From an uncultured Bellilinea sp. (GTDB lineage Bacteria; Chloroflexota; Anaerolineae; Anaerolineales; Anaerolineaceae), in contig CALHYE010000013.1 of NCBI GenBank assembly GCA_938040735.1, positions 62,001 to 126,000 of the forward strand: 64,000 bases of DNA. Direction: 5' to 3'. A program made the position numbers and the translations under genes. The notes beneath the pieces are model-generated. The model searched no databases. It was not told the origin of the DNA and saw only the letters and a list, made by a program, of their open reading frames with translations. Of this stretch, positions 1 through 64,000 are shown one piece after another; position 1 is the first letter of the stretch; each line of letters begins with the position of its first letter.

Positions 1-1742
1 AATACTGCCCGCCCCTTTTCGGTGTTTTCCAAAAATTGAAGGACTTCCTCAGGTTCTACATCCGATTCCGCAGCCATACCTTCCAAACGATCTCCGAGAA
101 CAGCTGCAAGCGCAGTTGCCAATTCAGCAGGCGCTTCAATCAAACGAGAAATTGGGTGAATTTCACCCCTGATTTGGCGTTGTTCAGCCGCCGTCATGAT
201 CAGTTCAACCCCCTGACCTAACCCACTGAGGTTTTTATCGGCCTGTTCCAGCACTTTGCGCTCAGCCTGCTTACGAGCCAGCTCCGCGCGGATTGCATTC
301 TGTTGTTCATGCAGTTGGCTGCGGTTTTCCTCCAGGTGACGTTGTTTTTTTTGCAAGATCTGAAGCGCATCTTGTACCTGTTGTCGCTTGCCGGCCAGCG
401 CATCCAGCGCTTGTTGAACGCCCTGCAATTCACTCTCTGACCGATGGAGCGCATCGGTCAGTTGTGGAATCTGCTGCCCAAGACGGCTTGCTTCGCCCTC
501 CAATCGTTCCAGGCGATGAATCAATTCCCGTTGACGCGCATTGAGTTCAACTTGTTGGGTTTCCAGACGGGTTAGTTTTTTGCGCAATTCACGCGCTTCA
601 CCTTCCACCCGGTCACGCTGAGATTTCATTTCAGCAAATGCTGTCTGGGCGGCAGCCGCTTGATGTTTTGCCTCAACCAGCGCAGCTTGCTGAGCGGTAA
701 TCTCTTCCTCCACTGCCTGCACTCGCTTGCGATGTTGCTGCTTTTCTTCCTCCAATCGAGCCAGATCGTGCTGAGTGGTCATTTTTTGCTCATTCAGAGA
801 ACGCTGGCGTTCGTCCAGAACAGCCAGAACGCGGTTGATTTCTTCACGCTGCCGGTGCACCTCTGCCGATTGGGTGTGCCAGTCATTCAACACTTCTCTC
901 AGACGTTGAATTTGAAAACGAATATCCTGCACCCGTTTTTCTGCTTGCTGGCTTTGCTGACGCGTCTGATGCAGCCGATTTTCCTGAACGGTTAGCACTT
1001 CACGGGCATGAGTCAATTCCTTTTGCAAACGCTGCCACTGGAATCCATACCACTCCCGCAAAAGCAGACGCAAATCAGCCTTGATTCGTTCGTATTCGAC
1101 CACCCGGGCAGCTTGTTTTTCCAAACTCTTCAGGCGCGGTTCTAATTCGCTCAAAATATCCTGCACCCGCTCCAGGTTGCGGCGGGTTTGTTCCAGGCGA
1201 TTGAGCGCTTCTTCCCGCCGGGAGCGGTATAAACCAATACCGGCTGCTTCTTCAAAAAATTTTCGGCGTTCCTCCGGGCGTAGAGAAAGCGCAGCGTCCA
1301 CCAGCCCCTGCCCAATGATGGTGTAAGTTCGTTCCGCCAGACCGGATTGAGCCAAAATTTCCGAAATCTCTTTCAGCCTCACCCGTTGACCGTTGAGCAG
1401 GTATTCATTCTGCCCATCCCGATAGGCGCGCCGCGCAATGGAAACCTCAGCATAATCTATCGGCAGCCAGCCATCCTCATTTTCAAACGTGATCATTGCG
1501 GATGCCATGCTGGCACGCGGACGCAATTCTGAGCCGGCGAAAATCATATCCTCGGTCTTTCTGCCGCGCAAAAGGGTATAGGATTGTTCTCCCAACACCC
1601 ACCGAATTGCATCGGCAATATTGGATTTACCTGAACCATTAGGCCCAACAATTGCGGTAATTTGGCCGGGGAACTCAAAAACCGTTCGACTGGCAAAAGT
1701 TTTGTAGCCTTGCAATTCAAGGGTTTTCAATCGGTTGGTCAT
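1..1742 (-). CDS. smc: Chromosome segregation ATPase SMC (N-terminal part, runs off window)
   Basis: This is the N-terminal ~580 residues of SMC, the ATPase of the SMC-ScpAB condensin that compacts and segregates chromosomes. The ATG is at 1742 and the frame stays open to base 1, so the C-terminal half lies outside. Visible are the head start with Walker A (GPNGSGKSN, about residue 34), the FAGS..R region, a GQGLVD signalling stretch, then a long Gln/Glu/Arg-rich coiled coil. The last ~40 residues (ALAAVLGDRLE) look like the beginning of the hinge. It follows rnc after a 35-bp gap, the common bacterial rnc-smc order, and its partner scpA lies about 3 kb away on the other strand. The family assignment is secure. 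Confidence 0.95.
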   Translation of the reverse strand, partial: MTNRLKTLELQGYKTFASRTVFEFPGQITAIVGPNGSGKSNIADAIRWVLGEQSYTLLRGRKTEDMIFAGSELRPRASMASAMITFENEDGWLPIDYAEVSIARRAYRDGQNEYLLNGQRVRLKEISEILAQSGLAERTYTIIGQGLVDAALSLRPEERRKFFEEAAGIGLYRSRREEALNRLEQTRRNLERVQDILSELEPRLKSLEKQAARVVEYERIKADLRLLLREWYGFQWQRLQKELTHAREVLTVQENRLHQTRQQSQQAEKRVQDIRFQIQRLREVLNDWHTQSAEVHRQREEINRVLAVLDERQRSLNEQKMTTQHDLARLEEEKQQHRKRVQAVEEEITAQQAALVEAKHQAAAAQTAFAEMKSQRDRVEGEARELRKKLTRLETQQVELNARQRELIHRLERLEGEASRLGQQIPQLTDALHRSESELQGVQQALDALAGKRQQVQDALQILQKKQRHLEENRSQLHEQQNAIRAELARKQAERKVLEQADKNLSGLGQGVELIMTAAEQRQIRGEIHPISRLIEAPAELATALAAVLGDRLEGMAAESDVEPEEVLQFLENTEKGRAV

Positions 1743-1777
1743 GAACGGCTCAATCTTTTCTTCTTTCTCGATAGGTC

Positions 1778-2497
1778 TTAAAACACCATTCCCAATTTTT
1801 CTAGCGCTTTGCGGGCTGCGTTTTTAGCGGCGGCCTGCTTACTCGGCCCAACCCCCTCGGCGTAAACCTCCCCGCCGATTATCACCGCCACTTCAAAAAG
1901 TTTCGAATGGTCAGGCCCCTGCTCTGAACGGGTCACATACTGCGGAGCGTGAAAACCCTGGGACTGCGCCCATTCCTGTAAAAGACTTTTCGGGTCTTCG
2001 TTTTTTCGGTTGATCAGGATATCTTCTGCTGCTGTTTCCAAAAATGGGAAAAGAAATTGCTCTACCTTTTCAATTCCGCCATCCAGATAAATCGCCCCGA
2101 TGAAAGCCTCAAAGGTATCGCACAACAACGCTGAACGCTCCCGTCCGCCGGCCTGCGACTCGCCTCTTCCCAAACGCATGGCATTCCCCAGTTTAATTTG
2201 GCGGGCAAAATCTGCCAGCTGCTCGGTGTGCACCAGCGCCGACCGCATGCGGGTTAAGTCGCCTTCCGGCATTTCGGGATAATGATGATAAAGCCACGCC
2301 CCTACGACAAAATCCAAAACAGCATCCCCCAAAAATTCCAACCGCTCGTTATCTTCCAGCGCTTCTGGATGCTCGTTCAGGTAGGAACGATGGGTCAACG
2401 ACCGGTGCAGCAGCAGCGGATCTTTGAATTCCAGTCCCAAGCGGGCTGCCAGTTCTTCAGGCGATTCCTGCACAAAATGCAGATCACCATTTTCCAT
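1778..2497 (-). CDS. rnc: Ribonuclease III
   Basis: Double-strand-specific endoribonuclease that processes rRNA precursors and structured mRNAs. The RNase III signature NERLEFLGDAVL is present with the catalytic acidic residues, a second acidic set occurs at DTFEAFIGAIYLD, and a C-terminal dsRNA-binding domain ends with KQAAAKNAARKALEKLG. I chose the ATG at 2497 (239 aa) because a strong GGAGG sits at 2503-2507 with about 5 nt spacing. An in-frame start at 2548 would add 17 residues that lack family resemblance. It lies downstream of the zinc-ribbon threonine synthase and 35 bp upstream of smc, so it is probably cotranscribed with both. Confidence 0.96.
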   Translation of the reverse strand: MENGDLHFVQESPEELAARLGLEFKDPLLLHRSLTHRSYLNEHPEALEDNERLEFLGDAVLDFVVGAWLYHHYPEMPEGDLTRMRSALVHTEQLADFARQIKLGNAMRLGRGESQAGGRERSALLCDTFEAFIGAIYLDGGIEKVEQFLFPFLETAAEDILINRKNEDPKSLLQEWAQSQGFHAPQYVTRSEQGPDHSKLFEVAVIIGGEVYAEGVGPSKQAAAKNAARKALEKLGMVF

Positions 2498-2502
2498 AGG
2501 TT

Positions 2503-2507
2503 CCTCC
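2503..2507 (-). promoter_or_regulatory. Ribosome binding site of rnc
   Basis: GGAGG on the minus strand 5 nt before the ATG at 2497. It decides the start in favour of the shorter protein rather than the in-frame ATG at 2548. Confidence 0.8.
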
Positions 2508-2585
2508 GCGGAACTCAAGGGACGCAAGCCACCCAGCCGAATTTCCAAATCCCCATACCGCTCAAGTAGCTCGCGTTCCTTTAGT

Positions 2586-3698
2586 TCAATGAGTTTGGTT
2601 TGAAGGATAATATTTTAACCCATTTCCACTAATTACGGCAACAACTGGCTGGGGTAATTCGGTTAACCGTTTTTTCACGGCTGCCCAAACCAGAGCGGAA
2701 GTAGGTTCAACGTAATACCCGCGCTTGCCTAAATCGGTAAAGGAGTCGTAAATCTCCCCCTCATCAACCGCCAAGAACTCACCGCCGCTGGCCTGTATTT
2801 CGTTGATCAACGCCTTACCCCTGACCGGCCGGCGCACTCGCACACCCTCAGCGAGTGTGTCCCCTTCCCCAGCATCATCCATTGCATCCAACCCCTTGTA
2901 AAAAGCCCGCACCACCGGATCGCAGGCGGCAGCCTGCACACCCACATAATATGGGGCTCGTTGGATGTATCCCGTTTTTTTCAACGCAGAAAATCCCCGC
3001 AAAATTCCCAGCAATAAACCTCCATGCCCAACCGGAGCAATCAAACTACCCGGCGCGGTTCTACCCATCTGTTCCCAAATTTCATAAGCGATGGTGGCAA
3101 TTCCCATCAGGCCAAAAGGCAGATACGCATGACTGGCGTAAGGCGTTCCCTTTTCGGCTTCTTGCAGGACAGCCCGGGCAGCCTCCGAGCGTGGGCCGGG
3201 CACGGCGATCAGGTCAGCGCCATACATTTCAATCTGGCGTCGTTTTGGACCTGAGGCGCTTTCCGGTACATAAATGCGGCACTTCAAACCGGCACGGGCA
3301 GCGTATGCGGCAAACGACGCCCCGGCATTACCGGAAGAGTCTTCGACCGCTTCGCTCACTCCCCGCCCCAGCAATTGACTGACCAGCACAGCGCTGCCGC
3401 GGTCTTTGTAGGATCCGCTTGGGTTTAGGCTTTCCATTTTTAGCCCCACCGGTTGGTCTGCGATAACCTCCCACAGGAGCGGTGTATTCCCCTCCCCCAA
3501 TGTGACCACCGGTGCGCCTTCGATCAAATCAAAAGACGAGCGGTAACGCCAGTAACCCGGCAGGTGATTTTGGAGATCGGTCAGTGAAAACCAAGGAGCA
3601 TCGTCGTAATCAAAAACTCCGCCGCAGGATGGGCAGCGAAATGGCACACCCTCATTTGGATACGGTTGGCGACAATCCAAACATCGAATCGTTGGCAT
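2586..3698 (-). CDS. Threonine synthase-like PLP enzyme with N-terminal zinc ribbon
   Basis: Fold-type II PLP enzyme, 370 aa, resembling threonine synthase (O-phosphohomoserine to threonine plus phosphate). The N-terminus has a CxxC...CxxC zinc ribbon (Cys6, Cys9, Cys22, Cys25). The PLP lysine lies in SYKDRGSAV, followed by SSGNAGASFAAYAA and a glycine-rich phosphate loop near GHGGLLLG. A second threonine synthase at 62100-63170 sits with thrB and is the better candidate for the pathway enzyme. This copy lies between the moaDE fusion (2 bp away) and rnc, so its real substrate could be different. The family is certain, the exact reaction is not. Confidence 0.82.
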   Translation of the reverse strand: MPTIRCLDCRQPYPNEGVPFRCPSCGGVFDYDDAPWFSLTDLQNHLPGYWRYRSSFDLIEGAPVVTLGEGNTPLLWEVIADQPVGLKMESLNPSGSYKDRGSAVLVSQLLGRGVSEAVEDSSGNAGASFAAYAARAGLKCRIYVPESASGPKRRQIEMYGADLIAVPGPRSEAARAVLQEAEKGTPYASHAYLPFGLMGIATIAYEIWEQMGRTAPGSLIAPVGHGGLLLGILRGFSALKKTGYIQRAPYYVGVQAAACDPVVRAFYKGLDAMDDAGEGDTLAEGVRVRRPVRGKALINEIQASGGEFLAVDEGEIYDSFTDLGKRGYYVEPTSALVWAAVKKRLTELPQPVVAVISGNGLKYYPSNQTH

Positions 3699-3700
3699 GA

Positions 3701-4411
3701 TTATTCCCCCTTTTGGGGATGATAACTCCCCTCAATCCACTCTTCGCCGTTCGGCATAATTTCTTTTTTCCAAATGGGGACAATTTCCTTCAATCGGTCA
3801 ATTCCATAGCGGGCGGCTTCAAAAACGCCGGTATCGCGGTGGGCAGCCGTGCAGGCAATCATAACGGTAGGGGTGCGCGGTTTAAGATGCCCGATTCGCT
3901 GCACAATCGCAATTCCTTCTACAGCCGGCCAACGGGAACGAATTTCTGCAGCAACCTGAGCCATTTTGGCTTCCGCCATCGGTAGATACGCTTCATATTC
4001 CAGCGCAATCGTCTGGTGAGCCTCGCCGCGCCGCGTTTCTCCCCGAACCATGCCGGTAAAGATGCAGGCTGCGCCGGTCGTCGGCAAGGTAATCTGATCC
4101 AGCAGCTGGTTCAAGTCCAATTCCTCAGAGGTAATCCGAAAAATCGTCGGGGGGCCGCCCCCGCTGACCGGCGGAAAGAGGGCTACCTCATCTCCGGGTT
4201 GGATCAGGTCGTCATCCGCGGCGTATTGCTGGTTAATCGCCACCAGCACATTCGCCAACCGTCCGCTGATCAAGGGGAATCGCTCGCCAAGGAGGCGCTT
4301 TAAATCCACTACCTGGATAGGTCCAGAAATGGCCATCAAGTCTTTTTCCACCCCGCTCAATTCCTTAAGATGCGCAAAAAACAATACCTTTACTGGCTGA
4401 GGTTCACTCAT
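3701..4411 (-). CDS. Molybdopterin synthase, MoaD-MoaE fusion
   Basis: Both molybdopterin synthase subunits in one 236-aa chain; the enzyme inserts dithiolene sulfur into cyclic pyranopterin monophosphate. The first ~85 residues are ubiquitin-like MoaD ending in PPVSGGG. A MoaE domain follows with the TGMVRGE motif, a HRD element and the catalytic-lysine region PIWKKE. In normal MoaD the C-terminal Gly-Gly is free and becomes a thiocarboxylate; here it is internal and runs straight into GPPTIF. I chose the ATG at 4411, which overlaps the moaC stop by 8 bp and has GGAG upstream; a GTG at 4426 is possible. The M. tuberculosis MoaX fusion is a known precedent. Confidence 0.92.
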
Positions 4412-4886
4412 TGATGACATCTCCACTTACACCGCCGCGTTTTTCAACCAGACGAATATTTTGAATTCGAGCGGTCTTTTCGACCGCTTTAACCATATCA
4501 TAGACGGTCAGGGCTGCCACCGCCACAGCGGTCAGGGCTTCCATTTCAACGCCGGTTTTGCCGCTGCTTTTCAAGCGCGCCGTGATTTCCACCCCCGGCA
4601 GGTCGTCCCGAATGTGCAAATCAACCTGAACCTGATGGATGGGAATCGGATGACATAGGGGAATTAACTCCGCTGTGCGTTTGGCGGCCTGAATGCCGGC
4701 AATTTGGGCTACGGTCAGCGCATCCCCCTTTTTCATCAAACCGGCCCGCATCAAGGAGAGGGTTTCCGGCTTAAGATGAACTTCGCCTTTTGCAACGGCT
4801 ATCCGCTCTGTTTCCGGTTTCGAGCCGACATCCACCATGTGGGCGCGGCCTTCTTCATCAAGATGGGATAATTTCAAATCTGCCAT
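4404..4886 (-). CDS. moaC: Cyclic pyranopterin monophosphate synthase MoaC
   Basis: Second enzyme of molybdenum cofactor synthesis, forming cPMP from the MoaA product. The 160-aa chain has the expected [15 protein letters not shown] opening, the active-site PLCHPIPI segment, the [10 protein letters not shown] helix, YDMVKA, and a KRGGVSGD end. An ATG at 4955 is in frame but would run through the scpA promoter and overlap scpA, so I place the start at 4886, six nt after a TATAAT. It overlaps moaDE, so the two cofactor genes are translationally coupled. moaA is not in the window. Confidence 0.95.
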
Positions 4887-4892
4887 AGCAAA

Positions 4893-4898
4893 ATTATA
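4893..4898 (-). promoter_or_regulatory. -10 box of moaC (leaderless-type)
   Basis: Perfect TATAAT on the minus strand with only 6 nt before the moaC ATG. Transcription would begin at or next to the start codon. No Shine-Dalgarno is visible. No good -35 was seen. Confidence 0.6.
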
Positions 4899-4940
4899 AC
4901 GCCAAACCGCCCGAATATCCTGCGGCGACCCGCGCAATGA

Positions 4941-4946
4941 TATAAT
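4941..4946 (+). promoter_or_regulatory. -10 box of scpA (extended, leaderless-type)
   Basis: TATAAT preceded by TGA (TGn extended -10), with 7 nt to the scpA ATG. It is back-to-back with the moaC -10 box, 42 bp away. Confidence 0.6.
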
Positions 4947-4953
4947 CACGGGC

Positions 4954-5754
4954 ATGAGTTTTCAAATTGCCGCTCATCAGACCGAGCATTACCAGGTTAC
5001 GACAGAAGTGTTCAGCGGCCCTTTGGATTTACTGTTGGAATTGATCGAACGGGCTGAACTGGATATCACCCGCCTGGCACTGGCGCAGGTTACCGATCAA
5101 TATCTGGAATATATGCGTCATTTGCAGCAGCAAAACGCTGCCGAAGTGTCTGCATTTCTGATCATCGCTGCGCGGCTGGTACAAATCAAATCGGCCGCAT
5201 TACTTCCGCGTCCGCCTGCCGTTGAAGCAACCGTATTTGAAGAAGACCCCGGCGAAGCCCTTGCCCGCCAGTTGATCGTCTATAAACGCTTTAAAGAACT
5301 GGCGGGATATCTTCAGCAGCGCGAGGAAAATCACTTGCGTACCTACCTGCGCCTCGCCCCTCCCCCTCATCCCTTGCCGGCTGCTCGCCTGGATTTGAGC
5401 GGTTTGACCCTGCAGGATTTGGTTGACGCCGCGCGGAGTGTTTTTTTCAATAAACCAGCCCTCACCGCTTTGGATCGAGTGGTCAGCATGCCGCGCATCA
5501 CAATCCGCGAAAAAATTCAAATCATCATCCAGCGGTTACGCACCGGCGGAATGACCACCTTTCGTTCTCTATTGCGTCCGAATATCAGTCGGGTTGAGGT
5601 GGTGGTGACCTTCCTGGCGCTGCTGGAACTGGTCAAACGCCGGATTGTTGCCGCCCAACAAAATGGCCTGTTTTCGGATATTGAAGTTCAACCCGCGGAT
5701 GACCTTAGCCGGGACTTGGAAAACATGAATTGGGATGAAGAAGACGAAGAATAG
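4954..5754 (+). CDS. scpA: Segregation and condensation protein A
   Basis: Kleisin subunit that bridges the SMC heads in the SMC-ScpAB condensin. The 266-aa protein opens with the ScpA hallmark [20 protein letters not shown], continues with YLEYM and an [15 protein letters not shown] helix, and ends with a winged-helix segment ([17 protein letters not shown]) and an acidic tail. This is the normal length for the family. It diverges from moaC. scpB, usually the next gene, is not here: a convergent hypothetical gene begins 18 bp after the stop. smc itself is at 1-1742. Confidence 0.95.
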
Positions 5755-5772
5755 ATAACCGAGCGGCAGGGG

Positions 5773-6330
5773 CTATCCTTCTTCCTCCGCCCTTTCGCCC
5801 TCTTCAGCAACCAATTCCACCGGCAATCGTCCGCTAACCCACACCATCATCATGTTGAGATCATACTCGTGGGTGATATCCTCCGGATAGGCTTGAACGA
5901 AAGCATCATCCAGGGTTACAAAGTTGTCCTTTTCCGGCCAGCGCGTCAGAAATCCGGGCAGCGCCGAGCGGTCGGCTTCTACCGGCAAAACCTCCCAGCC
6001 TCTGGTTTTCAAAAACTCAACTACTTTAGCGGCTAAATCGGTGTGCAATTCAAACCATGCCTGACAAATTTGCGCCACCATCTCCGGCGAACCTTCAAAT
6101 GCGGATACAGCCGCGCGGCTTTTTAGCCCCACCGGTGCCAGCGTACTGTTACGAAAGCCGTCCACTTTCACCAGTTTCTTCACCAGCCGGTTGATTGCAG
6201 ATTGACGTTTCTCGGACAAACGGTCAAAATTGCCAAAGACCTCCTGAAGCAATTTCAGGCGGTATTCCGGCAGCATAAATTCATTAATGGCGTGGAAAGG
6301 GATAAAGCGGGCTTGTTTTTCATTGTTCAT
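5773..6330 (-). CDS. Conserved-looking hypothetical protein
   Basis: I do not recognise this 185-aa protein. It is soluble, with no signal peptide or membrane segment, mostly helical in character (LPEYRLKLLQEVF, RQSAINRLVKKLVKV), a central Trp-containing region and an acidic C-terminus (EEGERAEEEG). The N-terminal half resembles a helical adaptor more than an enzyme; no catalytic motif stands out. It converges on scpA with an 18-bp gap, and a TATAAT lies 7 nt before its ATG, so it is probably an independent leaderless transcript. Confidence 0.7.
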   Translation of the reverse strand: MNNEKQARFIPFHAINEFMLPEYRLKLLQEVFGNFDRLSEKRQSAINRLVKKLVKVDGFRNSTLAPVGLKSRAAVSAFEGSPEMVAQICQAWFELHTDLAAKVVEFLKTRGWEVLPVEADRSALPGFLTRWPEKDNFVTLDDAFVQAYPEDITHEYDLNMMMVWVSGRLPVELVAEEGERAEEEG

Positions 6331-6337
6331 GCGGACA

Positions 6338-6343
6338 ATTATA
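6338..6343 (-). promoter_or_regulatory. -10 box of the 5773-6330 gene (leaderless-type)
   Basis: TATAAT on the minus strand, 7 nt before the ATG at 6330. A TTGAGT lies 15 nt upstream of it and could act as a short-spaced -35. Confidence 0.55.
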
Positions 6344-6360
6344 ACCGATTCTGCCTTGAC

Positions 6361-7308
6361 TCAACCGGTTGTAACTCGATCGCTCCACTCATCCAGTTCA
6401 GCCACTTCTTGCTCGGTTAAGCGCCAGCCAACCGAACCCAAAATATCCTCCGCTTGCCGCAGGTTTTTAATACCGGGTATTGGCAAGGCGCCTTTACATA
6501 TCACCCAATTAATGGCTACTTGGGATGGCGTCTTACCGCCATGTTCTTGTCCAATTTGACGCATTTTTTGGATGAGCGGTTGAATCCGCTCCAGCAGGCG
6601 GCGGTTGTAGCGTCGTTCGCGAAAGCCCCGCATCGGGTTCTGCGGGGAGTATTTTCCGGTCAACGCCCCCTGCGCCAACGGGCTGTAGGCAATCAGGCGC
6701 ACTCCCAATTCCTGGCACTGACGCAGCAAACCGTCCTTTTCCACTTTCCGATTCAAGAGATGATATTCCACCTGATTGGACGCCAGCCGCACCCCCAAGC
6801 GCGATAAACTTTCAAAAGCGCGCTGGGTTTGGGCGCGGTCATAATTGGAAACCCCCACGGCTTCTACCAGTCCATCCTGCACCGCTTCAGCCAGCCCCTC
6901 CATCCAGGTTTCTATTCGCACCGGCGGAAACGGCCAGTGAATCTGATACAGTTCCACCTTGTCTCGTTCCAACCGCTTAAGACTGGCCAGCAAAGCCCTG
7001 CGCAAGGATTTTTTACTCAACCGCCACGGGAATGGCATAAATTTTGTGGCTATGCGCACAGGATAATTTGTTTCTTGCATGAACTTTCCCAGCAGCCGTT
7101 CGGACCGCCCCTGCCCGTAAACCTCAGCCGTATCAAAAAAGTTAAAACCTCTCTGACAGCAAAGATCGAACGCTTCTCTTAAATCCTGGTCGCCGTATCC
7201 GTTGCCAAACCCCCAAAAGATGCGGTCGCCCCACGCCCAGGTGCCAATTCCGATTTCTACATTTTCAAAAACCTGCAATGATGTGGATTGGGTTGGATTT
7301 TCGCTCAT
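6361..7308 (-). CDS. Aldo/keto reductase
   Basis: NAD(P)H-dependent oxidoreductase with a TIM-barrel fold, 315 aa. The AKR catalytic tetrad can be read: Asp and Tyr in FDTAEVYG, Lys in RIATKF, His in YQIHWP. The typical GVSNYD and cofactor-binding GALPIPGIKN segments follow. The closest general type is the broad bacterial aldo/keto reductase group acting on unknown carbonyl substrates. I placed the start at ATG 7308 (MSENPTQ); the longer frame to 7401 would overlap the end of the upstream secreted protein. It begins about 29 bp after that gene and may be cotranscribed with it. Confidence 0.9.
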   Translation of the reverse strand: MSENPTQSTSLQVFENVEIGIGTWAWGDRIFWGFGNGYGDQDLREAFDLCCQRGFNFFDTAEVYGQGRSERLLGKFMQETNYPVRIATKFMPFPWRLSKKSLRRALLASLKRLERDKVELYQIHWPFPPVRIETWMEGLAEAVQDGLVEAVGVSNYDRAQTQRAFESLSRLGVRLASNQVEYHLLNRKVEKDGLLRQCQELGVRLIAYSPLAQGALTGKYSPQNPMRGFRERRYNRRLLERIQPLIQKMRQIGQEHGGKTPSQVAINWVICKGALPIPGIKNLRQAEDILGSVGWRLTEQEVAELDEWSDRVTTG

Positions 7309-7337
7309 ATCTTCATCCAAATCGGTTTTATACCATT

Positions 7338-9536
7338 CTATCTTTGAATGGCCGGAAGGTAAAGCCGTTGTGCATCCTCGGTTGTTTCGACTAGCACCCA
7401 ACCGGACGGTGGGGTTTCGCCCTGATGAAGATCATAGGCTCTCACCCGAATTTGCCAGCGTCCCTTTTGGGGCAAAACAATCCAGATCGAGTTTCGGATA
7501 CCTGCATCCACCCAGCCGGTTTGCCCGCCTCCTTCCATTTGATATTCCAGCCGGTAACCCACAACATCGCTTTCCAAGTTTTCCCGCCATCTCAAGCGCG
7601 CCAGCGAGCCATTGACTTGCACACGCTGCAAATCAAGCGGAGTAGAGGGAGGTTGATAATAAAGGCGCGCTTGATTTTTCACAAAATCGCCGTCCGTCCA
7701 TACCTGTGTGGAGCACCCATCTCCCCCGCCAAACAGAATGCCAACAAAACCAGCCTCCCACATATCCTGCGGGTGACGGAAAAGGTAGGCTGCTCGATTG
7801 TCGCGATAATGATTACAAGTGGTATTGTCCAAATCCATGTTACCTACCGGCACCTGCCATAGCAGCAGCCGCTTGTTCAACGATCGCCCAAGCTGGTGCG
7901 CCCAGTAAATCGCCCGATTCGGACGGGGCAATTCGCCATCCCGATCATCCCACCAGGGTCGAATACCGCGCCCGGCATCCCGGTCTGACCACTCCACGGT
8001 AATCAAATCGGCTTGGTCTGCCCCCATCTTGAGGAGGAAAGACGCTGTTCGCTGCGCATAATCCAACGTTTGCGGCTCACTGGCAAATAAAGGATCGCGA
8101 TTGACGCCCCACATCGAAACCATTGGGGCAGCCAGAGCGTTCGGCGCCTTTTGGTGAATCAGGTCAATCAGATATTTTCCAAAACCGGAGAGGGTATTGG
8201 GATAACCGGTTTTTTTCAAAGCCACCTCAAAAGAATCGGGGTCATCCGCCCGCACCCCGCTTGGAGGACTACTTGAATTGCTGAGTTGCTGCATAAAGCC
8301 GTAAAAGTCCGGTTCAATCACAAAGATCACCGGTTTGTCGCCGACCGCTTCCTCAAGCGCTCGTTCTAGGCTTTGCAGATAGGCATTCACCACCTGCTCA
8401 TCTTTCAATTTTTCGGCATAGACTGCCGCATTTTCGTCGCCGCCGGTTGCGCCCAGCATCATATAGACGGTTACAACCGGAATAAATCCATTCCGCCATG
8501 AATGTCCGACAAAACGCCGCACAAAGTTACCGCCCCAACTTTCCCACCCCCAGGTGATATATTGATAGACATAATTCCACGGCAAGCCGGTGTTTTTCTG
8601 CCAGTCTTGCGCCGGATTCTCGCTCCACGCATTGCTCCCCCAGCCCAATTTTTGCGGCAAAGCAGCCGGTATTCGGCCGGGGGTTTCTCCCAGGATGGTC
8701 AACATGCCTAAATAACGGCTGGAAACATTCCCGTGCCGATCGGCGGCACGGACGACCAAACCAATCTCCCGCCCCGCCAGGCGAGCGGGAAGAGCAAATG
8801 CCGCCCCATAAACCCCGTCATTCGCCTGACCATCGTTGTTCAAGCCGTCGTCCAGCAGCGGCACAGACTGCCACCCGTCGGCATCGCTCTCCAGGCTCAC
8901 CTGCGCAATCGTGTCCCTTCCCTGCGGATCATCCACCCGCGCTCGTACCGCCAGCAGGCTGCCGGCGCGGATGGAGTGAGAACGATACTCCCCGTCCAAA
9001 ATCCGCGGCGCTTCCGGAGGAATATCGCCCACAAACCTGATCTCATCATAATAAACGGCCAAACCATCATTATCGCTGGCATTCTGCCAGTTAAGCCGGG
9101 TAATTTTTTGATTATTTGGATTGAGCGAGGTCAGCGGGATTTCCACCTTCTGCCATTGGTTGGCTCTCGCCGTAAACCCCTGGCGAGGTCCCTCTTTGCC
9201 ATCCTCATAATTGACAAAGACCCACAGCGGTTTATCCGTTCCGCTGCCGCCGTAAACATAAAATTGGAGATGCGTTTTGCCATAAAGAGGAATATCGGGC
9301 TTATAAAGCGAAAGCCCTCCCCAACGGTTATAGGTTGCCTGAATGCTGCGGCTGCCGCTGAAAACCCTAACGGTGGAACTCAGATCAAACGCGCCGCCCC
9401 AGGACCAGTTAGACCAGTTTTGCGCCAACCGATCATCGAACACGATTAAGTCATCCGGACTATCCGGCTGATGAATTTTGTGGGGAAAACCTGCCGTAAA
9501 AATGGCGATAATGGTGAGAATTCCAAATAGTTTCAT
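7338..9536 (-). CDS. Secreted glycosidase-like protein with carbohydrate-binding-like N-terminus
   Basis: Large exported protein, 732 aa. The start at 9536 gives a short hydrophobic signal peptide (MKLFGILTIIAIFTAGF). Residues about 25-170 resemble a jelly-roll carbohydrate-binding module (aromatic-rich, with YYDEIRF at its end). An Ig-like domain follows (about 175-280, with the LNNDGQANDGVYGA type calcium-site loop), then a catalytic-looking TIM-barrel region with many Trp residues, VIEPD and TVEWSDRD, and a C-terminal fibronectin-III-like domain. I could not assign a GH family. A TTGAAA-17-TAAAAT promoter lies directly before the start. Confidence 0.8.
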   Translation of the reverse strand: MKLFGILTIIAIFTAGFPHKIHQPDSPDDLIVFDDRLAQNWSNWSWGGAFDLSSTVRVFSGSRSIQATYNRWGGLSLYKPDIPLYGKTHLQFYVYGGSGTDKPLWVFVNYEDGKEGPRQGFTARANQWQKVEIPLTSLNPNNQKITRLNWQNASDNDGLAVYYDEIRFVGDIPPEAPRILDGEYRSHSIRAGSLLAVRARVDDPQGRDTIAQVSLESDADGWQSVPLLDDGLNNDGQANDGVYGAAFALPARLAGREIGLVVRAADRHGNVSSRYLGMLTILGETPGRIPAALPQKLGWGSNAWSENPAQDWQKNTGLPWNYVYQYITWGWESWGGNFVRRFVGHSWRNGFIPVVTVYMMLGATGGDENAAVYAEKLKDEQVVNAYLQSLERALEEAVGDKPVIFVIEPDFYGFMQQLSNSSSPPSGVRADDPDSFEVALKKTGYPNTLSGFGKYLIDLIHQKAPNALAAPMVSMWGVNRDPLFASEPQTLDYAQRTASFLLKMGADQADLITVEWSDRDAGRGIRPWWDDRDGELPRPNRAIYWAHQLGRSLNKRLLLWQVPVGNMDLDNTTCNHYRDNRAAYLFRHPQDMWEAGFVGILFGGGDGCSTQVWTDGDFVKNQARLYYQPPSTPLDLQRVQVNGSLARLRWRENLESDVVGYRLEYQMEGGGQTGWVDAGIRNSIWIVLPQKGRWQIRVRAYDLHQGETPPSGWVLVETTEDAQRLYLPAIQR

Positions 9537-9546
9537 TACAAAGGTT

Positions 9547-9575
9547 ATTTTAGAATTTCCCTCCCCTAATTTCAA
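9547..9575 (-). promoter_or_regulatory. Promoter of the secreted glycosidase-like gene
   Basis: TTGAAA (9570-9575) and TAAAAT (9547-9552) on the minus strand, spaced exactly 17 bp. Only 10 nt separate the -10 box from the ATG at 9536, so the expected leader is about 3 nt. Confidence 0.72.
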
Positions 9576-9753
9576 GCCACAAAATTGAAAGGGGGAACAA
9601 CAGTGCGGCATAAAACTTCAGCCAAATTCCAAATTCCGCATCGAATGCGGCACAAAAATCGGCGGATAGGCGTCTATCTTCTCACCGCATCTGTTTAACC
9701 CGGCTCGGATAAAAATTCTGGGATAACTCGCTGCCGCAGGCGATTTCTTTTGG

Positions 9754-9759
9754 TAGAAT
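9754..9759 (+). promoter_or_regulatory. Possible extended -10 of mutS
   Basis: TGG followed by TAGAAT, leaving a leader of roughly 70 nt before mutS. A small hairpin (CGGCAG/CTGCCG, 9771-9789) lies in that leader. No clear -35 was found. Confidence 0.4.
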
Positions 9760-9837
9760 TACCCCATCACGGCAGTTCTCTCCTGCCGGTTGAGCCATTA
9801 AGGCTGTTTATTAACCTCCCTAATCCAGAAAGTTCGA

Positions 9838-12411
9838 ATGAGCGAAGACGTCACCCCTATCCGTCAGCAATATCTAGAAATTAAGCGCCAGTACCCCCAC
9901 GCTATTCTCTTCTTCCGTCTGGGGGATTTTTACGAAACTTTTGACCAGGATGCCGAAATCACCGCCCGCGAACTGGATATTGTCCTCACCTCGCGCAATG
10001 TTGCAAAGGGCAACCGCGTACCCATGGCCGGCATCCCCTACCACGCGGTTGAAAATTATCTGGCGCGCTTGATCGAAAAAGGTTACCACGTGGCTATCTG
10101 TGAGCAGGTCGGGGATCAGCCCACCCGCGGTTTGTTTCCGCGCGAGGTTGTCCGGGTGGTTACCCCCGGCACGGTGATCGAACCAACCTTACTCAAAGGC
10201 GACCGCAACAACTATCTGGCGGGCATTCTCATCCAGGATAACCGCGCGGGTATCGCCTACGTGGATATCACCACGGGTGAATTTTTGGCAACCGAATTAT
10301 CGGATGGCGAGACCGAAAGCGCCCTGCGCGCCGAATTAATTCGTTTACAACCGGCGGAAATCCTCCTCCCCGAAGGGATAGACCTCAATCACAACCTACC
10401 CGGACATGTCACCCGCTGGCAGGCATGGCGCTTTGAAAGCGGCCGCTGTCAGGAAACTCTGCTGCGCCATTTTGAGGTGGCCTCTCTGGATGGTTTTGGG
10501 CTGCGCGGAAAACCGCTTGCCATCCGCGCTGCCGGCGCCATTCTGCAATATCTTCAGGAAACCCAACCGGCTGCCCTGCGCCTGCTCAAACGGGTTGCCA
10601 CCTATACCCTTAGCGATTTCATGGTGCTGGACGCAGCCACCCGCCGCAACCTCGAACTGACGGAAACTCTACGGAGCGGCAGCGCTGAAGGCTCCCTATT
10701 AAGTGTTCTGGATCACACCGTAACCCCCATGGGCAAACGCATGATTCGTCAGTGGGTCAGTAAGCCACTGCTGGATATCCCCGCCATTCAACGCCGCCAG
10801 GATCGGATAGCCGAACTTCTGGAAGACGGTATCCTTCGCAGTGAATTACGGGCGGCCCTGCGTCCATTAGTCGACCTCGAACGTCTGACGAATCGGGTAG
10901 TATCCGGCCATGCCACCCCCCGCGACCTGGTCAGCCTGCGTTCCACGCTTCGATTGCTGCCTCATATTCGTCAACTGATCCCCTCCCATCTGCCGCACCT
11001 CTCCATCTTATTGGAAAATCTCCATGACTGCCCCGAAGCGCTGGAACTTTTGGAGGCGGCCATCAGCGATGACCCACCGGCAACGCTGCAAAACAGCGGG
11101 GTCATCCGCCGCGGTTATTCTGCAGAACTCGATTCGGTGATTGACTCATCCGCTCATGCCCGCGAGTGGATTTCACGGCTGGAAGACGTGGAACGCGAAC
11201 GCACCGGAATTAAAACCCTTAAAGTGGGTTACAACAAAGTATTTGGGTATTACATTGAAATATCGCGCGGAGCGGCGCATCTTGCGCCAGCCGAATACAT
11301 CCGCAAACAAACCCTGGTCAATGCCGAACGATTCATCACTCCGGAAATGAAAGAATACGAAGCCCTGGTGTTGAATGCGGAGGAACGAATCCGCGAGATT
11401 GAAAACCGGCTTTTCCAACAGGTCTGTCAGCAAATTTCTGCGGCTGCCCCCCGCTTGCTCGCTAGCGCCGCTGCACTGGCAGAACTGGATACCCTTGCTT
11501 CCCTGGCCGAAGCAGCCGCCAGTGGCGAGTATTGCCGCCCACAATTGACCAGTGACAATACGCTGGATATTCGGGACGGACGCCACCCGGTCGTAGAAAG
11601 AACCCTGATCGGCGAAAGATTTGTGCCGAATGATGCCGTGTTCGAAACCGGTGAAACCGTCCGCATCATCACCGGCCCAAATATGAGCGGCAAGTCCACC
11701 TTTCTGCGTCAGGTTGCGCTGATTGTTCTCATGGCGCAGATTGGCAGTTTTGTGCCGGCCCGTCAGGCAAAGATTGGGCTGGTGGATCGCATCTTTACCC
11801 GTATCGGCGCTCAGGACGAAATCCACGCCGGGCAATCTACCTTCATGGTAGAAATGGTGGAAACCGCCAATATTCTGCATCACGCTACCAATCGCAGTTT
11901 GTTGATTTTGGACGAAATTGGGCGCGGCACCAGCACCTACGATGGACTTTCGATAGCCTGGTCGGTGGTCGAGTACATTCACAATCACCCACGCCTGCGG
12001 GCGCGCACCTTATTTGCCACCCATTATCACGAATTGACACAACTGGGAGACCTGCTGCCGGGCGTCCGCAATTACAATGTGGCGGTAAGCGAATCGGAAG
12101 GAAAAGTGATTTTCCTGCATAAAATTGTACCCGGCGGGGCAGACCGTTCCTATGGCATTCATGTAGCCCAATTGGCCGGCCTGCCGCAGGCCGTTGTACA
12201 GCGCGCCGCAGAAATCCTGCGGCAATTGGAAGCATCCTCCGGCAAGGCAGTGCGGATTGACCCGCTGGCTGCTCAGCAAATTGCCCTTTTCCCGGAGACC
12301 AATCCCCTTCTGGATGAATTGAAAAAACTGGACATCAACAATCTCTCGCCCATCGAGGCGCTCAACAAACTGTACGAATGGCAGCGAAAATTCGTGGAAA
12401 AAGGCGGCTAG
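9838..12411 (+). CDS. mutS: DNA mismatch repair protein MutS
   Basis: Mismatch-recognition ATPase of methyl-independent mismatch repair, 857 aa, full family length. The mismatch-wedge Phe-x-Glu is in GDFYETF near residue 30. Connector, lever and clamp domains follow. The ATPase domain has Walker A GPNMSGKST near residue 617, Walker B LLILDEIGRGTSTYDG, and ATHYHEL. The C-terminal helix-turn-helix region ends at KFVEKGG. This is the MutS1 type, with the N-terminal mismatch domain, unlike MutS2. mutL is not adjacent. The divergent neighbour is the secreted glycosidase-like gene; the convergent neighbour is the GH57 gene, whose stop is one base away. Confidence 0.97.
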   Translation: MSEDVTPIRQQYLEIKRQYPHAILFFRLGDFYETFDQDAEITARELDIVLTSRNVAKGNRVPMAGIPYHAVENYLARLIEKGYHVAICEQVGDQPTRGLFPREVVRVVTPGTVIEPTLLKGDRNNYLAGILIQDNRAGIAYVDITTGEFLATELSDGETESALRAELIRLQPAEILLPEGIDLNHNLPGHVTRWQAWRFESGRCQETLLRHFEVASLDGFGLRGKPLAIRAAGAILQYLQETQPAALRLLKRVATYTLSDFMVLDAATRRNLELTETLRSGSAEGSLLSVLDHTVTPMGKRMIRQWVSKPLLDIPAIQRRQDRIAELLEDGILRSELRAALRPLVDLERLTNRVVSGHATPRDLVSLRSTLRLLPHIRQLIPSHLPHLSILLENLHDCPEALELLEAAISDDPPATLQNSGVIRRGYSAELDSVIDSSAHAREWISRLEDVERERTGIKTLKVGYNKVFGYYIEISRGAAHLAPAEYIRKQTLVNAERFITPEMKEYEALVLNAEERIREIENRLFQQVCQQISAAAPRLLASAAALAELDTLASLAEAAASGEYCRPQLTSDNTLDIRDGRHPVVERTLIGERFVPNDAVFETGETVRIITGPNMSGKSTFLRQVALIVLMAQIGSFVPARQAKIGLVDRIFTRIGAQDEIHAGQSTFMVEMVETANILHHATNRSLLILDEIGRGTSTYDGLSIAWSVVEYIHNHPRLRARTLFATHYHELTQLGDLLPGVRNYNVAVSESEGKVIFLHKIVPGGADRSYGIHVAQLAGLPQAVVQRAAEILRQLEASSGKAVRIDPLAAQQIALFPETNPLLDELKKLDINNLSPIEALNKLYEWQRKFVEKGG

Positions 12412-12412
12412 C

Positions 12413-13864
12413 TCAAAAACGCTCGATTTCCGTGCGAACAAACGGGAATGTCAGCTGCTCGTAACGCAGCCGCTCGATATGGTTCATGAAAACCTGATCG
12501 CCGCGCAGGTTTGAGCGCCAGGACCGCACTTTTGCCAGTCGTTCCTTGGCGGGTTGAATCAAATCAACCCCGGTTGCCTGACGCACCCACCAAATCGCCT
12601 GAGCCGCGCTAACGACGACAATACGCGGTTCGATTCGGTCAAAATCTTCAAAGAACCAGCCGCAAGAGGTGAACATGCGCTGTTTAAAGAGCTGCGCCCT
12701 CAACAGCAAATCAATCCGCTTAATTTCAGCATCGTTCAAACCTTCTCGTAATTCGCGCTTAATTAATTCTCGTACCGAAATTTTACCGTGCATGACCTCG
12801 ATGTAGGCGTAGAGCAGTTCCCAGCCATCCTTCGTATAGGGCGAAACCGCCTGGATGTACTGCTCATCCACCCGATCGGCAATCCAATCCAATGCTTGAC
12901 GCAAGTTCATTTTCCAATCCCCGTTGGGGGCGCATGGGCAGGCTTCTTTCCAACGCGCAACGCCGTGATGGCAGCTCCACGAGGTATTTTGGCGGATTCG
13001 GACTGACCGGCTGGGAGGGCGCTGTCTCAACCACAACCCCGGATAGGTAAATTGCACCAGCCGTGGGTGAGTAAAATCACGGTGCGTCAGGTAATACAAG
13101 AACTTATCGCGAAATGGCTGGTGGTGACCATACAATTCGCCGTCTGAAGCAATGATGAACAATTTAGCCTCATCGGCAGGATGGCCATTGGCGGAAAGGC
13201 GAGGCAGGATAAAATCCGTCATAAACCGATCGCCGTTGGAGGTTGCGGCCGGGTCAAAACTGACCCGCATGCTCAATTCAGCCTCGTAGAAAAAGACGGT
13301 AATGCGCCGGCCGCCTTCCAATTCCACCCAATACGGCAGTCCAACATCAATTTGGGGTTCCTCGGACTGCCATGGCGCCAGTATGGTGAACTCAATCCCC
13401 TCATCGGCCAGTATTTGCAACGTTTCATGATCCACGGCTGCTTCGGGTAACCACAAACCGGCTGGGGAATGACCAAAACGGTGCTGAAAATCGGCAATCC
13501 CCCAGCGAATTTGAGTAATCTTATCATGCCGTTTTGCCAGCGGCAAAATGGTGTGATGATAAGGCTGCGCCATGCCGTTCCCCACGCCGTGCCGCAGGTA
13601 ATTCCGCCTTTCCTGCTCAACAATGCTGGCAAAGGTAGCCGGGTCATAGGAAATCATCCAGTTGATCAGGGTCGGGCCAAGGTCAAAACTGATTTTTTCA
13701 AAGTTGCCCAATTCGGCATTGGGGCGGTAACATTGGTCATGAATCCGCTCATTCCAATTTCGATAAGGATGCGCTCCGGCTTCAACCGGGACTTCACCCG
13801 TCAGGGGGTCTTCCCGTGCCGGTTGATAATAATGACCATGAATGCAGACTGCTTTTTCGCTCAT
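12413..13864 (-). CDS. Glycoside hydrolase family 57 protein (DUF3536 type)
   Basis: Cytoplasmic GH57-type alpha-glucan hydrolase or transferase, 483 aa. Motif 1 is the IHGHYYQP start. The probable nucleophile Glu is in LWLPEAAVD, and the acid/base Asp is probably in ASDGELYGHH. The remainder resembles DUF3536, which in many relatives is longer, so this is a compact version (relatives of about 800 aa are common). The ATG at 13864 follows the stop codon of the epimerase gene with no spacing, so the two are cotranscribed. The substrate is probably glycogen-like or a maltodextrin, but that is inference. Confidence 0.85.
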   Translation of the reverse strand: MSEKAVCIHGHYYQPAREDPLTGEVPVEAGAHPYRNWNERIHDQCYRPNAELGNFEKISFDLGPTLINWMISYDPATFASIVEQERRNYLRHGVGNGMAQPYHHTILPLAKRHDKITQIRWGIADFQHRFGHSPAGLWLPEAAVDHETLQILADEGIEFTILAPWQSEEPQIDVGLPYWVELEGGRRITVFFYEAELSMRVSFDPAATSNGDRFMTDFILPRLSANGHPADEAKLFIIASDGELYGHHQPFRDKFLYYLTHRDFTHPRLVQFTYPGLWLRQRPPSRSVRIRQNTSWSCHHGVARWKEACPCAPNGDWKMNLRQALDWIADRVDEQYIQAVSPYTKDGWELLYAYIEVMHGKISVRELIKRELREGLNDAEIKRIDLLLRAQLFKQRMFTSCGWFFEDFDRIEPRIVVVSAAQAIWWVRQATGVDLIQPAKERLAKVRSWRSNLRGDQVFMNHIERLRYEQLTFPFVRTEIERF

Positions 13865-14791
13865 CTAAAAAACAAAACCCCTTCTTCGGGTAGATGGTTG
13901 ACTTGAAGCTGCCAGGTAATCCAGTTGCCGGTAAAAGCGGGCTGGCAGGATTCCAAAGGTGCGTGGGATGGAATCCAGCGAGGTTGTCCGATCTACGGCA
14001 AGGTAATCCAGCCAATATATGGAAACCGGAAATTTTGGGAATTGATCGGCAAGTAAAGCCAGCAGGCGAAGAGCCGGCGGAGAAACACTCCAAAAACGCC
14101 GTTGTATACCCATAGATTCCATCAGATAAACCAGAATTTGCCGAAAGGGAAGCGCTTCGATACCGCCGATCGAGATCGTCCGGCCGATCAAGTCATCCCG
14201 CTCTATCGTCAATGCCAGGCAATTGACCAGGTCCTCAATCCAAACCGGTTGAAGTAAGGTGTTGCCTTCCCCCGGGATCATCACAAAACCCGGTGAAAGG
14301 CGCAACAACCGCGAAAAAGCGGTAGTAAATTGATCTCCCGGTCCGAATATAACGGCAGAACGCACAATCGTGTAATTCAAACCGGAACGCATCAAAATAT
14401 TCTCCGCCAGCCCTTTGGCGCGCAAAAGCGGATAAGCCGATGCCTGATCGGCTGCCAGATGACTGAGATAAAGAATCCGCTGAATGCCGGCTTGTTTGGC
14501 AGCGTTAACCAACCCTTGGGTTCCCAGCACGTCAACTTCGGTCAGATTTGCCCGCCCGCTGCGCCGTTCGCTGCCGGCCAGATGAATGACGGTATCCACG
14601 CCGCGCATGGCTGCGCGCAAACCCCGTTCATCCCGCAGGCTGCACACAGCCGCATCTACCGAAACGCCGCGCGGAAGCTGGGGGGAAACTTTAGAAGGGC
14701 GCAACAAAATCCGCACTGGTTTGCCGGAGGCAATCAGGTGTTGGACAAACGCTTTACCAACAAAACCGGTACCGCCGGTTACAAGAATCAT
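13865..14791 (-). CDS. NAD-dependent epimerase/dehydratase (extended SDR)
   Basis: Rossmann-fold protein of 308 aa. The start MILVTGGTGFVGK gives the canonical GxxGxxG dinucleotide-binding motif. DTVIHLAG and a degenerate active-site region follow; the usual YxxxK is not clear (AYPLLRAKGLAE supplies Tyr and Lys). Such proteins resemble the atypical SDR group related to NDUFA9 and to nucleotide-sugar reductases. I chose ATG 14791 because the in-frame ATG at 14821 lies upstream of the TATAAT and adds ten residues before the Rossmann strand. The GH57 gene follows directly. Confidence 0.85.
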   Translation of the reverse strand: MILVTGGTGFVGKAFVQHLIASGKPVRILLRPSKVSPQLPRGVSVDAAVCSLRDERGLRAAMRGVDTVIHLAGSERRSGRANLTEVDVLGTQGLVNAAKQAGIQRILYLSHLAADQASAYPLLRAKGLAENILMRSGLNYTIVRSAVIFGPGDQFTTAFSRLLRLSPGFVMIPGEGNTLLQPVWIEDLVNCLALTIERDDLIGRTISIGGIEALPFRQILVYLMESMGIQRRFWSVSPPALRLLALLADQFPKFPVSIYWLDYLAVDRTTSLDSIPRTFGILPARFYRQLDYLAASSQPSTRRRGFVF

Positions 14792-14801
14792 GACTGGTTG
14801 A

Positions 14802-14807
14802 ATTATA
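14802..14807 (-). promoter_or_regulatory. -10 box of the epimerase gene (extended, leaderless-type)
   Basis: TGC-TATAAT on the minus strand with 10 nt to the ATG at 14791. This also argues against the upstream in-frame ATG at 14821. Confidence 0.6.
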
Positions 14808-14927
14808 GCAGAATTGTCCATTTTTATCGCTACAAACTGCAGCCATGTTCAACCTTCAAATGGCATGGAACTTGCATTCTAAGCCATCAATCCCACCTGT
14901 TTTGATAGATGACCGGAAAACAGAACC

Positions 14928-16241
14928 ATGAACTCAACTGCCCAGTCCACCCTTTTCTCCCGCCAGAAACTCGGTTTCCACTATTTCCCGGATACCTTCC
15001 ATTACACAGAAAAAGACTTGCAGCAATGGTTGCCGTTGTTAATGGATTTGGGTGTTGGCTGGCTGGTTCTCCGCACGGAAATTAACCGAGCCATCCCCGA
15101 ATATTTCATCAACGGTTTGTTGAAAGCCGGTATTCAACCGGTGATTCAATTCCCGCTCAGCCTGCAAAGCCCGCCCGACTTGAAAGCAATCTCGCCGTTA
15201 GTAGAGGTATATTCCGATTGGGGAGCAAGCTTTCACCAATTTTTTGACCGACCCAACACCCATCAATCCTGGCCGGCTAATCAGTGGGCTCAGCAAGATT
15301 TAGTTGAACGGTTTTTAGACCGCTATCTTCCGCTGGCAGGTCTAAGCGTGGAAACCGGCGCTTTTCCGCTCTTTCCACCGTTGGAACCGGGCGGTAATTT
15401 TTGGGATACGACCTTCTTGCGGGCTGCTTTACAGGCAATCGAACGCCGAAAATTAACCGCACTGCTCGATCGCTTAATCCTTGCCATTTATGGGTGGACT
15501 TTCCAGCGTCCCTTGAACTGGGGAGAAGGCGGCCCGCAAAACTGGCCGGAAGCGCGACCTTATTTTACCCCGCCTCATTCTCAGGACCAGCAAGGTTTCC
15601 GGTCTTTCGATTGGTACAGCGCCATCAGTGAGGCGGTTCTTCAGAAGAGATGTCCGATGATTTTACTCCAGGCCGGTTTGCCCACCGCACCCGAAAAACT
15701 TTCAATGAATCTTGAAAAATTACCGGAAGTGCAGGAAAACTATGTGGAAATACTCAACGGCCTGAACGCTTATTCACAAACTCAGTCGAAAAACAACCCG
15801 ATGATGGTTCATTTGCCGGAAGAAATCATCGGCGTCAATTTCTGGCTGCTTAGCGCCGAGCAGGGAACATCCTTCACCGCTTTTGCATGGTTTGAAGAGG
15901 CTCAACCAGTCTCCAAAGCAGCCTCTTACCTCTGTAAGTTGAAAAATGTTCAGACCAACCGCCTACGCCTTCCTGGAATCCTGGATGAAGAATCTCTTCG
16001 AAAAGCGATTCGCCCGCTTCAGCATTATCTTTATCTCGGGGAAAACGAAGAAGCCCGCCTGGCATCTGTTTTTCAGAAACATTCCAGTTTTATCCTGCAA
16101 CACCACCCGACAATCGGTTTTTCACTGGATGAAGCCCGGCTGGCAAACCGCATTACCCTGGCTGTAACCCCCGATCAAGTACCGCCAGAAGTGTTGGAAA
16201 CTTTTCAAAAACAGGGCTGCCAGATTGACTGGTTGGAATGA
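14928..16241 (+). CDS. Uncharacterised protein, TIM-barrel glycosidase-like N-terminus
   Basis: I do not recognise this 437-aa protein. It has no signal peptide. The first ~250 residues read like a glycosidase-type TIM barrel (LGFHYFPDTFHYTEKD, LVLRTEINRAIPEYF, GIQPVIQFPLS, FDWYSAI) with many Trp and aromatic residues. The last third carries a helical segment and ends shortly before ftsZ. It starts a plus-strand run (14928-19730) that includes ftsZ and a second, exported, TIM-barrel-like gene. The gap to the ftsZ ATG is 46 bp. A link to the cell wall or cell division is only suggested by position. Confidence 0.7.
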   Translation: MNSTAQSTLFSRQKLGFHYFPDTFHYTEKDLQQWLPLLMDLGVGWLVLRTEINRAIPEYFINGLLKAGIQPVIQFPLSLQSPPDLKAISPLVEVYSDWGASFHQFFDRPNTHQSWPANQWAQQDLVERFLDRYLPLAGLSVETGAFPLFPPLEPGGNFWDTTFLRAALQAIERRKLTALLDRLILAIYGWTFQRPLNWGEGGPQNWPEARPYFTPPHSQDQQGFRSFDWYSAISEAVLQKRCPMILLQAGLPTAPEKLSMNLEKLPEVQENYVEILNGLNAYSQTQSKNNPMMVHLPEEIIGVNFWLLSAEQGTSFTAFAWFEEAQPVSKAASYLCKLKNVQTNRLRLPGILDEESLRKAIRPLQHYLYLGENEEARLASVFQKHSSFILQHHPTIGFSLDEARLANRITLAVTPDQVPPEVLETFQKQGCQIDWLE

Positions 16242-16287
16242 GGCTGGCACGACAATTGCATCTTCAGCAGATAAGGAGCGGAAAACC

Positions 16288-17454
16288 ATGAACATGACCA
16301 TTCACACCCCCACATCTCAAGCGCCATCAGCCAGCGGATTGCACAAGCCGGTCTTAAAAGTCATTGGCTTGGGCGGCGGCGGCTCCAATGCCATCAACCG
16401 CATGATTGAATTAGGGATCAACGGCGTCGAATTCATTGCGGCCAACACCGACGCCCAGGCCCTCAAAAACAGCCTCGCACCTACCAAAATTCAACTCGGC
16501 CCGCGCCTGACCAGAGGATTAGGCGCTGGCGGAGATTGGAAGATTGGTGAAGCTGCTGCCGAAGAGAGTTACAAGGAATTGAACGCTGCCCTAGCCGGTG
16601 CGGATATGGTGTTTTTGACCGCCGGTATGGGCGGTGGAACCGGCACCGGAGCAATTTCAATTGCCGCGCGGGTAGCCCGCACCTTAGGCGCGGTAACCGT
16701 CGCGGTGGTGACCACCCCCTTTGGGTTTGAAATTGGCCGCCGGCAGGTCAATGCCCGCGAAGGTCTGGCGCGCTTACGACCCTACACCGATACCCTCATC
16801 ACCATCCCCAATGACCGGCTGCTAAAAATCGCCTCGCGCGATTTGACGCTGGAAATGGCTTTCCGTCTGGCCGATGACGTGCTGCGCCAGGGCATACAAG
16901 GCATCTCGGAATTGATTACTGAACCAGGCCTGATCAATGTGGATTTTGCCCACATCCGCACGGTGATGCAGTCGGGCGGCGGATCTCTGCTTTCGATTGG
17001 CTTTGCATCCGGGGAACGCAAGGCTCAAAAAGCTATTGAACAAGCCCTCCACCATCCGTTGATTGATGACATCCACCTCGAAAATGTATCGGGTATCATC
17101 GTCAACTTCACCGCCGGGCCTGACCTGACCTTTATGGAAGTGATGGAAGCCCTGACCGATTTACAGGAAAAAACCAGTAATCAGGCTGAAATTATCCCCG
17201 GTGTGATCACCGATGAACGAATGGGAGATCGGGTTGAAGTCATCATGGTTTTAACCGGAATTGGAGCAACTCCCATTGAAGTACCCCAAATGACGGCCCG
17301 CTCAGTCCAACAGTCAGAAGCAGTGGCTGCTGCGAGGTCTATGCCCCGTCCCCAGCCGGTAATGGATCGGGCCGAAACAACCCCATCTCAAGAACCTGCT
17401 GCCATTCAAGCCGATCTGGATATTCCCGCCTTCTTACGCCGGCGGGTTCGATAA
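16288..17454 (+). CDS. ftsZ: FtsZ-family GTPase with altered T7 loop
   Basis: Tubulin-like GTPase that polymerises into the division ring, 388 aa. The nucleotide site is intact: GLGGGGSN at the N-terminus, NTDAQAL, and the G-box GMGGGTGTGA (about residues 113-122). The C-terminal peptide DIPAFLRRR, which binds FtsA/SepF-type partners, is present. The T7 loop reads NVDFAH (residues 217-222) where canonical FtsZ has NVDFAD; the missing Asp helps hydrolyse GTP in the neighbouring subunit. AAGGAG upstream supports ATG 16288. The gene lies among glycosidase-like and small membrane-protein genes, not in a recognisable dcw cluster, so it may be a second FtsZ. Confidence 0.92.
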   Translation: MNMTIHTPTSQAPSASGLHKPVLKVIGLGGGGSNAINRMIELGINGVEFIAANTDAQALKNSLAPTKIQLGPRLTRGLGAGGDWKIGEAAAEESYKELNAALAGADMVFLTAGMGGGTGTGAISIAARVARTLGAVTVAVVTTPFGFEIGRRQVNAREGLARLRPYTDTLITIPNDRLLKIASRDLTLEMAFRLADDVLRQGIQGISELITEPGLINVDFAHIRTVMQSGGGSLLSIGFASGERKAQKAIEQALHHPLIDDIHLENVSGIIVNFTAGPDLTFMEVMEALTDLQEKTSNQAEIIPGVITDERMGDRVEVIMVLTGIGATPIEVPQMTARSVQQSEAVAAARSMPRPQPVMDRAETTPSQEPAAIQADLDIPAFLRRRVR

Positions 17455-17474
17455 ACCCTCACAAGGAACTTCTC

Positions 17475-17693
17475 ATGGATGCCAAAGTCCTTCAAAGTGT
17501 ATGCCGCCAGGTGTATCAAAAACACCCCGAAGTACGTGGAGTAACGCCCAAAGTTAAACCTCAAACCAGCAGCGCTTTTTTATTGATTTTCGAGAGCAAA
17601 GGCATAACCGCCAACGGGCAGACTATCCGGCATACCATTCGCGCCGTCGTTACCGCTGAAGGGAAAATTACCAAACTATCCTCATCGCGCTAA
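17475..17693 (+). CDS. Small hypothetical protein downstream of ftsZ
   Basis: Unrecognised 72-aa basic soluble protein (VCRQVYQKHPEVRG, HTIRAVVTAEGKITKLSSSR). The second half looks like a short beta-sheet. An AAGGAA lies just upstream of ATG 17475. It begins 20 bp after ftsZ and is followed 14 bp later by a small membrane protein, so it is almost certainly part of the ftsZ transcript. Its size, position and base composition support it as real. Confidence 0.65.
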   Translation: MDAKVLQSVCRQVYQKHPEVRGVTPKVKPQTSSAFLLIFESKGITANGQTIRHTIRAVVTAEGKITKLSSSR

Positions 17694-17707
17694 TCCGGAG
17701 GTTGATC

Positions 17708-17926
17708 ATGAATGGTTCACTTTCTAACAAATGCGAGTTAATCTTCTGGGATTTAGCCATTGATCTTCTCACCCGTTCTATGTGGTTGCGTAATTTAATT
17801 CGACGGGCGGTTTTGCTCAAAAACTTACCCAATCTTAAGCTCTATTTCTCCATCATTTTGCTCAGTGGATTGTTCGGGTTCTTGATGGGTTTTTCAATAC
17901 CGCACTTTTTACAAATCTTCCGGTGA
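17708..17926 (+). CDS. Small membrane protein in the ftsZ operon
   Basis: 72-aa protein with one clear transmembrane helix near the C-terminus (YFSIILLSGLFGFLMGFSI) and a basic segment before it (LIRRAVLLKN). GGAGG at 17697-17701 is 6 nt from ATG 17708, which favours this start over the TTG at 17702. Its stop overlaps or abuts the next gene. Function unknown; the location makes it a candidate membrane partner for the FtsZ variant. Confidence 0.65.
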   Translation: MNGSLSNKCELIFWDLAIDLLTRSMWLRNLIRRAVLLKNLPNLKLYFSIILLSGLFGFLMGFSIPHFLQIFR

Positions 17927-17931
17927 TTTTC

Positions 17932-19050
17932 ATGAAACGCTCTTTGCAATCCGGAATTGTTTTATTATTCCTGGGTTTATTGCTTCTACCGTTGCAGACC
18001 ACACAGGCGGTCCGCGGTGTCCCCGGCTCACCTGATTTTGGTTATGGGGCGTGGATTCATCCACAAACCGCGCTTAGTATCGAAAGCACGCAGTTGGTTG
18101 GCGAAATTCCTCTGGACTGGGTAGCGGTTCCGCTTAACTGGGCAGAGGCAATGCCGCAAATTTCGAGCGCGCCCGATCTGGATACTCTGGATGCAGTTTT
18201 TAGTGGTCTTGCCGGACGTGGAGCAGTGGTGATGTTGCGCCTGTATAACCCGCCCGAGTGGGCCAAGACCGAAACCGGCATCAACGCTGAGTTAACTGCC
18301 CAGTGGCTTGCCTGGCTAAGTCAGCGTTACCCGTCCCTGCTTCGGGCAGTGGAATTGTTTCCAGCCGCAAATACCCGCCAGGGATGGGGAAATACCCCCA
18401 ACCCCCTCCACTACGCTGTCTTTTTCCAGGAAGTCAAGGCTTCATTACAATCACGCGGCATTGACCTTTTACTGATTGCCGGCGGTTTACAACCGCTCAA
18501 CCCTCATTCAGATCCCGAAGATTGGGACGATCTTACCTACCTCCTCTCATTGTACGAATATGGGGCAAAAAAATGGATGCCGGTGTTGAGCATCCAGATT
18601 CCGGTACTCAGCGGCGATCCTTCCCGACCCGCTTCAACTCAGGATAATTTTGCCCTTCGCCATTATGAACAGGTTCGCCAAATCATGTTGACGAACGATC
18701 ATTCAGAAGGTATCCTGTGGGTGACCCTGCTCAATCCGCCTGATGGTACAATAGATAAAACCGACCAAATTTACGCTCAGTCGGTCCAACAAGCCGAATG
18801 GCTAAGGCAGGCATTGGTTCAGATGCGTTCTCAACTTTACATGGGGGTGGTGTTTATAACTAGCCTGAATCCTCCCCCTGCCGGCAATCCCTTTAAGGGT
18901 CAAACTGCTTTGTGGACTGAACAAAAGACCTTCCACCCCTTTTACTCCGTCTTACAAGCGGTCATTCAACAGACTAATCCTTCCACAACCATCAATCGTC
19001 CTGGCCGACCAAAGACTATCCCTATACCAAAATGTTTGAATAAAAAATAA
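17932..19050 (+). CDS. Exported TIM-barrel glycosidase-like protein
   Basis: 372-aa protein with an N-terminal signal peptide (hydrophobic run LLFLGLLLLP, then QTTQA before a likely cleavage site). The mature part reads like a family of TIM-barrel glycosidases (FGYGAWIHP, WVAVPLNWAEAMP, VVMLRLYNPPEW, LFPAANTRQGWG, LLIAGGLQPLNP). No catalytic Glu pair can be assigned with confidence. A GTG at 17923 overlapping the previous stop is an alternative start. It is followed 5 bp later by another exported protein. The substrate is unknown. Confidence 0.72.
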   Translation: MKRSLQSGIVLLFLGLLLLPLQTTQAVRGVPGSPDFGYGAWIHPQTALSIESTQLVGEIPLDWVAVPLNWAEAMPQISSAPDLDTLDAVFSGLAGRGAVVMLRLYNPPEWAKTETGINAELTAQWLAWLSQRYPSLLRAVELFPAANTRQGWGNTPNPLHYAVFFQEVKASLQSRGIDLLLIAGGLQPLNPHSDPEDWDDLTYLLSLYEYGAKKWMPVLSIQIPVLSGDPSRPASTQDNFALRHYEQVRQIMLTNDHSEGILWVTLLNPPDGTIDKTDQIYAQSVQQAEWLRQALVQMRSQLYMGVVFITSLNPPPAGNPFKGQTALWTEQKTFHPFYSVLQAVIQQTNPSTTINRPGRPKTIPIPKCLNKK

Positions 19051-19055
19051 CTCTG

Positions 19056-19730
19056 ATGCGCAAAATATTCCTCATCCTGTCCATCCTTGCCTTCCTTTCA
19101 TGTCTGGCAGCAGGTATTTTTATTGCCCAAAAATCATTGGGGACTGACAACCAGCAAGGAAACATTCAGGAGATAGCCCGACCGTCATCACCCCATCAGC
19201 AGAATATATTATGGATTCATGTGGATCAACTGGAGAAAGATCAACCCGAGTTAATCTCTGTTTGGGGCTTAATTCTCTATTTTCCCGAACCCAAAATTAT
19301 CCTGCAGCCAATTTATCCTTCTCCCATTGGACGCGATAGTTTTCCGCTGGCTGACTTCAAATTGACCAAAGCAAAAAACCTTAATTCCCGTTTTCTTCAG
19401 CGGGTTGCGCTTCAAACCCAAATGAATTGGGATAATTACATTCTCATAGATCATCAAGCCCTTTCCTTTTTTACTGCCGAATTAACGACCGATGAAGTCA
19501 TTTTCCCCCCAAATCAAACGGACGGGGTGATTACAATTGAGCGTGCCTACTTATCACGACTCTGTGATCGCTTTGTAGAATTGGAAGAGAGCGCTTTTCA
19601 ACAAATTCAATGGAGACACATTATCCCCGATCACTGGCATTCAAATCTCCCTTTCGATGAAGCGATTCTTCACTTGGAAAAATTGACTTATCCACAAAAC
19701 CCTGCAAAATGCGAGGTTTTTGGAGAATAA
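19056..19730 (+). CDS. Membrane-anchored extracytoplasmic hypothetical protein
   Basis: 224-aa protein with one N-terminal transmembrane or signal segment (IFLILSILAFLSCLAAGIFIA), then an extracytoplasmic domain. The layout ILWIHVDQLE...ISVWGLILYFPEPKIILQPIYP, beta-rich with a central helical part, is loosely reminiscent of LytR-CpsA-Psr-like domains, but the conserved Arg/Asp set of that family is not evident. Last gene of the 14.9-19.7 kb run. Function not assigned. Confidence 0.65.
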   Translation: MRKIFLILSILAFLSCLAAGIFIAQKSLGTDNQQGNIQEIARPSSPHQQNILWIHVDQLEKDQPELISVWGLILYFPEPKIILQPIYPSPIGRDSFPLADFKLTKAKNLNSRFLQRVALQTQMNWDNYILIDHQALSFFTAELTTDEVIFPPNQTDGVITIERAYLSRLCDRFVELEESAFQQIQWRHIIPDHWHSNLPFDEAILHLEKLTYPQNPAKCEVFGE

Positions 19731-19743
19731 AACCCTTTTGATG

Positions 19744-19749
19744 TTATAA
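19744..19749 (+). promoter_or_regulatory. -10 box of the FKBP gene
   Basis: TATAAT in the gap after the 19056-19730 gene, about 54 nt before ATG 19804. The -35 is weak. Confidence 0.4.
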
Positions 19750-19803
19750 TTTGAAAGTTATTAAATTTTGCTCTGGGTAAGTCCAGAAAGATTGGAGAAA
19801 AAC

Positions 19804-20340
19804 ATGAATCAAAAAGCCGCTCCCACAGTGGTTGCCGATGATGTAGTTGTCACCATGGCATACACCTTGACCGTCAACGGCGAAGTAATTGACACCTCAG
19901 AAGAGTCAGACCCCTTGATCTTCTTGCAGGGTTACCGGAACATTATTCCGGGTTTGGAAAGAGAATTATATGGATTGAATGTCGGCGATACCAAAAAAGT
20001 GATCGTCAAACCTGAAGACGGCTATGGTGATGAGGATCCCGAAGCCTTTATGGAAGTGCCGCGCAGCGACTTTCCGAAAGAAATTCCGCTTGAAGTTGGA
20101 ACTGAGCTGGAAATTCGGGATGAAGACGATGAAACCTTGCTGGCAACCATTGATCGGGTGACCAAAGAGTCCGTTCGGCTGAATTTCAATCATCCTCTGG
20201 CAGGTAAAACCCTCGAATTTGATGTTAAAATCCTGGAACTACGCGCCGCCACAGAAGAAGAAATCGAACACGGCCACGCTCACGGTGGTGAAGAAGAAGA
20301 TTTCGACGAATTTGATTTTGAAGACGAAGAGGAAAACTAG
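19804..20340 (+). CDS. FKBP-type peptidyl-prolyl isomerase, SlyD-like
   Basis: 178-aa cytoplasmic prolyl isomerase/chaperone. The N-terminal FKBP half-domain opens with VTMAYTLTVNGEVIDTS and includes PLIFLQGY..IIPGLERELYGLNVGD, then the IF insert (DPEAFMEVPRSDFP), then the second FKBP half ending NHPLAGKTLEFDVKILEL. The acidic tail contains a short His-rich stretch (HGHAHGG), as in metal-binding SlyD proteins, though with few histidines. The start at 19804 has TTGGAGA upstream. A strong hairpin terminator follows. Confidence 0.92.
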   Translation: MNQKAAPTVVADDVVVTMAYTLTVNGEVIDTSEESDPLIFLQGYRNIIPGLERELYGLNVGDTKKVIVKPEDGYGDEDPEAFMEVPRSDFPKEIPLEVGTELEIRDEDDETLLATIDRVTKESVRLNFNHPLAGKTLEFDVKILELRAATEEEIEHGHAHGGEEEDFDEFDFEDEEEN

Positions 20341-20342
20341 CG

Positions 20343-20381
20343 AAAAATCACGACCGGTTTTTGTAACCGGTCGTGATTTTT
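20343..20381 (+). terminator. Bidirectional intrinsic terminator
   Basis: Perfect 17-bp inverted repeat (20343-20359 and 20365-20381) with a 5-nt loop. The stem ends in A5/T5, so it can end both the FKBP transcript and the convergent ATP-grasp transcript. Confidence 0.85.
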
Positions 20382-20412
20382 ATAATCAACTCGAAAGAAA
20401 ACAGGAAGAATC

Positions 20413-21474
20413 TCAATCCAGCATTCCGTAACGTCTCATAGCAGTGTGTAAAATCATCAGCACCAGTTCACTATGGCTGACTCCATCCGCCGCTGCTTCG
20501 ATCACAATATCCGAAATGCCCGGCGATAATCCCGGCAGTGGGTTGACTTCGAGGATATAGGGTTTCCAGTTATCATGAGCGTCCAATCGAAAGTCAACCC
20601 GGGCCACATCCAGACATCCGCAAACCCGAAAAACAGCCGCTGCCAGCCAATTCAGCTCATCCACCATCTCTTCATCCAACGGCGCCGGGCAAAGGTAGTT
20701 CAAATCCTCTGCCAGCTGCACTTTAAGCCGGTTTGAATAGACCACATCGCTTTCCGCAAACGGTTTCAAGTCCACTTCCATCGGCGGGAAAAATCTTAAA
20801 CCGGCCTGAATGCGGGGCGCATTCAAATTATTCGGTAATCGGCGGGCCACCGGCCCAATCAGGTTACCGACCATGCCTACGGTTACTTCCCGGCCCTCGA
20901 TGTAACTTTCCACCAGAGCTGTCTGGCGATATTTACCTAAAATATGAGCGACCTGTTGACGCAACTCTCTTTCATTATGAACAATGGAGTTAGCGCTCAC
21001 TCCCATGCCAGTCCCTTCCCGGCTGGGTTTGACAAATAAGGGGAACTGCATCCCTTCCGAAAGCGGTTCATCCACTCGCTCAAAAGTTTGAAAGTCGGGC
21101 GTAGGAAGGTCATGATAGGTCAGAACCCGCTTGGTCATCGGTTTATCCAGCGCCAATGCCAGCGTCAGCACTTTAGAGCCAGTATAAGGTAATCCCATCA
21201 TCTCCAGCAAAGCCGGAATTTGCGCCTCCCGCGCATCCCCAAAGCGGCTCTCACAGATGTTGAAGCACATATCCGGCTGATAGCGCCCCAATTCCTCTAT
21301 CAGACGCAAATCACCTTCAAAAAACTCCGCCTCGTATCCACCGGAGCGGATGGCCTGAACAATTGCCTCGACGGTTGATTCCGAATCCAGATCATCCCAC
21401 TGGTCAGATGGCATTCCTTCCCAGTGAGGGGCATTTTTCTTTAAGTTTGCCAAAACCGCTATTTTTTTCTTCAT
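20413..21474 (-). CDS. D-alanine--D-alanine ligase-like ATP-grasp protein
   Basis: 353-aa ATP-grasp ligase resembling Ddl, which makes the D-Ala-D-Ala dipeptide of peptidoglycan. The layout fits: N-terminal domain starting KKKIAVLANLK, FNICESRFGDAREAQIPALLEMMGLPYTGS (the substrate-binding Glu), KPSREGTGMGVS in the ATP-grasp lid, and metal-binding ILEVNPLPGLSP. The CESRFGDAREAQIPA segment replaces the typical E..GxxGEDG region of classical Ddl, and relatives of this kind exist beside true Ddl in many genomes, so substrate identity is open. It converges on the FKBP gene. Confidence 0.85.
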   Translation of the reverse strand: MKKKIAVLANLKKNAPHWEGMPSDQWDDLDSESTVEAIVQAIRSGGYEAEFFEGDLRLIEELGRYQPDMCFNICESRFGDAREAQIPALLEMMGLPYTGSKVLTLALALDKPMTKRVLTYHDLPTPDFQTFERVDEPLSEGMQFPLFVKPSREGTGMGVSANSIVHNERELRQQVAHILGKYRQTALVESYIEGREVTVGMVGNLIGPVARRLPNNLNAPRIQAGLRFFPPMEVDLKPFAESDVVYSNRLKVQLAEDLNYLCPAPLDEEMVDELNWLAAAVFRVCGCLDVARVDFRLDAHDNWKPYILEVNPLPGLSPGISDIVIEAAADGVSHSELVLMILHTAMRRYGMLD

Positions 21475-21616
21475 AATCTACTCTCGCTTATGGTTAAAAA
21501 AGAATCTCCATACCCTGCGCGGTATGGAATTTGCAAACCGATTGAAGCCATCCGAATTCACAATTGCAAGTATACTCAATATTATCAATAAAAAAAGGGG
21601 TCAATTGGAGCGTCTT

Positions 21617-22672
21617 ATGGAAAATTCAAATTTACCCGACTTAATTCGATCCCATTTGTTGGAATCGGGCAACCCGGTCATTGTAAATGACAAAATCTAT
21701 CTCTGCTGGCTGGGCGACCATCCGCCTTCCATCATCAGCGATCTGAATCACTGGGATGATGAGCATCCTCTTCAATTCGATCATCTCGAAGAGGATTTGT
21801 GGATTTACCCGCTGGAATTACCGGCCGGCTCATACATTGAATACGCTTTGATCCGCCATAAACGACGCATCCACGACCCTTATAACCCCCACCGCACCCC
21901 CAACGGCATGGGAAGGTTCAATCACTTTTTCACCTTTCCCGCCGCCGATTTGGAGTTGTTCTTTCCCAAAGACCTTCCTCCCCTGCAGGGTCAGTTGACC
22001 AGTCTCCGTCTTCCAACCTATCAATTGCTGGCCGGTAAAAAACGCAGCGTCCATTTCTACCAGCCTCCTGTGAAGCAAGCGGTTCCTTTAATGATTCTGT
22101 GGGATGGGAAAGAATATCTCGAACGGACAATGCTGCCTCACCTGGTGGAGGAATTGGTGGAACAGGGAAAAATTGAACCGATTGCCCTCGCCTTAATTGA
22201 AAATGGCGGGCGTTACCGCACGATGGAATACCTCTGTTCTGAGGCAACCCTTGGATTTGTGCAATTTGCCGTCATTCCGGCCGCTTTGCAGCACCTGAAG
22301 TTCATCCTTCCTCAAGAAAAACCCGGCAGTCTGGCAATTGGCGGCGCTTCTCTGGGGGGATTGATGGCGCTCTATACGGCGCTGCGCATGCCGGAATGGT
22401 TTAGCAAAGTACTTTCCCAATCGGGCGCTTTTGCCATAAGGGATCAAAAACTGGTCGTTTGGAGCTTAATCGAGCATCAGCAAACCCTGCCGCTAAAGTT
22501 GTGGCTGGATTGCGGAATTTATGAGCCGCTGATTGAAACAAACCGACAAATGGCCGCCCTGCTCGAACAGAAGGGATATACCTTCACTTACAAGGAGAGC
22601 CTGAGCGGTCACAATTATCCCGCCTGGCGACGACTTTTGCCAGATGCCTTAATTTCCCTCTTTGGTCGGTAA
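21617..22672 (+). CDS. Esterase-D/enterochelin-esterase-like alpha/beta hydrolase
   Basis: 351-aa cytoplasmic serine hydrolase. An N-terminal Ig-like domain (YLCWLGDHPP...HDPYNPHRTPNG) resembles the non-catalytic domain of enterochelin-esterase Fes and CBM48-like modules. The catalytic alpha/beta domain has the nucleophile elbow GGASLGGL and a C-terminal His in SGHNYPAW; the acidic residue lies in WLDCGIYEP. GGAG upstream favours ATG 21617 over the in-frame ATG 21524, which adds 31 residues. The substrate is unknown. The next gene begins 3 bp after the stop. Confidence 0.85.
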   Translation: MENSNLPDLIRSHLLESGNPVIVNDKIYLCWLGDHPPSIISDLNHWDDEHPLQFDHLEEDLWIYPLELPAGSYIEYALIRHKRRIHDPYNPHRTPNGMGRFNHFFTFPAADLELFFPKDLPPLQGQLTSLRLPTYQLLAGKKRSVHFYQPPVKQAVPLMILWDGKEYLERTMLPHLVEELVEQGKIEPIALALIENGGRYRTMEYLCSEATLGFVQFAVIPAALQHLKFILPQEKPGSLAIGGASLGGLMALYTALRMPEWFSKVLSQSGAFAIRDQKLVVWSLIEHQQTLPLKLWLDCGIYEPLIETNRQMAALLEQKGYTFTYKESLSGHNYPAWRRLLPDALISLFGR

Positions 22673-22675
22673 TTC

Positions 22676-23017
22676 ATGGGACAGGATTTTTCCGCTCCAG
22701 CCTCTTCTTTTCCAATCCGGAGGATTTATATTTGCGGTAATGGGAAATGTATTCACCGTCAGGCCGCCGAGAAAGTATTTGAACATTTGCTTTCATTGAT
22801 CCAGACACACCAATTGGATGATATCGACTCGCCGTATCGGATCAAGTGCCAGATTGCCGGCTGCCTGGATATATGCGAAAACGGCGTTACGCTTGTCATC
22901 CAGCCAGATGGAATGTATTACTGGAACATTGATGAGAATAAAGCAGAAAAAATTTTCTTTCATCATCTCCTCAAAAATCAACCGGTTGAGGAATTCCTGT
23001 ATAAGCCAAAACTCTGA
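22676..23017 (+). CDS. (2Fe-2S) thioredoxin-like ferredoxin domain protein
   Basis: 113-aa protein of the thioredoxin-like 2Fe-2S ferredoxin family. RIYICGNGKC supplies the first cysteine pair, and KCQIAGCLDICENG the later set (CxxxC spacing), consistent with the cluster ligands of this family. It would carry electrons for an unidentified partner. It starts 3 bp after the esterase, so it is cotranscribed. The next 410 bp contain no protein gene on the plus strand. Confidence 0.85.
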   Translation: MGQDFSAPASSFPIRRIYICGNGKCIHRQAAEKVFEHLLSLIQTHQLDDIDSPYRIKCQIAGCLDICENGVTLVIQPDGMYYWNIDENKAEKIFFHHLLKNQPVEEFLYKPKL

Positions 23018-23100
23018 TTCGAATTTTCGTATAAGTAACCTCTGGTGGATTAAGAATCTTAAAATTCCTCACGAATTTGTCCAGACATCATTAAAAATAC

Positions 23101-23129
23101 TTGACTCTCGCTCTCAATCTATCTATAAT
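23101..23129 (+). promoter_or_regulatory. Strong sigma-70 promoter of the orphan RNA
   Basis: TTGACT (23101-23106) and a perfect TATAAT (23124-23129) at exactly 17 bp. It is the best promoter in the window. Transcription should begin at about 23135-23137. Confidence 0.85.
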
Positions 23130-23135
23130 AAAAAT

Positions 23136-23420
23136 GCAGGGAGCTCAAAGGAATTGATGGCTCCTCGACGGGTAAGCGGGAGTTTTTGGTAAAACTGAGT
23201 ATTTGAGGGTCAAACCTTAAAAACAGATTACCTAAAGAGACTGTGTACAGTCACCCCGCAAGGTGCATTCGCTTCCTGGTGGGTTGCGGAAAACCCCTTC
23301 CCCCAAAAAACGGGAAGTAAAAACCAGAGAAGGATGCCCAAGGAAAACGACGAGGAAAGCAAGTAGGTTACTTTGAGCCCCTGCTCATTCCACCCCCGGT
23401 TGAAATGACCGGGGGTGTTT
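23136..23420 (+). ncRNA. Orphan structured non-coding RNA, family not recognised
   Basis: About 285 nt between a strong promoter and a strong terminator, with no convincing ORF. The 5' end (23136-23150) pairs with 23371-23384 in a 14-bp closing stem with one bulged A. Inside, a nested helix is built from 23188-23192/23228-23232, CTG/CAG, and TTTGA/TCAAA. Further hairpins lie at 23239-23252, 23256-23289 (CCGCAA/TTGCGG) and 23297-23317 (CTTCCC/GGGAAG). I looked for RNase P (no GGAAAGTCC core), tmRNA (no tag or tRNA-like end) and SRP RNA (no GGAAGGAAGCAG loop) and found none. 6S RNA is not excluded but this is longer than typical 6S. It is not a leader: the next gene is on the opposite strand. 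Confidence 0.75.
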
Positions 23421-23422
23421 TT
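23391..23422 (+). terminator. Intrinsic terminator of the orphan RNA
   Basis: 10-bp perfect GC-rich stem (CACCCCCGGT / ACCGGGGGTG), a 7-nt loop and TTTTT. It lies just before the stop codon of the convergent hpt gene. Confidence 0.88.
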
Positions 23423-23427
23423 GCCGC

Positions 23428-24012
23428 TTATTTGGTTTTTGCTTTCAACACCTCCGGCTTCAGCAGTCCAACAAAGGGAAGATTGCGATATTTTTCGTGG
23501 TAGTCCAGCCCGTATCCCACAACAAATCGGTCCGGCAGGTCGAATCCCTTATATTTCAAAGGAATATCAATCAAACGATGAGCCGGTTTGTTAAACAGCA
23601 CACACACCTCAAGGCTGGCCGGATTGCGATCCCGCAGGCTGCGCAGCAGATAACCCAACGTCAGCCCTGTATCAATCACATCTTCCACAAACAGGACATG
23701 CCGCCCATCAATCGGTAATTCAAGGTCTTTGATCAGTCGCACCATTCCGCGTTGACGCGCTTCGGCTGAATAGCTGGCAACTGCCAGAAAATCCACCTCA
23801 CTGGCCACGGTAATCACCCGAAGCAAATCAGCCATCAGGAAAAGAACCCCCTTAAGCACCCCCACCAGCACCGGATTTTTATCGGCATAATCCCGCGAAA
23901 TTTGATTGCCCAATTCAAGGACTTTTTGACGAATCTGTTCTTCGGTAATCAGAATTTCGCGAATATCTTTTCCAAGTTCACCGTATTTTTCCAGAATCTC
24001 ATCATTCGTCAT
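23428..24012 (-). CDS. hpt: Hypoxanthine phosphoribosyltransferase
   Basis: Purine salvage enzyme that joins hypoxanthine or guanine to PRPP, 194 aa. The PRPP-binding motif reads VLFVEDVIDTGLTL, and the C-terminal active-site segment is VVGYGLDYHEKYRNLPFVG. It overlaps the upstream nuclease-like gene by 11 bp, so the two are cotranslated. A paralogue diverges at 25073. The two share the family core but differ at the N-terminus and hood. Confidence 0.93.
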   Translation of the reverse strand: MTNDEILEKYGELGKDIREILITEEQIRQKVLELGNQISRDYADKNPVLVGVLKGVLFLMADLLRVITVASEVDFLAVASYSAEARQRGMVRLIKDLELPIDGRHVLFVEDVIDTGLTLGYLLRSLRDRNPASLEVCVLFNKPAHRLIDIPLKYKGFDLPDRFVVGYGLDYHEKYRNLPFVGLLKPEVLKAKTK

Positions 24013-24391
24013 CGCTTTGCTGTTGAGCCTCCGTCCCCTTCAGGTGATTGGCCTCATCAAACAACCCGTATTTGACCATCAAATCGCGCATCTCCCGCCG
24101 TTTGAGTAATTTGATCTTGATATGCGGATACAGCTGATTCATCAACCGAATTTTTTTGTTTTTACGGGTGGATAACTGCGGCCTTAGTGTCGTGAGCTCA
24201 ATGTACAAATCCTGTTCCGGCAGGTAAAAATCGGGCGAAAAAGCGAGGGTTACCTTCCCTTGCTCGTCCCATTCCAAAGGGAAGGTATGCGGCTCATATT
24301 CCCAGCGGATTCCGTAAAAATCTAAAATTCGGGCAAAAATTTCCTCTGCCGGATGTGCAAAAACGGGTTTCTTTGGTTCATCCTGCGTCAA
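24002..24391 (-). CDS. Small nuclease-like hypothetical protein
   Basis: 129-aa protein, not confidently assigned. The core reads FSPDFYLPEQDLYIELTTLR followed by a KNKKIRL run, i.e. Asp, then Glu-x-Thr, then Lys; this resembles a PD-(D/E)XK or Vsr-like endonuclease fold. I place the start at TTG 24391 because GAGGTG lies 8 nt upstream; a frame back to 24526 only opens inside the kinase gene. It is between a cytidylate-kinase-like gene and hpt, overlapping hpt by 11 bp. Confidence 0.65.
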   Translation of the reverse strand: MTQDEPKKPVFAHPAEEIFARILDFYGIRWEYEPHTFPLEWDEQGKVTLAFSPDFYLPEQDLYIELTTLRPQLSTRKNKKIRLMNQLYPHIKIKLLKRREMRDLMVKYGLFDEANHLKGTEAQQQSDDE

Positions 24392-24420
24392 TGAAGAAAC
24401 ACCTCGATTCTCAAAAGAGT

Positions 24421-24996
24421 TCAGCGGATGATTTGTTCCGGTAAACGCTTCAACGCATGGCAGATCATTTCCGCAGCCACTTCGACATTGACCCTTCCCG
24501 TGTTGATTACCAGATGATATAAACACGGGTCATTCCAATCCACCTGATAATAGCGCGCAAGGTACAATTTCCTTGCCCGATCGCTGGCCAATATTTGCGC
24601 TCTGGCAGCCTTCGGATTAACCTTCTTTTCCTCCACAATCCGTTGAATGCGCACTTCTTCATCCGCAACAACCCGCACATGAAACACTCGTGGATGTCCT
24701 CTTAAGACGACCTGCCCCGCCCTGCCGATGATCACCACCCTGCCTGTATCGGCCAATTCATGTAGCACCTGACTGACTGCATTTAAGTAGTCTTGTTGTT
24801 GCTGACCGGTGGGATTGACGCCCAACAACCCCAATTCATCAATCATCGCCAGCGCCACCTCAGGCGCGCCCGCCCGCAGAGCCGATTGATTAATCAAATC
24901 CCGCCAGACCAGTTGATACCCCATCCGCTCGGCGACCAATCTGCCAATCACCGAACCCCAACTACCCATCTGGCGGGAGATTGTTACAACATCCAT
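24421..24996 (-). CDS. Cytidylate kinase-like protein
   Basis: 191-aa protein of the cytidylate-kinase-like (Cytidylate_kin2) type. It begins MDVVTISRQMGSWGSVIGRLVA, where the P-loop is the degenerate GSWGS form seen in this family, and continues with a WRDLI segment, VVIIGRAG, and the Arg-rich lid (RAQILASDRARKLYLARYYQ). The usual activity would be NMP phosphorylation; the substrate here is not proved. A TATAAT lies 6 nt before the ATG, and the divergent hpt paralogue starts 77 bp away. Confidence 0.85.
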   Translation of the reverse strand: MDVVTISRQMGSWGSVIGRLVAERMGYQLVWRDLINQSALRAGAPEVALAMIDELGLLGVNPTGQQQQDYLNAVSQVLHELADTGRVVIIGRAGQVVLRGHPRVFHVRVVADEEVRIQRIVEEKKVNPKAARAQILASDRARKLYLARYYQVDWNDPCLYHLVINTGRVNVEVAAEMICHALKRLPEQIIR

Positions 24997-25002
24997 ATCA
25001 AA

Positions 25003-25008
25003 ATTATA
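25003..25008 (-). promoter_or_regulatory. -10 box of the cytidylate-kinase-like gene (extended, leaderless-type)
   Basis: TGC-TATAAT on the minus strand, 6 nt before the ATG at 24996. No Shine-Dalgarno is visible. Confidence 0.62.
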
Positions 25009-25072
25009 GCACGTCCCCGTTTTAGTTCGTGGTATGATTCATTCGTGAAAATTTGTTTGGAGCGTCAGTGAG

Positions 25073-25669
25073 GTGAGCAGCGTGAACCCGCGATTGAAAT
25101 TCCCGTATGAATTTATCGGCGAAATCCTCATCACTCAGGAACAAATCCAGCAGCGCGTTGCCGATCTAGGTGAACAAATCACCCAGGACTACCAACACAG
25201 CGAAAAACTGCTTTTGCTGGGCTTGCTGCGCGGCAGTGTGATGTTCATGACCGATTTAATGCGCCACATCCGCCGTCCAATGACAATGGATTTCATGCTG
25301 GTATCCTCGTATGCCGGTACGCAATCCAGCGGTTTTGTGCGCATTGATGCCGACCATAAAACCAATATCTACGGTTGGGATGTCATCTTGATTGATGACA
25401 TTGTGGATACCGGTTACACGCTTTATACCGTCCGCAAACTACTGCTGGAACGCCAGCCCCGCAGTTTGAAAATTTGCGCACTGCTGGATAAAAAAGCCCG
25501 CCATAAAGTGGACATCCACATTGACTATCTCGGCTTTGAAATCCCGGATTTCTTTGTGGTGGGTTATGGTCTGGATATTGACGAGAAGGGGCGCAATTTG
25601 CCTTATATTGCATCGGTTGATCTGGAAAAATATAAAAAACTCTATCCGCAGGATGACGGGAAAAAGTGA
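25073..25669 (+). CDS. Hypoxanthine phosphoribosyltransferase, second copy
   Basis: Paralogue of the hpt at 23428, 198 aa. The PRPP motif is VILIDDIVDTGYTL and the C-terminal segment is VVGYGLDIDEKGRNLPYIA. Both possible starts are GTG: 25073, or 25082 with GAGGTG 6 nt upstream. It is followed 6 bp later by 6-phosphofructokinase. Two divergent HPRT genes a kilobase apart suggest division of purine substrates; the substrate of each cannot be read from sequence. Confidence 0.92.
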   Translation: MSSVNPRLKFPYEFIGEILITQEQIQQRVADLGEQITQDYQHSEKLLLLGLLRGSVMFMTDLMRHIRRPMTMDFMLVSSYAGTQSSGFVRIDADHKTNIYGWDVILIDDIVDTGYTLYTVRKLLLERQPRSLKICALLDKKARHKVDIHIDYLGFEIPDFFVVGYGLDIDEKGRNLPYIASVDLEKYKKLYPQDDGKK

Positions 25670-25675
25670 GGATTT

Positions 25676-26797
25676 ATGAAAAAGCGAATCGGGGTATTGA
25701 CCACTGGAGGAGACAGTCCGGGAATCAATGCTGCCTTACGGGGGTTGGGAAAGGCCGCTACCGGCGTGTATGGCATGGAAATCATCGGCTTTCAGGATGG
25801 TTTCAGCGGCATGGCCCAGGGGTTAACGGTGGAACTGGAAGGCTCGGCTTTTTCGGGCATTCTGACCACTGGCGGCACAATTCTAGGCACCAACCGAGAC
25901 CGGCCCGACCGGGTTATCATGGATGGTGTACCTCAGGACGCAACTTCTCAGATTCTGGAAAATTTTAAGAAGTGGAAACTTCATGCACTCGTCTGCATTG
26001 GCGGTAGTGACGCTCAGAACAGCGCTTACTATCTGATGCAGCGCGGTTTGAATGTGATCACCCTGCCGGTCACGATAGATAACGATTTGCCCGGCACCGA
26101 CACATCCATTGGCTTCGATACGGCTGTGGAAGTAGCAGCCGAAGCGATTGACCGTCTGCACAGCACCGCCATCAGCCATCACCGCATCATCATTGTTGAG
26201 ATGATGGGACGCGAAACAGGCTGGCTGACGCTGGCAGCCGGCATTGCTGGCGGGGCGGATGTGATTCTTCTTCCAGAAATCCCCTACCATACCGAAAAAG
26301 TTGCCGAAGCCATCTTGAAGCGCAGTCACAGCGGAAAGCGCTTTTCGCTGGTCGCCGTTTCGGAAGGCGCCATCTCTCAGGAAAGCGTGCGTTTCTTTGA
26401 GAAAGCCCGGCTTGCCAACCGCCGCCTGCGCGAAGGGTCAGCACAATCGGAAGTGGAGCAACGGTTGGAAGAGATTGAAAAACACGCCGCTGGCGATACC
26501 CTTCATCTGGCCAATCGTCTGGAGGATTTCACCAAACTGGAGACCCGCATCACCATTTTGGGATACTTGCAGCGCGGCGGCACGCCCTCGGCTACTGACC
26601 GCGTCCTGGCTACCCAATTGGGAACCGCCTGTGCCGCGCTCATTCAGGAAGGAGTTTTTGGGGTAATGGTCGGGACTCGTTCTGGAACAGTCGTAACGAC
26701 TCCTCTGGATCAAGTCGCCAATCGGATTAAAACTGTGCCGCTCGATCATGCCTGGATACAAGGGGCACGCCTGGTTGGCGTCAGCCTTGGGGACTAG
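25676..26797 (+). CDS. 6-phosphofructokinase, phosphoryl donor uncertain
   Basis: Phosphorylates fructose-6-phosphate, 373 aa. TTGGDSPGINAA starts the phosphate-binding core, TIDNDLPGTD holds the catalytic Asp, and VEMMGRETGWLTL is the sugar-binding segment. The donor loop reads IGGSDAQ (residues 108-114), while ATP-dependent E. coli PfkA has IGGDGS. The residue matching Gly104 is Asp112, a change typical of PPi enzymes, but the residue matching position 124 is Val132, neither the ATP-type Gly nor the PPi-type Lys. ATP or PPi use therefore cannot be decided. It begins 6 bp after hpt2. Confidence 0.92.
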   Translation: MKKRIGVLTTGGDSPGINAALRGLGKAATGVYGMEIIGFQDGFSGMAQGLTVELEGSAFSGILTTGGTILGTNRDRPDRVIMDGVPQDATSQILENFKKWKLHALVCIGGSDAQNSAYYLMQRGLNVITLPVTIDNDLPGTDTSIGFDTAVEVAAEAIDRLHSTAISHHRIIIVEMMGRETGWLTLAAGIAGGADVILLPEIPYHTEKVAEAILKRSHSGKRFSLVAVSEGAISQESVRFFEKARLANRRLREGSAQSEVEQRLEEIEKHAAGDTLHLANRLEDFTKLETRITILGYLQRGGTPSATDRVLATQLGTACAALIQEGVFGVMVGTRSGTVVTTPLDQVANRIKTVPLDHAWIQGARLVGVSLGD

Positions 26798-26877
26798 AAA
26801 GTCTGGATAAGACCGTCGGCTTTTTTGGACACCGTAATCTTTATTCACCCTGAGTAATGGATCGGTAAGGACACATC

Positions 26878-27660
26878 ATGAGAAAAATCCGTGTGACCGT
26901 TTGTCAAATGCGCGATGACCCACAAGGCCTGTCCCAAGATTGGACGACCCTGGTGAACCATGTTCGGCAAGAACAAAGCGATCTGGTGTTGCTGCCGGAG
27001 ATGCCATTTGCGCCCTGGGTGATGCTGGACAATCAGGTATCCCCCCAGCGCTGGAAAGAATTCGTCCAGCAGCATGAGGATTGGATGCGGCGGCTGCCCG
27101 AATTAAGTCCGGCCATGGTGTTTTCGACCCGTCCAGTGATTCTGGATGGACGCTGGCTCAACGAGGCATTCCTGTGGGACATCGAAAACGGTTATCGGGC
27201 TGTTCACCACAAAACATACCTTCCAGACGAACCCGGTTTTTGGGAAGCCACCTGGTACGACCGCGGGCCGGTGCAATTCACCCCGACCAACACCCGCTTT
27301 GGCAAAATCGGATTTCTGGTTTGCACCGAAATCTGGTTCACCGAACATGCCCGCAGTTATGCCCATCAGGGGGTGCGGATTTTGCTCTCTCCCCGCGCAA
27401 CCGAGAAAGCCACTACGGCCAAATGGATAATGGGCGGGCGGGTTGCTGCGGTAATGAGCGGCGCATTCTGCCTTTCCTCAAACCGCTGCGGTCCTTCCGC
27501 AGCCGGTTTTGATTGGGGCGGCAGCGGCTGGATCGCCGAACCGGATCAGGGCGACTTGCTTGCCATCACCAGCGACGCCAACCCTTTCGTCACGGTTGAA
27601 ATTGACCTCACAAAAGCCGATCAAGCCAAACAGGGGTACCCCCGCTACGTAAAAGAATAA
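26878..27660 (+). CDS. Carbon-nitrogen hydrolase (nitrilase superfamily)
   Basis: 260-aa amidase/nitrilase-fold enzyme. The Glu-Lys-Cys catalytic triad can be placed: Glu in LLPEMPF, Lys in HHKTYLPDE, Cys in FLVCTEIWF. The C-terminus has the NRCGPS and GGSGW elements of the fold. The specific substrate (amide, nitrile or N-carbamoyl) cannot be assigned. It sits 80 bp after pfk and 88 bp before the PfaD-like gene; its ATG at 26878 follows AAGGAC. Confidence 0.88.
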   Translation: MRKIRVTVCQMRDDPQGLSQDWTTLVNHVRQEQSDLVLLPEMPFAPWVMLDNQVSPQRWKEFVQQHEDWMRRLPELSPAMVFSTRPVILDGRWLNEAFLWDIENGYRAVHHKTYLPDEPGFWEATWYDRGPVQFTPTNTRFGKIGFLVCTEIWFTEHARSYAHQGVRILLSPRATEKATTAKWIMGGRVAAVMSGAFCLSSNRCGPSAAGFDWGGSGWIAEPDQGDLLAITSDANPFVTVEIDLTKADQAKQGYPRYVKE

Positions 27661-27748
27661 ATCCAGTCATTGTTTGAACAATCAAATCCAATCAAAGCGC
27701 AACCCGAAGCCTATTTTTGGGTTTAACCCTGAGAGGTAACCACAAACC

Positions 27749-29410
27749 ATGAATCCATTACAGATTGGCTCTAATTATCGCTTGGGTGACTCCCTAAAAT
27801 TTTTCTGGTCTGGCGATACCAGCAGTCTTTCAAAAGATCTAGAAAACATCCGCCAACGACTTTTATCATTAGAGTCGCCCTTATTTGTTGTGACCGACGG
27901 TCAGAATGTCTACCTCACAGATAAGGGAACTATTCTAGCGGCTGAAACCAACTCGTCCGCTCCCTACCGTTGTCTGGCAACCCTGCCTCCAGCGCCAATT
28001 GAAGCGCTCGGCGATCCGGCGTTTCAGGAATGGTACGGCTGCCGTTACCCCTACTACAGCGGAGCCATGGCAAACGGGATTGCCTCAACCCGCATGGTGA
28101 TTGCCATGGGTAGCGCCGGCTTTCTGGCATCCTTCGGCGCGGCTGGTTTGCCGCCGGAACGAATCGAGGCAGCCATCCATGAAATTCAAACCGCATTGCC
28201 GCAAGGGCCTTATGCTTTCAACTTAATTAACAGTCCTAACGAACCTGCCATGGAACGGCGGGCAGCTGAGTTATACATCCAGCATGGCGTTCATACTGTG
28301 GAAGCCTCTGCTTACCTCGAAATTACACCCCCGTTGGTCTATTACCGTGCCAGCGGATTAAGCCGTCAGCCGGATGGCAAAATCCGCATCCAAAACCGGC
28401 TCATCGCCAAGTTGTCCCGTAAAGAAGTCGCCCGTCAATTCATGCTGCCCGCGCCGGATGAGATCTTGAATCAACTGTTGGAGGAAGGCAAAATCACCGA
28501 AACGCAGGCAAACCTTGCCCGCCTGGTGCCCATGGCGGATGACATTACGGTCGAAGCCGACTCGGGAGGACACACCGATAACCGCCCGCTGGTGGGATTG
28601 CTGCCATCCATTCTTGCCCTGCGGGACGAGATTCAAGCCCAAATGCGCTATCCGATCCCCATTCGGATCGGCGCTGCGGGCGGCATCAGCACCCCTCACG
28701 CGGCCCTGGCGGCGTTCATGATGGGGGCAGCCTATATCGTTACCGGTTCTATCAACCAGGCCTGTGTTGAAGCGGGGGCATCCGAACACACCCGCCGGCT
28801 GCTGGCGCAGGCGGACATGGCCGACGTGACAATGGCGCCCGCAGCGGACATGTTCGAAATGGGCGTCAAAGTTCAGGTCTTAAAGCGCGGAACGATGTTC
28901 CCCATGCGGGCTTCGAAACTCTACGAATTGTATTCACGCTATCCGTCTCTGGAAGCCATCCCCGCCGAGGAGCTGCAAAAACTGGAAAAGACCGTCTTTA
29001 AACGTCCGGTCGAAGAAATCTGGCAGGATACGGTGAGATTCTTTCAGCAGCGCGATCCGCGCCAACTGGAACGCGCCGAAAAAGACCCGCGCCACAAAAT
29101 GGCGCTGGTATTCCGCTGGTACTTGGGTCTTTCTTCACGCTGGTCAAATACGGGGGAAAAAGGGCGTGAGATGGATTACCAAATCTGGTGCGGACCGGCA
29201 ATGGGGGCTTTCAATGAATGGGTGCGCGGCGCCTACCTCGAAAAACCGGAAAACCGTTCTGTTGTAGACCTTGCTCTTCAGATCCTGACCGGCGCTGCTT
29301 ACTTGCAGCGTATCCGTTTGCTGAACGCCTTTGGCATTCAAACCAACCCCGATCTGGAACGCTATCAACCGCTCCGCCAATTGAGTGAAGCCATGACCGA
29401 AAAGGTTTGA
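27749..29410 (+). CDS. PfaD-family enoyl reductase of a polyketide-type lipid synthase
   Basis: 553-aa FMN-dependent enoyl reductase of the PfaD type, the partner of PfaA-like synthases. An N-terminal domain precedes the 2-nitropropane-dioxygenase-like TIM barrel: PYYSGAMANGIAST, MVIAMGSAGFLASFGAAG, FNLINSP, then IRIGAAGGISTPHAALAAFMMGAAYIVTGSINQ. The C-terminal WCGPAMGAFNEWVRG segment is characteristic of PfaD. The SD GAGAGG precedes the ATG. It converges with the transferase and the megasynthase on the other strand. It would reduce the enoyl intermediates, since the megasynthase has no ER domain. Confidence 0.92.
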   Translation: MNPLQIGSNYRLGDSLKFFWSGDTSSLSKDLENIRQRLLSLESPLFVVTDGQNVYLTDKGTILAAETNSSAPYRCLATLPPAPIEALGDPAFQEWYGCRYPYYSGAMANGIASTRMVIAMGSAGFLASFGAAGLPPERIEAAIHEIQTALPQGPYAFNLINSPNEPAMERRAAELYIQHGVHTVEASAYLEITPPLVYYRASGLSRQPDGKIRIQNRLIAKLSRKEVARQFMLPAPDEILNQLLEEGKITETQANLARLVPMADDITVEADSGGHTDNRPLVGLLPSILALRDEIQAQMRYPIPIRIGAAGGISTPHAALAAFMMGAAYIVTGSINQACVEAGASEHTRRLLAQADMADVTMAPAADMFEMGVKVQVLKRGTMFPMRASKLYELYSRYPSLEAIPAEELQKLEKTVFKRPVEEIWQDTVRFFQQRDPRQLERAEKDPRHKMALVFRWYLGLSSRWSNTGEKGREMDYQIWCGPAMGAFNEWVRGAYLEKPENRSVVDLALQILTGAAYLQRIRLLNAFGIQTNPDLERYQPLRQLSEAMTEKV

Positions 29411-29446
29411 AATCAGCGCTCTAACGGCATTAGCGCCAATACATTT

Positions 29447-30214
29447 TCATGCATTCAGATAAATTTCCCTCAAGCAAAAGGAAAGGGTTTCCCGATCGGG
29501 AAAATGTACCGCCAAGGTAAGCATGGTATTGCCGCGCTGCTGCCACCAACCGATTAACCGATAGCCTTCTTCCGGCAAGGCGCTACGATAATTCAAAACC
29601 AACCAGTCTTCTCCATGCTTTTCCATGCCGGGGTGAACTTCGATCAGACGGGTATCCGCTGCCAATCCAAGACGCAATGCTTTCAGGGCGGCTTCTTTGG
29701 CGCTCCATAACAATGTGGTACGGGCCGCCCGTTCTTCTAGACAAACAGAATTGACCCACTCAATTTCATCAACAGTAAAATAATCTTGCAAAAAGGCCGG
29801 ATGCCGTTCTTCAATCCATTCCAGATCAATCCCGATGAAGACGTCATCATCCGCAGCATAGGCAGCGGCTGCTTTTTCGCCACGGTGAGAGATGCTCAGG
29901 CAGCCCAAAAGCGGTTGACCCTCAACTTGAACCAGCGGGTAACCATGTTTGTGGTGTTCAATACTGATTTCGGCCATCGGTATGCCGGCAAGAGCGGGTA
30001 AAGCCTTCAAGAGCATCCGTTTCGCCGTCCACCGGCCGCTCAACCATTCTCTGCGCCGCTTGGGAAACCGCATCTGCGCCAGAAAATTTTTTTCCTCAGC
30101 GGATAACCACCCATAATCGGATACGGTGAGGTCTCCCCTCTCCGGGGAAACCTCACCCATACTCCAAATGATCCCAACTTGGTGGCGCCGATTAGAGGGT
30201 GGCATCCGTCCCAT
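29447..30214 (-). CDS. 4'-phosphopantetheinyl transferase, Sfp type
   Basis: Attaches phosphopantetheine from CoA to carrier proteins, 255 aa. The two Sfp signatures are present: FIGIDLEWIEER and LWSAKEAALKAL, plus the CLSISHRGEKAAAA loop. The start overlaps the stop of the 2846-residue megasynthase by 23 bp, so it is translationally coupled to it and almost certainly services its ACPs. Those ACPs have Thr instead of Ser, so this transferase is the natural candidate for an unusual acceptor. Start choice is uncertain (30214, 30205 or 30160). Confidence 0.92.
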   Translation of the reverse strand: MGRMPPSNRRHQVGIIWSMGEVSPERGDLTVSDYGWLSAEEKNFLAQMRFPKRRREWLSGRWTAKRMLLKALPALAGIPMAEISIEHHKHGYPLVQVEGQPLLGCLSISHRGEKAAAAYAADDDVFIGIDLEWIEERHPAFLQDYFTVDEIEWVNSVCLEERAARTTLLWSAKEAALKALRLGLAADTRLIEVHPGMEKHGEDWLVLNYRSALPEEGYRLIGWWQQRGNTMLTLAVHFPDRETLSFCLREIYLNA

Positions 30215-33200
30215 GAACCAGCAATTTCATCGGTTTGAGCAACGCCGCATCCACGGTATAGGGCAGCGCCACCGTACGATAATCTTTGACTTCCAGTAAA
30301 ACCGCGCCATTTTGATCCACCAGCCGGGCTTGGAACGCCAGACCGCCATCTTCTAATCGGCTGGGAATGACCTCGGCGAACAACGGCTTATCAGGCTGTG
30401 CCACGCTTCGATACAATTTCAGCTCACCGATAGAGCGCGGCAATGCCAGTGTGCCGGTTGCTCCCGCTTCCCAGATACCAGCAGTTTGTAAAATCGCCTC
30501 CAGCAGAATGGGCATGGTCACCAATGAGACGGGCCGATCGGTGATGGCAGGCAGGGTTTCGCGAACTTTACCCAAAACCTTTTCTTCTACCCGCTGCACG
30601 CCTTCTAACACCTGAAAAGAAGGGCCGTGGAAGTAGAGGCGGTAAATTTCATGGCTTTCAACCGTGTATGCGCCGTTCCAACGCGGCGGTTGAACTTTGA
30701 CCGGGACGGTTTTCTCGGTTTTTGGCATCAAGTGAACCTTTCCGGCAAAGTGCTGGATGACTTCACTCGGGCGGGTTTTTGCTGTCATTGTAGATTCCAG
30801 GCTTACGTAAGCCACCAGGCCGCTTCGCTCGCGCACGACCTTTGCTTTCCAGGTGATCCGCCGCGGCTCATTCCGATAAAACTTGAAAGGAGCGAGGAAT
30901 TGGATGTCCTCCAAACGATCTATTTCAAATCCGGCTTTTTCAGCGCCGAGCGCCGAGGCGACATGCTTTGCAGCCGCCGAAAATCCCTCAATTCCCATCA
31001 CCCCCGGCAGCAAGGGGATACCGTTCAAGGCATGATCTCTGAGGAAGGGCTGGTCGTTGGGATTTAATTCGGCTTCCAGTAATACGCCGCTTTGCAGGTC
31101 AAAGCCGCTTACCTGAGTGAGCATGACATGCGCCGGGCTGCCTTGACGCAAAGCCTGATTAGCCGCTTCCAAATTGAGGGCGCTTTCTTTGCGCAGCGGT
31201 TTTTCCAGCACACCCAGCGAACCGGAGATCACCACTTCGCTGACCGGATCATTCCGCACCAACTCCTGATAAACAAATCGGGCAGCCTGTTTTGGAGGCA
31301 TCTGGTCAATGCCGCCCATTTCCATGAGTTGAGGGATATAGCCGCGGCTCGCCATCCCAACTTGCGCCCAGGCGCTCCAATCCACCGTAACTGCTCGCAT
31401 TTCTGGGTGCAAACCGCGCAGGTGAGAGGCCGCCTTTGAGAGCCAGTCATTGGCGGCGCTGTAATCCGTCTGGCCCGAATTGCCGAATCGTCCGGCTACT
31501 GAACCAAACAAGAGTACCTGCTTTGGCAGCTTTCCTGCTGCTTGAAAGGCTTTGTACAGGTTGAAGAAACCTCCCGCTTTCACCTGAATAGTCGAACGAA
31601 ATTCCTCCTCCGGTTTGAGATGCAGTTTGCGGCTGCGTTCGATCCCGGCTGCGTGGATCAGCGCATCCACATGTCCATTTTCCTTAACAATTTGGCGAAT
31701 AACTTCATCCACCTGCTGGGAATCGGTCACATCGCACATCCGGTAAGTAACGCTCGCGCCGAGCGTTTGAGCCGTTTGGATGGCCTCCAGAATTCCGGCC
31801 ATCCGCTCCAGCCCAGCCAGTTTCTCTTCCACCTGAGCCGGTGAAGGTTTTTGCCCATTGGCGCTCAATTCTCGGAGCAAGTCTTTTTTTAGCCCATCGC
31901 GATCCGTTTTCAAACGCTGCAGAATTGCATCCTGCGGGTTCATCAACGAACTGCGCCCTAACAGGTAGAAAACACCCCGCGTAGTTTGAGCCAAATCCAC
32001 AAGAATGGGCGCAACTATGCCGCCCGATCCGCCGCTGATCACAATTACCGGTTTTTCAGGCAGAGGTTGAACCGGCTGATTTCCTTCTTCCTCAAAGAGG
32101 GCAATACCGAACCGCTGATCCCCTTCCCAGCCGACTTCGACGACCGAGGCATCGCTGAGAGTCTCTCCAACCAGCCGAGCGGCGATCTGGCTGTCGTTTG
32201 CGCCCGCCTCAAAATCCACCACTTTGACCAGTGTATTGGGTCGTTCACGGCTGAGGGCTTTGGCGAAGCCGGATATAAAACCTGCAGAAACATTCTGAGC
32301 GGCGCTAACGCCGGTTCCATGCAGCCCTCCCATGCGGGTTGCACAAATCAAGAAGGGTTCGCCTTCCAGCATCCGAAGCAGGTGATACAAACGCAGCAGA
32401 CGATTCTCCATTTGTGATTGCCATTCGCTGGCATCCTGATCATCCAGAGATGGTTCGTGGTTCAAGCCCGCCAGAAAATACAGACCCTGAACTTTGCCCT
32501 CGCTTTTGAAAGCGGCGACTTTTTCGCGCCACTCATCCAATGCCTGAGCCGGTTCAAGATTCAAAATTTGGACTTTGCGGGCGCGTAACCGGCGGCCAAG
32601 CGAATCGGCTGCCTTGCCCTCATCGCCCACAAGGATCACGCGGGTGTTCTCATCTAGAGAAACACCGCTTGGCAGACACAATTCCAATTTCGGTAAAAGC
32701 ACCGGTTTTGGAATGCGACGGCGAATAACGATTTTCGCCTCTTCCGGTTCTTCGGCTGCCTGGGGTTGCTTAACCGTTTCCGTTACCTCCAGCGTTTGCG
32801 GCGTTTCCGGAGATTGCTCCTGCGCCGCCGCAATTGGCCCATCTGCCGGATCGGCGGAGGCGGGTTTTTCTTCTGAAACAGCCGGCTCATCGCTTGCGCC
32901 GTGGCTCTTTGTGGATAGAGCCTCTACCATGAATCCGATCACCTTCTTCAAGGTGTTGTAATCCACCAGCCGTAGATCTTCACGGCGTGGAATGTTGTAG
33001 TGGGTGCGAATGGTCGCAAACAATTCAGCCTGCTTGACGGTGTCAATCCCTAAATCAGCCTCAAGATCAAGGTCTAAATCCAGCATCTCAACCGGATAAC
33101 CGGTCTTTTCGCTGACCACCGTCAAGACATACGCTTTGATTTCCTCTTCATCCACACTGCCCTTTCGATCAGTTGAGATCGTTGAAGGCGATAGAGCAAT

Positions 33201-36200
33201 TTCCGGTTGCACAGCCGCTGAAACGACGGCAGTTTCAACGGATTGGTTGACCACCTCGGTCGGCATCAACGCTGCCGGTTGCAACCGGCTGACAGAGCCG
33301 TTGCTCAATGCCTCCGCCATGAAGTCAATCACTTTTTCCAGCGTGTTGTAATCCACCAGCCGCAAGTCTTCCCGGCGCGGAATGTTGTAATGGGTGCGGA
33401 TGGTTGCAAACAGTTCAGCCTGTTTGACGGTATCAATCCCCAAATCGGCTTCCAAATCCAGACCCAGGTCCAGCATTTCCACCGGATAACCGGTCTTTTC
33501 GCTGACTACCGATAGGACGTATTCTTGAATGGCAGCCCGATCAATCGCCGCGGCAGCGGGGGAAAGTTGAACTGATGGGGTTGCCTGATGGTGAAGCGGC
33601 TGCGTCTCCGTCGCGCTTTGAGCGGGTTGGACTGCTTTTTCAACCGATTGGATTTGAGCGGGTCCACCAGCCGCATTTTCCGCCATAAAGGCGATCACTT
33701 TGTTGAGCGTGTTGTAATCCACCAGCCGCAAGTCTTCCCGGCGCGGGATATTGTAGTGGGTGCGGATTGCGGCAAAGATCTCGGCTTGTTTAACCGTGTC
33801 AATTCCCAAATCGGCTTCCAGGTCTAAATCCAGGTCCAGCATTTCCACCGGATAGCCGGTCTTTTCGCTCACCAGATTGAGCACAAACTCCTTAATCCCA
33901 TCAACATGGATTGATGAATCCGCGGCAGAAGCAGAAGCCTTAACCGCAGCGGGCTGCAGATTGCCCTTCACTTCCACCTCTTGTGCCGCATAAAGAACGG
34001 GCTGCGGACTCGGCTCAGCCAGAGGTTGAGGTTCTGGCAGCTGATCCGGCGGTTCTGCCCAACGGGTTGGACCTTGCCCATACTGCCAGCGGGATTTAGC
34101 CGGCGGTTTGACCGGCGCGCCCATGTGACGGATTCGCAGCGTGCGTTTTTGCACCTCTAATTCAGCCTTTTCATAACCAGCAATCTCCGCCAGCCACTGC
34201 TGATAAACCGGTTGATTGACCCTTTCTTTAACCCCTGCGACAACCCGGAACAATGCCATGGCGATTTGAGAACCAAACCCGGCGCCTAGCCGCAAGGCGT
34301 ACCTTACCGGGTATTCACCGCCTTTCGAAAGGTTTAAGTCGCCCAAATCCGGGTCGGGTTCAAAATTTTCATCGTAATTTGCAATGGGCGGCACGATTCC
34401 ATATTCCAACGCCTTAACCGCCACAACATCCTCAATTCCCACCCCCATCGCATGACCGGTATATCCTTTGGTATTGGCGATGATCACCTGATTGGCTTTC
34501 TCTCCAAAGGTGAACCGCAATGCCTGAATCTCCGCCGAGGCTGAACCGCCTCGGGCCGGGGTGTAGGTTTCGTGAGACATGAACATCGTTTGTGCGGCAA
34601 TTTCGTCCCGGCGAATGCCAAAGCGTTGTTCGGCAGCGCTGACCAGGCGGTTCATGATTTCCCGCACATGCGGTACATCCAGGCGGGTACCGTGGTAAGC
34701 GCTGTTGGCAACATCCGTCGCTAACACTTCGCAAATCGCCCGCATACCGCGCTCCCGCACGGCATCCTCAGATTCAACAACCAGCGCCGCAGCGCCCATC
34801 CCCATGATCATTCCATTGCGGCGGCGGTCAAAAGGCAAAGCAGCCATGCGCAGATTGCCTTCGGTGGTAGCCGCCCCAGAAACAAACAAACCGGTTCCAA
34901 TCCACTCCGCCAGCGGGCCGCCGGTCACGTCATCCCCGGCGATAATCACCACCCGCCGGCAGCGGCCGGCGCGGATCCAATCTTCAGCCACGGCAATTGC
35001 ATGGGTGGTGGTAGCGCAAGCGGCATTGACATGGGTATTCGGCCCGCGCGCTCCGATATATTCAGCGAACTGAGAGTGCCCCATCGCCAGCACCCGGAAC
35101 ACAAAACGGCGGTCAAAGTGATAGTCGATCTCTTTGAGCCTTGTTTCCAAGGCTTTGATTCGCTCCCGCAACAGATTTCTCACCCCCGTCTGATCCACCG
35201 CCACCAGGCTGAGGATGTTACGCACTTCCTCCAATTGCTTTTCAACCTGCTTGTACTCGGAATAACGCGCCATCTCCTCCGCCATTTCGTTCAGCCCCGG
35301 AAAAGCGGAAGCAAAAATCACACCGGTTTCATCAGCCAGCGCTTCCGGCAAACGCCAGCGGTCGGGCAGGTAAGTGCCTTTACTGGTCTTGCGATAGGCC
35401 ATCACCAGCGGGATGCCGGCATCTCGCAAGGCTTCAATGCCGGCGGCAATTGCCAGCTGGGTGGTAATGTCACAGGCATCCATTCGCTCTGCGGGGATGC
35501 CAAACTCCTCCACCGGATCAAACTGCCCGCGCTGACCGCCCAGTTTAACCGTCAAATCCACACTTTCTATCGGGATCATTTGAGCGCCGGCTTCGCTTTT
35601 TTCCAGACGGGTTGGCCGCTTTTCGACCATTCGCTTGCGCAATTCCTCCGGCAGGGGTTCGATGCGAATTTCACCTTTCAAAATACTCAGAATGTTTTCA
35701 TCGTCGAAGACGGGTTTCGATCTGCCCGGCAGCCCCAAACCGGCGCCGCTAATCACTACCGAGCCGGTCAACGGCAGTCGGCCGTCTTCTTTGATCGGTT
35801 TCTGTGGTTCAGCCATTGGCTGTACAGGCGCGATAATGGTAACCTGCTGGGTTGAGGTCGCCGCCGTTTCAAGAGCGGCGGACTTTTGAGTGGAGATTTC
35901 CTCCAGCGTCTCAACTTTGTTTGCTTGTCCGGGCGCGATCCCCGCTGCCAGCAAACCGCACACCGCTTCATTAAAACTGACCACCGCCCCTTTGCGGGGA
36001 TGATTGGTTGCCAGCAGCATGACACCCGCACGGTCTTTGAAAATATCGTTTGCCAGTGCGTTCAATACCCGTTTTGGCCCAATTTCGACAAATACTCTTG
36101 CGCCGGCTTCGTAGAGCGTTTCCATGCCCTTGATGAATTGCACCGGCGAGGCAACTTGCTTTCCCAAAATATCCAAAATCTCTTCCCGGCTGGTGGGGTA

Positions 36201-38732
36201 AAACTGACCGGTTACATTGGCAGCCACAGGGATTTTGGGGGACTGTAAGTTCATACGAGCGATGACCTGTTTGAGCGGCTCGCTGGCTGGGGCAACGATC
36301 TTCGTATGGAACGCATGAGACACCGGTATCCGGGTCGCCTGATAACCGGCTTTTTCAAATGCCTCCAGCGCAGCCTGAATACCCGGCGAGCTGCCGCCCA
36401 CAACCGATTGCAGGGGACTGTTGATATTGGCAATCACCACATATTCCGAGATTCCCTGCAAAATCCGCTCGACTTCTCGAAGCGGGGCTGAAACCGCCAC
36501 CATTCCGCCGTTATCCGCCACCGAGACCTTTTTCATCTCGCGGCCGCGTGCCGAGACCACCTCCAACGCCTCCGCAAAGGTCAACACGCCGGATGCCACC
36601 AGCGCGGCGTATTCCCCAAGGCTATGGCCAATCACAAAATCGGGCTTAAACCCAAATTTTTCCATCAACCGCAATAGGGCAACGTTGGCGGTCAGCATCG
36701 CAGGTTGTGTGATCGCCGTATCCCGCAAGGCGGCTTCAGCCTGTTTGAGGGATTCCTCATCCCCCTCCACATAAATATAACTGGTGAGAGAACGACCCAA
36801 AATAGGGGTCATGATCTCATCGGCTTCTTTGAAGGTATCCGCCACAAGTGGTTCCGCCTCGCACAAATCCTTGAGCATGTTGACATATTGAGAACCCTGG
36901 CCGGGGAACATGAAGGCGACTTTACCGGCCTTGCCGCTGCCGCGGTACACCCCCTGCGCCGTGAGCGCCTGCCAGGCATTTTGAGCCTCGTTGTCGAGAG
37001 TTCGAAGAGCCTTTTCTCCCCGTGAGATCAGTTCTTCCACCGATGAATAATCAATGACCAGCCGCTCGGATCTGGCTACCGCCCCGGCATCCGGCAATTG
37101 ATCAGGCGGCAATTGGCCTTGACGGGCTTTTTCCAAAATTTGGACGAGCTGCTCCTTCAATTGCTGGCTATTCTCCCCGCTCAAGAAGGCAATTCCACGA
37201 TACGGACGAGGCAAGCCAGCGGAAGCCGTTTCTATAACCGCCTGCGGCCCAGGGATTTCCGCCTGTACGGCTTTTTTCTCCGGCACCGCAAACACCTTAG
37301 TTTCCGAGGTCAGCAACCCCGGCACCCACTCTTCCAGCACCATGTGAAAATTGGTGCCCCCAAAACCAAACGAACTGACCCCTGCCCGGCGAATTTCCCC
37401 GGGGGCATTTTCCCAAGGTCGAGTTTCAGTATTGACGTAAAAGGGGATATGGTCGAAATCAATGTTCGGATTGGGTTTGTGGAAATTCACCGATGGCGGC
37501 AGCACTTTTTCGTACAGGGCGAACATGGCTTTCAAAACGCCCGCAGCGCCGGCCGCGCTCTTCAAATGGCCGATATTCGATTTGACCGATCCCATTGCAA
37601 CACTGCGCGCTGGCAGACCAAATTTTCCAAAGACCTCGTTGAGAGATTGTGTTTCCACCACGTCCCCGACCCGGGTCGAGGTACCGTGAGCTTCAATCAG
37701 TCCCACGCTGGCAGGGTTAACCCCGGCATTCTTCCAGGCTCGCTCAATTGCCCGCTGCTGCCCCAGTGGATTAGGCGCAGTGATGCCCTTGCCTTTGCCG
37801 TCACTGCTGGCTCCAATCCCCCGAATCACCGCATAAATCTTATCGCCGTCCCGCTCAGCATCGGCCAACCGTTTCAAAAGAAACAGAACGGCTCCTTCAC
37901 CCATGACAAATCCGTTCGCCCCCTCTGCAAAGGGACGAGACCCATCCGGGGAAAGCGCTCCAATTTTACAGAACTTGACAAAGCCTTCAACTCCCATGTT
38001 GCGGTCAACCCCGCCCGTCAGGACCGCATCAAACTGGTGATTGACCAGCCCGTCAATGGCAGCCTGAACAGCCGCATGAGAAGAAGCGCAAGCAGCATCA
38101 GTGATGAAGTTTGGCCCGGAGAAATTGAACACATTGGCGATCCGTCCGGCGATCACATTCCCCAGTTCTCCCGGCATGGTATCTTCGGTGATGTTGCTCA
38201 CCCGCTTGCGAATATTCTGGGTCATCCCCTCCAGGAGGGCTTTTTGCACCTCTACCGGAAGTTGAGCAAACGCTTCCACTTCCTTCAGGGCTTCCATGTA
38301 ATCCGGCAGGCGGATACGCAAGCTGGTAATGTAATGATTCTCCCCGGCAAGCGCATTTCCGATGATCACAGCCGTACGCGTCCCATCCAACGGTTTTTGC
38401 GGATACCCGTAATCCAAAAGGGCCTGGCGCGCCACACTGATGCCCCATTTCTGGCTGTCATCCATAACTGCAAGCACATTTGGCGGAATGGGAATTCCCC
38501 ACTTCAGCGGCTCAAAGGGAAAAGTTCGCACCCACGCCCCAATTTTGGCGTAAGTTTTATCCGGCGCTTTCGGGTCAGGATCGTAGTACAAATCCACCCG
38601 CCAGCGATCCGGCGGAACTTCGGTTACGGAGTATCGCCCTTGCTTGATATTGTTCCAGAATGTTGGCGCATCTTCAGCATCCGGTAAAATTGCCCCCACT
38701 CCGACAATTGCAACGGCTCTAGGATCAAACAT
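30192..38732 (-). CDS. PfaA-like polyketide/fatty-acid megasynthase: KS-AT-KS-ACPx3-KR-DH
   Basis: 2846-aa multidomain synthase. Domains: KS1 1-470 (Cys215, His349, His389), acyltransferase about 604-905 (GHSLGEY, Ser704), a second KS about 985-1497 (Cys1239 in AACATT, then HETYTP and TGHAMG), three ACPs about 1611-1681, 1737-1807 and 1861-1934, KR about 2230-2510 (GGSGGI, FGSVAGRFGNSGQTDYSAAND), and a hotdog DH to the C-terminus (DHALNGIPLLPG; the second half has LLEAILQ). The KR and LGID ACP style match PUFA-synthase PfaA. No chain-length factor is seen; the product is unknown. SD AAGGAG precedes the ATG. All three ACPs have Thr (1646, 1768, 1898) at the pantetheine site. Confidence 0.93.
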   Translation of the reverse strand: MFDPRAVAIVGVGAILPDAEDAPTFWNNIKQGRYSVTEVPPDRWRVDLYYDPDPKAPDKTYAKIGAWVRTFPFEPLKWGIPIPPNVLAVMDDSQKWGISVARQALLDYGYPQKPLDGTRTAVIIGNALAGENHYITSLRIRLPDYMEALKEVEAFAQLPVEVQKALLEGMTQNIRKRVSNITEDTMPGELGNVIAGRIANVFNFSGPNFITDAACASSHAAVQAAIDGLVNHQFDAVLTGGVDRNMGVEGFVKFCKIGALSPDGSRPFAEGANGFVMGEGAVLFLLKRLADAERDGDKIYAVIRGIGASSDGKGKGITAPNPLGQQRAIERAWKNAGVNPASVGLIEAHGTSTRVGDVVETQSLNEVFGKFGLPARSVAMGSVKSNIGHLKSAAGAAGVLKAMFALYEKVLPPSVNFHKPNPNIDFDHIPFYVNTETRPWENAPGEIRRAGVSSFGFGGTNFHMVLEEWVPGLLTSETKVFAVPEKKAVQAEIPGPQAVIETASAGLPRPYRGIAFLSGENSQQLKEQLVQILEKARQGQLPPDQLPDAGAVARSERLVIDYSSVEELISRGEKALRTLDNEAQNAWQALTAQGVYRGSGKAGKVAFMFPGQGSQYVNMLKDLCEAEPLVADTFKEADEIMTPILGRSLTSYIYVEGDEESLKQAEAALRDTAITQPAMLTANVALLRLMEKFGFKPDFVIGHSLGEYAALVASGVLTFAEALEVVSARGREMKKVSVADNGGMVAVSAPLREVERILQGISEYVVIANINSPLQSVVGGSSPGIQAALEAFEKAGYQATRIPVSHAFHTKIVAPASEPLKQVIARMNLQSPKIPVAANVTGQFYPTSREEILDILGKQVASPVQFIKGMETLYEAGARVFVEIGPKRVLNALANDIFKDRAGVMLLATNHPRKGAVVSFNEAVCGLLAAGIAPGQANKVETLEEISTQKSAALETAATSTQQVTIIAPVQPMAEPQKPIKEDGRLPLTGSVVISGAGLGLPGRSKPVFDDENILSILKGEIRIEPLPEELRKRMVEKRPTRLEKSEAGAQMIPIESVDLTVKLGGQRGQFDPVEEFGIPAERMDACDITTQLAIAAGIEALRDAGIPLVMAYRKTSKGTYLPDRWRLPEALADETGVIFASAFPGLNEMAEEMARYSEYKQVEKQLEEVRNILSLVAVDQTGVRNLLRERIKALETRLKEIDYHFDRRFVFRVLAMGHSQFAEYIGARGPNTHVNAACATTTHAIAVAEDWIRAGRCRRVVIIAGDDVTGGPLAEWIGTGLFVSGAATTEGNLRMAALPFDRRRNGMIMGMGAAALVVESEDAVRERGMRAICEVLATDVANSAYHGTRLDVPHVREIMNRLVSAAEQRFGIRRDEIAAQTMFMSHETYTPARGGSASAEIQALRFTFGEKANQVIIANTKGYTGHAMGVGIEDVVAVKALEYGIVPPIANYDENFEPDPDLGDLNLSKGGEYPVRYALRLGAGFGSQIAMALFRVVAGVKERVNQPVYQQWLAEIAGYEKAELEVQKRTLRIRHMGAPVKPPAKSRWQYGQGPTRWAEPPDQLPEPQPLAEPSPQPVLYAAQEVEVKGNLQPAAVKASASAADSSIHVDGIKEFVLNLVSEKTGYPVEMLDLDLDLEADLGIDTVKQAEIFAAIRTHYNIPRREDLRLVDYNTLNKVIAFMAENAAGGPAQIQSVEKAVQPAQSATETQPLHHQATPSVQLSPAAAAIDRAAIQEYVLSVVSEKTGYPVEMLDLGLDLEADLGIDTVKQAELFATIRTHYNIPRREDLRLVDYNTLEKVIDFMAEALSNGSVSRLQPAALMPTEVVNQSVETAVVSAAVQPEIALSPSTISTDRKGSVDEEEIKAYVLTVVSEKTGYPVEMLDLDLDLEADLGIDTVKQAELFATIRTHYNIPRREDLRLVDYNTLKKVIGFMVEALSTKSHGASDEPAVSEEKPASADPADGPIAAAQEQSPETPQTLEVTETVKQPQAAEEPEEAKIVIRRRIPKPVLLPKLELCLPSGVSLDENTRVILVGDEGKAADSLGRRLRARKVQILNLEPAQALDEWREKVAAFKSEGKVQGLYFLAGLNHEPSLDDQDASEWQSQMENRLLRLYHLLRMLEGEPFLICATRMGGLHGTGVSAAQNVSAGFISGFAKALSRERPNTLVKVVDFEAGANDSQIAARLVGETLSDASVVEVGWEGDQRFGIALFEEEGNQPVQPLPEKPVIVISGGSGGIVAPILVDLAQTTRGVFYLLGRSSLMNPQDAILQRLKTDRDGLKKDLLRELSANGQKPSPAQVEEKLAGLERMAGILEAIQTAQTLGASVTYRMCDVTDSQQVDEVIRQIVKENGHVDALIHAAGIERSRKLHLKPEEEFRSTIQVKAGGFFNLYKAFQAAGKLPKQVLLFGSVAGRFGNSGQTDYSAANDWLSKAASHLRGLHPEMRAVTVDWSAWAQVGMASRGYIPQLMEMGGIDQMPPKQAARFVYQELVRNDPVSEVVISGSLGVLEKPLRKESALNLEAANQALRQGSPAHVMLTQVSGFDLQSGVLLEAELNPNDQPFLRDHALNGIPLLPGVMGIEGFSAAAKHVASALGAEKAGFEIDRLEDIQFLAPFKFYRNEPRRITWKAKVVRERSGLVAYVSLESTMTAKTRPSEVIQHFAGKVHLMPKTEKTVPVKVQPPRWNGAYTVESHEIYRLYFHGPSFQVLEGVQRVEEKVLGKVRETLPAITDRPVSLVTMPILLEAILQTAGIWEAGATGTLALPRSIGELKLYRSVAQPDKPLFAEVIPSRLEDGGLAFQARLVDQNGAVLLEVKDYRTVALPYTVDAALLKPMKLLVHGTDATL
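32953..33117 (-). repeat. Tandem ACP coding repeat, copy 3
   Basis: 165-bp segment nearly identical to the copies at 33343-33507 and 33709-33873; it encodes the third ACP core of the megasynthase (Thr1898). Nucleotide identity is high enough to suggest recent duplication or gene conversion. Confidence 0.75.
33343..33507 (-). repeat. Tandem ACP coding repeat, copy 2
   Basis: Middle copy (Thr1768). The pitch is 390 bp to copy 3 and 366 bp to copy 1. The linkers between copies are variable and Ala/Pro/Gln-rich. Confidence 0.75.
33709..33873 (-). repeat. Tandem ACP coding repeat, copy 1
   Basis: First copy in the protein (Thr1646), following an Ala/Pro-rich linker after the second KS domain. 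Confidence 0.75.
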
Positions 38733-38789
38733 TTTTCCACTCCTTTGACAGAAGGTATTATTTTGTAAGGTCTTGATAAAATAGATGAA

Positions 38790-38810
38790 CCATGTCTTTT
38801 AGTGACATGG
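38790..38810. promoter_or_regulatory. Inverted repeat, possible operator
   Basis: CCATGTC, 7-nt spacer, GACATGG, perfect arms. It sits about 58 bp upstream of the megasynthase ATG, where a repressor could act. No known regulator site was matched. Confidence 0.4.
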
Positions 38811-38955
38811 CGAATTTCCACGCAGACTGGATTGCTATACAGAGTGTTGTGAGGATACAGGCACAAAATCGCCCGATGGGTCTGTTTGAACAAACACTGC
38901 CAAAACGCTACCTCCAAAAATCGCTCTGAGGTTGATAAACTCTGAACGTAATAAC

Positions 38956-38971
38956 CCCTTTGCGCAAAGGG
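38956..38971. promoter_or_regulatory. 16-bp perfect palindrome, possible operator
   Basis: CCCTTTGCGCAAAGGG, flanked by TAAC and GTTA that extend the symmetry with one bulged A. It is in the middle of the divergent region, without a T-run, so an operator is more likely than a terminator. Confidence 0.4.
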
Positions 38972-39083
38972 AGTTACGTAAAAAGACCGTCCTTTTCACA
39001 ATGTCTTAAATGTTAACGTCCTTAAATTCACACGTGGTATACTCATTTTGTCACATTTTCTCACAAACGGATATCAATGACCC

Positions 39084-39728
39084 ATGAACGAGTTTATACA
39101 ACATCTCACCCCTTCCGAACAATCCGAATGGGAATCGCTAAACTCCCCGATTGCAATTCAGAATTTTTTGGACAATTTACCCTACGTGGGCGAAGAGCGC
39201 AACCGTTCACCATTGAATGTTCTGCGTGACCGGCAATGCCACTGCCTGGATGGGGGGTTGTTGGCGGCATTAGCGCTCAGCCGCTTGGGATATCCTCCCA
39301 TGCTTATGGATCTCGTCCCCGAAGCCGGAAAAGACGATGATCACGTCCTTGCTGTTTTTCGGGTAAATGGTTGTTTTGGAGCAATTGCCAAATCCAACTT
39401 TGTCGGTTTAAGGTTTCGTGAGCCGGTCTACCGCTCGCTGCGGGAATTAGCCATGTCGTATTTTGAGGTGTTTTACAATATCAATGGGGAAAAAACTTTA
39501 CGCGGTTACACCCGGCCAATGAACCTCAACCGCTTTCAGCATTTGGATTGGGCAGTGAATGAAGAACACGTAGCCATCGTAGTCAACCATTTTTATGCCC
39601 GCAAAAGCATACCCTTGCTGAGCCCAGAAAGCATCGCCCTGCTGTCTCCAGTTGACCGCCGTTCTTATGAAGCCGGCATGTTAGGCACGAATTTTGAAGG
39701 TCTCTACCGGCCGGCAGTCGGTTTGTAA
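39084..39728 (+). CDS. Transglutaminase-like hypothetical protein
   Basis: 214-aa soluble protein, no close family recognised. RQCHCLDGGLLAALALSRLGYPP followed by DDDHVLAVFRVNGCFGAIAKSNF has the Cys, His and acidic layout of transglutaminase/NlpC-like cysteine enzymes, so a papain-like fold is plausible. The second half (REPVYRSLRELAMSYFE, RSYEAGMLGTNFEGLYR) is not recognisable. It diverges from the megasynthase; no reason to link the two was found beyond position. Confidence 0.65.
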   Translation: MNEFIQHLTPSEQSEWESLNSPIAIQNFLDNLPYVGEERNRSPLNVLRDRQCHCLDGGLLAALALSRLGYPPMLMDLVPEAGKDDDHVLAVFRVNGCFGAIAKSNFVGLRFREPVYRSLRELAMSYFEVFYNINGEKTLRGYTRPMNLNRFQHLDWAVNEEHVAIVVNHFYARKSIPLLSPESIALLSPVDRRSYEAGMLGTNFEGLYRPAVGL

Positions 39729-39777
39729 CCATAAAAAATCCTGCCTCAGTACAGTTGTAACCCTGCCCACCTGGCGG

Positions 39778-39806
39778 GCGACATCCACCTGGATTCCTCC
39801 TATAAT
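39778..39806 (+). promoter_or_regulatory. Promoter of the small membrane protein gene
   Basis: GCGACA (39778-39783) and perfect TATAAT (39801-39806), 17-bp spacer, about 45 nt before ATG 39851. Confidence 0.6.
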
Positions 39807-39850
39807 CAAATCAGGATAACCCTTTCCATTGGCTGCTCAGGAGGTGCAGG

Positions 39851-40096
39851 ATGGCTGCTGTTACCAAAACATTCTCTCAAACTCATCTAGAACCGGTTCG
39901 CGTTCCGGTTGTGCTCATTTTCCTACCCAGGTTGGATCTAATCATCAGCGGTTTGACGATTATTGCCGGTTTACTTCTGCCCCTATTGATGACCATCGGG
40001 GTGATTTCTGCCAGTCTCTGGCTGGTTTTTCTCTCCTTTGGCCTGATTGCAGTGGGAGGCGCGCTTTTCACAATTTTCCTCGGAGAAATTCGCTGA
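39851..40096 (+). CDS. Small two-helix membrane protein
   Basis: 81-aa protein with two hydrophobic helices (VVLIFLPRLDLIISGLTIIAG and a second from LWLVFLSFGLIAVGG) separated by a short loop. A strong GGAGG stands 7 nt before ATG 39851 and a good promoter before that, so it is a genuine expressed gene. Function unknown. It is not in an operon with the following mevalonate decarboxylase by any obvious signal (111-bp gap). Confidence 0.75.
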   Translation: MAAVTKTFSQTHLEPVRVPVVLIFLPRLDLIISGLTIIAGLLLPLLMTIGVISASLWLVFLSFGLIAVGGALFTIFLGEIR

Positions 40097-40207
40097 AATC
40101 GTCTGAATTAAAATCAGTTTGACGATCTTGGGGGTGTTTTTTCTTTAATCCGAATCCTCTGCTAAAAATATTTCCTTAACCCATTATCATGGTAAACTAA
40201 ATGAGGA

Positions 40208-41200
40208 ATGTTTAAGAAATCCTCGACGGTTGGTGTTGCAACAGCGATTGCCCACCCCAATATTGCTTTTATAAAATATTGGGGGAACCGGGATGATTCG
40301 TTACGCATCCCGGCAAACGGTTCAATTTCGATGAATCTGGAAGGTCTGACAACCCGTACAACCGTCCGTTTTGAAACCAAACTAAAAAACGACACCCTCA
40401 TTCTCAATCAAAAACTCCAAGGCGGTAAAGCGCTTCAACGCGTCAGCGCCTTTCTGGATATTATCCGACAGAAAGCCAGTTTCAAGTATTTCGCCGAGGT
40501 CGTCTCCGAAAACAATTTTCCCGCCGGCAGCGGCTTGGCATCCTCGGCAGCGGCCTTTGCCGCGCTCAGTTTGGCAGCCTCGAAGGCTGCCGGTCTTAAC
40601 CTCAATCGCCAGGAACTTTCGGCCCTTGCCCGGCGCGGATCGGGTTCGGCCTGCCGCTCGATTCCGGCGGGTTTTGTCGAATGGCTGCCGGGGATCGAAG
40701 ATGAAGATTCCTATGCCATTTCCATCGCACCCCCCAGTCACTGGGAATTGATTGATTGTATTGCCATTGTAGAAACCGATCACAAAACGGTTGGCTCAAC
40801 CGAAGGACACCAGCTGGCTGCAACCAGCCCTCTGCAAAACGCCCGGGTCGAGGATGCACCCCGTCGTCTGGACATCTGCCGGCGCGCTATTCTCCAGAAA
40901 GATTTTGAGGCCTTTGCCCAAATTGTTGAGTTAGACAGCAACCTCATGCATGCCGTGATGATGACCTCATCGCCGCCTTTATTCTATTGGAATCCTGCCT
41001 CGATAGATTTAATGAAACGAGTTCGCAATTGGCGGGAAGAGGGTTTAGCGGTATGTTATACCCTGGATGCCGGGCCGAACGTGCATATTCTTTGCTTGAA
41101 CGAAGCGCTTAGCGAGGTGAAATTCCGCCTTCAGCAAATCCCGGCCGTAGAGCAGATTCTTGTCTGCCGGCCGGGTGGGGCTGCCACCCTGCTGGAATAG
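40208..41200 (+). CDS. mvaD: Mevalonate-pathway decarboxylase (diphosphomevalonate or phosphomevalonate)
   Basis: GHMP-kinase-fold decarboxylase, 330 aa, of the MVD family. Motifs: AFIKYWGNRDD at the N-terminus, GSGLASSAAAFAAL as the ATP loop, GSGSACRSIPAGFVEW, and TLDAGPNVHIL with the catalytic Asp. In the classical pathway it makes IPP from diphosphomevalonate. In the related Chloroflexi Roseiflexus an MVD-like protein uses 5-phosphomevalonate with a separate isopentenyl phosphate kinase, and sequence alone cannot tell which applies here. GAGGA precedes the ATG. The next gene is rseP. Confidence 0.9.
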   Translation: MFKKSSTVGVATAIAHPNIAFIKYWGNRDDSLRIPANGSISMNLEGLTTRTTVRFETKLKNDTLILNQKLQGGKALQRVSAFLDIIRQKASFKYFAEVVSENNFPAGSGLASSAAAFAALSLAASKAAGLNLNRQELSALARRGSGSACRSIPAGFVEWLPGIEDEDSYAISIAPPSHWELIDCIAIVETDHKTVGSTEGHQLAATSPLQNARVEDAPRRLDICRRAILQKDFEAFAQIVELDSNLMHAVMMTSSPPLFYWNPASIDLMKRVRNWREEGLAVCYTLDAGPNVHILCLNEALSEVKFRLQQIPAVEQILVCRPGGAATLLE

Positions 41201-41224
41201 AAAGTCACCGGCTTTTACCTCTTT

Positions 41225-41253
41225 TTGCACGCCGGGCATAAAACGGATATAAT
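41225..41253 (+). promoter_or_regulatory. Promoter of rseP
   Basis: TTGCAC (41225-41230) and TATAAT (41248-41253), spacer exactly 17 bp. The leader to GTG 41299 is about 39 nt and contains GGAAAGGATG. Confidence 0.75.
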
Positions 41254-41298
41254 CTGATTAAGAAAAAACCATAAACCGTCCGGAAAGGATGTTATGCA

Positions 41299-42372
41299 GT
41301 GAATTTACTGACTTTACTGGAGTTCATCCTGTTTTTTGGGGTGATGTTATTCGTACACGAATTTGGCCACTATCTGGTTGCCAAATTATTCAAGATACGC
41401 GTTGAAGAGTTCGGATTTGGCTTCCCGCCCCGCCTTGTCAAGTTATTCAAAATCGGGGAAACCGATTTTACCCTGAACTGGATTCCCTTCGGGGCTTTCG
41501 TGCGCCTTTCAGGAGAAAATGACCCCTCTGTACCGGATGGCTTTGGCAACGCTAAACCCTTTGCCAGAATTGCCGTGCTGTTAGGCGGTCCGGTCATGAA
41601 CTTGCTATTGGGTGTCATTCTTTTTTCTGTTATGTTCACCCAAACCGGGGTACCTGACACCCGCCGAGTAATGATTGCCTCCGTAGCCGAAGGATCGCCA
41701 GCCGCACAGGCGGGCATGGCGGTTGGGGATTTGATCGTCCGCATCAATCAAACCCCGGTTACCAGCATGGAACAATTGATCGCCGTTGTTCAGGAAAACA
41801 AGGGGAAAGAAGTAGCCATTACCCTGATCAGGGGAGAGCAGGAAATTACCGTCCTGGCTGTTCCACGCATTCAACCGCCTCCCGGTGAAGGAGCCTTGGG
41901 AATTTCGATGGCCAACCCAATTGCCAGCGCATCGTGGTTTGAAACCGTGCCGTTGTCTTTCAGGGCAACTTTTGAGCAGGCTCGCATGATTCTGGAAATG
42001 CCGGGGAGACTGATTCGTGGGGAGGTATCCGGTGAACAAGCTCGGGTTGTTGGGCCGGTTGGCATCTACTCCATGTTCTCCCAGGCGCGCGAGATTGATG
42101 AAGAAAACGCCGCCTCGACCGATCCCTTTGAGCGCACCCTCACCCTGCGTCTGATGACCGTCATCACTATCGCCTTAGGGTTGACAAACCTGTTTCCCAT
42201 TCCAGCCCTGGATGGCGGACGCATCCTCTTCATCCTTCCCGAGTTAATTACCCGCCGGCGCATCCCCCCTCAATACGAAAATCTGGTTCACCTGATTGGT
42301 TTTGTCGCCTTGATTCTGTTGATGTTTTACATCACCGCGCAAGATATTCTCAACCCCATTCGACTGCCCTAA
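41299..42372 (+). CDS. rseP: Site-2 zinc metalloprotease RseP
   Basis: Intramembrane S2P protease, 357 aa, that cleaves membrane regulators such as anti-sigma factors. The HEFGH zinc motif is in the first transmembrane helix (FVHEFGHYLVAK), a central PDZ domain spans about 115-185 (VAEGSPAAQAGMAVGDLI), and the second active-site segment is LFPIPALDGGRILF. The start is GTG at 41299. A possible client is the anti-sigma factor at 52166, but that is only a suggestion. The HEAT-repeat gene follows by 16 bp. Confidence 0.94.
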   Translation: MNLLTLLEFILFFGVMLFVHEFGHYLVAKLFKIRVEEFGFGFPPRLVKLFKIGETDFTLNWIPFGAFVRLSGENDPSVPDGFGNAKPFARIAVLLGGPVMNLLLGVILFSVMFTQTGVPDTRRVMIASVAEGSPAAQAGMAVGDLIVRINQTPVTSMEQLIAVVQENKGKEVAITLIRGEQEITVLAVPRIQPPPGEGALGISMANPIASASWFETVPLSFRATFEQARMILEMPGRLIRGEVSGEQARVVGPVGIYSMFSQAREIDEENAASTDPFERTLTLRLMTVITIALGLTNLFPIPALDGGRILFILPELITRRRIPPQYENLVHLIGFVALILLMFYITAQDILNPIRLP

Positions 42373-42388
42373 ACTTGGAAGATTGAAC

Positions 42389-43444
42389 ATGAGCTCATCT
42401 GTTAAACGAACCATCCCTTTTGATGAAATTCTATCCGCCTTACTGGATGACAGCCGTCCATTTCCGCCGGTGTTTTTGCACCGTTTTTCCGACCTCAATC
42501 CAACCGACTTGACAAAGTTAAAAACGATTTGGTCCCAAATTCCCACGCAGCGCCGAATTTCGCTAATGGAAGACCTTGAGGAATTGGCGGAAATGGACAC
42601 CCTTGTTTCATTTGATGATTTGAGCGTTTTTGCGCTGGACGATGAAGAGCCGCGCGTCCGCTCCGCCGCCTTGAGAGCCTTATGGGAGGCAGACAACGAA
42701 AAACTCGTCCCTAAACTCATTACGATGATGGAAGATGACCCCGATGAAATGGTGCGCGCCACCGCAGCCAGCGCCTTGGGGAAGTACGTCTATTTGGGAG
42801 AATTGGAAGAAATTTCAAGCAAAACGTTAAGGCGGGTGGAAGATCGTCTGCTTTCCGTTGCGCAAAGCTCGGAATTACCCCTCATCCGCCGGCGTGCCAT
42901 TGAAGCGCTGGGATACTCCAGCCGCCCGGAAGTTAAACCGTTGATTCTCACAGCCTATAACAATACCGATCCAGAATGGCTGTGTACAGCCTTGTTTGCA
43001 ATGGGACGCTCCGCCAGCGAAGAATACATTCCCGCTGTTATTGAGCAACTCGATCATCCCGATCCCGAAGTTCAATTTGAAGCCGTACGGGCAGCCGGCG
43101 AATTAAGCGCCGGAGATGCCCGCGAAATCCTTTTGGACATGTTACAGTCCGGGATTGAGGATGATGAATTGCGCATGGCGGTAATCTGGTCGCTTTCGCA
43201 AATTGGCGGCGAGCATGTGCGCGATATTTTGGAAGACCTGATGGACCAAACTGAAGATGAGGAGGAAGCCGACTTTTTGCAAGACGCGCTGGATAATCTC
43301 TTCCTCACCGAAGGATTAGCCTCCTTTGAGATGTTTGATTTTCAACCACAGGATGAAGACGACTTGAACTCCGTCATCAACCTCGAAGACGAGGAAGAAG
43401 ACGACAACGATCCAGAAGACAACCATTATTACAAAAACAATTGA
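42389..43444 (+). CDS. HEAT-repeat protein
   Basis: 351-aa soluble protein. Repeated helical pairs have the HEAT pattern: EPRVRSAALRALWEA, DEMVRATAASALGKY, PLIRRRAIEALGYS, PEVQFEAVRAAGELS, DELRMAVIWSLSQIGG. The last ~60 residues are strongly acidic (DDEEEDDNDPED). It is likely a scaffold. ATG 42389 has GGAAGA upstream. It begins 16 bp after rseP and may be cotranscribed. Confidence 0.85.
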   Translation: MSSSVKRTIPFDEILSALLDDSRPFPPVFLHRFSDLNPTDLTKLKTIWSQIPTQRRISLMEDLEELAEMDTLVSFDDLSVFALDDEEPRVRSAALRALWEADNEKLVPKLITMMEDDPDEMVRATAASALGKYVYLGELEEISSKTLRRVEDRLLSVAQSSELPLIRRRAIEALGYSSRPEVKPLILTAYNNTDPEWLCTALFAMGRSASEEYIPAVIEQLDHPDPEVQFEAVRAAGELSAGDAREILLDMLQSGIEDDELRMAVIWSLSQIGGEHVRDILEDLMDQTEDEEEADFLQDALDNLFLTEGLASFEMFDFQPQDEDDLNSVINLEDEEEDDNDPEDNHYYKNN

Positions 43445-43463
43445 AGTCTTCTAAGGGGGAATA

Positions 43464-44666
43464 TTGTTCAAAAAAACCGTCTTACCTTTGTTAATGATGA
43501 GCATTCTAATGGGCGGATGGACTTTTCTGCCGCAACAGCCGAACGTTGCCCGGATTCTCCCCCCCGAAATTGAATTCGGCAGTTTCATCCGCTTTACCTT
43601 ACTGCTGAAACAACCCGCCGAGGTTCAAGCTGCTTACATCCTGCTCAAATCCAACGGACAGGAAACAAAAATCATCCCTTTGCCTTCCCCCCTGGGAGAA
43701 ACCAATCAAGTCATCCTCGATCTAACCAACCATTCGCTGCGGCCTTTTGCCACCGTCGAGTACTGGTACCGTCTGGAAACCGAAAACGGTGAGACCCTCA
43801 CGGGTGAAAAAGCCGCATTTCTCTATGAAGACAACCGCATCCCATGGCAGCGGCTTTCCGATCAGCGGATCAATATCGCCTGGCATCAAGGCGACCTGCT
43901 CTTTGGACAACAAGCCCTCGATGTGGCTGTCCAAAGCCTGCAGAACAACCTTTCCATTTTGGACAGTCCGCTCGATGCAACGGTCTCGATTTACATTTAT
44001 CCATCCGCCAGAGATTTGCAATCCGTCCTCAACCTCAAATCGAACAGTTGGGTTGCCGGCCATGCCAGCCCCGATCTAGGCGCTATTCTTATCTCCATCC
44101 CACCCGGTCCGGATCAGCGCGCCGAAATGGAACGGCAAATTCCCCATGAGCTGATGCACATCCTCCAATACCAATTGGCAGGCGAAGCCTATACTCGCCT
44201 GCCGGTATGGCTGATTGAAGGATTGGCCTCGATCGCCGAACTTTACCCCAATCCCGAATATCAACGGGTTCTCAAAAAAGCCAGCGAAAACGACGCACTT
44301 TTACCGCTGGTGAATTTGTGTTCGGCATTTCCTCCCGAATTATCCGGCGCGATTCTCGCTTATGCTCAATCAGCTTCTTTCGTCCGTTTTCTCCATCAAA
44401 ATTACGGCGCTTCTTCTTTAAGCGACTTGATCTTTGCCTACAAAGATGGATTGGGCTGCGAAGAAGGCATAAGAAAGGTGTACGGTCAGTCCCTTGCCCA
44501 ACTGGAAACTCGATGGCAGCAGGAAGTTCTTGGCATGAATCTGGCTTCATTGGCATGGAACAATGTGCAGCCCTATCTGCTGATCTTGCTTCTGGTTTCA
44601 TTGCCGATTTTCCTGACTATTTTTTATTCAGGAAGAAAGGATTTTGCCGACCATGCTTCCAAATGA
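43464..44666 (+). CDS. Membrane-anchored HExxH metallopeptidase (MA-like)
   Basis: 400-aa protein with a signal segment, a beta-rich N-terminal half, then a gluzincin-like domain: IPHELMHILQYQ supplies HExxH, and LPVWLIEGLASIAE supplies the third ligand Glu. A C-terminal transmembrane helix (YLLILLLVSLPIFLTIFYS) with basic residues after it anchors the domain outside. The start TTG at 43464 has AAGGGGGAA upstream. The substrate is unknown. It overlaps acylphosphatase by 14 bp. Confidence 0.85.
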   Translation: MFKKTVLPLLMMSILMGGWTFLPQQPNVARILPPEIEFGSFIRFTLLLKQPAEVQAAYILLKSNGQETKIIPLPSPLGETNQVILDLTNHSLRPFATVEYWYRLETENGETLTGEKAAFLYEDNRIPWQRLSDQRINIAWHQGDLLFGQQALDVAVQSLQNNLSILDSPLDATVSIYIYPSARDLQSVLNLKSNSWVAGHASPDLGAILISIPPGPDQRAEMERQIPHELMHILQYQLAGEAYTRLPVWLIEGLASIAELYPNPEYQRVLKKASENDALLPLVNLCSAFPPELSGAILAYAQSASFVRFLHQNYGASSLSDLIFAYKDGLGCEEGIRKVYGQSLAQLETRWQQEVLGMNLASLAWNNVQPYLLILLLVSLPIFLTIFYSGRKDFADHASK

Positions 44667-44949
44667 TGTCCATTCCAGACTTCACGCCATGGTTGAAGGT
44701 CGTGTTCAAGGAGTCGGGTTTCGCATGTTTGTCCTGGAAACTGCCCGAAATCTGGATCTGACTGGCTGGGTGCGCAACCGATGGAATGGAAATGTGGAGG
44801 TGCTGGCCGAAGGTCCGCGCTCGGCTTTGGAAACGCTCCTGAGCAAACTTAGAGTCGGACCGCCTGCCGCTCACGTGACCAATATTCAATTTGAATGGGA
44901 GCAACCCAGCGGCGAGTTCAAGCGATTCGATGTCCGAGCGACCGGCTAG
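44653..44949 (+). CDS. acyP: Acylphosphatase
   Basis: 98-aa hydrolase of carboxyl-phosphate bonds. The motif VEGRVQGVGFRMFV carries the catalytic Arg, and LTGWVRNRWNGNVEV the Asn-containing segment. A TTG at 44644 is an alternative start. It overlaps the preceding peptidase gene by 14 bp. The assignment is secure because of size and the two motifs. Confidence 0.93.
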   Translation: MLPNDVHSRLHAMVEGRVQGVGFRMFVLETARNLDLTGWVRNRWNGNVEVLAEGPRSALETLLSKLRVGPPAAHVTNIQFEWEQPSGEFKRFDVRATG

Positions 44950-44961
44950 CGAATTGGTTCG

Positions 44962-45696
44962 TTACTCCTCCGGTCTTCCATCCCAGGGATAGACAAATCC
45001 CGCGGCTGCAAACTCACGCACCGCCGCATCTTCAGAATAAAAACCTCTTTTTTCAGGGGGGATAAGCAGCGCAATCTTGCGCATCATCTCGTGTCCGATT
45101 TCCTCCAATCGGTTGCGGTCGGTTTCACCCCGTTCTGAAACAAAAAATGGACCAAACGGTTGACCAAACCGCACGGTAATTTTGGCTCTTTTCCCTCGTT
45201 TGAGCCTTGGAAACAGGTCGGTCAAACCATCCAAACCGACCGGCAAGATTTTTGCACGGGTAGAAGAAGCCAGATAGGCCGCCCCAGGACGAGCCGGACG
45301 CAAAACACTTGCCCAACTACCCGCTTCCGGGAAAATACCCAGAACCCCCTTTAACTCCAGGACTTTCCGTGAGGTATATAGAGTATCCCGTGAGATTGAT
45401 CCACGCCGCACCGGTAAAAAACCGTACAATTTTGCCAGCCAGGTTACGCTTTGAGGGGCATTCGGCATTCTCAGCCCCCCGACATACTCGATTGGATACG
45501 GGACAGATCCGATAACCGCTACCGGATCCAAAAAACTGAAATGGTTACCGATCACCAGCAGCGGCCCTGCTTTTGGAAGATTTTCCCGCCCCTCAATTGT
45601 AAATTCGGAGAGAACCCGAAAAGCCGCTCGAATTAACTGGCGCAGTATGGTTCGGATCACTTTCCGGCGGGGGTAAGTAATTGTCAACTCATCCAT
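44962..45696 (-). CDS. 1-acyl-sn-glycerol-3-phosphate acyltransferase-like protein
   Basis: 244-aa PlsC-family acyltransferase in phospholipid synthesis. HX4D is in GNHFSFLDPVAV, and a glycerol-phosphate-binding segment is FPEAGSW (family usually FPEGTR, so this is a variant; the Glu remains but Gly-Thr is changed). N-terminal basic residues suit membrane association. It is 14 bp from the upstream MFS permease. It fits the lipid theme of the window but is not linked to the megasynthase. Confidence 0.85.
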   Translation of the reverse strand: MDELTITYPRRKVIRTILRQLIRAAFRVLSEFTIEGRENLPKAGPLLVIGNHFSFLDPVAVIGSVPYPIEYVGGLRMPNAPQSVTWLAKLYGFLPVRRGSISRDTLYTSRKVLELKGVLGIFPEAGSWASVLRPARPGAAYLASSTRAKILPVGLDGLTDLFPRLKRGKRAKITVRFGQPFGPFFVSERGETDRNRLEEIGHEMMRKIALLIPPEKRGFYSEDAAVREFAAAGFVYPWDGRPEE

Positions 45697-45710
45697 ACAA
45701 ATCTCTCATC

Positions 45711-47066
45711 TTAGGGAAGCAAATCCGGGGTTTGGCTGCTTTCTACAGGGTTGGGCTGGCGAACTTTTAATAAAAGCCCCAATCCCAACAGCAAGAACGC
45801 CACAATCGAACCAATGGCTATACGAATACCCGTCTGCTCGGCGCTGGCTGCATCCATCCCACGTTCTCCTAAAAGCAAGGCTGCCTCTGCCGCAATGAAA
45901 CCATATACCGCCGGCCCAATAAAGGAAGATGTGCGCCCGCCGACTTCAAAAAATCCATAAAATTCAGCGCTCTTTTCCGCCGGCGCAAACTGTCCAACCA
46001 AGGTGCGGCTGACCGACTGAACCCCGGTCAGCGCAAAGCCGGCGATTGCCCCAATCACAAAGAAAAGCCTGACATCCTGCACAAATATCATCCAAACAAC
46101 CGCCCCAATCATCAAAACCAGTGAAACCATTAACGACCGCTTGCTCGACCAGCGGTCTGCCAATATTCCAAACACATAAGCCCCCGCCACACTCGTGATT
46201 TGGATGATGATCATGAAAATGATCAGTTGCTGCTGGGTCATCCCAAATAATACCGCGCCAATGATGGCAGCAAAATTCAACGCCATCATAATACCGTCAT
46301 TGTAAATCAAGAAAGTGACGATAAACTTGATGAATTCTCGATAATGCCGCACCGCTCGAAAAGTCTCGTTCAAACGGCGAAAAGCCACCCCAAAATAACC
46401 CTCACCCTTCTTCAAAGGCTGCGGCTCGGCGCGCTCTCGTAGCCATAAAAACAAGGGGATGGATGAAAGAAAGTAAAAAGCCGCCGTGATCAAGAAGGAA
46501 AAGCGCACGATCGTTGTTCCGCCAATACTCATAATCAACGCCAGGACAATCAGCAAGCAGACAATTCCGCCCAACGAGCCGAATGCCCAGCCATTACCGG
46601 AAACCTTTCCGATTTCTTCGGGCGTAGCAATTTCCGGCAACAAAGCATTATAAAAAACCTGGGCTGCCCGGTAACCAATTTCAGCAAGAATGAAAAACAA
46701 CATCCCTGTGAAAATATCCCCCGGCATAACAAAAAACAAAGCCGCCGTGAAAATCACCGATAAAGATGTAAAAAACAGTAAAAACCTTTTCTTGGATGCT
46801 GAAAAATCAGCCAGTGTCCCCAATACCGGTGAAAGCGCCGCTACCACCAGCATGGCAATACCGACTGATACACCCCACAAACGCGTCCCTTCCGAACCCC
46901 CAACAACCTGTCCCTGAAAATAAGCCGAATAAACCGCTAACAAAACCACTGCAGCATAAGCCGAGTTACCGAAATCGTAAAAATACCATGCCCAACGCTC
47001 GCGCCGGGTTGTCGGTATTCTCTTCCGGAGAGCCCGCGCTTTGGTTTGTTCCAATGCTATTGCCAT
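45711..47066 (-). CDS. MFS permease (UMF1/Atg22-like)
   Basis: 451-aa membrane protein with about 12 transmembrane helices. WAWYFYDFGNSAYAAVVLLAVYS at the N-terminus is typical of the UMF1/Atg22-like MFS group. ADRWSSKRSL between helices is the MFS loop. Substrate unknown. GAGGTG 6 nt before ATG 47066 supports the start. PlsC follows. Confidence 0.88.
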   Translation of the reverse strand: MAIALEQTKARALRKRIPTTRRERWAWYFYDFGNSAYAAVVLLAVYSAYFQGQVVGGSEGTRLWGVSVGIAMLVVAALSPVLGTLADFSASKKRFLLFFTSLSVIFTAALFFVMPGDIFTGMLFFILAEIGYRAAQVFYNALLPEIATPEEIGKVSGNGWAFGSLGGIVCLLIVLALIMSIGGTTIVRFSFLITAAFYFLSSIPLFLWLRERAEPQPLKKGEGYFGVAFRRLNETFRAVRHYREFIKFIVTFLIYNDGIMMALNFAAIIGAVLFGMTQQQLIIFMIIIQITSVAGAYVFGILADRWSSKRSLMVSLVLMIGAVVWMIFVQDVRLFFVIGAIAGFALTGVQSVSRTLVGQFAPAEKSAEFYGFFEVGGRTSSFIGPAVYGFIAAEAALLLGERGMDAASAEQTGIRIAIGSIVAFLLLGLGLLLKVRQPNPVESSQTPDLLP

Positions 47067-47316
47067 TAATCACCTCAAAATATGGATTTTTAATTGCTGG
47101 AAATTTGGAGAACAAACCCTTTTTTGTCCCTCAGGTTTATTCTCACCCAGTTTATCACAAGCCTGAAAATCACAGCATGATTTCTATAGGCTTTTACGCG
47201 AGAAAACATGACTCCAATCTGTTTTAACCCGTTTGGGGAAGAAAAAGTTGCGTAATTTCTTTCAACCATGAAAAATCTCATCCTTTTCTACCTAAATCCG
47301 AATTCCCCGCTTTCGG

Positions 47317-47322
47317 TATAAT
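47317..47322 (+). promoter_or_regulatory. -10 box of the deoxynucleoside kinase gene
   Basis: TATAAT, about 49 nt before ATG 47372. The -35 is poor. The divergent MFS gene starts at 47066. Confidence 0.45.
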
Positions 47323-47371
47323 AATCCTATCGTCATTTCAACTCATCAAAGAACCGTAAGGAATTTGCAGA

Positions 47372-48007
47372 ATGGTAAAGCGGCTGATTCTGGTGGCAGG
47401 GAACATTGGATCCGGTAAAACTTCACTGACCGAACGCATTGGGGCAAGACTGGGATGGCGCACCGCCTATGAATCGGTCTCAGATAACCCCTACCTGCCC
47501 GATTTTTACCGAGATATGCGAGCATGGTCATTTCATCTGCAGGTTTACTTCTTAGGCCACCGCGCTCAACAGCATTTGGACATGTGGAACGATCCCCGCT
47601 CCGCTATCATTGATCGCAGCATCTACGAAGATGCCGCCATTTTTGCCCGAGCGCTTCATCATTTGGGTAACTTGAACGAGCGCGATTACCAAACTTATCG
47701 AAAAGTATTTGACCTTGTGGTTCGAACCCTGCCGCCGCCCTCACTCCTGATTTACTTGAAGGCTCCGGTGGAGGTATTGATGGAGCGCATTCGTCAGCGT
47801 GGGAGGGAAATTGAAAGCAGTATTACCCCCCACTACCTGCAATTATTGGAATCGTTCTATGAGGACTGGATGCGCACATTTGATCTCTGTCCTGTCCTGA
47901 CGATACGGACAGATGACCTCGACTTTGTTCACCAAACCCAACATTTGGACACGGTGGTCCAACGCATTCAAGAAAAACTGACGGGTAAAGAGGAAATCGT
48001 TTTCTGA
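47372..48007 (+). CDS. Deoxynucleoside kinase
   Basis: 211-aa dNK-type kinase that phosphorylates deoxynucleosides for dNTP salvage. P-loop GNIGSGKTSL is near residue 10, the substrate Glu is in YESVSDNPYLPDFY, the DRS-type motif is IIDRSIYEDAAIFA, and the lid RQRGREIE is rich in Arg. Substrate preference (dA/dG or dC/dT) is unknown. Together with the HPRT and cytidylate-kinase-like genes it makes this region rich in nucleotide salvage. Confidence 0.92.
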   Translation: MVKRLILVAGNIGSGKTSLTERIGARLGWRTAYESVSDNPYLPDFYRDMRAWSFHLQVYFLGHRAQQHLDMWNDPRSAIIDRSIYEDAAIFARALHHLGNLNERDYQTYRKVFDLVVRTLPPPSLLIYLKAPVEVLMERIRQRGREIESSITPHYLQLLESFYEDWMRTFDLCPVLTIRTDDLDFVHQTQHLDTVVQRIQEKLTGKEEIVF

Positions 48008-48042
48008 GGCACACTCACCTTAGGGCGGAGAATTTAGCGATT

Positions 48043-48573
48043 ATGCAAGATTTAAAACCATTTCGTAGGTATGAACCGCTCCCTCCCCAACTTAAACCTG
48101 CCGATCCAGCAGCCATATTGGTAGCCGATGCGGCCATTGGGATTATTTTAGAAGAATTGCCGGATGTATGGATGGAACACATCGGCAGTACGGCGGTTCC
48201 GGGCTTAGCCGGCAGCGGGATTATAGACCTGATGCTGGTATGTTCATCCGACCAGATTGATCCGGTTATAAAAACGCTGGATCGGCTTGGCTTTCAAGAA
48301 CCCCATACCAATGATCCACTTTCTTCAATACCGGGGATTAAAGTCGCTTCATTTTTTTACGAAAGTAAGCCTTACTTAATCCACCTTTACATTTTGAGCG
48401 ATGATTCGCCGCGGGTCAATCAATTTCGGAATTTTCGCGATCGGCTGCGCCTTGACCCGGCTTTTCGCTCCGCCTATCAAGACCTGAAACGTTCCTTTTT
48501 TGCCAAAAGCGTTATCAGCAATGCGGAATATACCCGCGTGAAAAGCGAATTTATCCAAAGGGTCTTGAGTTAA
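48043..48573 (+). CDS. GrpB-family protein (UPF0157)
   Basis: 176-aa GrpB/UPF0157 protein with a nucleotidyltransferase-like core: EHIGSTAVPGLAGSGIIDLML is the signature (relatives read GSTSVPGLAAKPIID). FRDRLRLDPAFRSAYQDLKR and VKSEFIQRVL form the C-terminal helices. It is 35 bp after dNK. Function of the family is poorly known. It converges with the RRM gene, with a perfect palindrome between. Confidence 0.88.
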   Translation: MQDLKPFRRYEPLPPQLKPADPAAILVADAAIGIILEELPDVWMEHIGSTAVPGLAGSGIIDLMLVCSSDQIDPVIKTLDRLGFQEPHTNDPLSSIPGIKVASFFYESKPYLIHLYILSDDSPRVNQFRNFRDRLRLDPAFRSAYQDLKRSFFAKSVISNAEYTRVKSEFIQRVLS

Positions 48574-48580
48574 GAAGAAT

Positions 48581-48604
48581 GGTGTGACCCGCGCGGGTCA
48601 CACC
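48581..48604. terminator. 24-bp perfect palindrome between convergent genes
   Basis: GGTGTGACCCGC followed directly by its reverse complement (48581-48604). As RNA it folds into a 9-bp GC-rich stem with a 6-nt loop. It lies between convergent stop codons (48573 and 48633), so a bidirectional terminator is likely, although neither side has a clear T-run. Confidence 0.55.
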
Positions 48605-48632
48605 ATGGAGTAACGACTTTTTTAGAAAGAAA

Positions 48633-48989
48633 TTACCAGCCGCGGCGGCCGCCGCCACCCCGGTTACCGGACTTTCCACCCCGCCGATCACCGCCGTAGT
48701 TGCTTTTGCGGTCATATCCGCTGTCAAAATTGCGCGGCCCGCGTTCTTCACGTGGACGGGCAGCGTTGACCGTTAGGTTGCGGTTCATGTACGCTTTTCC
48801 GTTCAGGTTTTGAATCGCATTTTGTGCTTCGCTTTCGTTAGCCATTTCCACAAAACCAAAACCGCGCGGTTGGCCGGAAAACTTATCCTTGATCAGGTTG
48901 ACGGAAGTAACCGTACCAAAGGCAGAAAACAACTCGCGAACCCCATCTTCGGTCGCATCAAACGACAAATTACCTACATAGATATTCAT
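48633..48989 (-). CDS. RRM RNA-binding protein with glycine-rich tail
   Basis: 118-aa protein. One RNA recognition motif fills the first ~80 residues, with RNP2 IYVGNLS and RNP1 GFGFVEM; aromatic contacts are intact. The tail is RGG-like (DRRGGKSGNRGGGGRRG). This is the cyanobacterial-type Rbp cold-shock architecture. The upstream gap is about 130 bp on its strand, so the mRNA may have a long leader. It converges with the GrpB gene. The target RNAs are unknown. Confidence 0.92.
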   Translation of the reverse strand: MNIYVGNLSFDATEDGVRELFSAFGTVTSVNLIKDKFSGQPRGFGFVEMANESEAQNAIQNLNGKAYMNRNLTVNAARPREERGPRNFDSGYDRKSNYGGDRRGGKSGNRGGGGRRGW

Positions 48990-49147
48990 TTTTTCCCTTT
49001 TCTTTTCTGTTTGACTACCCTAAGCGCTGTTTTGCTATTGTGGTGCTGTTAGAAAACCAATGCGACCGAAAACAAAACCCAGAACCCTCAGGATGTCAGA
49101 TGATGAATTACGAACGCACCTATTGTACCACGATTTCGCCCATTTAT

Positions 49148-49681
49148 TCACATTTCTTCTCGGAAAATTAACCCATATTTCTTGCGGGCGGCAAGCCATG
49201 CTTTTCGCAGCAATTCATACACCTCATGCGGATTTTTGATATTCCTCAAAACAATTTCCGAATGAGAAGGATCGGCGCCCTTAATCCGAATATCTCCGAT
49301 GTCTAAAATCCGTTCACCAACCGATTGCGCAAAATCAATATCCTGAATCCGGATTAATTCGTAATTTTCATAATCCTTTCCCAAAAGCCCTTTGACTACT
49401 TTGATCCTTTCATTCGTAATAACGTAATACTCCACCAAGGATAGTAGCGGCCTGCCTTTCCAAAGAACTTGCTCGCCGTCACCGGTTTCGGTAAGCCGCG
49501 TGAATTGATCATCCGCATCAGAACCCATCACTTCATCCATAACCCCCAGCATCTGAGCCGTGATTGCATCTATCAGTTTATTCTGATCATCGCTGGAAAG
49601 AGGGGTGAGATTGACTCCGCTTTGAGCAACTGCCTGCCAGGCGGCTGCTTTGATTTTGTTGCGCACCTGTTCTAATTCCAT
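49148..49681 (-). CDS. PH-domain-containing protein
   Basis: 177-aa protein. An N-terminal helical part (LEQVRNKIKAAAWQAV...) is followed by a bacterial PH-like domain: GEQVLWKGRPLLSLVEYYVITNERI, a KDYENYELIRIQDID strand and HSEIVLRNIKNPHEVYELL helix. No transmembrane segment. I chose ATG 49681 because AGGAGG stands 6 nt upstream; the longer frame to 49705 contains that very sequence. Function unknown. Confidence 0.82.
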   Translation of the reverse strand: MELEQVRNKIKAAAWQAVAQSGVNLTPLSSDDQNKLIDAITAQMLGVMDEVMGSDADDQFTRLTETGDGEQVLWKGRPLLSLVEYYVITNERIKVVKGLLGKDYENYELIRIQDIDFAQSVGERILDIGDIRIKGADPSHSEIVLRNIKNPHEVYELLRKAWLAARKKYGLIFREEM

Positions 49682-49751
49682 CGCTATCCTCCTCATGACA
49701 TCCAATTTTGAGTTTCTTAGAAAATTATATCTGAAAGCAAATCCATCCTGT

Positions 49752-49757
49752 TATACT
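49752..49757 (+). promoter_or_regulatory. -10 box of arfB (extended, leaderless-type)
   Basis: TGT-TATACT with 6 nt before ATG 49764. No Shine-Dalgarno. It also decides that start against in-frame codons further upstream. Confidence 0.6.
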
Positions 49758-49763
49758 TATTGT

Positions 49764-50186
49764 ATGCCCAATCAAACGCCTCAACTTCAAATTCCAGAGG
49801 ATGAAATCGAATTTGATTTTATCCGCGCATCCGGCCCGGGGGGACAAAATGTCAATAAGGTGGCTTCTGCGGTACAATTACGCTTTAACATTCAAAAATC
49901 CTCTCTCCTTCCAGAAGTCAAAGAAAGGTTGACGCGATTAGCCGGACAAAAGGTAACCGATGAAGGCATACTGATTTTAGAAGCCAAACGATACCGAACT
50001 CAAGAACAGAATCGCGCCGATGCCATTAGACGATTGAACGCATTAGTTCAACAAGCCCTGCCCGCGCCCAAACCCCGCAAACCGACTCAACCCACCATCA
50101 CTGCCCGGGCTGCCCGTCGTTCGGCAAAACAACGCCGCGGTCAGATCAAACGCTGGCGACGCTACGTTCCTCAAGATTGGGAATAA
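49764..50186 (+). CDS. arfB: Alternative ribosome-rescue factor ArfB (YaeJ-like peptidyl-tRNA hydrolase)
   Basis: 140-aa release-factor-like hydrolase that rescues stalled ribosomes. The GGQ motif is in RASGPGGQNVNKVASAVQLRF, and the C-terminal basic tail (RAARRSAKQRRGQIKRWRRY) is the part that enters the mRNA channel in this family. Starts before 49764 lack support; the TATACT box directly precedes this ATG. It is followed by dodecin. Confidence 0.94.
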   Translation: MPNQTPQLQIPEDEIEFDFIRASGPGGQNVNKVASAVQLRFNIQKSSLLPEVKERLTRLAGQKVTDEGILILEAKRYRTQEQNRADAIRRLNALVQQALPAPKPRKPTQPTITARAARRSAKQRRGQIKRWRRYVPQDWE

Positions 50187-50216
50187 TTTTTTTACAGTTC
50201 ATTTTGAGAGGATAAT

Positions 50217-50426
50217 ATGGCACAACACACCTACAAACTGATCGAAATAACCGGCACATCACCGACAAGCATTGAAGATGCTATTCAAAGCGCAGTGGCC
50301 CGCGCCGCCCAAACCATCCGCCATATGCAATGGTTGGAAGTCGTCGAAATTCGTGGTCGTATTGAGGAAGATCAAGTTAAGCAGTGGCAAGTCACCTTTA
50401 AGGTCGGCTTCACGCTGGAAGAATAA
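50217..50426 (+). CDS. Dodecin
   Basis: 69-aa flavin-binding dodecin-type protein. The sequence YKLIEITGTSPTSIEDAIQSAV and VVEIRGRIEEDQVKQWQVTFKVGF matches the family pattern of a short beta-alpha-beta-beta fold that assembles as a dodecamer. GAGAGG precedes the ATG. The downstream EamA gene is 57 bp away. Confidence 0.93.
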   Translation: MAQHTYKLIEITGTSPTSIEDAIQSAVARAAQTIRHMQWLEVVEIRGRIEEDQVKQWQVTFKVGFTLEE

Positions 50427-50483
50427 ACATTTCGTCCACAAAGACTTGCTGTCGGCTCATTTGCATCATCGAGGATTCGATCA

Positions 50484-51401
50484 ATGCCGCTTACACTGAA
50501 ACCGGGTTTCAAACCTCCTCCACCGGAACGAATCAAATCGGACGCAATCCTTCTATTTGTTTCCTTTGTCTGGGGGAGTGGTTTTATTGCCCAAAGCATT
50601 GCCGCCCAAAGCATGGGGCATTTTACTTTCAACGGTGTCCGATTTTGGATTGGGACGTTTTTTCTTGCCGCCATTCTGGGTAAAAGAATTCGCCTGGAAC
50701 GCAAACATTGGAGGGGGATTTTCGCCGCTGGTGTTTTGTTGTTTACCGCCAGCACTTTTCAACAAATCGGCTTAAAAACTACCACCGCGGCTAACGCTGG
50801 CTTCCTGACCGGTCTATATGTGGTGATTATCCCCTTGTTCCTGTGGTTGTTTTGGCGCGAGGTGATTCATTGGACTACATGGGTGGCGGCTATTTTAGCC
50901 GTCATCGGCACGCTATTCCTGAGCACCGGAGGAGCCTTTAAACCTGCCCCGGGTGATTGGTTTGAGTTAGCAGGCGCATTTGTATGGGCTGGTCATGTGA
51001 TTGTGGTGGGCAGAATGGCCCGCCGCATGGATAACTTGCAATTTGCGATGGGGCAATTTGCAATCACCGCTTTCTTGAATACCATCGGAGCCGTCCTGTT
51101 TGACAGTTCAATCATTCCCAAACCCGAGGCTTGGTGGGCAGTCCTTTACTCGGCAGTGTTTCCGGTAGGCCTGGGCTTCACCTTACAGGTGGTCGGCCAA
51201 CGCAATGCCCCCACGACCGATGCTGCCATCCTTTTTAGCATGGAAGCGGTATTCGCCGCTGTTTTGGGATATTTCCTCTTGGGGGAACAATTATTCCCCC
51301 TCCAGATCTTCGGCTGTCTGCTCATTTTCAGCGCCATGCTGCTAGCCCAATTCCGCGAATTCTTACCCGCGGCAGCATCCCCAAAAAAGATCGCCGATTA
51401 A
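50484..51401 (+). CDS. EamA-family (DMT) transporter
   Basis: 305-aa integral membrane protein with about 10 transmembrane helices in two EamA repeats. LLFVSFVWGSGFIAQSIAAQ starts the first; LPVGLGFTLQ-type (VFPVGLGFTLQVVGQ) and AAVLGYFLLGEQL belong to the second. It exports or imports an unknown small metabolite. The start is after GAGG in the dodecin-linked gap. Confidence 0.9.
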   Translation: MPLTLKPGFKPPPPERIKSDAILLFVSFVWGSGFIAQSIAAQSMGHFTFNGVRFWIGTFFLAAILGKRIRLERKHWRGIFAAGVLLFTASTFQQIGLKTTTAANAGFLTGLYVVIIPLFLWLFWREVIHWTTWVAAILAVIGTLFLSTGGAFKPAPGDWFELAGAFVWAGHVIVVGRMARRMDNLQFAMGQFAITAFLNTIGAVLFDSSIIPKPEAWWAVLYSAVFPVGLGFTLQVVGQRNAPTTDAAILFSMEAVFAAVLGYFLLGEQLFPLQIFGCLLIFSAMLLAQFREFLPAAASPKKIAD

Positions 51402-51493
51402 AATTGGTACTGCTGGTTCATTTTCTCGAAACAAGTTCATTCTAGTGGTCATTGCTGAACTCCTCTTTGGTACAGGTAAATGTTGACCCGACT

Positions 51494-51499
51494 ATGTTA
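51494..51499 (+). promoter_or_regulatory. Possible extended -10 of the sigma-factor operon
   Basis: TGT followed by TATGAT near 51494-51499, about 100 nt before the GTG at 51601. No consensus -35 at 17 bp; a TTGACC lies too near. Approximate placement. Confidence 0.35.
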
Positions 51500-51600
51500 T
51501 GATGAGAACAGGTTAAGAAATTCCATTCAAAACCTGTTCCATGCAACTAATCCGCTCGGGTTGCGTATATGGTACTAGAACAAGAGCACAGGAGCCGTCG

Positions 51601-52188
51601 GTGATCAACCATGAGATGGACATGCTCATCCGAGCACAAAACGGGGATGAGGAAGCTTTTACCAGCCTTGTTTTGCAATACCAAAACCCCGTCTACCATT
51701 TGTGCTACCGAATGTTGGGAAATGCGCAAGAAGCAGAGGACGCCGCTCAAGAAACTTTCTGGAGAGCCTATCAGGCCATCCGCCGCTACGATCGCAATCG
51801 TTCCTTTGCAACGTGGCTGCTCTCCATTGCTGCCCACTACTGCATTGACCAGCAACGGAAAAAACGGATCACCACCCTGGACATTGAGGATTGGATGGAG
51901 GAAGTCATTCCCGACCACACCCCCGAACCCGAAAAACAAATTCGGGAAAACGAAGAGCGACAATCCATACAATCGCTTCTATCCACCCTCAATCCCCAAG
52001 ATCGGGCTGCTGTCATCCTGCGCTACTGGTACGAGTGCTCTGAAGAGGAAATCAGTCAGGCTTTGCAACTTACCGTGAGTGCGGTAAAAAGCCGGCTGCA
52101 TCGCGCACGTCTGCGCTTGGCGCAGCAATATCAGAGCCAGCAATATGCCCTGACCGAGAGGATTCATGATGAGTCACCTGCCTTTTGA
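51601..52188 (+). CDS. RNA polymerase ECF-type sigma factor
   Basis: 195-aa sigma-70 family factor. Region 2: VYHLCYRMLGNAQEAEDAAQETFWRAYQ; region 4: LSTLNPQDRAAVILRYWYECSEEEISQAL with the helix-turn-helix SAVKSRLHRARLRL. It lacks regions 1 and 3, as ECF factors do. GTG 51601 has AGGAG 7 nt upstream and is preferred to the in-frame ATG at 51541. The anti-sigma gene overlaps by 23 bp, the standard arrangement for regulated ECF pairs. Confidence 0.93.
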   Translation: MINHEMDMLIRAQNGDEEAFTSLVLQYQNPVYHLCYRMLGNAQEAEDAAQETFWRAYQAIRRYDRNRSFATWLLSIAAHYCIDQQRKKRITTLDIEDWMEEVIPDHTPEPEKQIRENEERQSIQSLLSTLNPQDRAAVILRYWYECSEEEISQALQLTVSAVKSRLHRARLRLAQQYQSQQYALTERIHDESPAF

Positions 52189-52705
52189 AAACTGGATCTT
52201 CGACCGCGAGAAACTGACCCCTAACCAGATTTCCGAACTGGAAGCCCATCTCCAAACCTGTCAACAGTGTAGCCACCTTCAGTCTGGCTGGAGGGAAGTG
52301 GAAAAACTGCTGCAAAGCGCTCCCATCACCCCTGCACCTCCCCAGTTTATCAACCGTTTTCAGGCAAGCCTTGCCGAAAAAAAGGCTCAGCAGCAAAAAC
52401 GGCAGGTGAGAATTGCTCTGTTCAGTTTGGGCGGGGCATTCATCCTGGCAGGCATGGTGTTCATCCTTCGTCTTTTATGGACAATCCCACCTGCCCGCTT
52501 ATTATCGGACATCATCGGCTGGATTGCCCTGGCTCCTCAACGCTGGTCAGAAGTCCAGTACATTCTCTACTACTGGGGCAGTCAAATCTCACCACTCGCA
52601 CTCGTAGCGCTCGTGTTCCTCCTGGCAGGCTGGTCAATCTTGCTGCTCACACTGTGGCTCTTGACTTTTCAGCGCCTATCCCACTTAGGAGTACGAGGAC
52701 AATGA
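52166..52705 (+). CDS. Anti-sigma factor with zinc-finger and two transmembrane helices
   Basis: 179-aa membrane protein. The ELEAHLQTCQQC motif is the His-x3-Cys-x2-Cys zinc anti-sigma pattern that binds the ECF factor. Two transmembrane helices follow (ALFSLGGAFILAGMVFIL and LALVALVFLLAGWSILLL). It overlaps sigma by 23 bp and ends in ATGA with the next gene. RseP at 41299 could cut such a protein, but this is only a possibility. Confidence 0.88.
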   Translation: MMSHLPFENWIFDREKLTPNQISELEAHLQTCQQCSHLQSGWREVEKLLQSAPITPAPPQFINRFQASLAEKKAQQQKRQVRIALFSLGGAFILAGMVFILRLLWTIPPARLLSDIIGWIALAPQRWSEVQYILYYWGSQISPLALVALVFLLAGWSILLLTLWLLTFQRLSHLGVRGQ

Positions 52706-53766
52706 AAAAAATAGCGCTCTTCACCTTTCTCATCGTCGCCTTCATCCTGACTTTGGCAACCCCAGCGGTTGTAGTGGCACAAAACCCTCCCCCATCCGGA
52801 GAACAATTCAACGGTGACCAGCTGATTTTCGGTGAAAATTATATTTTACGCGCATCCCAAACCCTGAACGGCTCGCTGGTTGTTTTTGGCGGTAATGCAG
52901 AGATTGAAAATGGCGCTACCGTCAATGGCGAGATTGTTATTTTTGGGGGCATACTTCAAGTAAAAGGCCGAATCAACGGCGATATCAGCGCAATCGGCAG
53001 TAATGTCAATCTCGACGACACTTCCTATGTTCACGGTAATGTCCAGATCATCGGAGGCTCCGTCAGTCAGGCTGAAGGGTCAACCGTTACTGGCAGTATC
53101 AATCGGCTAAACCCGCAAACTTTGATGTTTAACTTTGATCGTTTCGATTTCTCTCCCCCGGGCGTTGATTCCCCCCTGCGTCTCTTGACTTCATGGATGA
53201 GAGATGTTTTGGCTAACATCCTTCGCATACTGGCTATGGCGGTTTTGGCAGTGGTCGTTGCGCTGTTGCTGCCCCGTCCGCTGCGAGTAATCGGCAACAC
53301 AATTTCCGACCAAACCCTGTTGAGCGGCGGCATCGGCCTGCTCACCATGGTTGTAGCGCCCTTTGTCCTGATCGTGTTGATCATCACGATCCTGTTGATT
53401 CCTGTGGCTTTGATCGCCATGCTGGTTCTGGCGATTGCTGTATTGATTGGCTGGATCGCGGTGGGTTTTCAAATTGGTGAACGAATTGCCAGCATGTTGA
53501 AGACTCAATGGGTAGAGGCAGTTTCTGCCGGTATTGGCACATTGATCCTGGGATTGATCGTCTGGCTGTTGGGTTATTTGTTCTGCCTGGGTGGTTTAAT
53601 GTCCTTGCTGGCGGCCAGCGTTGGCCTGGGCAGCATCATCCTCACTCAATTTGGCAGCAAACCGTATCCGGCTGCCCCGGCAGTGGTCTATGTTCCAACC
53701 CCCACCCCGCCGGCTGCCTCATCAACTTCATCGGAAGAATTCCCAACAACCCGGGAAGAAAACTAA
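52702..53766 (+). CDS. Exported bactofilin-like/polymer-forming protein with membrane domain
   Basis: 354-aa protein. Start ATG 52702 overlaps the anti-sigma stop (ATGA). A signal peptide (ALFTFLIVAFILTLATPAVVVA) is followed by a right-handed beta-helix like bactofilins (LNGSLVVFGGNAEIENGATVNGE, IGGSVSQAEGSTVTGS), then several hydrophobic helices and a Pro/Ser/Thr-rich tail. Other in-frame starts upstream (52477) are inside the anti-sigma gene. Its presence behind sigma/anti-sigma suggests it is a regulon member. Confidence 0.8.
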   Translation: MKKIALFTFLIVAFILTLATPAVVVAQNPPPSGEQFNGDQLIFGENYILRASQTLNGSLVVFGGNAEIENGATVNGEIVIFGGILQVKGRINGDISAIGSNVNLDDTSYVHGNVQIIGGSVSQAEGSTVTGSINRLNPQTLMFNFDRFDFSPPGVDSPLRLLTSWMRDVLANILRILAMAVLAVVVALLLPRPLRVIGNTISDQTLLSGGIGLLTMVVAPFVLIVLIITILLIPVALIAMLVLAIAVLIGWIAVGFQIGERIASMLKTQWVEAVSAGIGTLILGLIVWLLGYLFCLGGLMSLLAASVGLGSIILTQFGSKPYPAAPAVVYVPTPTPPAASSTSSEEFPTTREEN

Positions 53767-53784
53767 GTGGATCAAGAGCCTGTT

Positions 53785-54645
53785 ATGAAAATCCAAAATA
53801 AATACCTCGCAGTTTTACCCGTATTTGCACTGCTGGTCAGTTCGCTGGCATGTTCCTTTAGCGTCAATCTGCCGCAGGCAAAAACGGGCTCAACCCAAAC
53901 CTTCATCCTTAGCGAAGCCCTTCCCGAAGACTCCCAAACCGCAAAAATTTCCATCGAAATGGGAGCCGGCGAACTGGATATACAAGGCGGCAGCCCAATG
54001 TTGATTGAAGGTGAAATCCAATACAATATCATGGAATGGAAACCGGAAATCATTCGCGATGGACAAAACCTGCTCATCCGCCAGGGACGCAAAGAAAACC
54101 TGCGCATTCCTGCAAGGGATGTGGTCAATCGCTGGCAGTTAAAACTGGGCAGCGCCCCCATCGCTTTGGATATCGCTGCCGGCGCTTACAAAGGCACTCT
54201 CGATTTGAGCGGGGTTGCCCTTACCCGCCTGAGCATTCAAGACGGAGCCAGTCAGTCAGAGGTACGCTTTGATCAGCCTAACCCCGTTCTGATGGAAAGC
54301 CTCCGTTACCGAACCGGCGCATCGGAAGTTTCGTTGGTCGGCTTAGGAAATGCCAGCCCGGCCTTTCTGAATTTTGAAGGTGGAACTGGCTCTTACACCC
54401 TTGACTTTTCCGGCAGGCTGCAGCAAGACCTGCAAGCCAGCATCACCGCGGGGGTGAGCAGCCTGAAAATTGTGATTCCAGCCGGCACCCCAGCGCGGAT
54501 TGTCATCAGCGGCGGCTTGAACAATGTTCAACCGCGTGGAACCTGGCGCATCTCCAATAATGTCTATGAAACAGAGGGAGATGGTCCGAAAATTGAGATC
54601 AACCTCAATATGGGCGTAGGTAATCTGGAATTAATTACCCAATAA
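53785..54645 (+). CDS. Toast-rack-type lipoprotein
   Basis: 286-aa lipoprotein. The signal ends LLVSSLAC with the lipobox Cys. The mature part is beta-rich (ISIEMGAGELDIQGGSPMLIEGE, LSGVALTRLSIQDGASQSEVRF, LDFSGRLQQDLQASITAGVSSL), matching the toast-rack / DUF2154-like domain found in cell-envelope stress proteins. ATG 53785 is preferred to GTG 53767. Last gene of the sigma operon; the convergent gene is 2 bp past its stop. Confidence 0.8.
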   Translation: MKIQNKYLAVLPVFALLVSSLACSFSVNLPQAKTGSTQTFILSEALPEDSQTAKISIEMGAGELDIQGGSPMLIEGEIQYNIMEWKPEIIRDGQNLLIRQGRKENLRIPARDVVNRWQLKLGSAPIALDIAAGAYKGTLDLSGVALTRLSIQDGASQSEVRFDQPNPVLMESLRYRTGASEVSLVGLGNASPAFLNFEGGTGSYTLDFSGRLQQDLQASITAGVSSLKIVIPAGTPARIVISGGLNNVQPRGTWRISNNVYETEGDGPKIEINLNMGVGNLELITQ

Positions 54646-54647
54646 CC

Positions 54648-55568
54648 TTAACGGCAGCCATCTACCCCAAAGATATACAGATTTTCAGCAGTTCGCACTG
54701 CGATGAACTGCCCGTCAGCCGACCATTTGGACTCGGCGACGGGCAAGGTTTCCATCGGCAAAGCGAACTTGGTGTTGGCTGTCAGATCGCCAATCCAGGC
54801 AACATTCGTCCGATCCGTGAAGAACACCCGCCGCGCATCCGGAGACCAGTTCGCATTTCGCCAGTTGCGGTTGGGCACCACACCGGGCTGGTTGAGGACG
54901 ATTTGCAGACTGGTATCCTGTCCGGGTCGCGATTCCTCCAAAACAGTCTTCACCCCGCTGATCAGATTATGTTCCACATAGCGCACACAATCTACTCCGC
55001 AGCTTTCAGCCACCTGAAGAATTTGTTCCGACCGCCAGCCAACGATTCCTTTCTGACTGGAAAATTCATCCGTCACGGCCACATCATACAAATCCTGTGC
55101 TCTCCCATCCTGCAGGGAATACACTCCGATGGAATACTGCGCCTCGGCCGGTCGGAGAATGATGAACGCAATCCGCTCCCCAGAGGGCGACCAGGTCAAA
55201 TCGCCGGCAACCCGAATATCTTTGGTTCGTTGAGTTTCTCCGGTGAATACATCTAAAATGACCAAATCTCCCTGATACCAGCCCCAACTATCGTTGACCG
55301 GCGTAATTAAGGCAAGCCGATTGGAGTCCTTTGACCAGGCTAACATGTCTCCCATCAACCGGTCAGTTTGGATAACGATCCTTTGATGCAACAGACATGC
55401 CCGACCGGCGACCACCCTCAGACCATCATTGGTCAGGTCGGCAGCCGGAATCGCTGTGGGGGTACTTTCCATCATCTGTTCGTCCCCGGACAGCGAGGTG
55501 CAAGCTGTTAACACCCACACCAGAATACCCAAAAGGACGCTTTTGCCTAAACCAGTTCGCCTGTTCAT
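54648..55568 (-). CDS. Lipoprotein with WD40/TolB-like beta-propeller
   Basis: 306-aa lipoprotein with lipobox VLTAC after a hydrophobic signal. Repeated motifs DLTWSPSGERIAF, NANWSPDARRVFFT and ESKWSADGQFIAV match PD40/WD40-like beta-propeller blades. It probably senses or binds an envelope partner. The start 55568 is 7 nt after the nadD stop; an in-frame ATG at 55589 overlaps nadD. It converges on the toast-rack gene. Confidence 0.82.
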   Translation of the reverse strand: MNRRTGLGKSVLLGILVWVLTACTSLSGDEQMMESTPTAIPAADLTNDGLRVVAGRACLLHQRIVIQTDRLMGDMLAWSKDSNRLALITPVNDSWGWYQGDLVILDVFTGETQRTKDIRVAGDLTWSPSGERIAFIILRPAEAQYSIGVYSLQDGRAQDLYDVAVTDEFSSQKGIVGWRSEQILQVAESCGVDCVRYVEHNLISGVKTVLEESRPGQDTSLQIVLNQPGVVPNRNWRNANWSPDARRVFFTDRTNVAWIGDLTANTKFALPMETLPVAESKWSADGQFIAVRTAENLYIFGVDGCR

Positions 55569-55575
55569 TGAATAT

Positions 55576-56217
55576 TTACGGATTGGCATTCCTCATCATC
55601 GAAGAAGAAGGCAACCGATAGATGCCCAATTCCTCAATAAGCCGATAAACGGCGGGATGAACGTAATAACGATACGCGCGGCCTTCCGCTACCCGCTGAC
55701 GAATTTGGCGCGCCGATATTTCTAATAAGGGGGCTTCAATAAAACAAATTTTAGCCGTGAGACCGGGAATTTTTTGCTCCAACTCCCTCAAATCCACCTG
55801 ATCTCCCGGACGCCGCATGACCCCCAACCCATCAATCAGTTCAATCAGCCGCTGGGGGTGATACCAGGCCGGCAAATCATGCAGAGAATCACCGCCAATC
55901 AGGTAGTAGATCTCTGCTGAGGGGTACTGATCCTGCAAGATTTTCACAGTGTCCACTGCGTAGTGCGGGCCGGGGCGATCCATATCTACCCGGCAAAGTT
56001 CAAAAGAAGGGTTTTCACCAATTGCTGCCAGCAATAACTGCAATCGAACCGTAAGCGGGGAAATGGTTTGATCCAATTTATGAGGCGGGTCAGGAGTCAA
56101 TACCCACAACAGGCGGTCCAGTCGCAGTTGATCCTGTGCCTCGGCAGCCAGAATGAGGTGGCCGACATGCGGTGGATCAAACGTGCCGCCAAATACCCCG
56201 ATTCGCAGCGTCTTCAT
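55576..56217 (-). CDS. nadD: Nicotinate-nucleotide adenylyltransferase NadD
   Basis: 213-aa enzyme that adenylylates NaMN to NaAD in NAD synthesis. The nucleotidyltransferase start reads GVFGGTFDPPHVGHLILA, and the C-terminal motif is ISARQIRQRVAEG. The ATG at 56217 overlaps the obgE stop as ATGA, favouring it over 56226. The obgE-nadD pairing is common in bacteria. Confidence 0.95.
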   Translation of the reverse strand: MKTLRIGVFGGTFDPPHVGHLILAAEAQDQLRLDRLLWVLTPDPPHKLDQTISPLTVRLQLLLAAIGENPSFELCRVDMDRPGPHYAVDTVKILQDQYPSAEIYYLIGGDSLHDLPAWYHPQRLIELIDGLGVMRRPGDQVDLRELEQKIPGLTAKICFIEAPLLEISARQIRQRVAEGRAYRYYVHPAVYRLIEELGIYRLPSSSMMRNANP

Positions 56218-57482
56218 TCCTGCCATTCCAGTTCGTAGTCATCGCCAATATAAACGGTATCGCCGTTTTCTATACCCATTTCACGCAATTTCTCTTCCAC
56301 GCCTAAACGTTCAATCAGGCGTTGGAAACGGCGCACCGAACCCTCAAATTCCCAGTAAGTCATTGCTGCCGCTCGCTCAATGGCAGCCCCCTTGACTTTA
56401 AAGCCGCCGTCCGGCGTACGGGTGATGCTGAATTCGCGCGGGTCATCACCCGGACGATATACCGGCAATTCTTCGCGCTTTTGAGGCTCAGGCGCGGTTT
56501 TCAGGAGTTCGATACAACGCCACAGCACCGGTTGCAATCCGATGCGCGCCAGCGCCGATACAGCATACACCTCCTGGACGCCTTTTTTTCGCAGTTCCGC
56601 CTGAATGGATTCCCACCGCGCCTGGACTTCGGGCAAGTCAACCTTGTTGAGAGCCACAATCATGGGTTTTTGCAGTAACTTCGAATCAAACAACGCCAGT
56701 TCCGCATTGATTTGGCTGAAATCAGCCAAAGGGTCGGCAGAAAGACCATCCAGCAAGTGAATCAGTACTCGCGTTCGTTGAATATGCCGTAAAAAGGCGT
56801 CTCCCAGGCCAACTCCTTGATGAGCTCCCTCAATTAAACCCGGTATATCTGCCAAAATCAGGCTGGTATTTTCATCCAAATCGGCAACACCCAGATTCGG
56901 TTCAAGGGTCGTGAAGGGGTAATCCGCAATTTTCGGTTTGGCATTGGTCACCGCCGCCAAAAAACTGGATTTGCCCGCGTTGGGCACCCCCACAATTCCC
57001 ACATCCGCAATCAGTTTCAACTCCAGGCGCAGGTTGCGTTCCTCTCCCGGCTCGCCCTTTTCAGCAATCCGCGGGGCCTGATTTCGTGGTGTGGCAAAAC
57101 GGGCATTGCCACGCCCGCCGCGGCCGCCCTTACAAACCACCAATCGTTGCCCCGATTCAACCAGATCGCCAAGTAATTCACCGGTATCGGCATCATAAAC
57201 AACCGTTCCGGGAGGGACTGGAATAATCAGGTCCGGAGCGGATTTTCCGGTCATGTTGTTGACCCCTCCTTTAGCCCCGTCCTGGGCAATGAACTTACGC
57301 TGGTAACGAAAATTCACCAGCGTATTCAGCGTTGGCGCAACCTCTAGAACGACATCGCCGCCGCGTCCGCCATCGCCGCCATCCGGGCCACCTCGGTTGA
57401 CGTACTTTTCCCGGTGAAAATGGACAAAACCATCTCCCCCCTTGCCGGAACGAACATAAATCGCCGCTTCATCAATGAACAT
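56214..57482 (-). CDS. obgE: GTPase ObgE (CgtA)
   Basis: Ribosome-associated GTPase of 422 aa. N-terminal glycine-rich Obg domain (YVRSGKGGDGFVHFHREK, GGDGGRGGDV), a G domain with P-loop GVPNAGKSSFL, switch region DYPFTTL, NKVD, and a C-terminal OCT domain (EFEGSVRRFQRLIERLG). I start at ATG 57482; the longer frame adds only residues inside a hairpin. It precedes nadD, and follows the cDPG synthetase-like gene with a hairpin between. Confidence 0.95.
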   Translation of the reverse strand: MFIDEAAIYVRSGKGGDGFVHFHREKYVNRGGPDGGDGGRGGDVVLEVAPTLNTLVNFRYQRKFIAQDGAKGGVNNMTGKSAPDLIIPVPPGTVVYDADTGELLGDLVESGQRLVVCKGGRGGRGNARFATPRNQAPRIAEKGEPGEERNLRLELKLIADVGIVGVPNAGKSSFLAAVTNAKPKIADYPFTTLEPNLGVADLDENTSLILADIPGLIEGAHQGVGLGDAFLRHIQRTRVLIHLLDGLSADPLADFSQINAELALFDSKLLQKPMIVALNKVDLPEVQARWESIQAELRKKGVQEVYAVSALARIGLQPVLWRCIELLKTAPEPQKREELPVYRPGDDPREFSITRTPDGGFKVKGAAIERAAAMTYWEFEGSVRRFQRLIERLGVEEKLREMGIENGDTVYIGDDYELEWQE

Positions 57483-57507
57483 GGTTATACCAGACCATCT
57501 GTCTCTG

Positions 57508-57543
57508 CCTTCCCCCATTCTGTGTGATTAGAATGGGGGAAGG
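57508..57543. terminator. 14-bp inverted repeat between cDPG synthetase-like and obgE
   Basis: CCTTCCCCCATTCT, 8-nt loop, then its perfect complement. It lies between the cDPG synthetase-like stop and the obgE ATG. No clear T-run, so attenuator or terminator function is uncertain. Confidence 0.5.
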
Positions 57544-57564
57544 TCTCACTTTCAGGCCATCTTC

Positions 57565-58893
57565 CTAAAATTCAGCCTGTTTGACAAACTTAGCCCTCAA
57601 AATATCTTCCAGGGTCGGTTGTCCAATTTCCTGCAATTCATAGCGCACGCGCTGCATTGGTTTGCGAATCTTAATGACGCGGTTCAGGTCAATCGGTGTA
57701 GCGGAAATGACCAGATCCACATCGGAATTGTTGATGGTCTGTTCCAGATCGCGCATCTGCTCTTCGCCGTAGCCCATTGCCGGTAAAATGGGGCCGGTGG
57801 TGGTGTACTTCTGGTAGGTTGCAGCAATTGAACCGACCGCAAAAGGCCGTGGGTCAACAATTTCGGCTGCGCCGAACCTTCGGGCAGCCACCCAGCCCGC
57901 GCCGTAGGCCATTTCCCCGTGCGTCAGGGTTGGACCATCCTCAATGACCAGCACGCGTTTGCCGCGGATTGCCTCCGGATGATCCACAAATAAGGGGGAT
58001 GCCCCTTCGATAATGGTTGCCTTGGGATTGAGCGCTGAAAGACTTTCCCGCACAGCAATCACCGCATCCGGGCTGGCGGTATCCACTTTGTTGATGACAA
58101 ACACATCCGCACGGCGGACGTTGGTTTCTCCGGGGTGATAGCGCACCTCGTGTCCCGGCCGGTGAGGGTCGGCGACCACAATTGCCAGATCATCCTGATA
58201 GAAGGGGAAATCATTGTTCCCGCCATCCCACAGGATGATGTCCACTTCCTGCTCTGCCTGTCTGAGGATCCGTTCATAATCCACCCCGGCATACACAATT
58301 ACGCCATTATCCAGATGCGGCTCGTACTCCTCGCGTTCTTCAATGGTGCATTCATGTTTATCCAGGTCGCTGTAATCTGCAAAGCGCTGCACCGCTTGCT
58401 TGACAAGATCACCGTACGGCATGGGGTGGCGAATCGCCGCCACTTTGAAGCCTAAATTAATCAGAATCTTAGAAACCCGGCGGGTTGTCTGGCTTTTGCC
58501 TGAACCGGTACGAACGGCGCAAACCGAAACAACCGGTTTGCTGGACTTGAGTTGAGTTCCCCTGACACCCATCAACCGAAAATCCGCCCCGGCTGCCAAC
58601 ACTTCCGAAGCTTTGTGCATTACATACTCATGGGAAACGTCGCTGTAAGCAAAAACCACCTGCTCAGCTTTCAAAGTGCGGATTAAGTCAGACAGTTCGC
58701 TTTCCGGATAGATCGGAATGCCTTCTGGATAGAGGCTGCCCGCCAGTTCAGCCGGATAGCGGCGGCCCTCGATATTCGGAATCTGGGTCGCCGTAAAAGC
58801 GACTACCTGATACCCCGAATTGTCGCGGAAATAGACGTTGAAATTATGAAAGTCTCTTCCCGCAGCGCCCATGATGATTGTTCGAATTGTCAT
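57565..58893 (-). CDS. Cyclic 2,3-diphosphoglycerate synthetase-like GTPase
   Basis: 442-aa protein resembling cyclic 2,3-DPG synthetase. TIRTIIMGAAGRDFHNFNVYFR and YAVDVSHEYVMHKA-type segments belong to the N-terminal domain. The P-loop VRTGSGKSQTTR, with downstream INKVDT (NKxD) and EGASPLFVDHP, gives a GTPase-like nucleotide site. Many bacterial relatives have an unknown real role. The start 58893 has GGAG upstream; the in-frame ATG at 59064 would overlap argS. It lies between argS and obgE. Confidence 0.82.
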   Translation of the reverse strand: MTIRTIIMGAAGRDFHNFNVYFRDNSGYQVVAFTATQIPNIEGRRYPAELAGSLYPEGIPIYPESELSDLIRTLKAEQVVFAYSDVSHEYVMHKASEVLAAGADFRLMGVRGTQLKSSKPVVSVCAVRTGSGKSQTTRRVSKILINLGFKVAAIRHPMPYGDLVKQAVQRFADYSDLDKHECTIEEREEYEPHLDNGVIVYAGVDYERILRQAEQEVDIILWDGGNNDFPFYQDDLAIVVADPHRPGHEVRYHPGETNVRRADVFVINKVDTASPDAVIAVRESLSALNPKATIIEGASPLFVDHPEAIRGKRVLVIEDGPTLTHGEMAYGAGWVAARRFGAAEIVDPRPFAVGSIAATYQKYTTTGPILPAMGYGEEQMRDLEQTINNSDVDLVISATPIDLNRVIKIRKPMQRVRYELQEIGQPTLEDILRAKFVKQAEF

Positions 58894-58940
58894 ACTTTTT
58901 GCTTCTCCTTTTTTGAATGTGAATGAGATTAAGAATCTGT

Positions 58941-60704
58941 TCACATCGCTTGTGGGGCTGTGATGCCCAGCAAAGTCAGGCTGTTGGCTATGGCCTGACG
59001 TGTTGCCGCTGTTAGACGCAACCGAAAATTGCGCACGGCTTCCTCCGCTTGCAAGACCGGACATTGGGTGTAAAAATCATTGAAGGCTTTGGCCAGTTCA
59101 TAAGCATAGGTGGCAATCCACAAAGGACGGTGTTCATTTGCGGAGCGCTGAACCTCGGCCGGCAGACGGGAAATCAGGTTGATCAGTTCAACCTCCTGCG
59201 GAGTGAGGGGCTCGGTTACTTTGGCCTCCTCTGGCAAGGGACGATTGGCTTTCCGTAAAATACTCCCCGCACGCACATAAGCATATTGAATATAGGGGGC
59301 TGCCTGGCCGTTGAAATCGAGGGCTGACTGCCAGTCAAAGGTAACCACTTTGGTATTCTCCCTTGCCAGCATCGGGTACTTGATTGCGCCAATCCCCACT
59401 GCCTGGGCAATTTTCTGTTTTACTTCTTCGCTCAGGTCGGGGTTCTTTTCACGCACCACCGCCAGCGCTCGTGCGGTGGCCTCGCGAATTAAGTCCTCCA
59501 GCAGCACAACCGTTCCTTCGCGTGAAGCCATCACCACATTGCCCGGCAGAATGACCAACTCATAAGGAATATGCTGGCAGCGGGTTGCCCACTCATAACC
59601 CGCCAATTCCAGCGTCTTGAAGACCTGCTGAAAATGCAGAGACTGCCGCACATCCACAACATAATATGAACGGCTCAAGTCGGGATAATCGGAAAATTTC
59701 TTCTTTGCCAGCGCCAGGTCTTCGGTGGCATACAGCGCCGTATTATCCGAGCGCAGCACCACCATGACCCGGTATTTTTCGGTTTTCAGGCCAAGCAGTT
59801 CATCCAATTTGACAACCACCGGCCCCTCAGGGCGCTCATCCACCGCAATGCCTTTGGCGATCAATTCGTTGACGATTTCTTTACCGGGATGCTCCACCTG
59901 ACTATTAAAGTAATACACATCAAAATGGATGTCCAATTGACGGTAAATTTCCTCAAAGCCATTCAAAGACCACTGGCGGGTTTCTTCCCAAAGGGCCACC
60001 ACCTCCGGTTCGCGCCGATCCCAGCGGGCGTATAATACCCGAACTTCGCTTTCCAAGTCCGGGTTTTCTTCCAACCGGCGGTTAGCCTCGGCATAAATAT
60101 CGCCCATCCAGCGAGTAATATCGCTGGTGGGTTTTTCACCGCGGTGAAAGTTCATGTAGCACCACAGCCACTTGATCACATGTAAGCCAATATCTCCCGG
60201 ATAATTGGCGCGCACCACCGAAAAACCGGCAAAATCCAGCAAACGGCTGATAACATCGCCTAAAATGGCGCTCCGCAAATGCCCCACATGGAAGGCTTTA
60301 TGGGTGTTGGGCTGAGAAAACTCCACCATCACCCGTTCATTGCGGACAGTCCCCCTGCCAAAGTTTTCTCCTGCCTGCAAGACCGCATTGATGACCTGTT
60401 CTGCATAGGCGCTTTGCAAAAAATAGATATTCAGATAGCCGTTTACAGCTTCAACCTTTTCAAAACCCTCTGGAGTGCCCAGATAAGCGGCTACCTGACT
60501 TGCCAGTTCTGCCGCACGGGCATTCACGTTGATTCTTTTACCTTGTCTTGCTTCCAGCGCTGCGATTTGAAAAAACGAAGTTGAAATCCCCCAATGCCCG
60601 CTGAAGGGGATCCACTTCCATTGAAAATCCACCTCGGGCAACTGATTTTTCTGACAAAAAGCCTTTATCTGTTGTGTAATTGCTTGCTGTTCTCGTTCGA
60701 ACAT
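58941..60704 (-). CDS. argS: Arginine--tRNA ligase
   Basis: 587-aa class I aminoacyl-tRNA synthetase. HIGH-type motif is HVGHLRSA in SQPNTHKAFHVGHLR; the KMSKS equivalent is MASREGT. The N-terminal Add1-like domain and the C-terminal anticodon-binding helices (WIATYAYELAKAFNDFY) are present. An ArgRS of this type needs tRNA for amino acid activation. A TGA-TATAAT box lies 42 nt upstream (60747-60752) and GGAAGG before the ATG. It is separated from rpsT by a terminator. Confidence 0.95.
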   Translation of the reverse strand: MFEREQQAITQQIKAFCQKNQLPEVDFQWKWIPFSGHWGISTSFFQIAALEARQGKRINVNARAAELASQVAAYLGTPEGFEKVEAVNGYLNIYFLQSAYAEQVINAVLQAGENFGRGTVRNERVMVEFSQPNTHKAFHVGHLRSAILGDVISRLLDFAGFSVVRANYPGDIGLHVIKWLWCYMNFHRGEKPTSDITRWMGDIYAEANRRLEENPDLESEVRVLYARWDRREPEVVALWEETRQWSLNGFEEIYRQLDIHFDVYYFNSQVEHPGKEIVNELIAKGIAVDERPEGPVVVKLDELLGLKTEKYRVMVVLRSDNTALYATEDLALAKKKFSDYPDLSRSYYVVDVRQSLHFQQVFKTLELAGYEWATRCQHIPYELVILPGNVVMASREGTVVLLEDLIREATARALAVVREKNPDLSEEVKQKIAQAVGIGAIKYPMLARENTKVVTFDWQSALDFNGQAAPYIQYAYVRAGSILRKANRPLPEEAKVTEPLTPQEVELINLISRLPAEVQRSANEHRPLWIATYAYELAKAFNDFYTQCPVLQAEEAVRNFRLRLTAATRQAIANSLTLLGITAPQAM

Positions 60705-60746
60705 GCCTGAACCCTTCCAAGGAATGATGCCGAAATGAACGGAAGA

Positions 60747-60752
60747 ATTATA
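60747..60752 (-). promoter_or_regulatory. Extended -10 box of argS
   Basis: TGA-TATAAT on the minus strand, 42 nt before ATG 60704, after the rpsT terminator. Confidence 0.5.
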
Positions 60753-60785
60753 TCATGCCCCAGGTGCTGAATTAGCGTCATAAAA

Positions 60786-60812
60786 TCAAAAGCGGGAGAT
60801 ACGCCTCCCGCT
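60786..60812 (-). terminator. Intrinsic terminator of rpsT
   Basis: AGCGGGAG / CTCCCGCT stem of 8 bp with a 6-nt loop, followed on the minus strand by TTTGATTTT. It lies 31 bp past the rpsT stop. Confidence 0.75.
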
Positions 60813-60842
60813 ATGGTTAAATCATCCTCAAGAACGGTAGTT

Positions 60843-61109
60843 TTACTTGCTGAGAGCAGCCAGACGCTTCATCAAGCGGCTTTTGCGGCGGGCGGCATTG
60901 TTCTTGTGGATCACGCCTTTTTCTGCGGCTTTATCCAGAGCTTTGACCGCCAACACCACAGCCTCGCGGGCTTCGGGAGTCGCCTCACTTTCCATAGCCA
61001 GGCGGGCTTTGGAAACCGCCTTTCGGGCTGCTCCGCGGAAAAAGCGGTTGCGAAGGCGGCGCTTTTCGTTTTGCTTATTACGCTTGATTTGTGACTTAAT
61101 GTTAGCCAA
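60843..61109 (-). CDS. rpsT: 30S ribosomal protein S20
   Basis: 88-aa small-subunit protein that binds 16S rRNA. Highly basic, with the S20 start ANIKSQIKRNKQNEKRR and a long helical bundle (VSKARLAMESE..., ALDKAAEKGVIHKNNAARRKSRLMKRL). The start codon is TTG at 61109 with a strong GGAGGAA 5 nt upstream. Its own promoter and terminator make it a single-gene transcript in the middle of the minus-strand cluster. Confidence 0.95.
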   Translation of the reverse strand: MANIKSQIKRNKQNEKRRLRNRFFRGAARKAVSKARLAMESEATPEAREAVVLAVKALDKAAEKGVIHKNNAARRKSRLMKRLAALSK

Positions 61110-61151
61110 ATTACTTCCTCCAAAAAAACGTTCAATCCATTGCGAACCGTT

Positions 61152-61180
61152 ATTCTACTCGAAAGTTGATGTTTTGTCTA
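61152..61180 (-). promoter_or_regulatory. Promoter of rpsT
   Basis: TAGACA (61175-61180) and TAGAAT (61152-61157), 17-bp spacer on the minus strand; leader about 37 nt. Confidence 0.72.
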
Positions 61181-61207
61181 GAAAAAAATTTTAGGAATTT
61201 TACGGCC

Positions 61208-62107
61208 TCATCCATACCAGTGAGCAGCCTGCGTGCTGGGAGTCAGATGATAGCAGCGCGATTCAACCCCCGCTGATCGAAATGCAGACTGCATCGCTTG
61301 GGCTACAGCGTGGGCATTGTCGTTGGCAAATGCAATCAGGCTCGGACCAGCGCCTGAAAGAGCGGCAGCCGCCCCTAAATCGTTTGCGGCTTTAATCGCA
61401 GCCTGACTGCCGGGAATTAATGAAAAGCGATAAGGCTGGTGCAAACGGTCATCCATGGCAGTCATCAACAGCCTTCGGTCGCCTTCCCGCAGGGCATCTA
61501 CAACCAGCGCAATACGGTTGAGATTAAAAATCGCATCGCACCGGTCTACTTTTGCCGGCAGCAACATGCGCGCCTCTCTGGTGGGCAAATTCACCTTTGG
61601 AACAACCACCACAATATTCAAAGGGGGTAAAGCATACGAGCGGACAATGGGAGGATGAACATCGGCTGCCACCAGCGCCAACCCGCCAAAGAGCGCCGCA
61701 GCGGCATTATCTGCATGACCTTCAATGTCAATCGTCATTCTCAGCAAGTCCAACTTACTGAGAGGTTGACCTAAAAAGAAATTGGCCGCTATCAGACCTG
61801 TCAAAATGGCGGCAGTGCTTGATCCCAGCCCTGAACCCATCGGAATAAGGTTATGGCATTCAATCTGGAGATCGCGCGGCATAGTCGCTTCGCGGCGAAC
61901 ATAGAGAGCGGTGAACGCCTGCACGACCAGATTACCCGTGTCTTCGGGTAATTTGCCCGCGCCTTCCCCTTCTACATCCACCTTGATTCCATCACCACCC
62001 AATCGAAAAGTCGTTGTATTCCACAAATCGAGTGCGATCCCCAAACAATCAAAACCCGGTCCCAAATTGGCTGAACTTGCTGGAACGGTAACCACCAATT
62101 CATCCAT
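61208..62107 (-). CDS. thrB: Homoserine kinase
   Basis: 299-aa GHMP kinase that phosphorylates homoserine for threonine synthesis. It starts VTVPASSANLGPGFDCLGIAL, and the ATP loop is PMGSGLGSSTAAI. The C-terminal segment is SGAGPSLIAF. I chose ATG 62107, which overlaps the thrC stop by 8 bp, over ATG 62125. The downstream thrC supplies the next step, so the two form the usual thrC-thrB pair. Confidence 0.94.
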   Translation of the reverse strand: MDELVVTVPASSANLGPGFDCLGIALDLWNTTTFRLGGDGIKVDVEGEGAGKLPEDTGNLVVQAFTALYVRREATMPRDLQIECHNLIPMGSGLGSSTAAILTGLIAANFFLGQPLSKLDLLRMTIDIEGHADNAAAALFGGLALVAADVHPPIVRSYALPPLNIVVVVPKVNLPTREARMLLPAKVDRCDAIFNLNRIALVVDALREGDRRLLMTAMDDRLHQPYRFSLIPGSQAAIKAANDLGAAAALSGAGPSLIAFANDNAHAVAQAMQSAFRSAGVESRCYHLTPSTQAAHWYG

Positions 62108-63170
62108 GGCTGACCTCCCCCACAATGATCTCTTCCAGATTCCTCAATTCCGGTTTAACAATTTTTGGAGCGCTGAACTGTTTGACGATAATGTCCGGGT
62201 CTTTCAGCCCATGACCGGTGCATACCGCCACCACCCGTTTGCCTTTCAGATCAATCCGTTTTAGACGGATTTCCTGTGCCAGCCCCGCCAAACCGGCTGC
62301 TGAGGCTGGCTCTACCCACAATCCATGCAATGCCAGACGGCGCTGCATCTGCAGGATTTGATCATCACTGACCGCAATGATTTTTCCGCCAGATTCTTCG
62401 GCTGCCTGCAAAGCCTGTTCTCCGCGTGCCGGCCGGCCGATTCGAATCGCAGTCGCTACCGTCTCAGGATGCTCTACCGGATGCCCCAACACCAGCGGCG
62501 CAGCCCCCTCAGCCTGTACCCCCAGCAATTTCGGTAAACCGCTTTGTTTGGCCCGATGATATTGACGAAAACCCATCCAATATGAGGTGATATTGCCGGC
62601 ATTCCCAACCGGCAGGCAAAGCCAGTCTGGCGCGCCTTGAAGCGCGTCACAAATTTCAAAAGCAGCCGTCTTCTGTCCTTCTAAACGATACGGATTGAGC
62701 GAGTTGACCAGCCCAATCGGATGTTTCTGGCTGATTTCCACCACCAGATTGAGCGCATCATCAAATGAACCGTCAATTTGAATCACATCCGCGCCGTAAG
62801 CAATAGCGCCGGCCAGTTTTCCGGCTGCCACTTTGCCCTGCGGAATGATCACAATTGCCCGCCGGCCGGCGCGAGATGCGTATGCCGCTGCCGAAGCTGC
62901 CGTATTGCCGGTTGAAGCGCAAATGACCGCCTTTACCCCGCGTCCTACCGCTTCGCTAATTGCTACGGTCATACCGCGGTCCTTGAAAGAACCGGTTGGG
63001 TTCGTTCCCTCAAACTTTACCCACAGGTCAAACCCGCCGCCTAATTCCTCCGCCAGCCTTGGCATGGGAATCAGGGGGGTATTCCCTTCAAGCAGGCTGA
63101 CCACTTCTAAATGATCAGGCACATCCAGCCACGCCCGATACCGTTGAATAACGCCGTGATAGGTTTCCAA
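62100..63170 (-). CDS. thrC: Threonine synthase
   Basis: 356-aa PLP enzyme that converts O-phosphohomoserine to threonine. The PLP lysine is in GSFKDRGMTV, then CASTGNTAASAAAYA and PVGNAGNITSYW, the typical short threonine synthase layout. Start is TTG at 63170 with GAGG upstream. It overlaps thrB, so this is the main pathway copy; the zinc-ribbon copy at 2586 lies elsewhere. pgk is upstream, separated by a 130-bp gap. Confidence 0.94.
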   Translation of the reverse strand: METYHGVIQRYRAWLDVPDHLEVVSLLEGNTPLIPMPRLAEELGGGFDLWVKFEGTNPTGSFKDRGMTVAISEAVGRGVKAVICASTGNTAASAAAYASRAGRRAIVIIPQGKVAAGKLAGAIAYGADVIQIDGSFDDALNLVVEISQKHPIGLVNSLNPYRLEGQKTAAFEICDALQGAPDWLCLPVGNAGNITSYWMGFRQYHRAKQSGLPKLLGVQAEGAAPLVLGHPVEHPETVATAIRIGRPARGEQALQAAEESGGKIIAVSDDQILQMQRRLALHGLWVEPASAAGLAGLAQEIRLKRIDLKGKRVVAVCTGHGLKDPDIIVKQFSAPKIVKPELRNLEEIIVGEVSHG

Positions 63171-63208
63171 AACAACCTCAACCAGACCAAGGAGATTTGA
63201 AATAGGAC

Positions 63209-63249
63209 ATCATTGCGAGCTGGATAAACGCTACCCCGCTCGCAATGAT
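63209..63249. repeat. 12-bp inverted repeat, REP-like element
   Basis: ATCATTGCGAGC (63209-63220), 17-nt spacer, GCTCGCAATGAT (63238-63249). It lies between thrC and pgk, without a T-run. It resembles the short TTGCGAG-type palindromes scattered in some genomes, and could also stabilise the pgk mRNA 3' end. Confidence 0.5.
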
Positions 63250-63300
63250 TGCTCCAGGAAGATTGTCTTAATTGTACGTTAAAACTCCGAAACAGCAGCC

Positions 63301-64000
63301 TTATTTATCCAGCAATGCTGCAACACCCGGCAGCTCCAGCCCCTCCAGCATTTCAAGGGAAGCCCCGCCGCCCGTGGAAATGTGAGTGATTTTATCCGCT
63401 AAACCAGACTGATTGATTGCTGCAACCGATTCTCCGCCGCCAATCACGCTGATCGCCCCGGAGGAAGCCACTGCCCTGGCGATCCCAAATGTGCCCTCGG
63501 CAAACTTGGGAAACTCAAATACACCCATGGGGCCGTTCCATACTACTGTTCCAGCATCGCTGATCACCTTGGCATACGCAGCAACCGTTTCCGGACCGAT
63601 ATCCAGAATCCTCCACCCCTCCGGTACGGGACCAACCGCCATAACCCGCGACTCGGCCTCCGCATCGAATTTATCCGCAATGACCACATCCACTGGCAAA
63701 CGGATTTTATCCTTCCCTTCCGCCAATAATTGTCGGGCGGTTTCCAAAGCCTCATCCTCCACCAGTGAATCGCCCAGCGGGTAACCTTGCGCTTTGAAGA
63801 AGGTGTTAGCCATCCCGCCGCCGATTAGAATCGTGTCGGCTTTTTGGAGCAGATTCTTGATGACCCCAATTTTATCGCTGATTTTCGCGCCGCCCAAAAT
63901 CGCCACGAAAGGTCGTTTCGGATCATCAATGGCTTGCCCCAGGTACTTGATTTCCTTTTCAAGCAAGAAACCGGCCACCGCGGGTAGATGAGCTGCAATT
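63301..64000 (-). CDS. pgk: Phosphoglycerate kinase (C-terminal part, runs off window)
   Basis: The last ~232 residues of phosphoglycerate kinase, the glycolytic enzyme that makes ATP from 1,3-bisphosphoglycerate. The frame is open through base 64000 ([16 protein letters not shown] upstream of any internal start). Visible are the [14 protein letters not shown] segment, [10 protein letters not shown], the [16 protein letters not shown] nucleotide region and the C-terminal IGGGESVAA and [13 protein letters not shown]. The N-terminal domain is outside the window. It is upstream of thrC. Confidence 0.95.

Follow-up and report, generated by a model that had tools for sequence, protein, structure and literature searches.

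The described system closest to the locus analysed in this work is the SigW/RsiW pair. SigW promoters follow the consensus TGAAAC...CGTA, RsiW has one membrane segment, and YvlD belongs to the phage-holin-4 family. The Bacillus subtilis SigW regulon table in PMC3498285 includes yvlABCD, pspA-ydjGHI and yuaFGI; the passages on these proteins in PMC9239133 give YvlB a DUF4097 toast-rack domain and describe YvlC as a PspC homolog and YdjI as a band-7 protein, and PMC8581546 reports that the recruitment of PspA to the membrane needs YdjI. LiaF is described as part of the LiaRS-controlled lia operon of B. subtilis. PMC11237479 notes that Toastrack domains also occur in contexts where a sigma factor is linked to them in an operon, and argues that the domain is intracellular; the LiaG domain is called extracellular in PMC9239133. 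Bactofilins (PF04519), which form a right-handed beta-helix, are the other point of comparison; the eLife article PMC12448750 states that their vast majority lack transmembrane helices and that about 3.2% have N-terminal ones. The word 'bactofilin' is absent from the main texts of PMC11237479 and PMC9239133, and titles and abstracts on bactofilins together with ECF/anti-sigma factors, Psp or Chloroflexi yielded no description of the system presented below.

The operon analysed here is best read as a SigW-type envelope response in a new variant, differing from SigW/RsiW in a third gene that encodes a predicted exported membrane protein with a bactofilin fold. More fully, we propose a SigW/RsiW-type envelope-stress circuit of Chloroflexota with this component built in and with a predicted regulon, a reading to which we give a probability of roughly 0.78.

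Layout of the operon

The window is a stretch of 64,000 nt of contig CALHYE010000013.1 from an uncultured Bellilinea sp. (Anaerolineaceae, Chloroflexota), and all coordinates are those of the window. Positions 51601-54645 of the + strand consist of four genes, in the order sigma, anti-sigma, beta-helix and toast-rack. A sequence-only reading had assigned them to a sigma factor of the ECF group, an anti-sigma factor with a zinc motif, a beta-helix protein that is exported and fused to membrane helices, and a lipoprotein of the toast-rack family, and all four were found in that place and on that strand:

50484-51401: EamA-type transporter gene, upstream neighbour (Pfam)
51542-51569, + strand: ECF-type operon promoter TGCAAC-N16-CGTATA (exact match)
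51590-51594, + strand: AGGAG, probable ribosome-binding site of the sigma gene (from the sequence)
51601-52188, + strand: ECF sigma factor, SigW-like, 195 aa, GTG start (Pfam, NCBIfam, alignment profile)
52166-52705, + strand: anti-sigma factor, RsiW-like zinc domain and two membrane helices, 179 aa (motif, profile, hydropathy)
52702-53766, + strand: predicted exported bactofilin-fold protein with C-terminal membrane domain, 354 aa (predicted model, fold match)
53785-54645, + strand: predicted toast-rack lipoprotein, 286 aa, accessory member (PF17115, 4qrk, lipobox)

The sigma and anti-sigma genes overlap by 23 nt and the anti-sigma and beta-helix genes by 4 nt, and a gap of 18 nt separates the latter from the toast-rack gene. 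Since the transporter gene lies upstream and a convergent gene on the opposite strand ends at 54648, the four genes form a closed unit. A longer sigma ORF from the ATG at 51541 was rejected in favour of the GTG at 51601, because its first codon would come before the promoter at 51542-51569.

Conservation of the three-gene core

Relatives of the beta-helix protein were found in 129 of the 151 genomes of the order and, by a profile search, in 140 of the 301 genomes of the phylum. In the 70 loci taken as the best-scoring places among these relatives in the order's genomes, the order sigma, anti-sigma, beta-helix is kept in 65 by a strict test and in 67 if two loci settled by reading (L018 and L061) are counted; two of the remaining loci end at contig ends (L015 and L025) and one truly lacks both regulators (L036). 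Chance is excluded as the source of this three-gene order. The set also occurs outside the window's order (L243-L245 and L247-L249), and a search started from the sigma factor gave 80 named loci, all of Chloroflexota type and partly overlapping the first set in species, among them the cultured Levilinea saccharolytica KIBI-1 (L280), which carries both the operon and the promoter motif described below. The beta-helix gene follows sigma in 68 of the 80. Three of the other 12 loci end less than 800 nt past the sigma gene (L300, L302 and L308), and the nine real absences concern sigma factors of lower similarity.

The toast-rack gene is present in 7 of the 70 loci and in 14 of the 80 named ones, mostly in close relatives of the window. 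A canonical single module of four genes was therefore rejected: the sequence-only reading had taken all four as one operon, of which the three-gene core holds widely and the toast-rack gene is an accessory.

A SigW-like sigma factor and an RsiW-like anti-sigma factor

The sigma protein has ECF regions 2 and 4 (Sigma70_r2 at 2.1e-20 and Sigma70_r4_2 at 5.3e-17 in Pfam), with SigW as its nearest relative: the alignment profile matches SigW 5wuq at 1.1e-49, the next match being at 3.4e-33, and the SigW model of NCBIfam is matched by 28 of 28 members of the family. This model is also the closest one to the window protein itself, which at 148 bits stays below the curated equivalog cut-off of 209 bits, so that we call it SigW-like and not SigW.

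Its neighbour carries the zinc motif HLQTCQQC and two hydrophobic segments by hydropathy (residues 83-101 and 144-162). RsiW is the best match of its alignment profile (2.2e-5), and Pfam zf-HC2 is reached at 0.023 by the window protein and at E <= 0.01 by 23 of 35 aligned members; the HxxxCxxC motif is found in 56 of 65 relatives and missing in nine. The locus thus has what marks a SigW/RsiW-type system, a membrane anti-sigma factor with HxxxCxxC encoded beside its sigma factor, and the nearest solved structures of both proteins come from that system. The window's anti-sigma factor differs from RsiW in having two membrane segments instead of one. The stretch between them is short (residues about 102-143), hence the protein has no obvious sensor domain of its own.

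A predicted exported protein with a bactofilin fold

The predicted model of the beta-helix protein (mean pLDDT 85.9) has strands at residues 40-136 and helices at residues 158-316. By VIA-align its top match is the Thermus bactofilin filament 6rib (Z 15.9, rmsd 1.3 over 94 residues), followed by BacA (Z 13.3), and Pfam Bactofilin (PF04519) is matched at E <= 0.01 by 24 of 52 aligned members of the family. It is on these structural alignments and on the Pfam matches of relatives that the bactofilin reading rests: the window protein itself has no match to Pfam Bactofilin at E <= 1, a Foldseek search with the whole model gave no PDB match at E <= 0.001 (the rows of best E-value being unrelated SV2A chains), and a sequence-profile search of the PDB gave only weak matches, Bactofilin A at 0.91 among them. 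No family name for its membrane domain came out of these searches.

The N-terminus of the protein is hydrophobic, and in the family the P and the A of what resembles a signal-peptidase site hardly vary. Export is thus predicted, in place of the cytoplasmic location of classical bactofilins, and for this reason we do not file the protein among them. About five membrane helices follow in the window protein; for relatives, the helix number could not be read from hydrophobic-segment counts, which were too noisy in both the beta-helix and the anti-sigma family. In the family, the mean net charge is positive in the tail and in the loops that follow membrane helices 1 and 3, a weak signal that would fit a beta-helix outside and a tail inside. 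The predicted fold, then, is that of bactofilins, with which the protein shares the right-handed beta-helix, whereas its place and its membrane domain differ, as it combines a predicted signal peptide with a domain of several membrane helices. That such a fusion is unusual, as the sequence-only reading put it, is true when textbook bactofilins are the measure; within the phylum it is common, given its 129 of 151 genomes in the order and 140 of 301 in the phylum.

The promoter and its probable pairing with the sigma factor

When the regions in front of the sigma gene were searched for bipartite words without a preset motif, the result was GCAAC-N16-CGTA, exact in 44 of 61 relatives as against at most 5 in shuffles. 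With the weight matrix refined from it, 54 of the 61 upstream regions score above 10 bits, as do 0.16% of 610 shuffled ones; of the seven regions left, six have, by reading, the same boxes with a spacer of N17. The window's copy at 51542-51569 has no mismatch and is the only exact match in the 64 kb. Of 79 named loci, 56 have a site and 23 lack the strict pattern, some of the latter being close relatives. In the 151 genomes there are 154 exact sites, compared to 37 for the reversed pattern, and with N17 allowed 140 compared to 15 in the 41 genomes of the family; the shuffles and this control led us to reject a chance word.

Since a promoter of this type precedes the operon, transcription of the operon is very probably driven by the sigma factor that it encodes. 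The autoregulated ECF promoter, here predicted from its boxes, would be one more likeness to SigW, with which it shares AAC and CGTA, while its -35 box differs (TGCAAC). The sequence-only reading had suggested looking for a sigma promoter motif before the operon and elsewhere: both were found, the latter before scattered genes of envelope families across the order. Its further claim, that the sigma factor drives its own structural output, is supported by the promoter before the operon, although the predicted output is wider than the operon.

Exact sites occur in 63 of the 129 genomes with the beta-helix gene and in 1 of the 22 without it (Fisher 3.9e-5, uncorrected for kinship). In the family, a clear ortholog of the sigma factor (E below 1e-48) is present in 38 of 41 genomes and a site likewise in 38 of 41, the two sets being different: one genome has neither (G073), two have one exact site each and no clear ortholog (G454 and G457), and two have the ortholog and no exact site (G113 and G451). 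Sigma factor and motif go together, though imperfectly. This bears on whether the motif could be read by a paralogous ECF factor, with the present sigma gene merely one of its targets. Nearly every searched genome of the family has further ECF factors (two further matches in the window's genome, the one listed being 31% identical), and a second related sigma gene lies near some loci, which would suit such a reader. We consider it quite improbable, as the motif tracks the sigma gene across both the order and the named loci, and, save for a second close copy in one genome (57%, G460), none of the paralogs listed exceeds about 42% identity.

The predicted regulon

Sixty of the 154 sites were inspected, hand-picked mostly from genomes with several sites and with operon sites left out. 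Two of the sixty precede sigma genes on contigs that soon end (L149 and L180) and are probably the operon itself. Only 9 of the 60 fall inside long ORFs, compared to 25 of 30 control sites. The downstream gene was chosen automatically as the longest ORF, which missed pspC in three loci (L131, L150 and L188), and the target groups were named from one or two members each. With this in mind, the genes behind the inspected sites encode LiaF-like membrane proteins (7), a second family of exported bactofilin-like membrane proteins (6: L155, L168, L170, L173, L174 and L177), PspC (5, plus the 3 missed), DUF2085 proteins (3), DUF2807 toast-rack lipoproteins (3), other toast-rack proteins (3), a coil protein without family name followed by an SPFH protein (3), and YvlD-like phage-holin-4 (2), YccF (2) and HlyD-type proteins (2). 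A CAAX-type protease (L145) is also among the predicted targets. For several downstream genes a link to the envelope is not obvious, examples being a phytoene-synthase-like (L154) and a flavodoxin-like (L091) gene, both named by eye, and one for an ABC ATPase (L157).

Of the sites listed, 19 are followed, on their own strand and at no more than 150 bp, by a PspC domain, while a member of a target family was seen in the flanks of 1 of 30 control loci (L359). In the reverse direction, starting from PspC, a site above 10 bits lies within 250 bp in 11 of 30 loci and in 0 of 150 shuffles, and starting from YvlD-like genes a site was found in 13 of 30 loci. The window's own genome (77% complete) has an N17 site before the coil-SPFH operon, kept in a sister species (L399 and L406), and it also has an N16 site, again a conserved one, in front of the gene for an exported protein that belongs to no known family (L092 and L093). 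Further sites in the sister species precede pspC-liaF (L190, the N17 form, at a PspC locus of the window's genus), a LiaF-like gene (L407) and a YccF-like gene (L099), the last labelled by eye, with no match in Pfam.

The sequence-only reading had named control of unrelated genes by the sigma factor as what would speak against it; the predicted targets are mostly envelope or membrane proteins. Its term 'envelope stress' is kept because of these predicted target families, which are families of membrane protection, and as used here it is a statement about them. Toast-rack, PspC, YvlD-like and SPFH families also recall yvlABCD and ydjI in the SigW regulon, as far as the regulon table cited above goes, whereas the LiaF-like genes among the predicted targets are a difference. 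PspC, LiaF-type membrane domains, Toastrack and SPFH likewise recur in the phage-shock/Lia network, the difference being that the Chloroflexota set is predicted to stand under a SigW-like factor encoded in a separate operon. A switch of morphogenesis or surface attachment, in which the sigma factor would control the building of a surface scaffold and not a stress response, could be imagined from the bactofilin fold and from the several bactofilin-like targets; we hold it to be a poor candidate, given that PspC, LiaF/toast-rack, SPFH and YvlD-like targets belong to the membrane-stress set of B. subtilis.

A proposed circuit

Taking together the computed elements (genes, operon conservation, motif, its placement before gene families, and fold), the envelope-stress circuit could run as follows. 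The RsiW-like anti-sigma factor would hold the sigma factor at the membrane until a disturbance of the envelope, the presumed inducing signal, leads to its inactivation, possibly by regulated proteolysis as analogy suggests. The freed sigma factor, with RNA polymerase, would then turn to TGCAAC-N16/17-CGTATA promoters, if the pairing that we infer is right. It would raise its own operon, and with it the bactofilin-fold membrane protein and, in the window, the toast-rack lipoprotein, as well as scattered genes (pspC, liaF-like, toast-rack, the SPFH-protein operon, yvlD-like, yccF-like and others). The bactofilin-fold domain would lie outside the cytoplasmic membrane, tied to it by about five helices, where it is most likely a surface scaffold at the membrane. 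Such a circuit predicts, with exact promoter sites, an envelope-stress regulon for a phylum in which cell biology has received little attention. It also suggests that the coupling of SigW-type ECF factors to the Psp/toast-rack/SPFH/YvlD network extends beyond Firmicutes, and that bactofilin folds predicted to lie outside the membrane may be a constant member of an operon headed by a sigma factor.

The bactofilin-fold protein might alternatively be part of the sensor, binding the anti-sigma factor through the membrane and releasing it when surface polymers or the envelope are disturbed. RseB, a third regulatory component for RpoE, is a parallel. This protein is the only target that keeps its place in the operon of the sigma factor, where its gene comes immediately after that of the anti-sigma factor in nearly all relatives; the other targets are scattered, and the window's anti-sigma factor is the one described above as having no obvious sensor domain. 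The fixed place keeps the sensor reading alive; yet we find it rather unlikely, and an effector role is favoured because the genes of the second bactofilin-like family are ordinary targets, scattered like the rest. Bolder still, and to our mind more doubtful, would be a sensor of a mechanical or assembly-state kind: the extracytoplasmic bactofilin-fold protein, by its assembly at the surface, would tell the anti-sigma factor whether the membrane is intact, and much of Chloroflexota would share this means of controlling a Psp/Lia regulon.

The toast-rack protein

The accessory fourth protein matches Toast_rack_N (PF17115) at 3.2e-15 and 56.6 bits (cut-off 22), and its profile matches 4qrk in the PDB at 4.9e-12. 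A lipobox pattern is present in 25 of 27 rows of toast-rack proteins and its Cys, as read, in 27 of 27, some rows being the same gene twice. As a predicted lipoprotein it would lie outside, in contrast to the intracellular view of the domain in PMC11237479. The position of its gene varies: in one locus it stands between the anti-sigma and beta-helix genes (L232), and in another there is no sigma gene in the retrieved stretch, yet the toast-rack gene lies behind the same promoter signal (L187).

The predicted ECF-type promoter signal, TGCAAC/CGTATA, precedes a gene pair in the window's own genome (L399), in its sister species (L406) and at three of the inspected promoter-site loci of related Chloroflexota (L153, L169, L183), where the gene of a coil-like protein of about 175 aa lies immediately 5′ of an SPFH (Band_7_1) gene. 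At these five loci the coil-like protein is without Pfam match; it is possibly a PspA-network partner.

Downstream of the same signal, at separate loci (L155, L168, L170, L173, L174, L177), lies a second family of exported bactofilin-like proteins, longer at about 440 aa, whose L168 member matches Pfam Bactofilin with E 3.7e-5, under that model's cut-off. Two species belonging to the same genus as the window (L092, L093) share an identical 26-base promoter core. It stands before a gene whose exported product, about 390 aa long, has no Pfam match; this gene is adjoined by a divergent alpha-amylase-like gene (labelled by eye).

In several families, a related second ECF sigma gene is found about 0.1 to 1.7 kb downstream of the operon:
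same strand: L047, L055, L056, L060, L061, L069, L081
opposite strand: L032, L049, L062, L066, L068

The operon's neighbours in the window include:
49148-50426: small conserved gene of unknown kind, ArfB-like peptide-release gene and dodecin-like gene (by eye)
54648-55589, minus strand: exported TolB/PD40-like beta-propeller protein (weak Pfam matches)

The former, upstream of the EamA transporter gene, were rated ordinary; the latter is convergent with the operon, 3 bases past its end.
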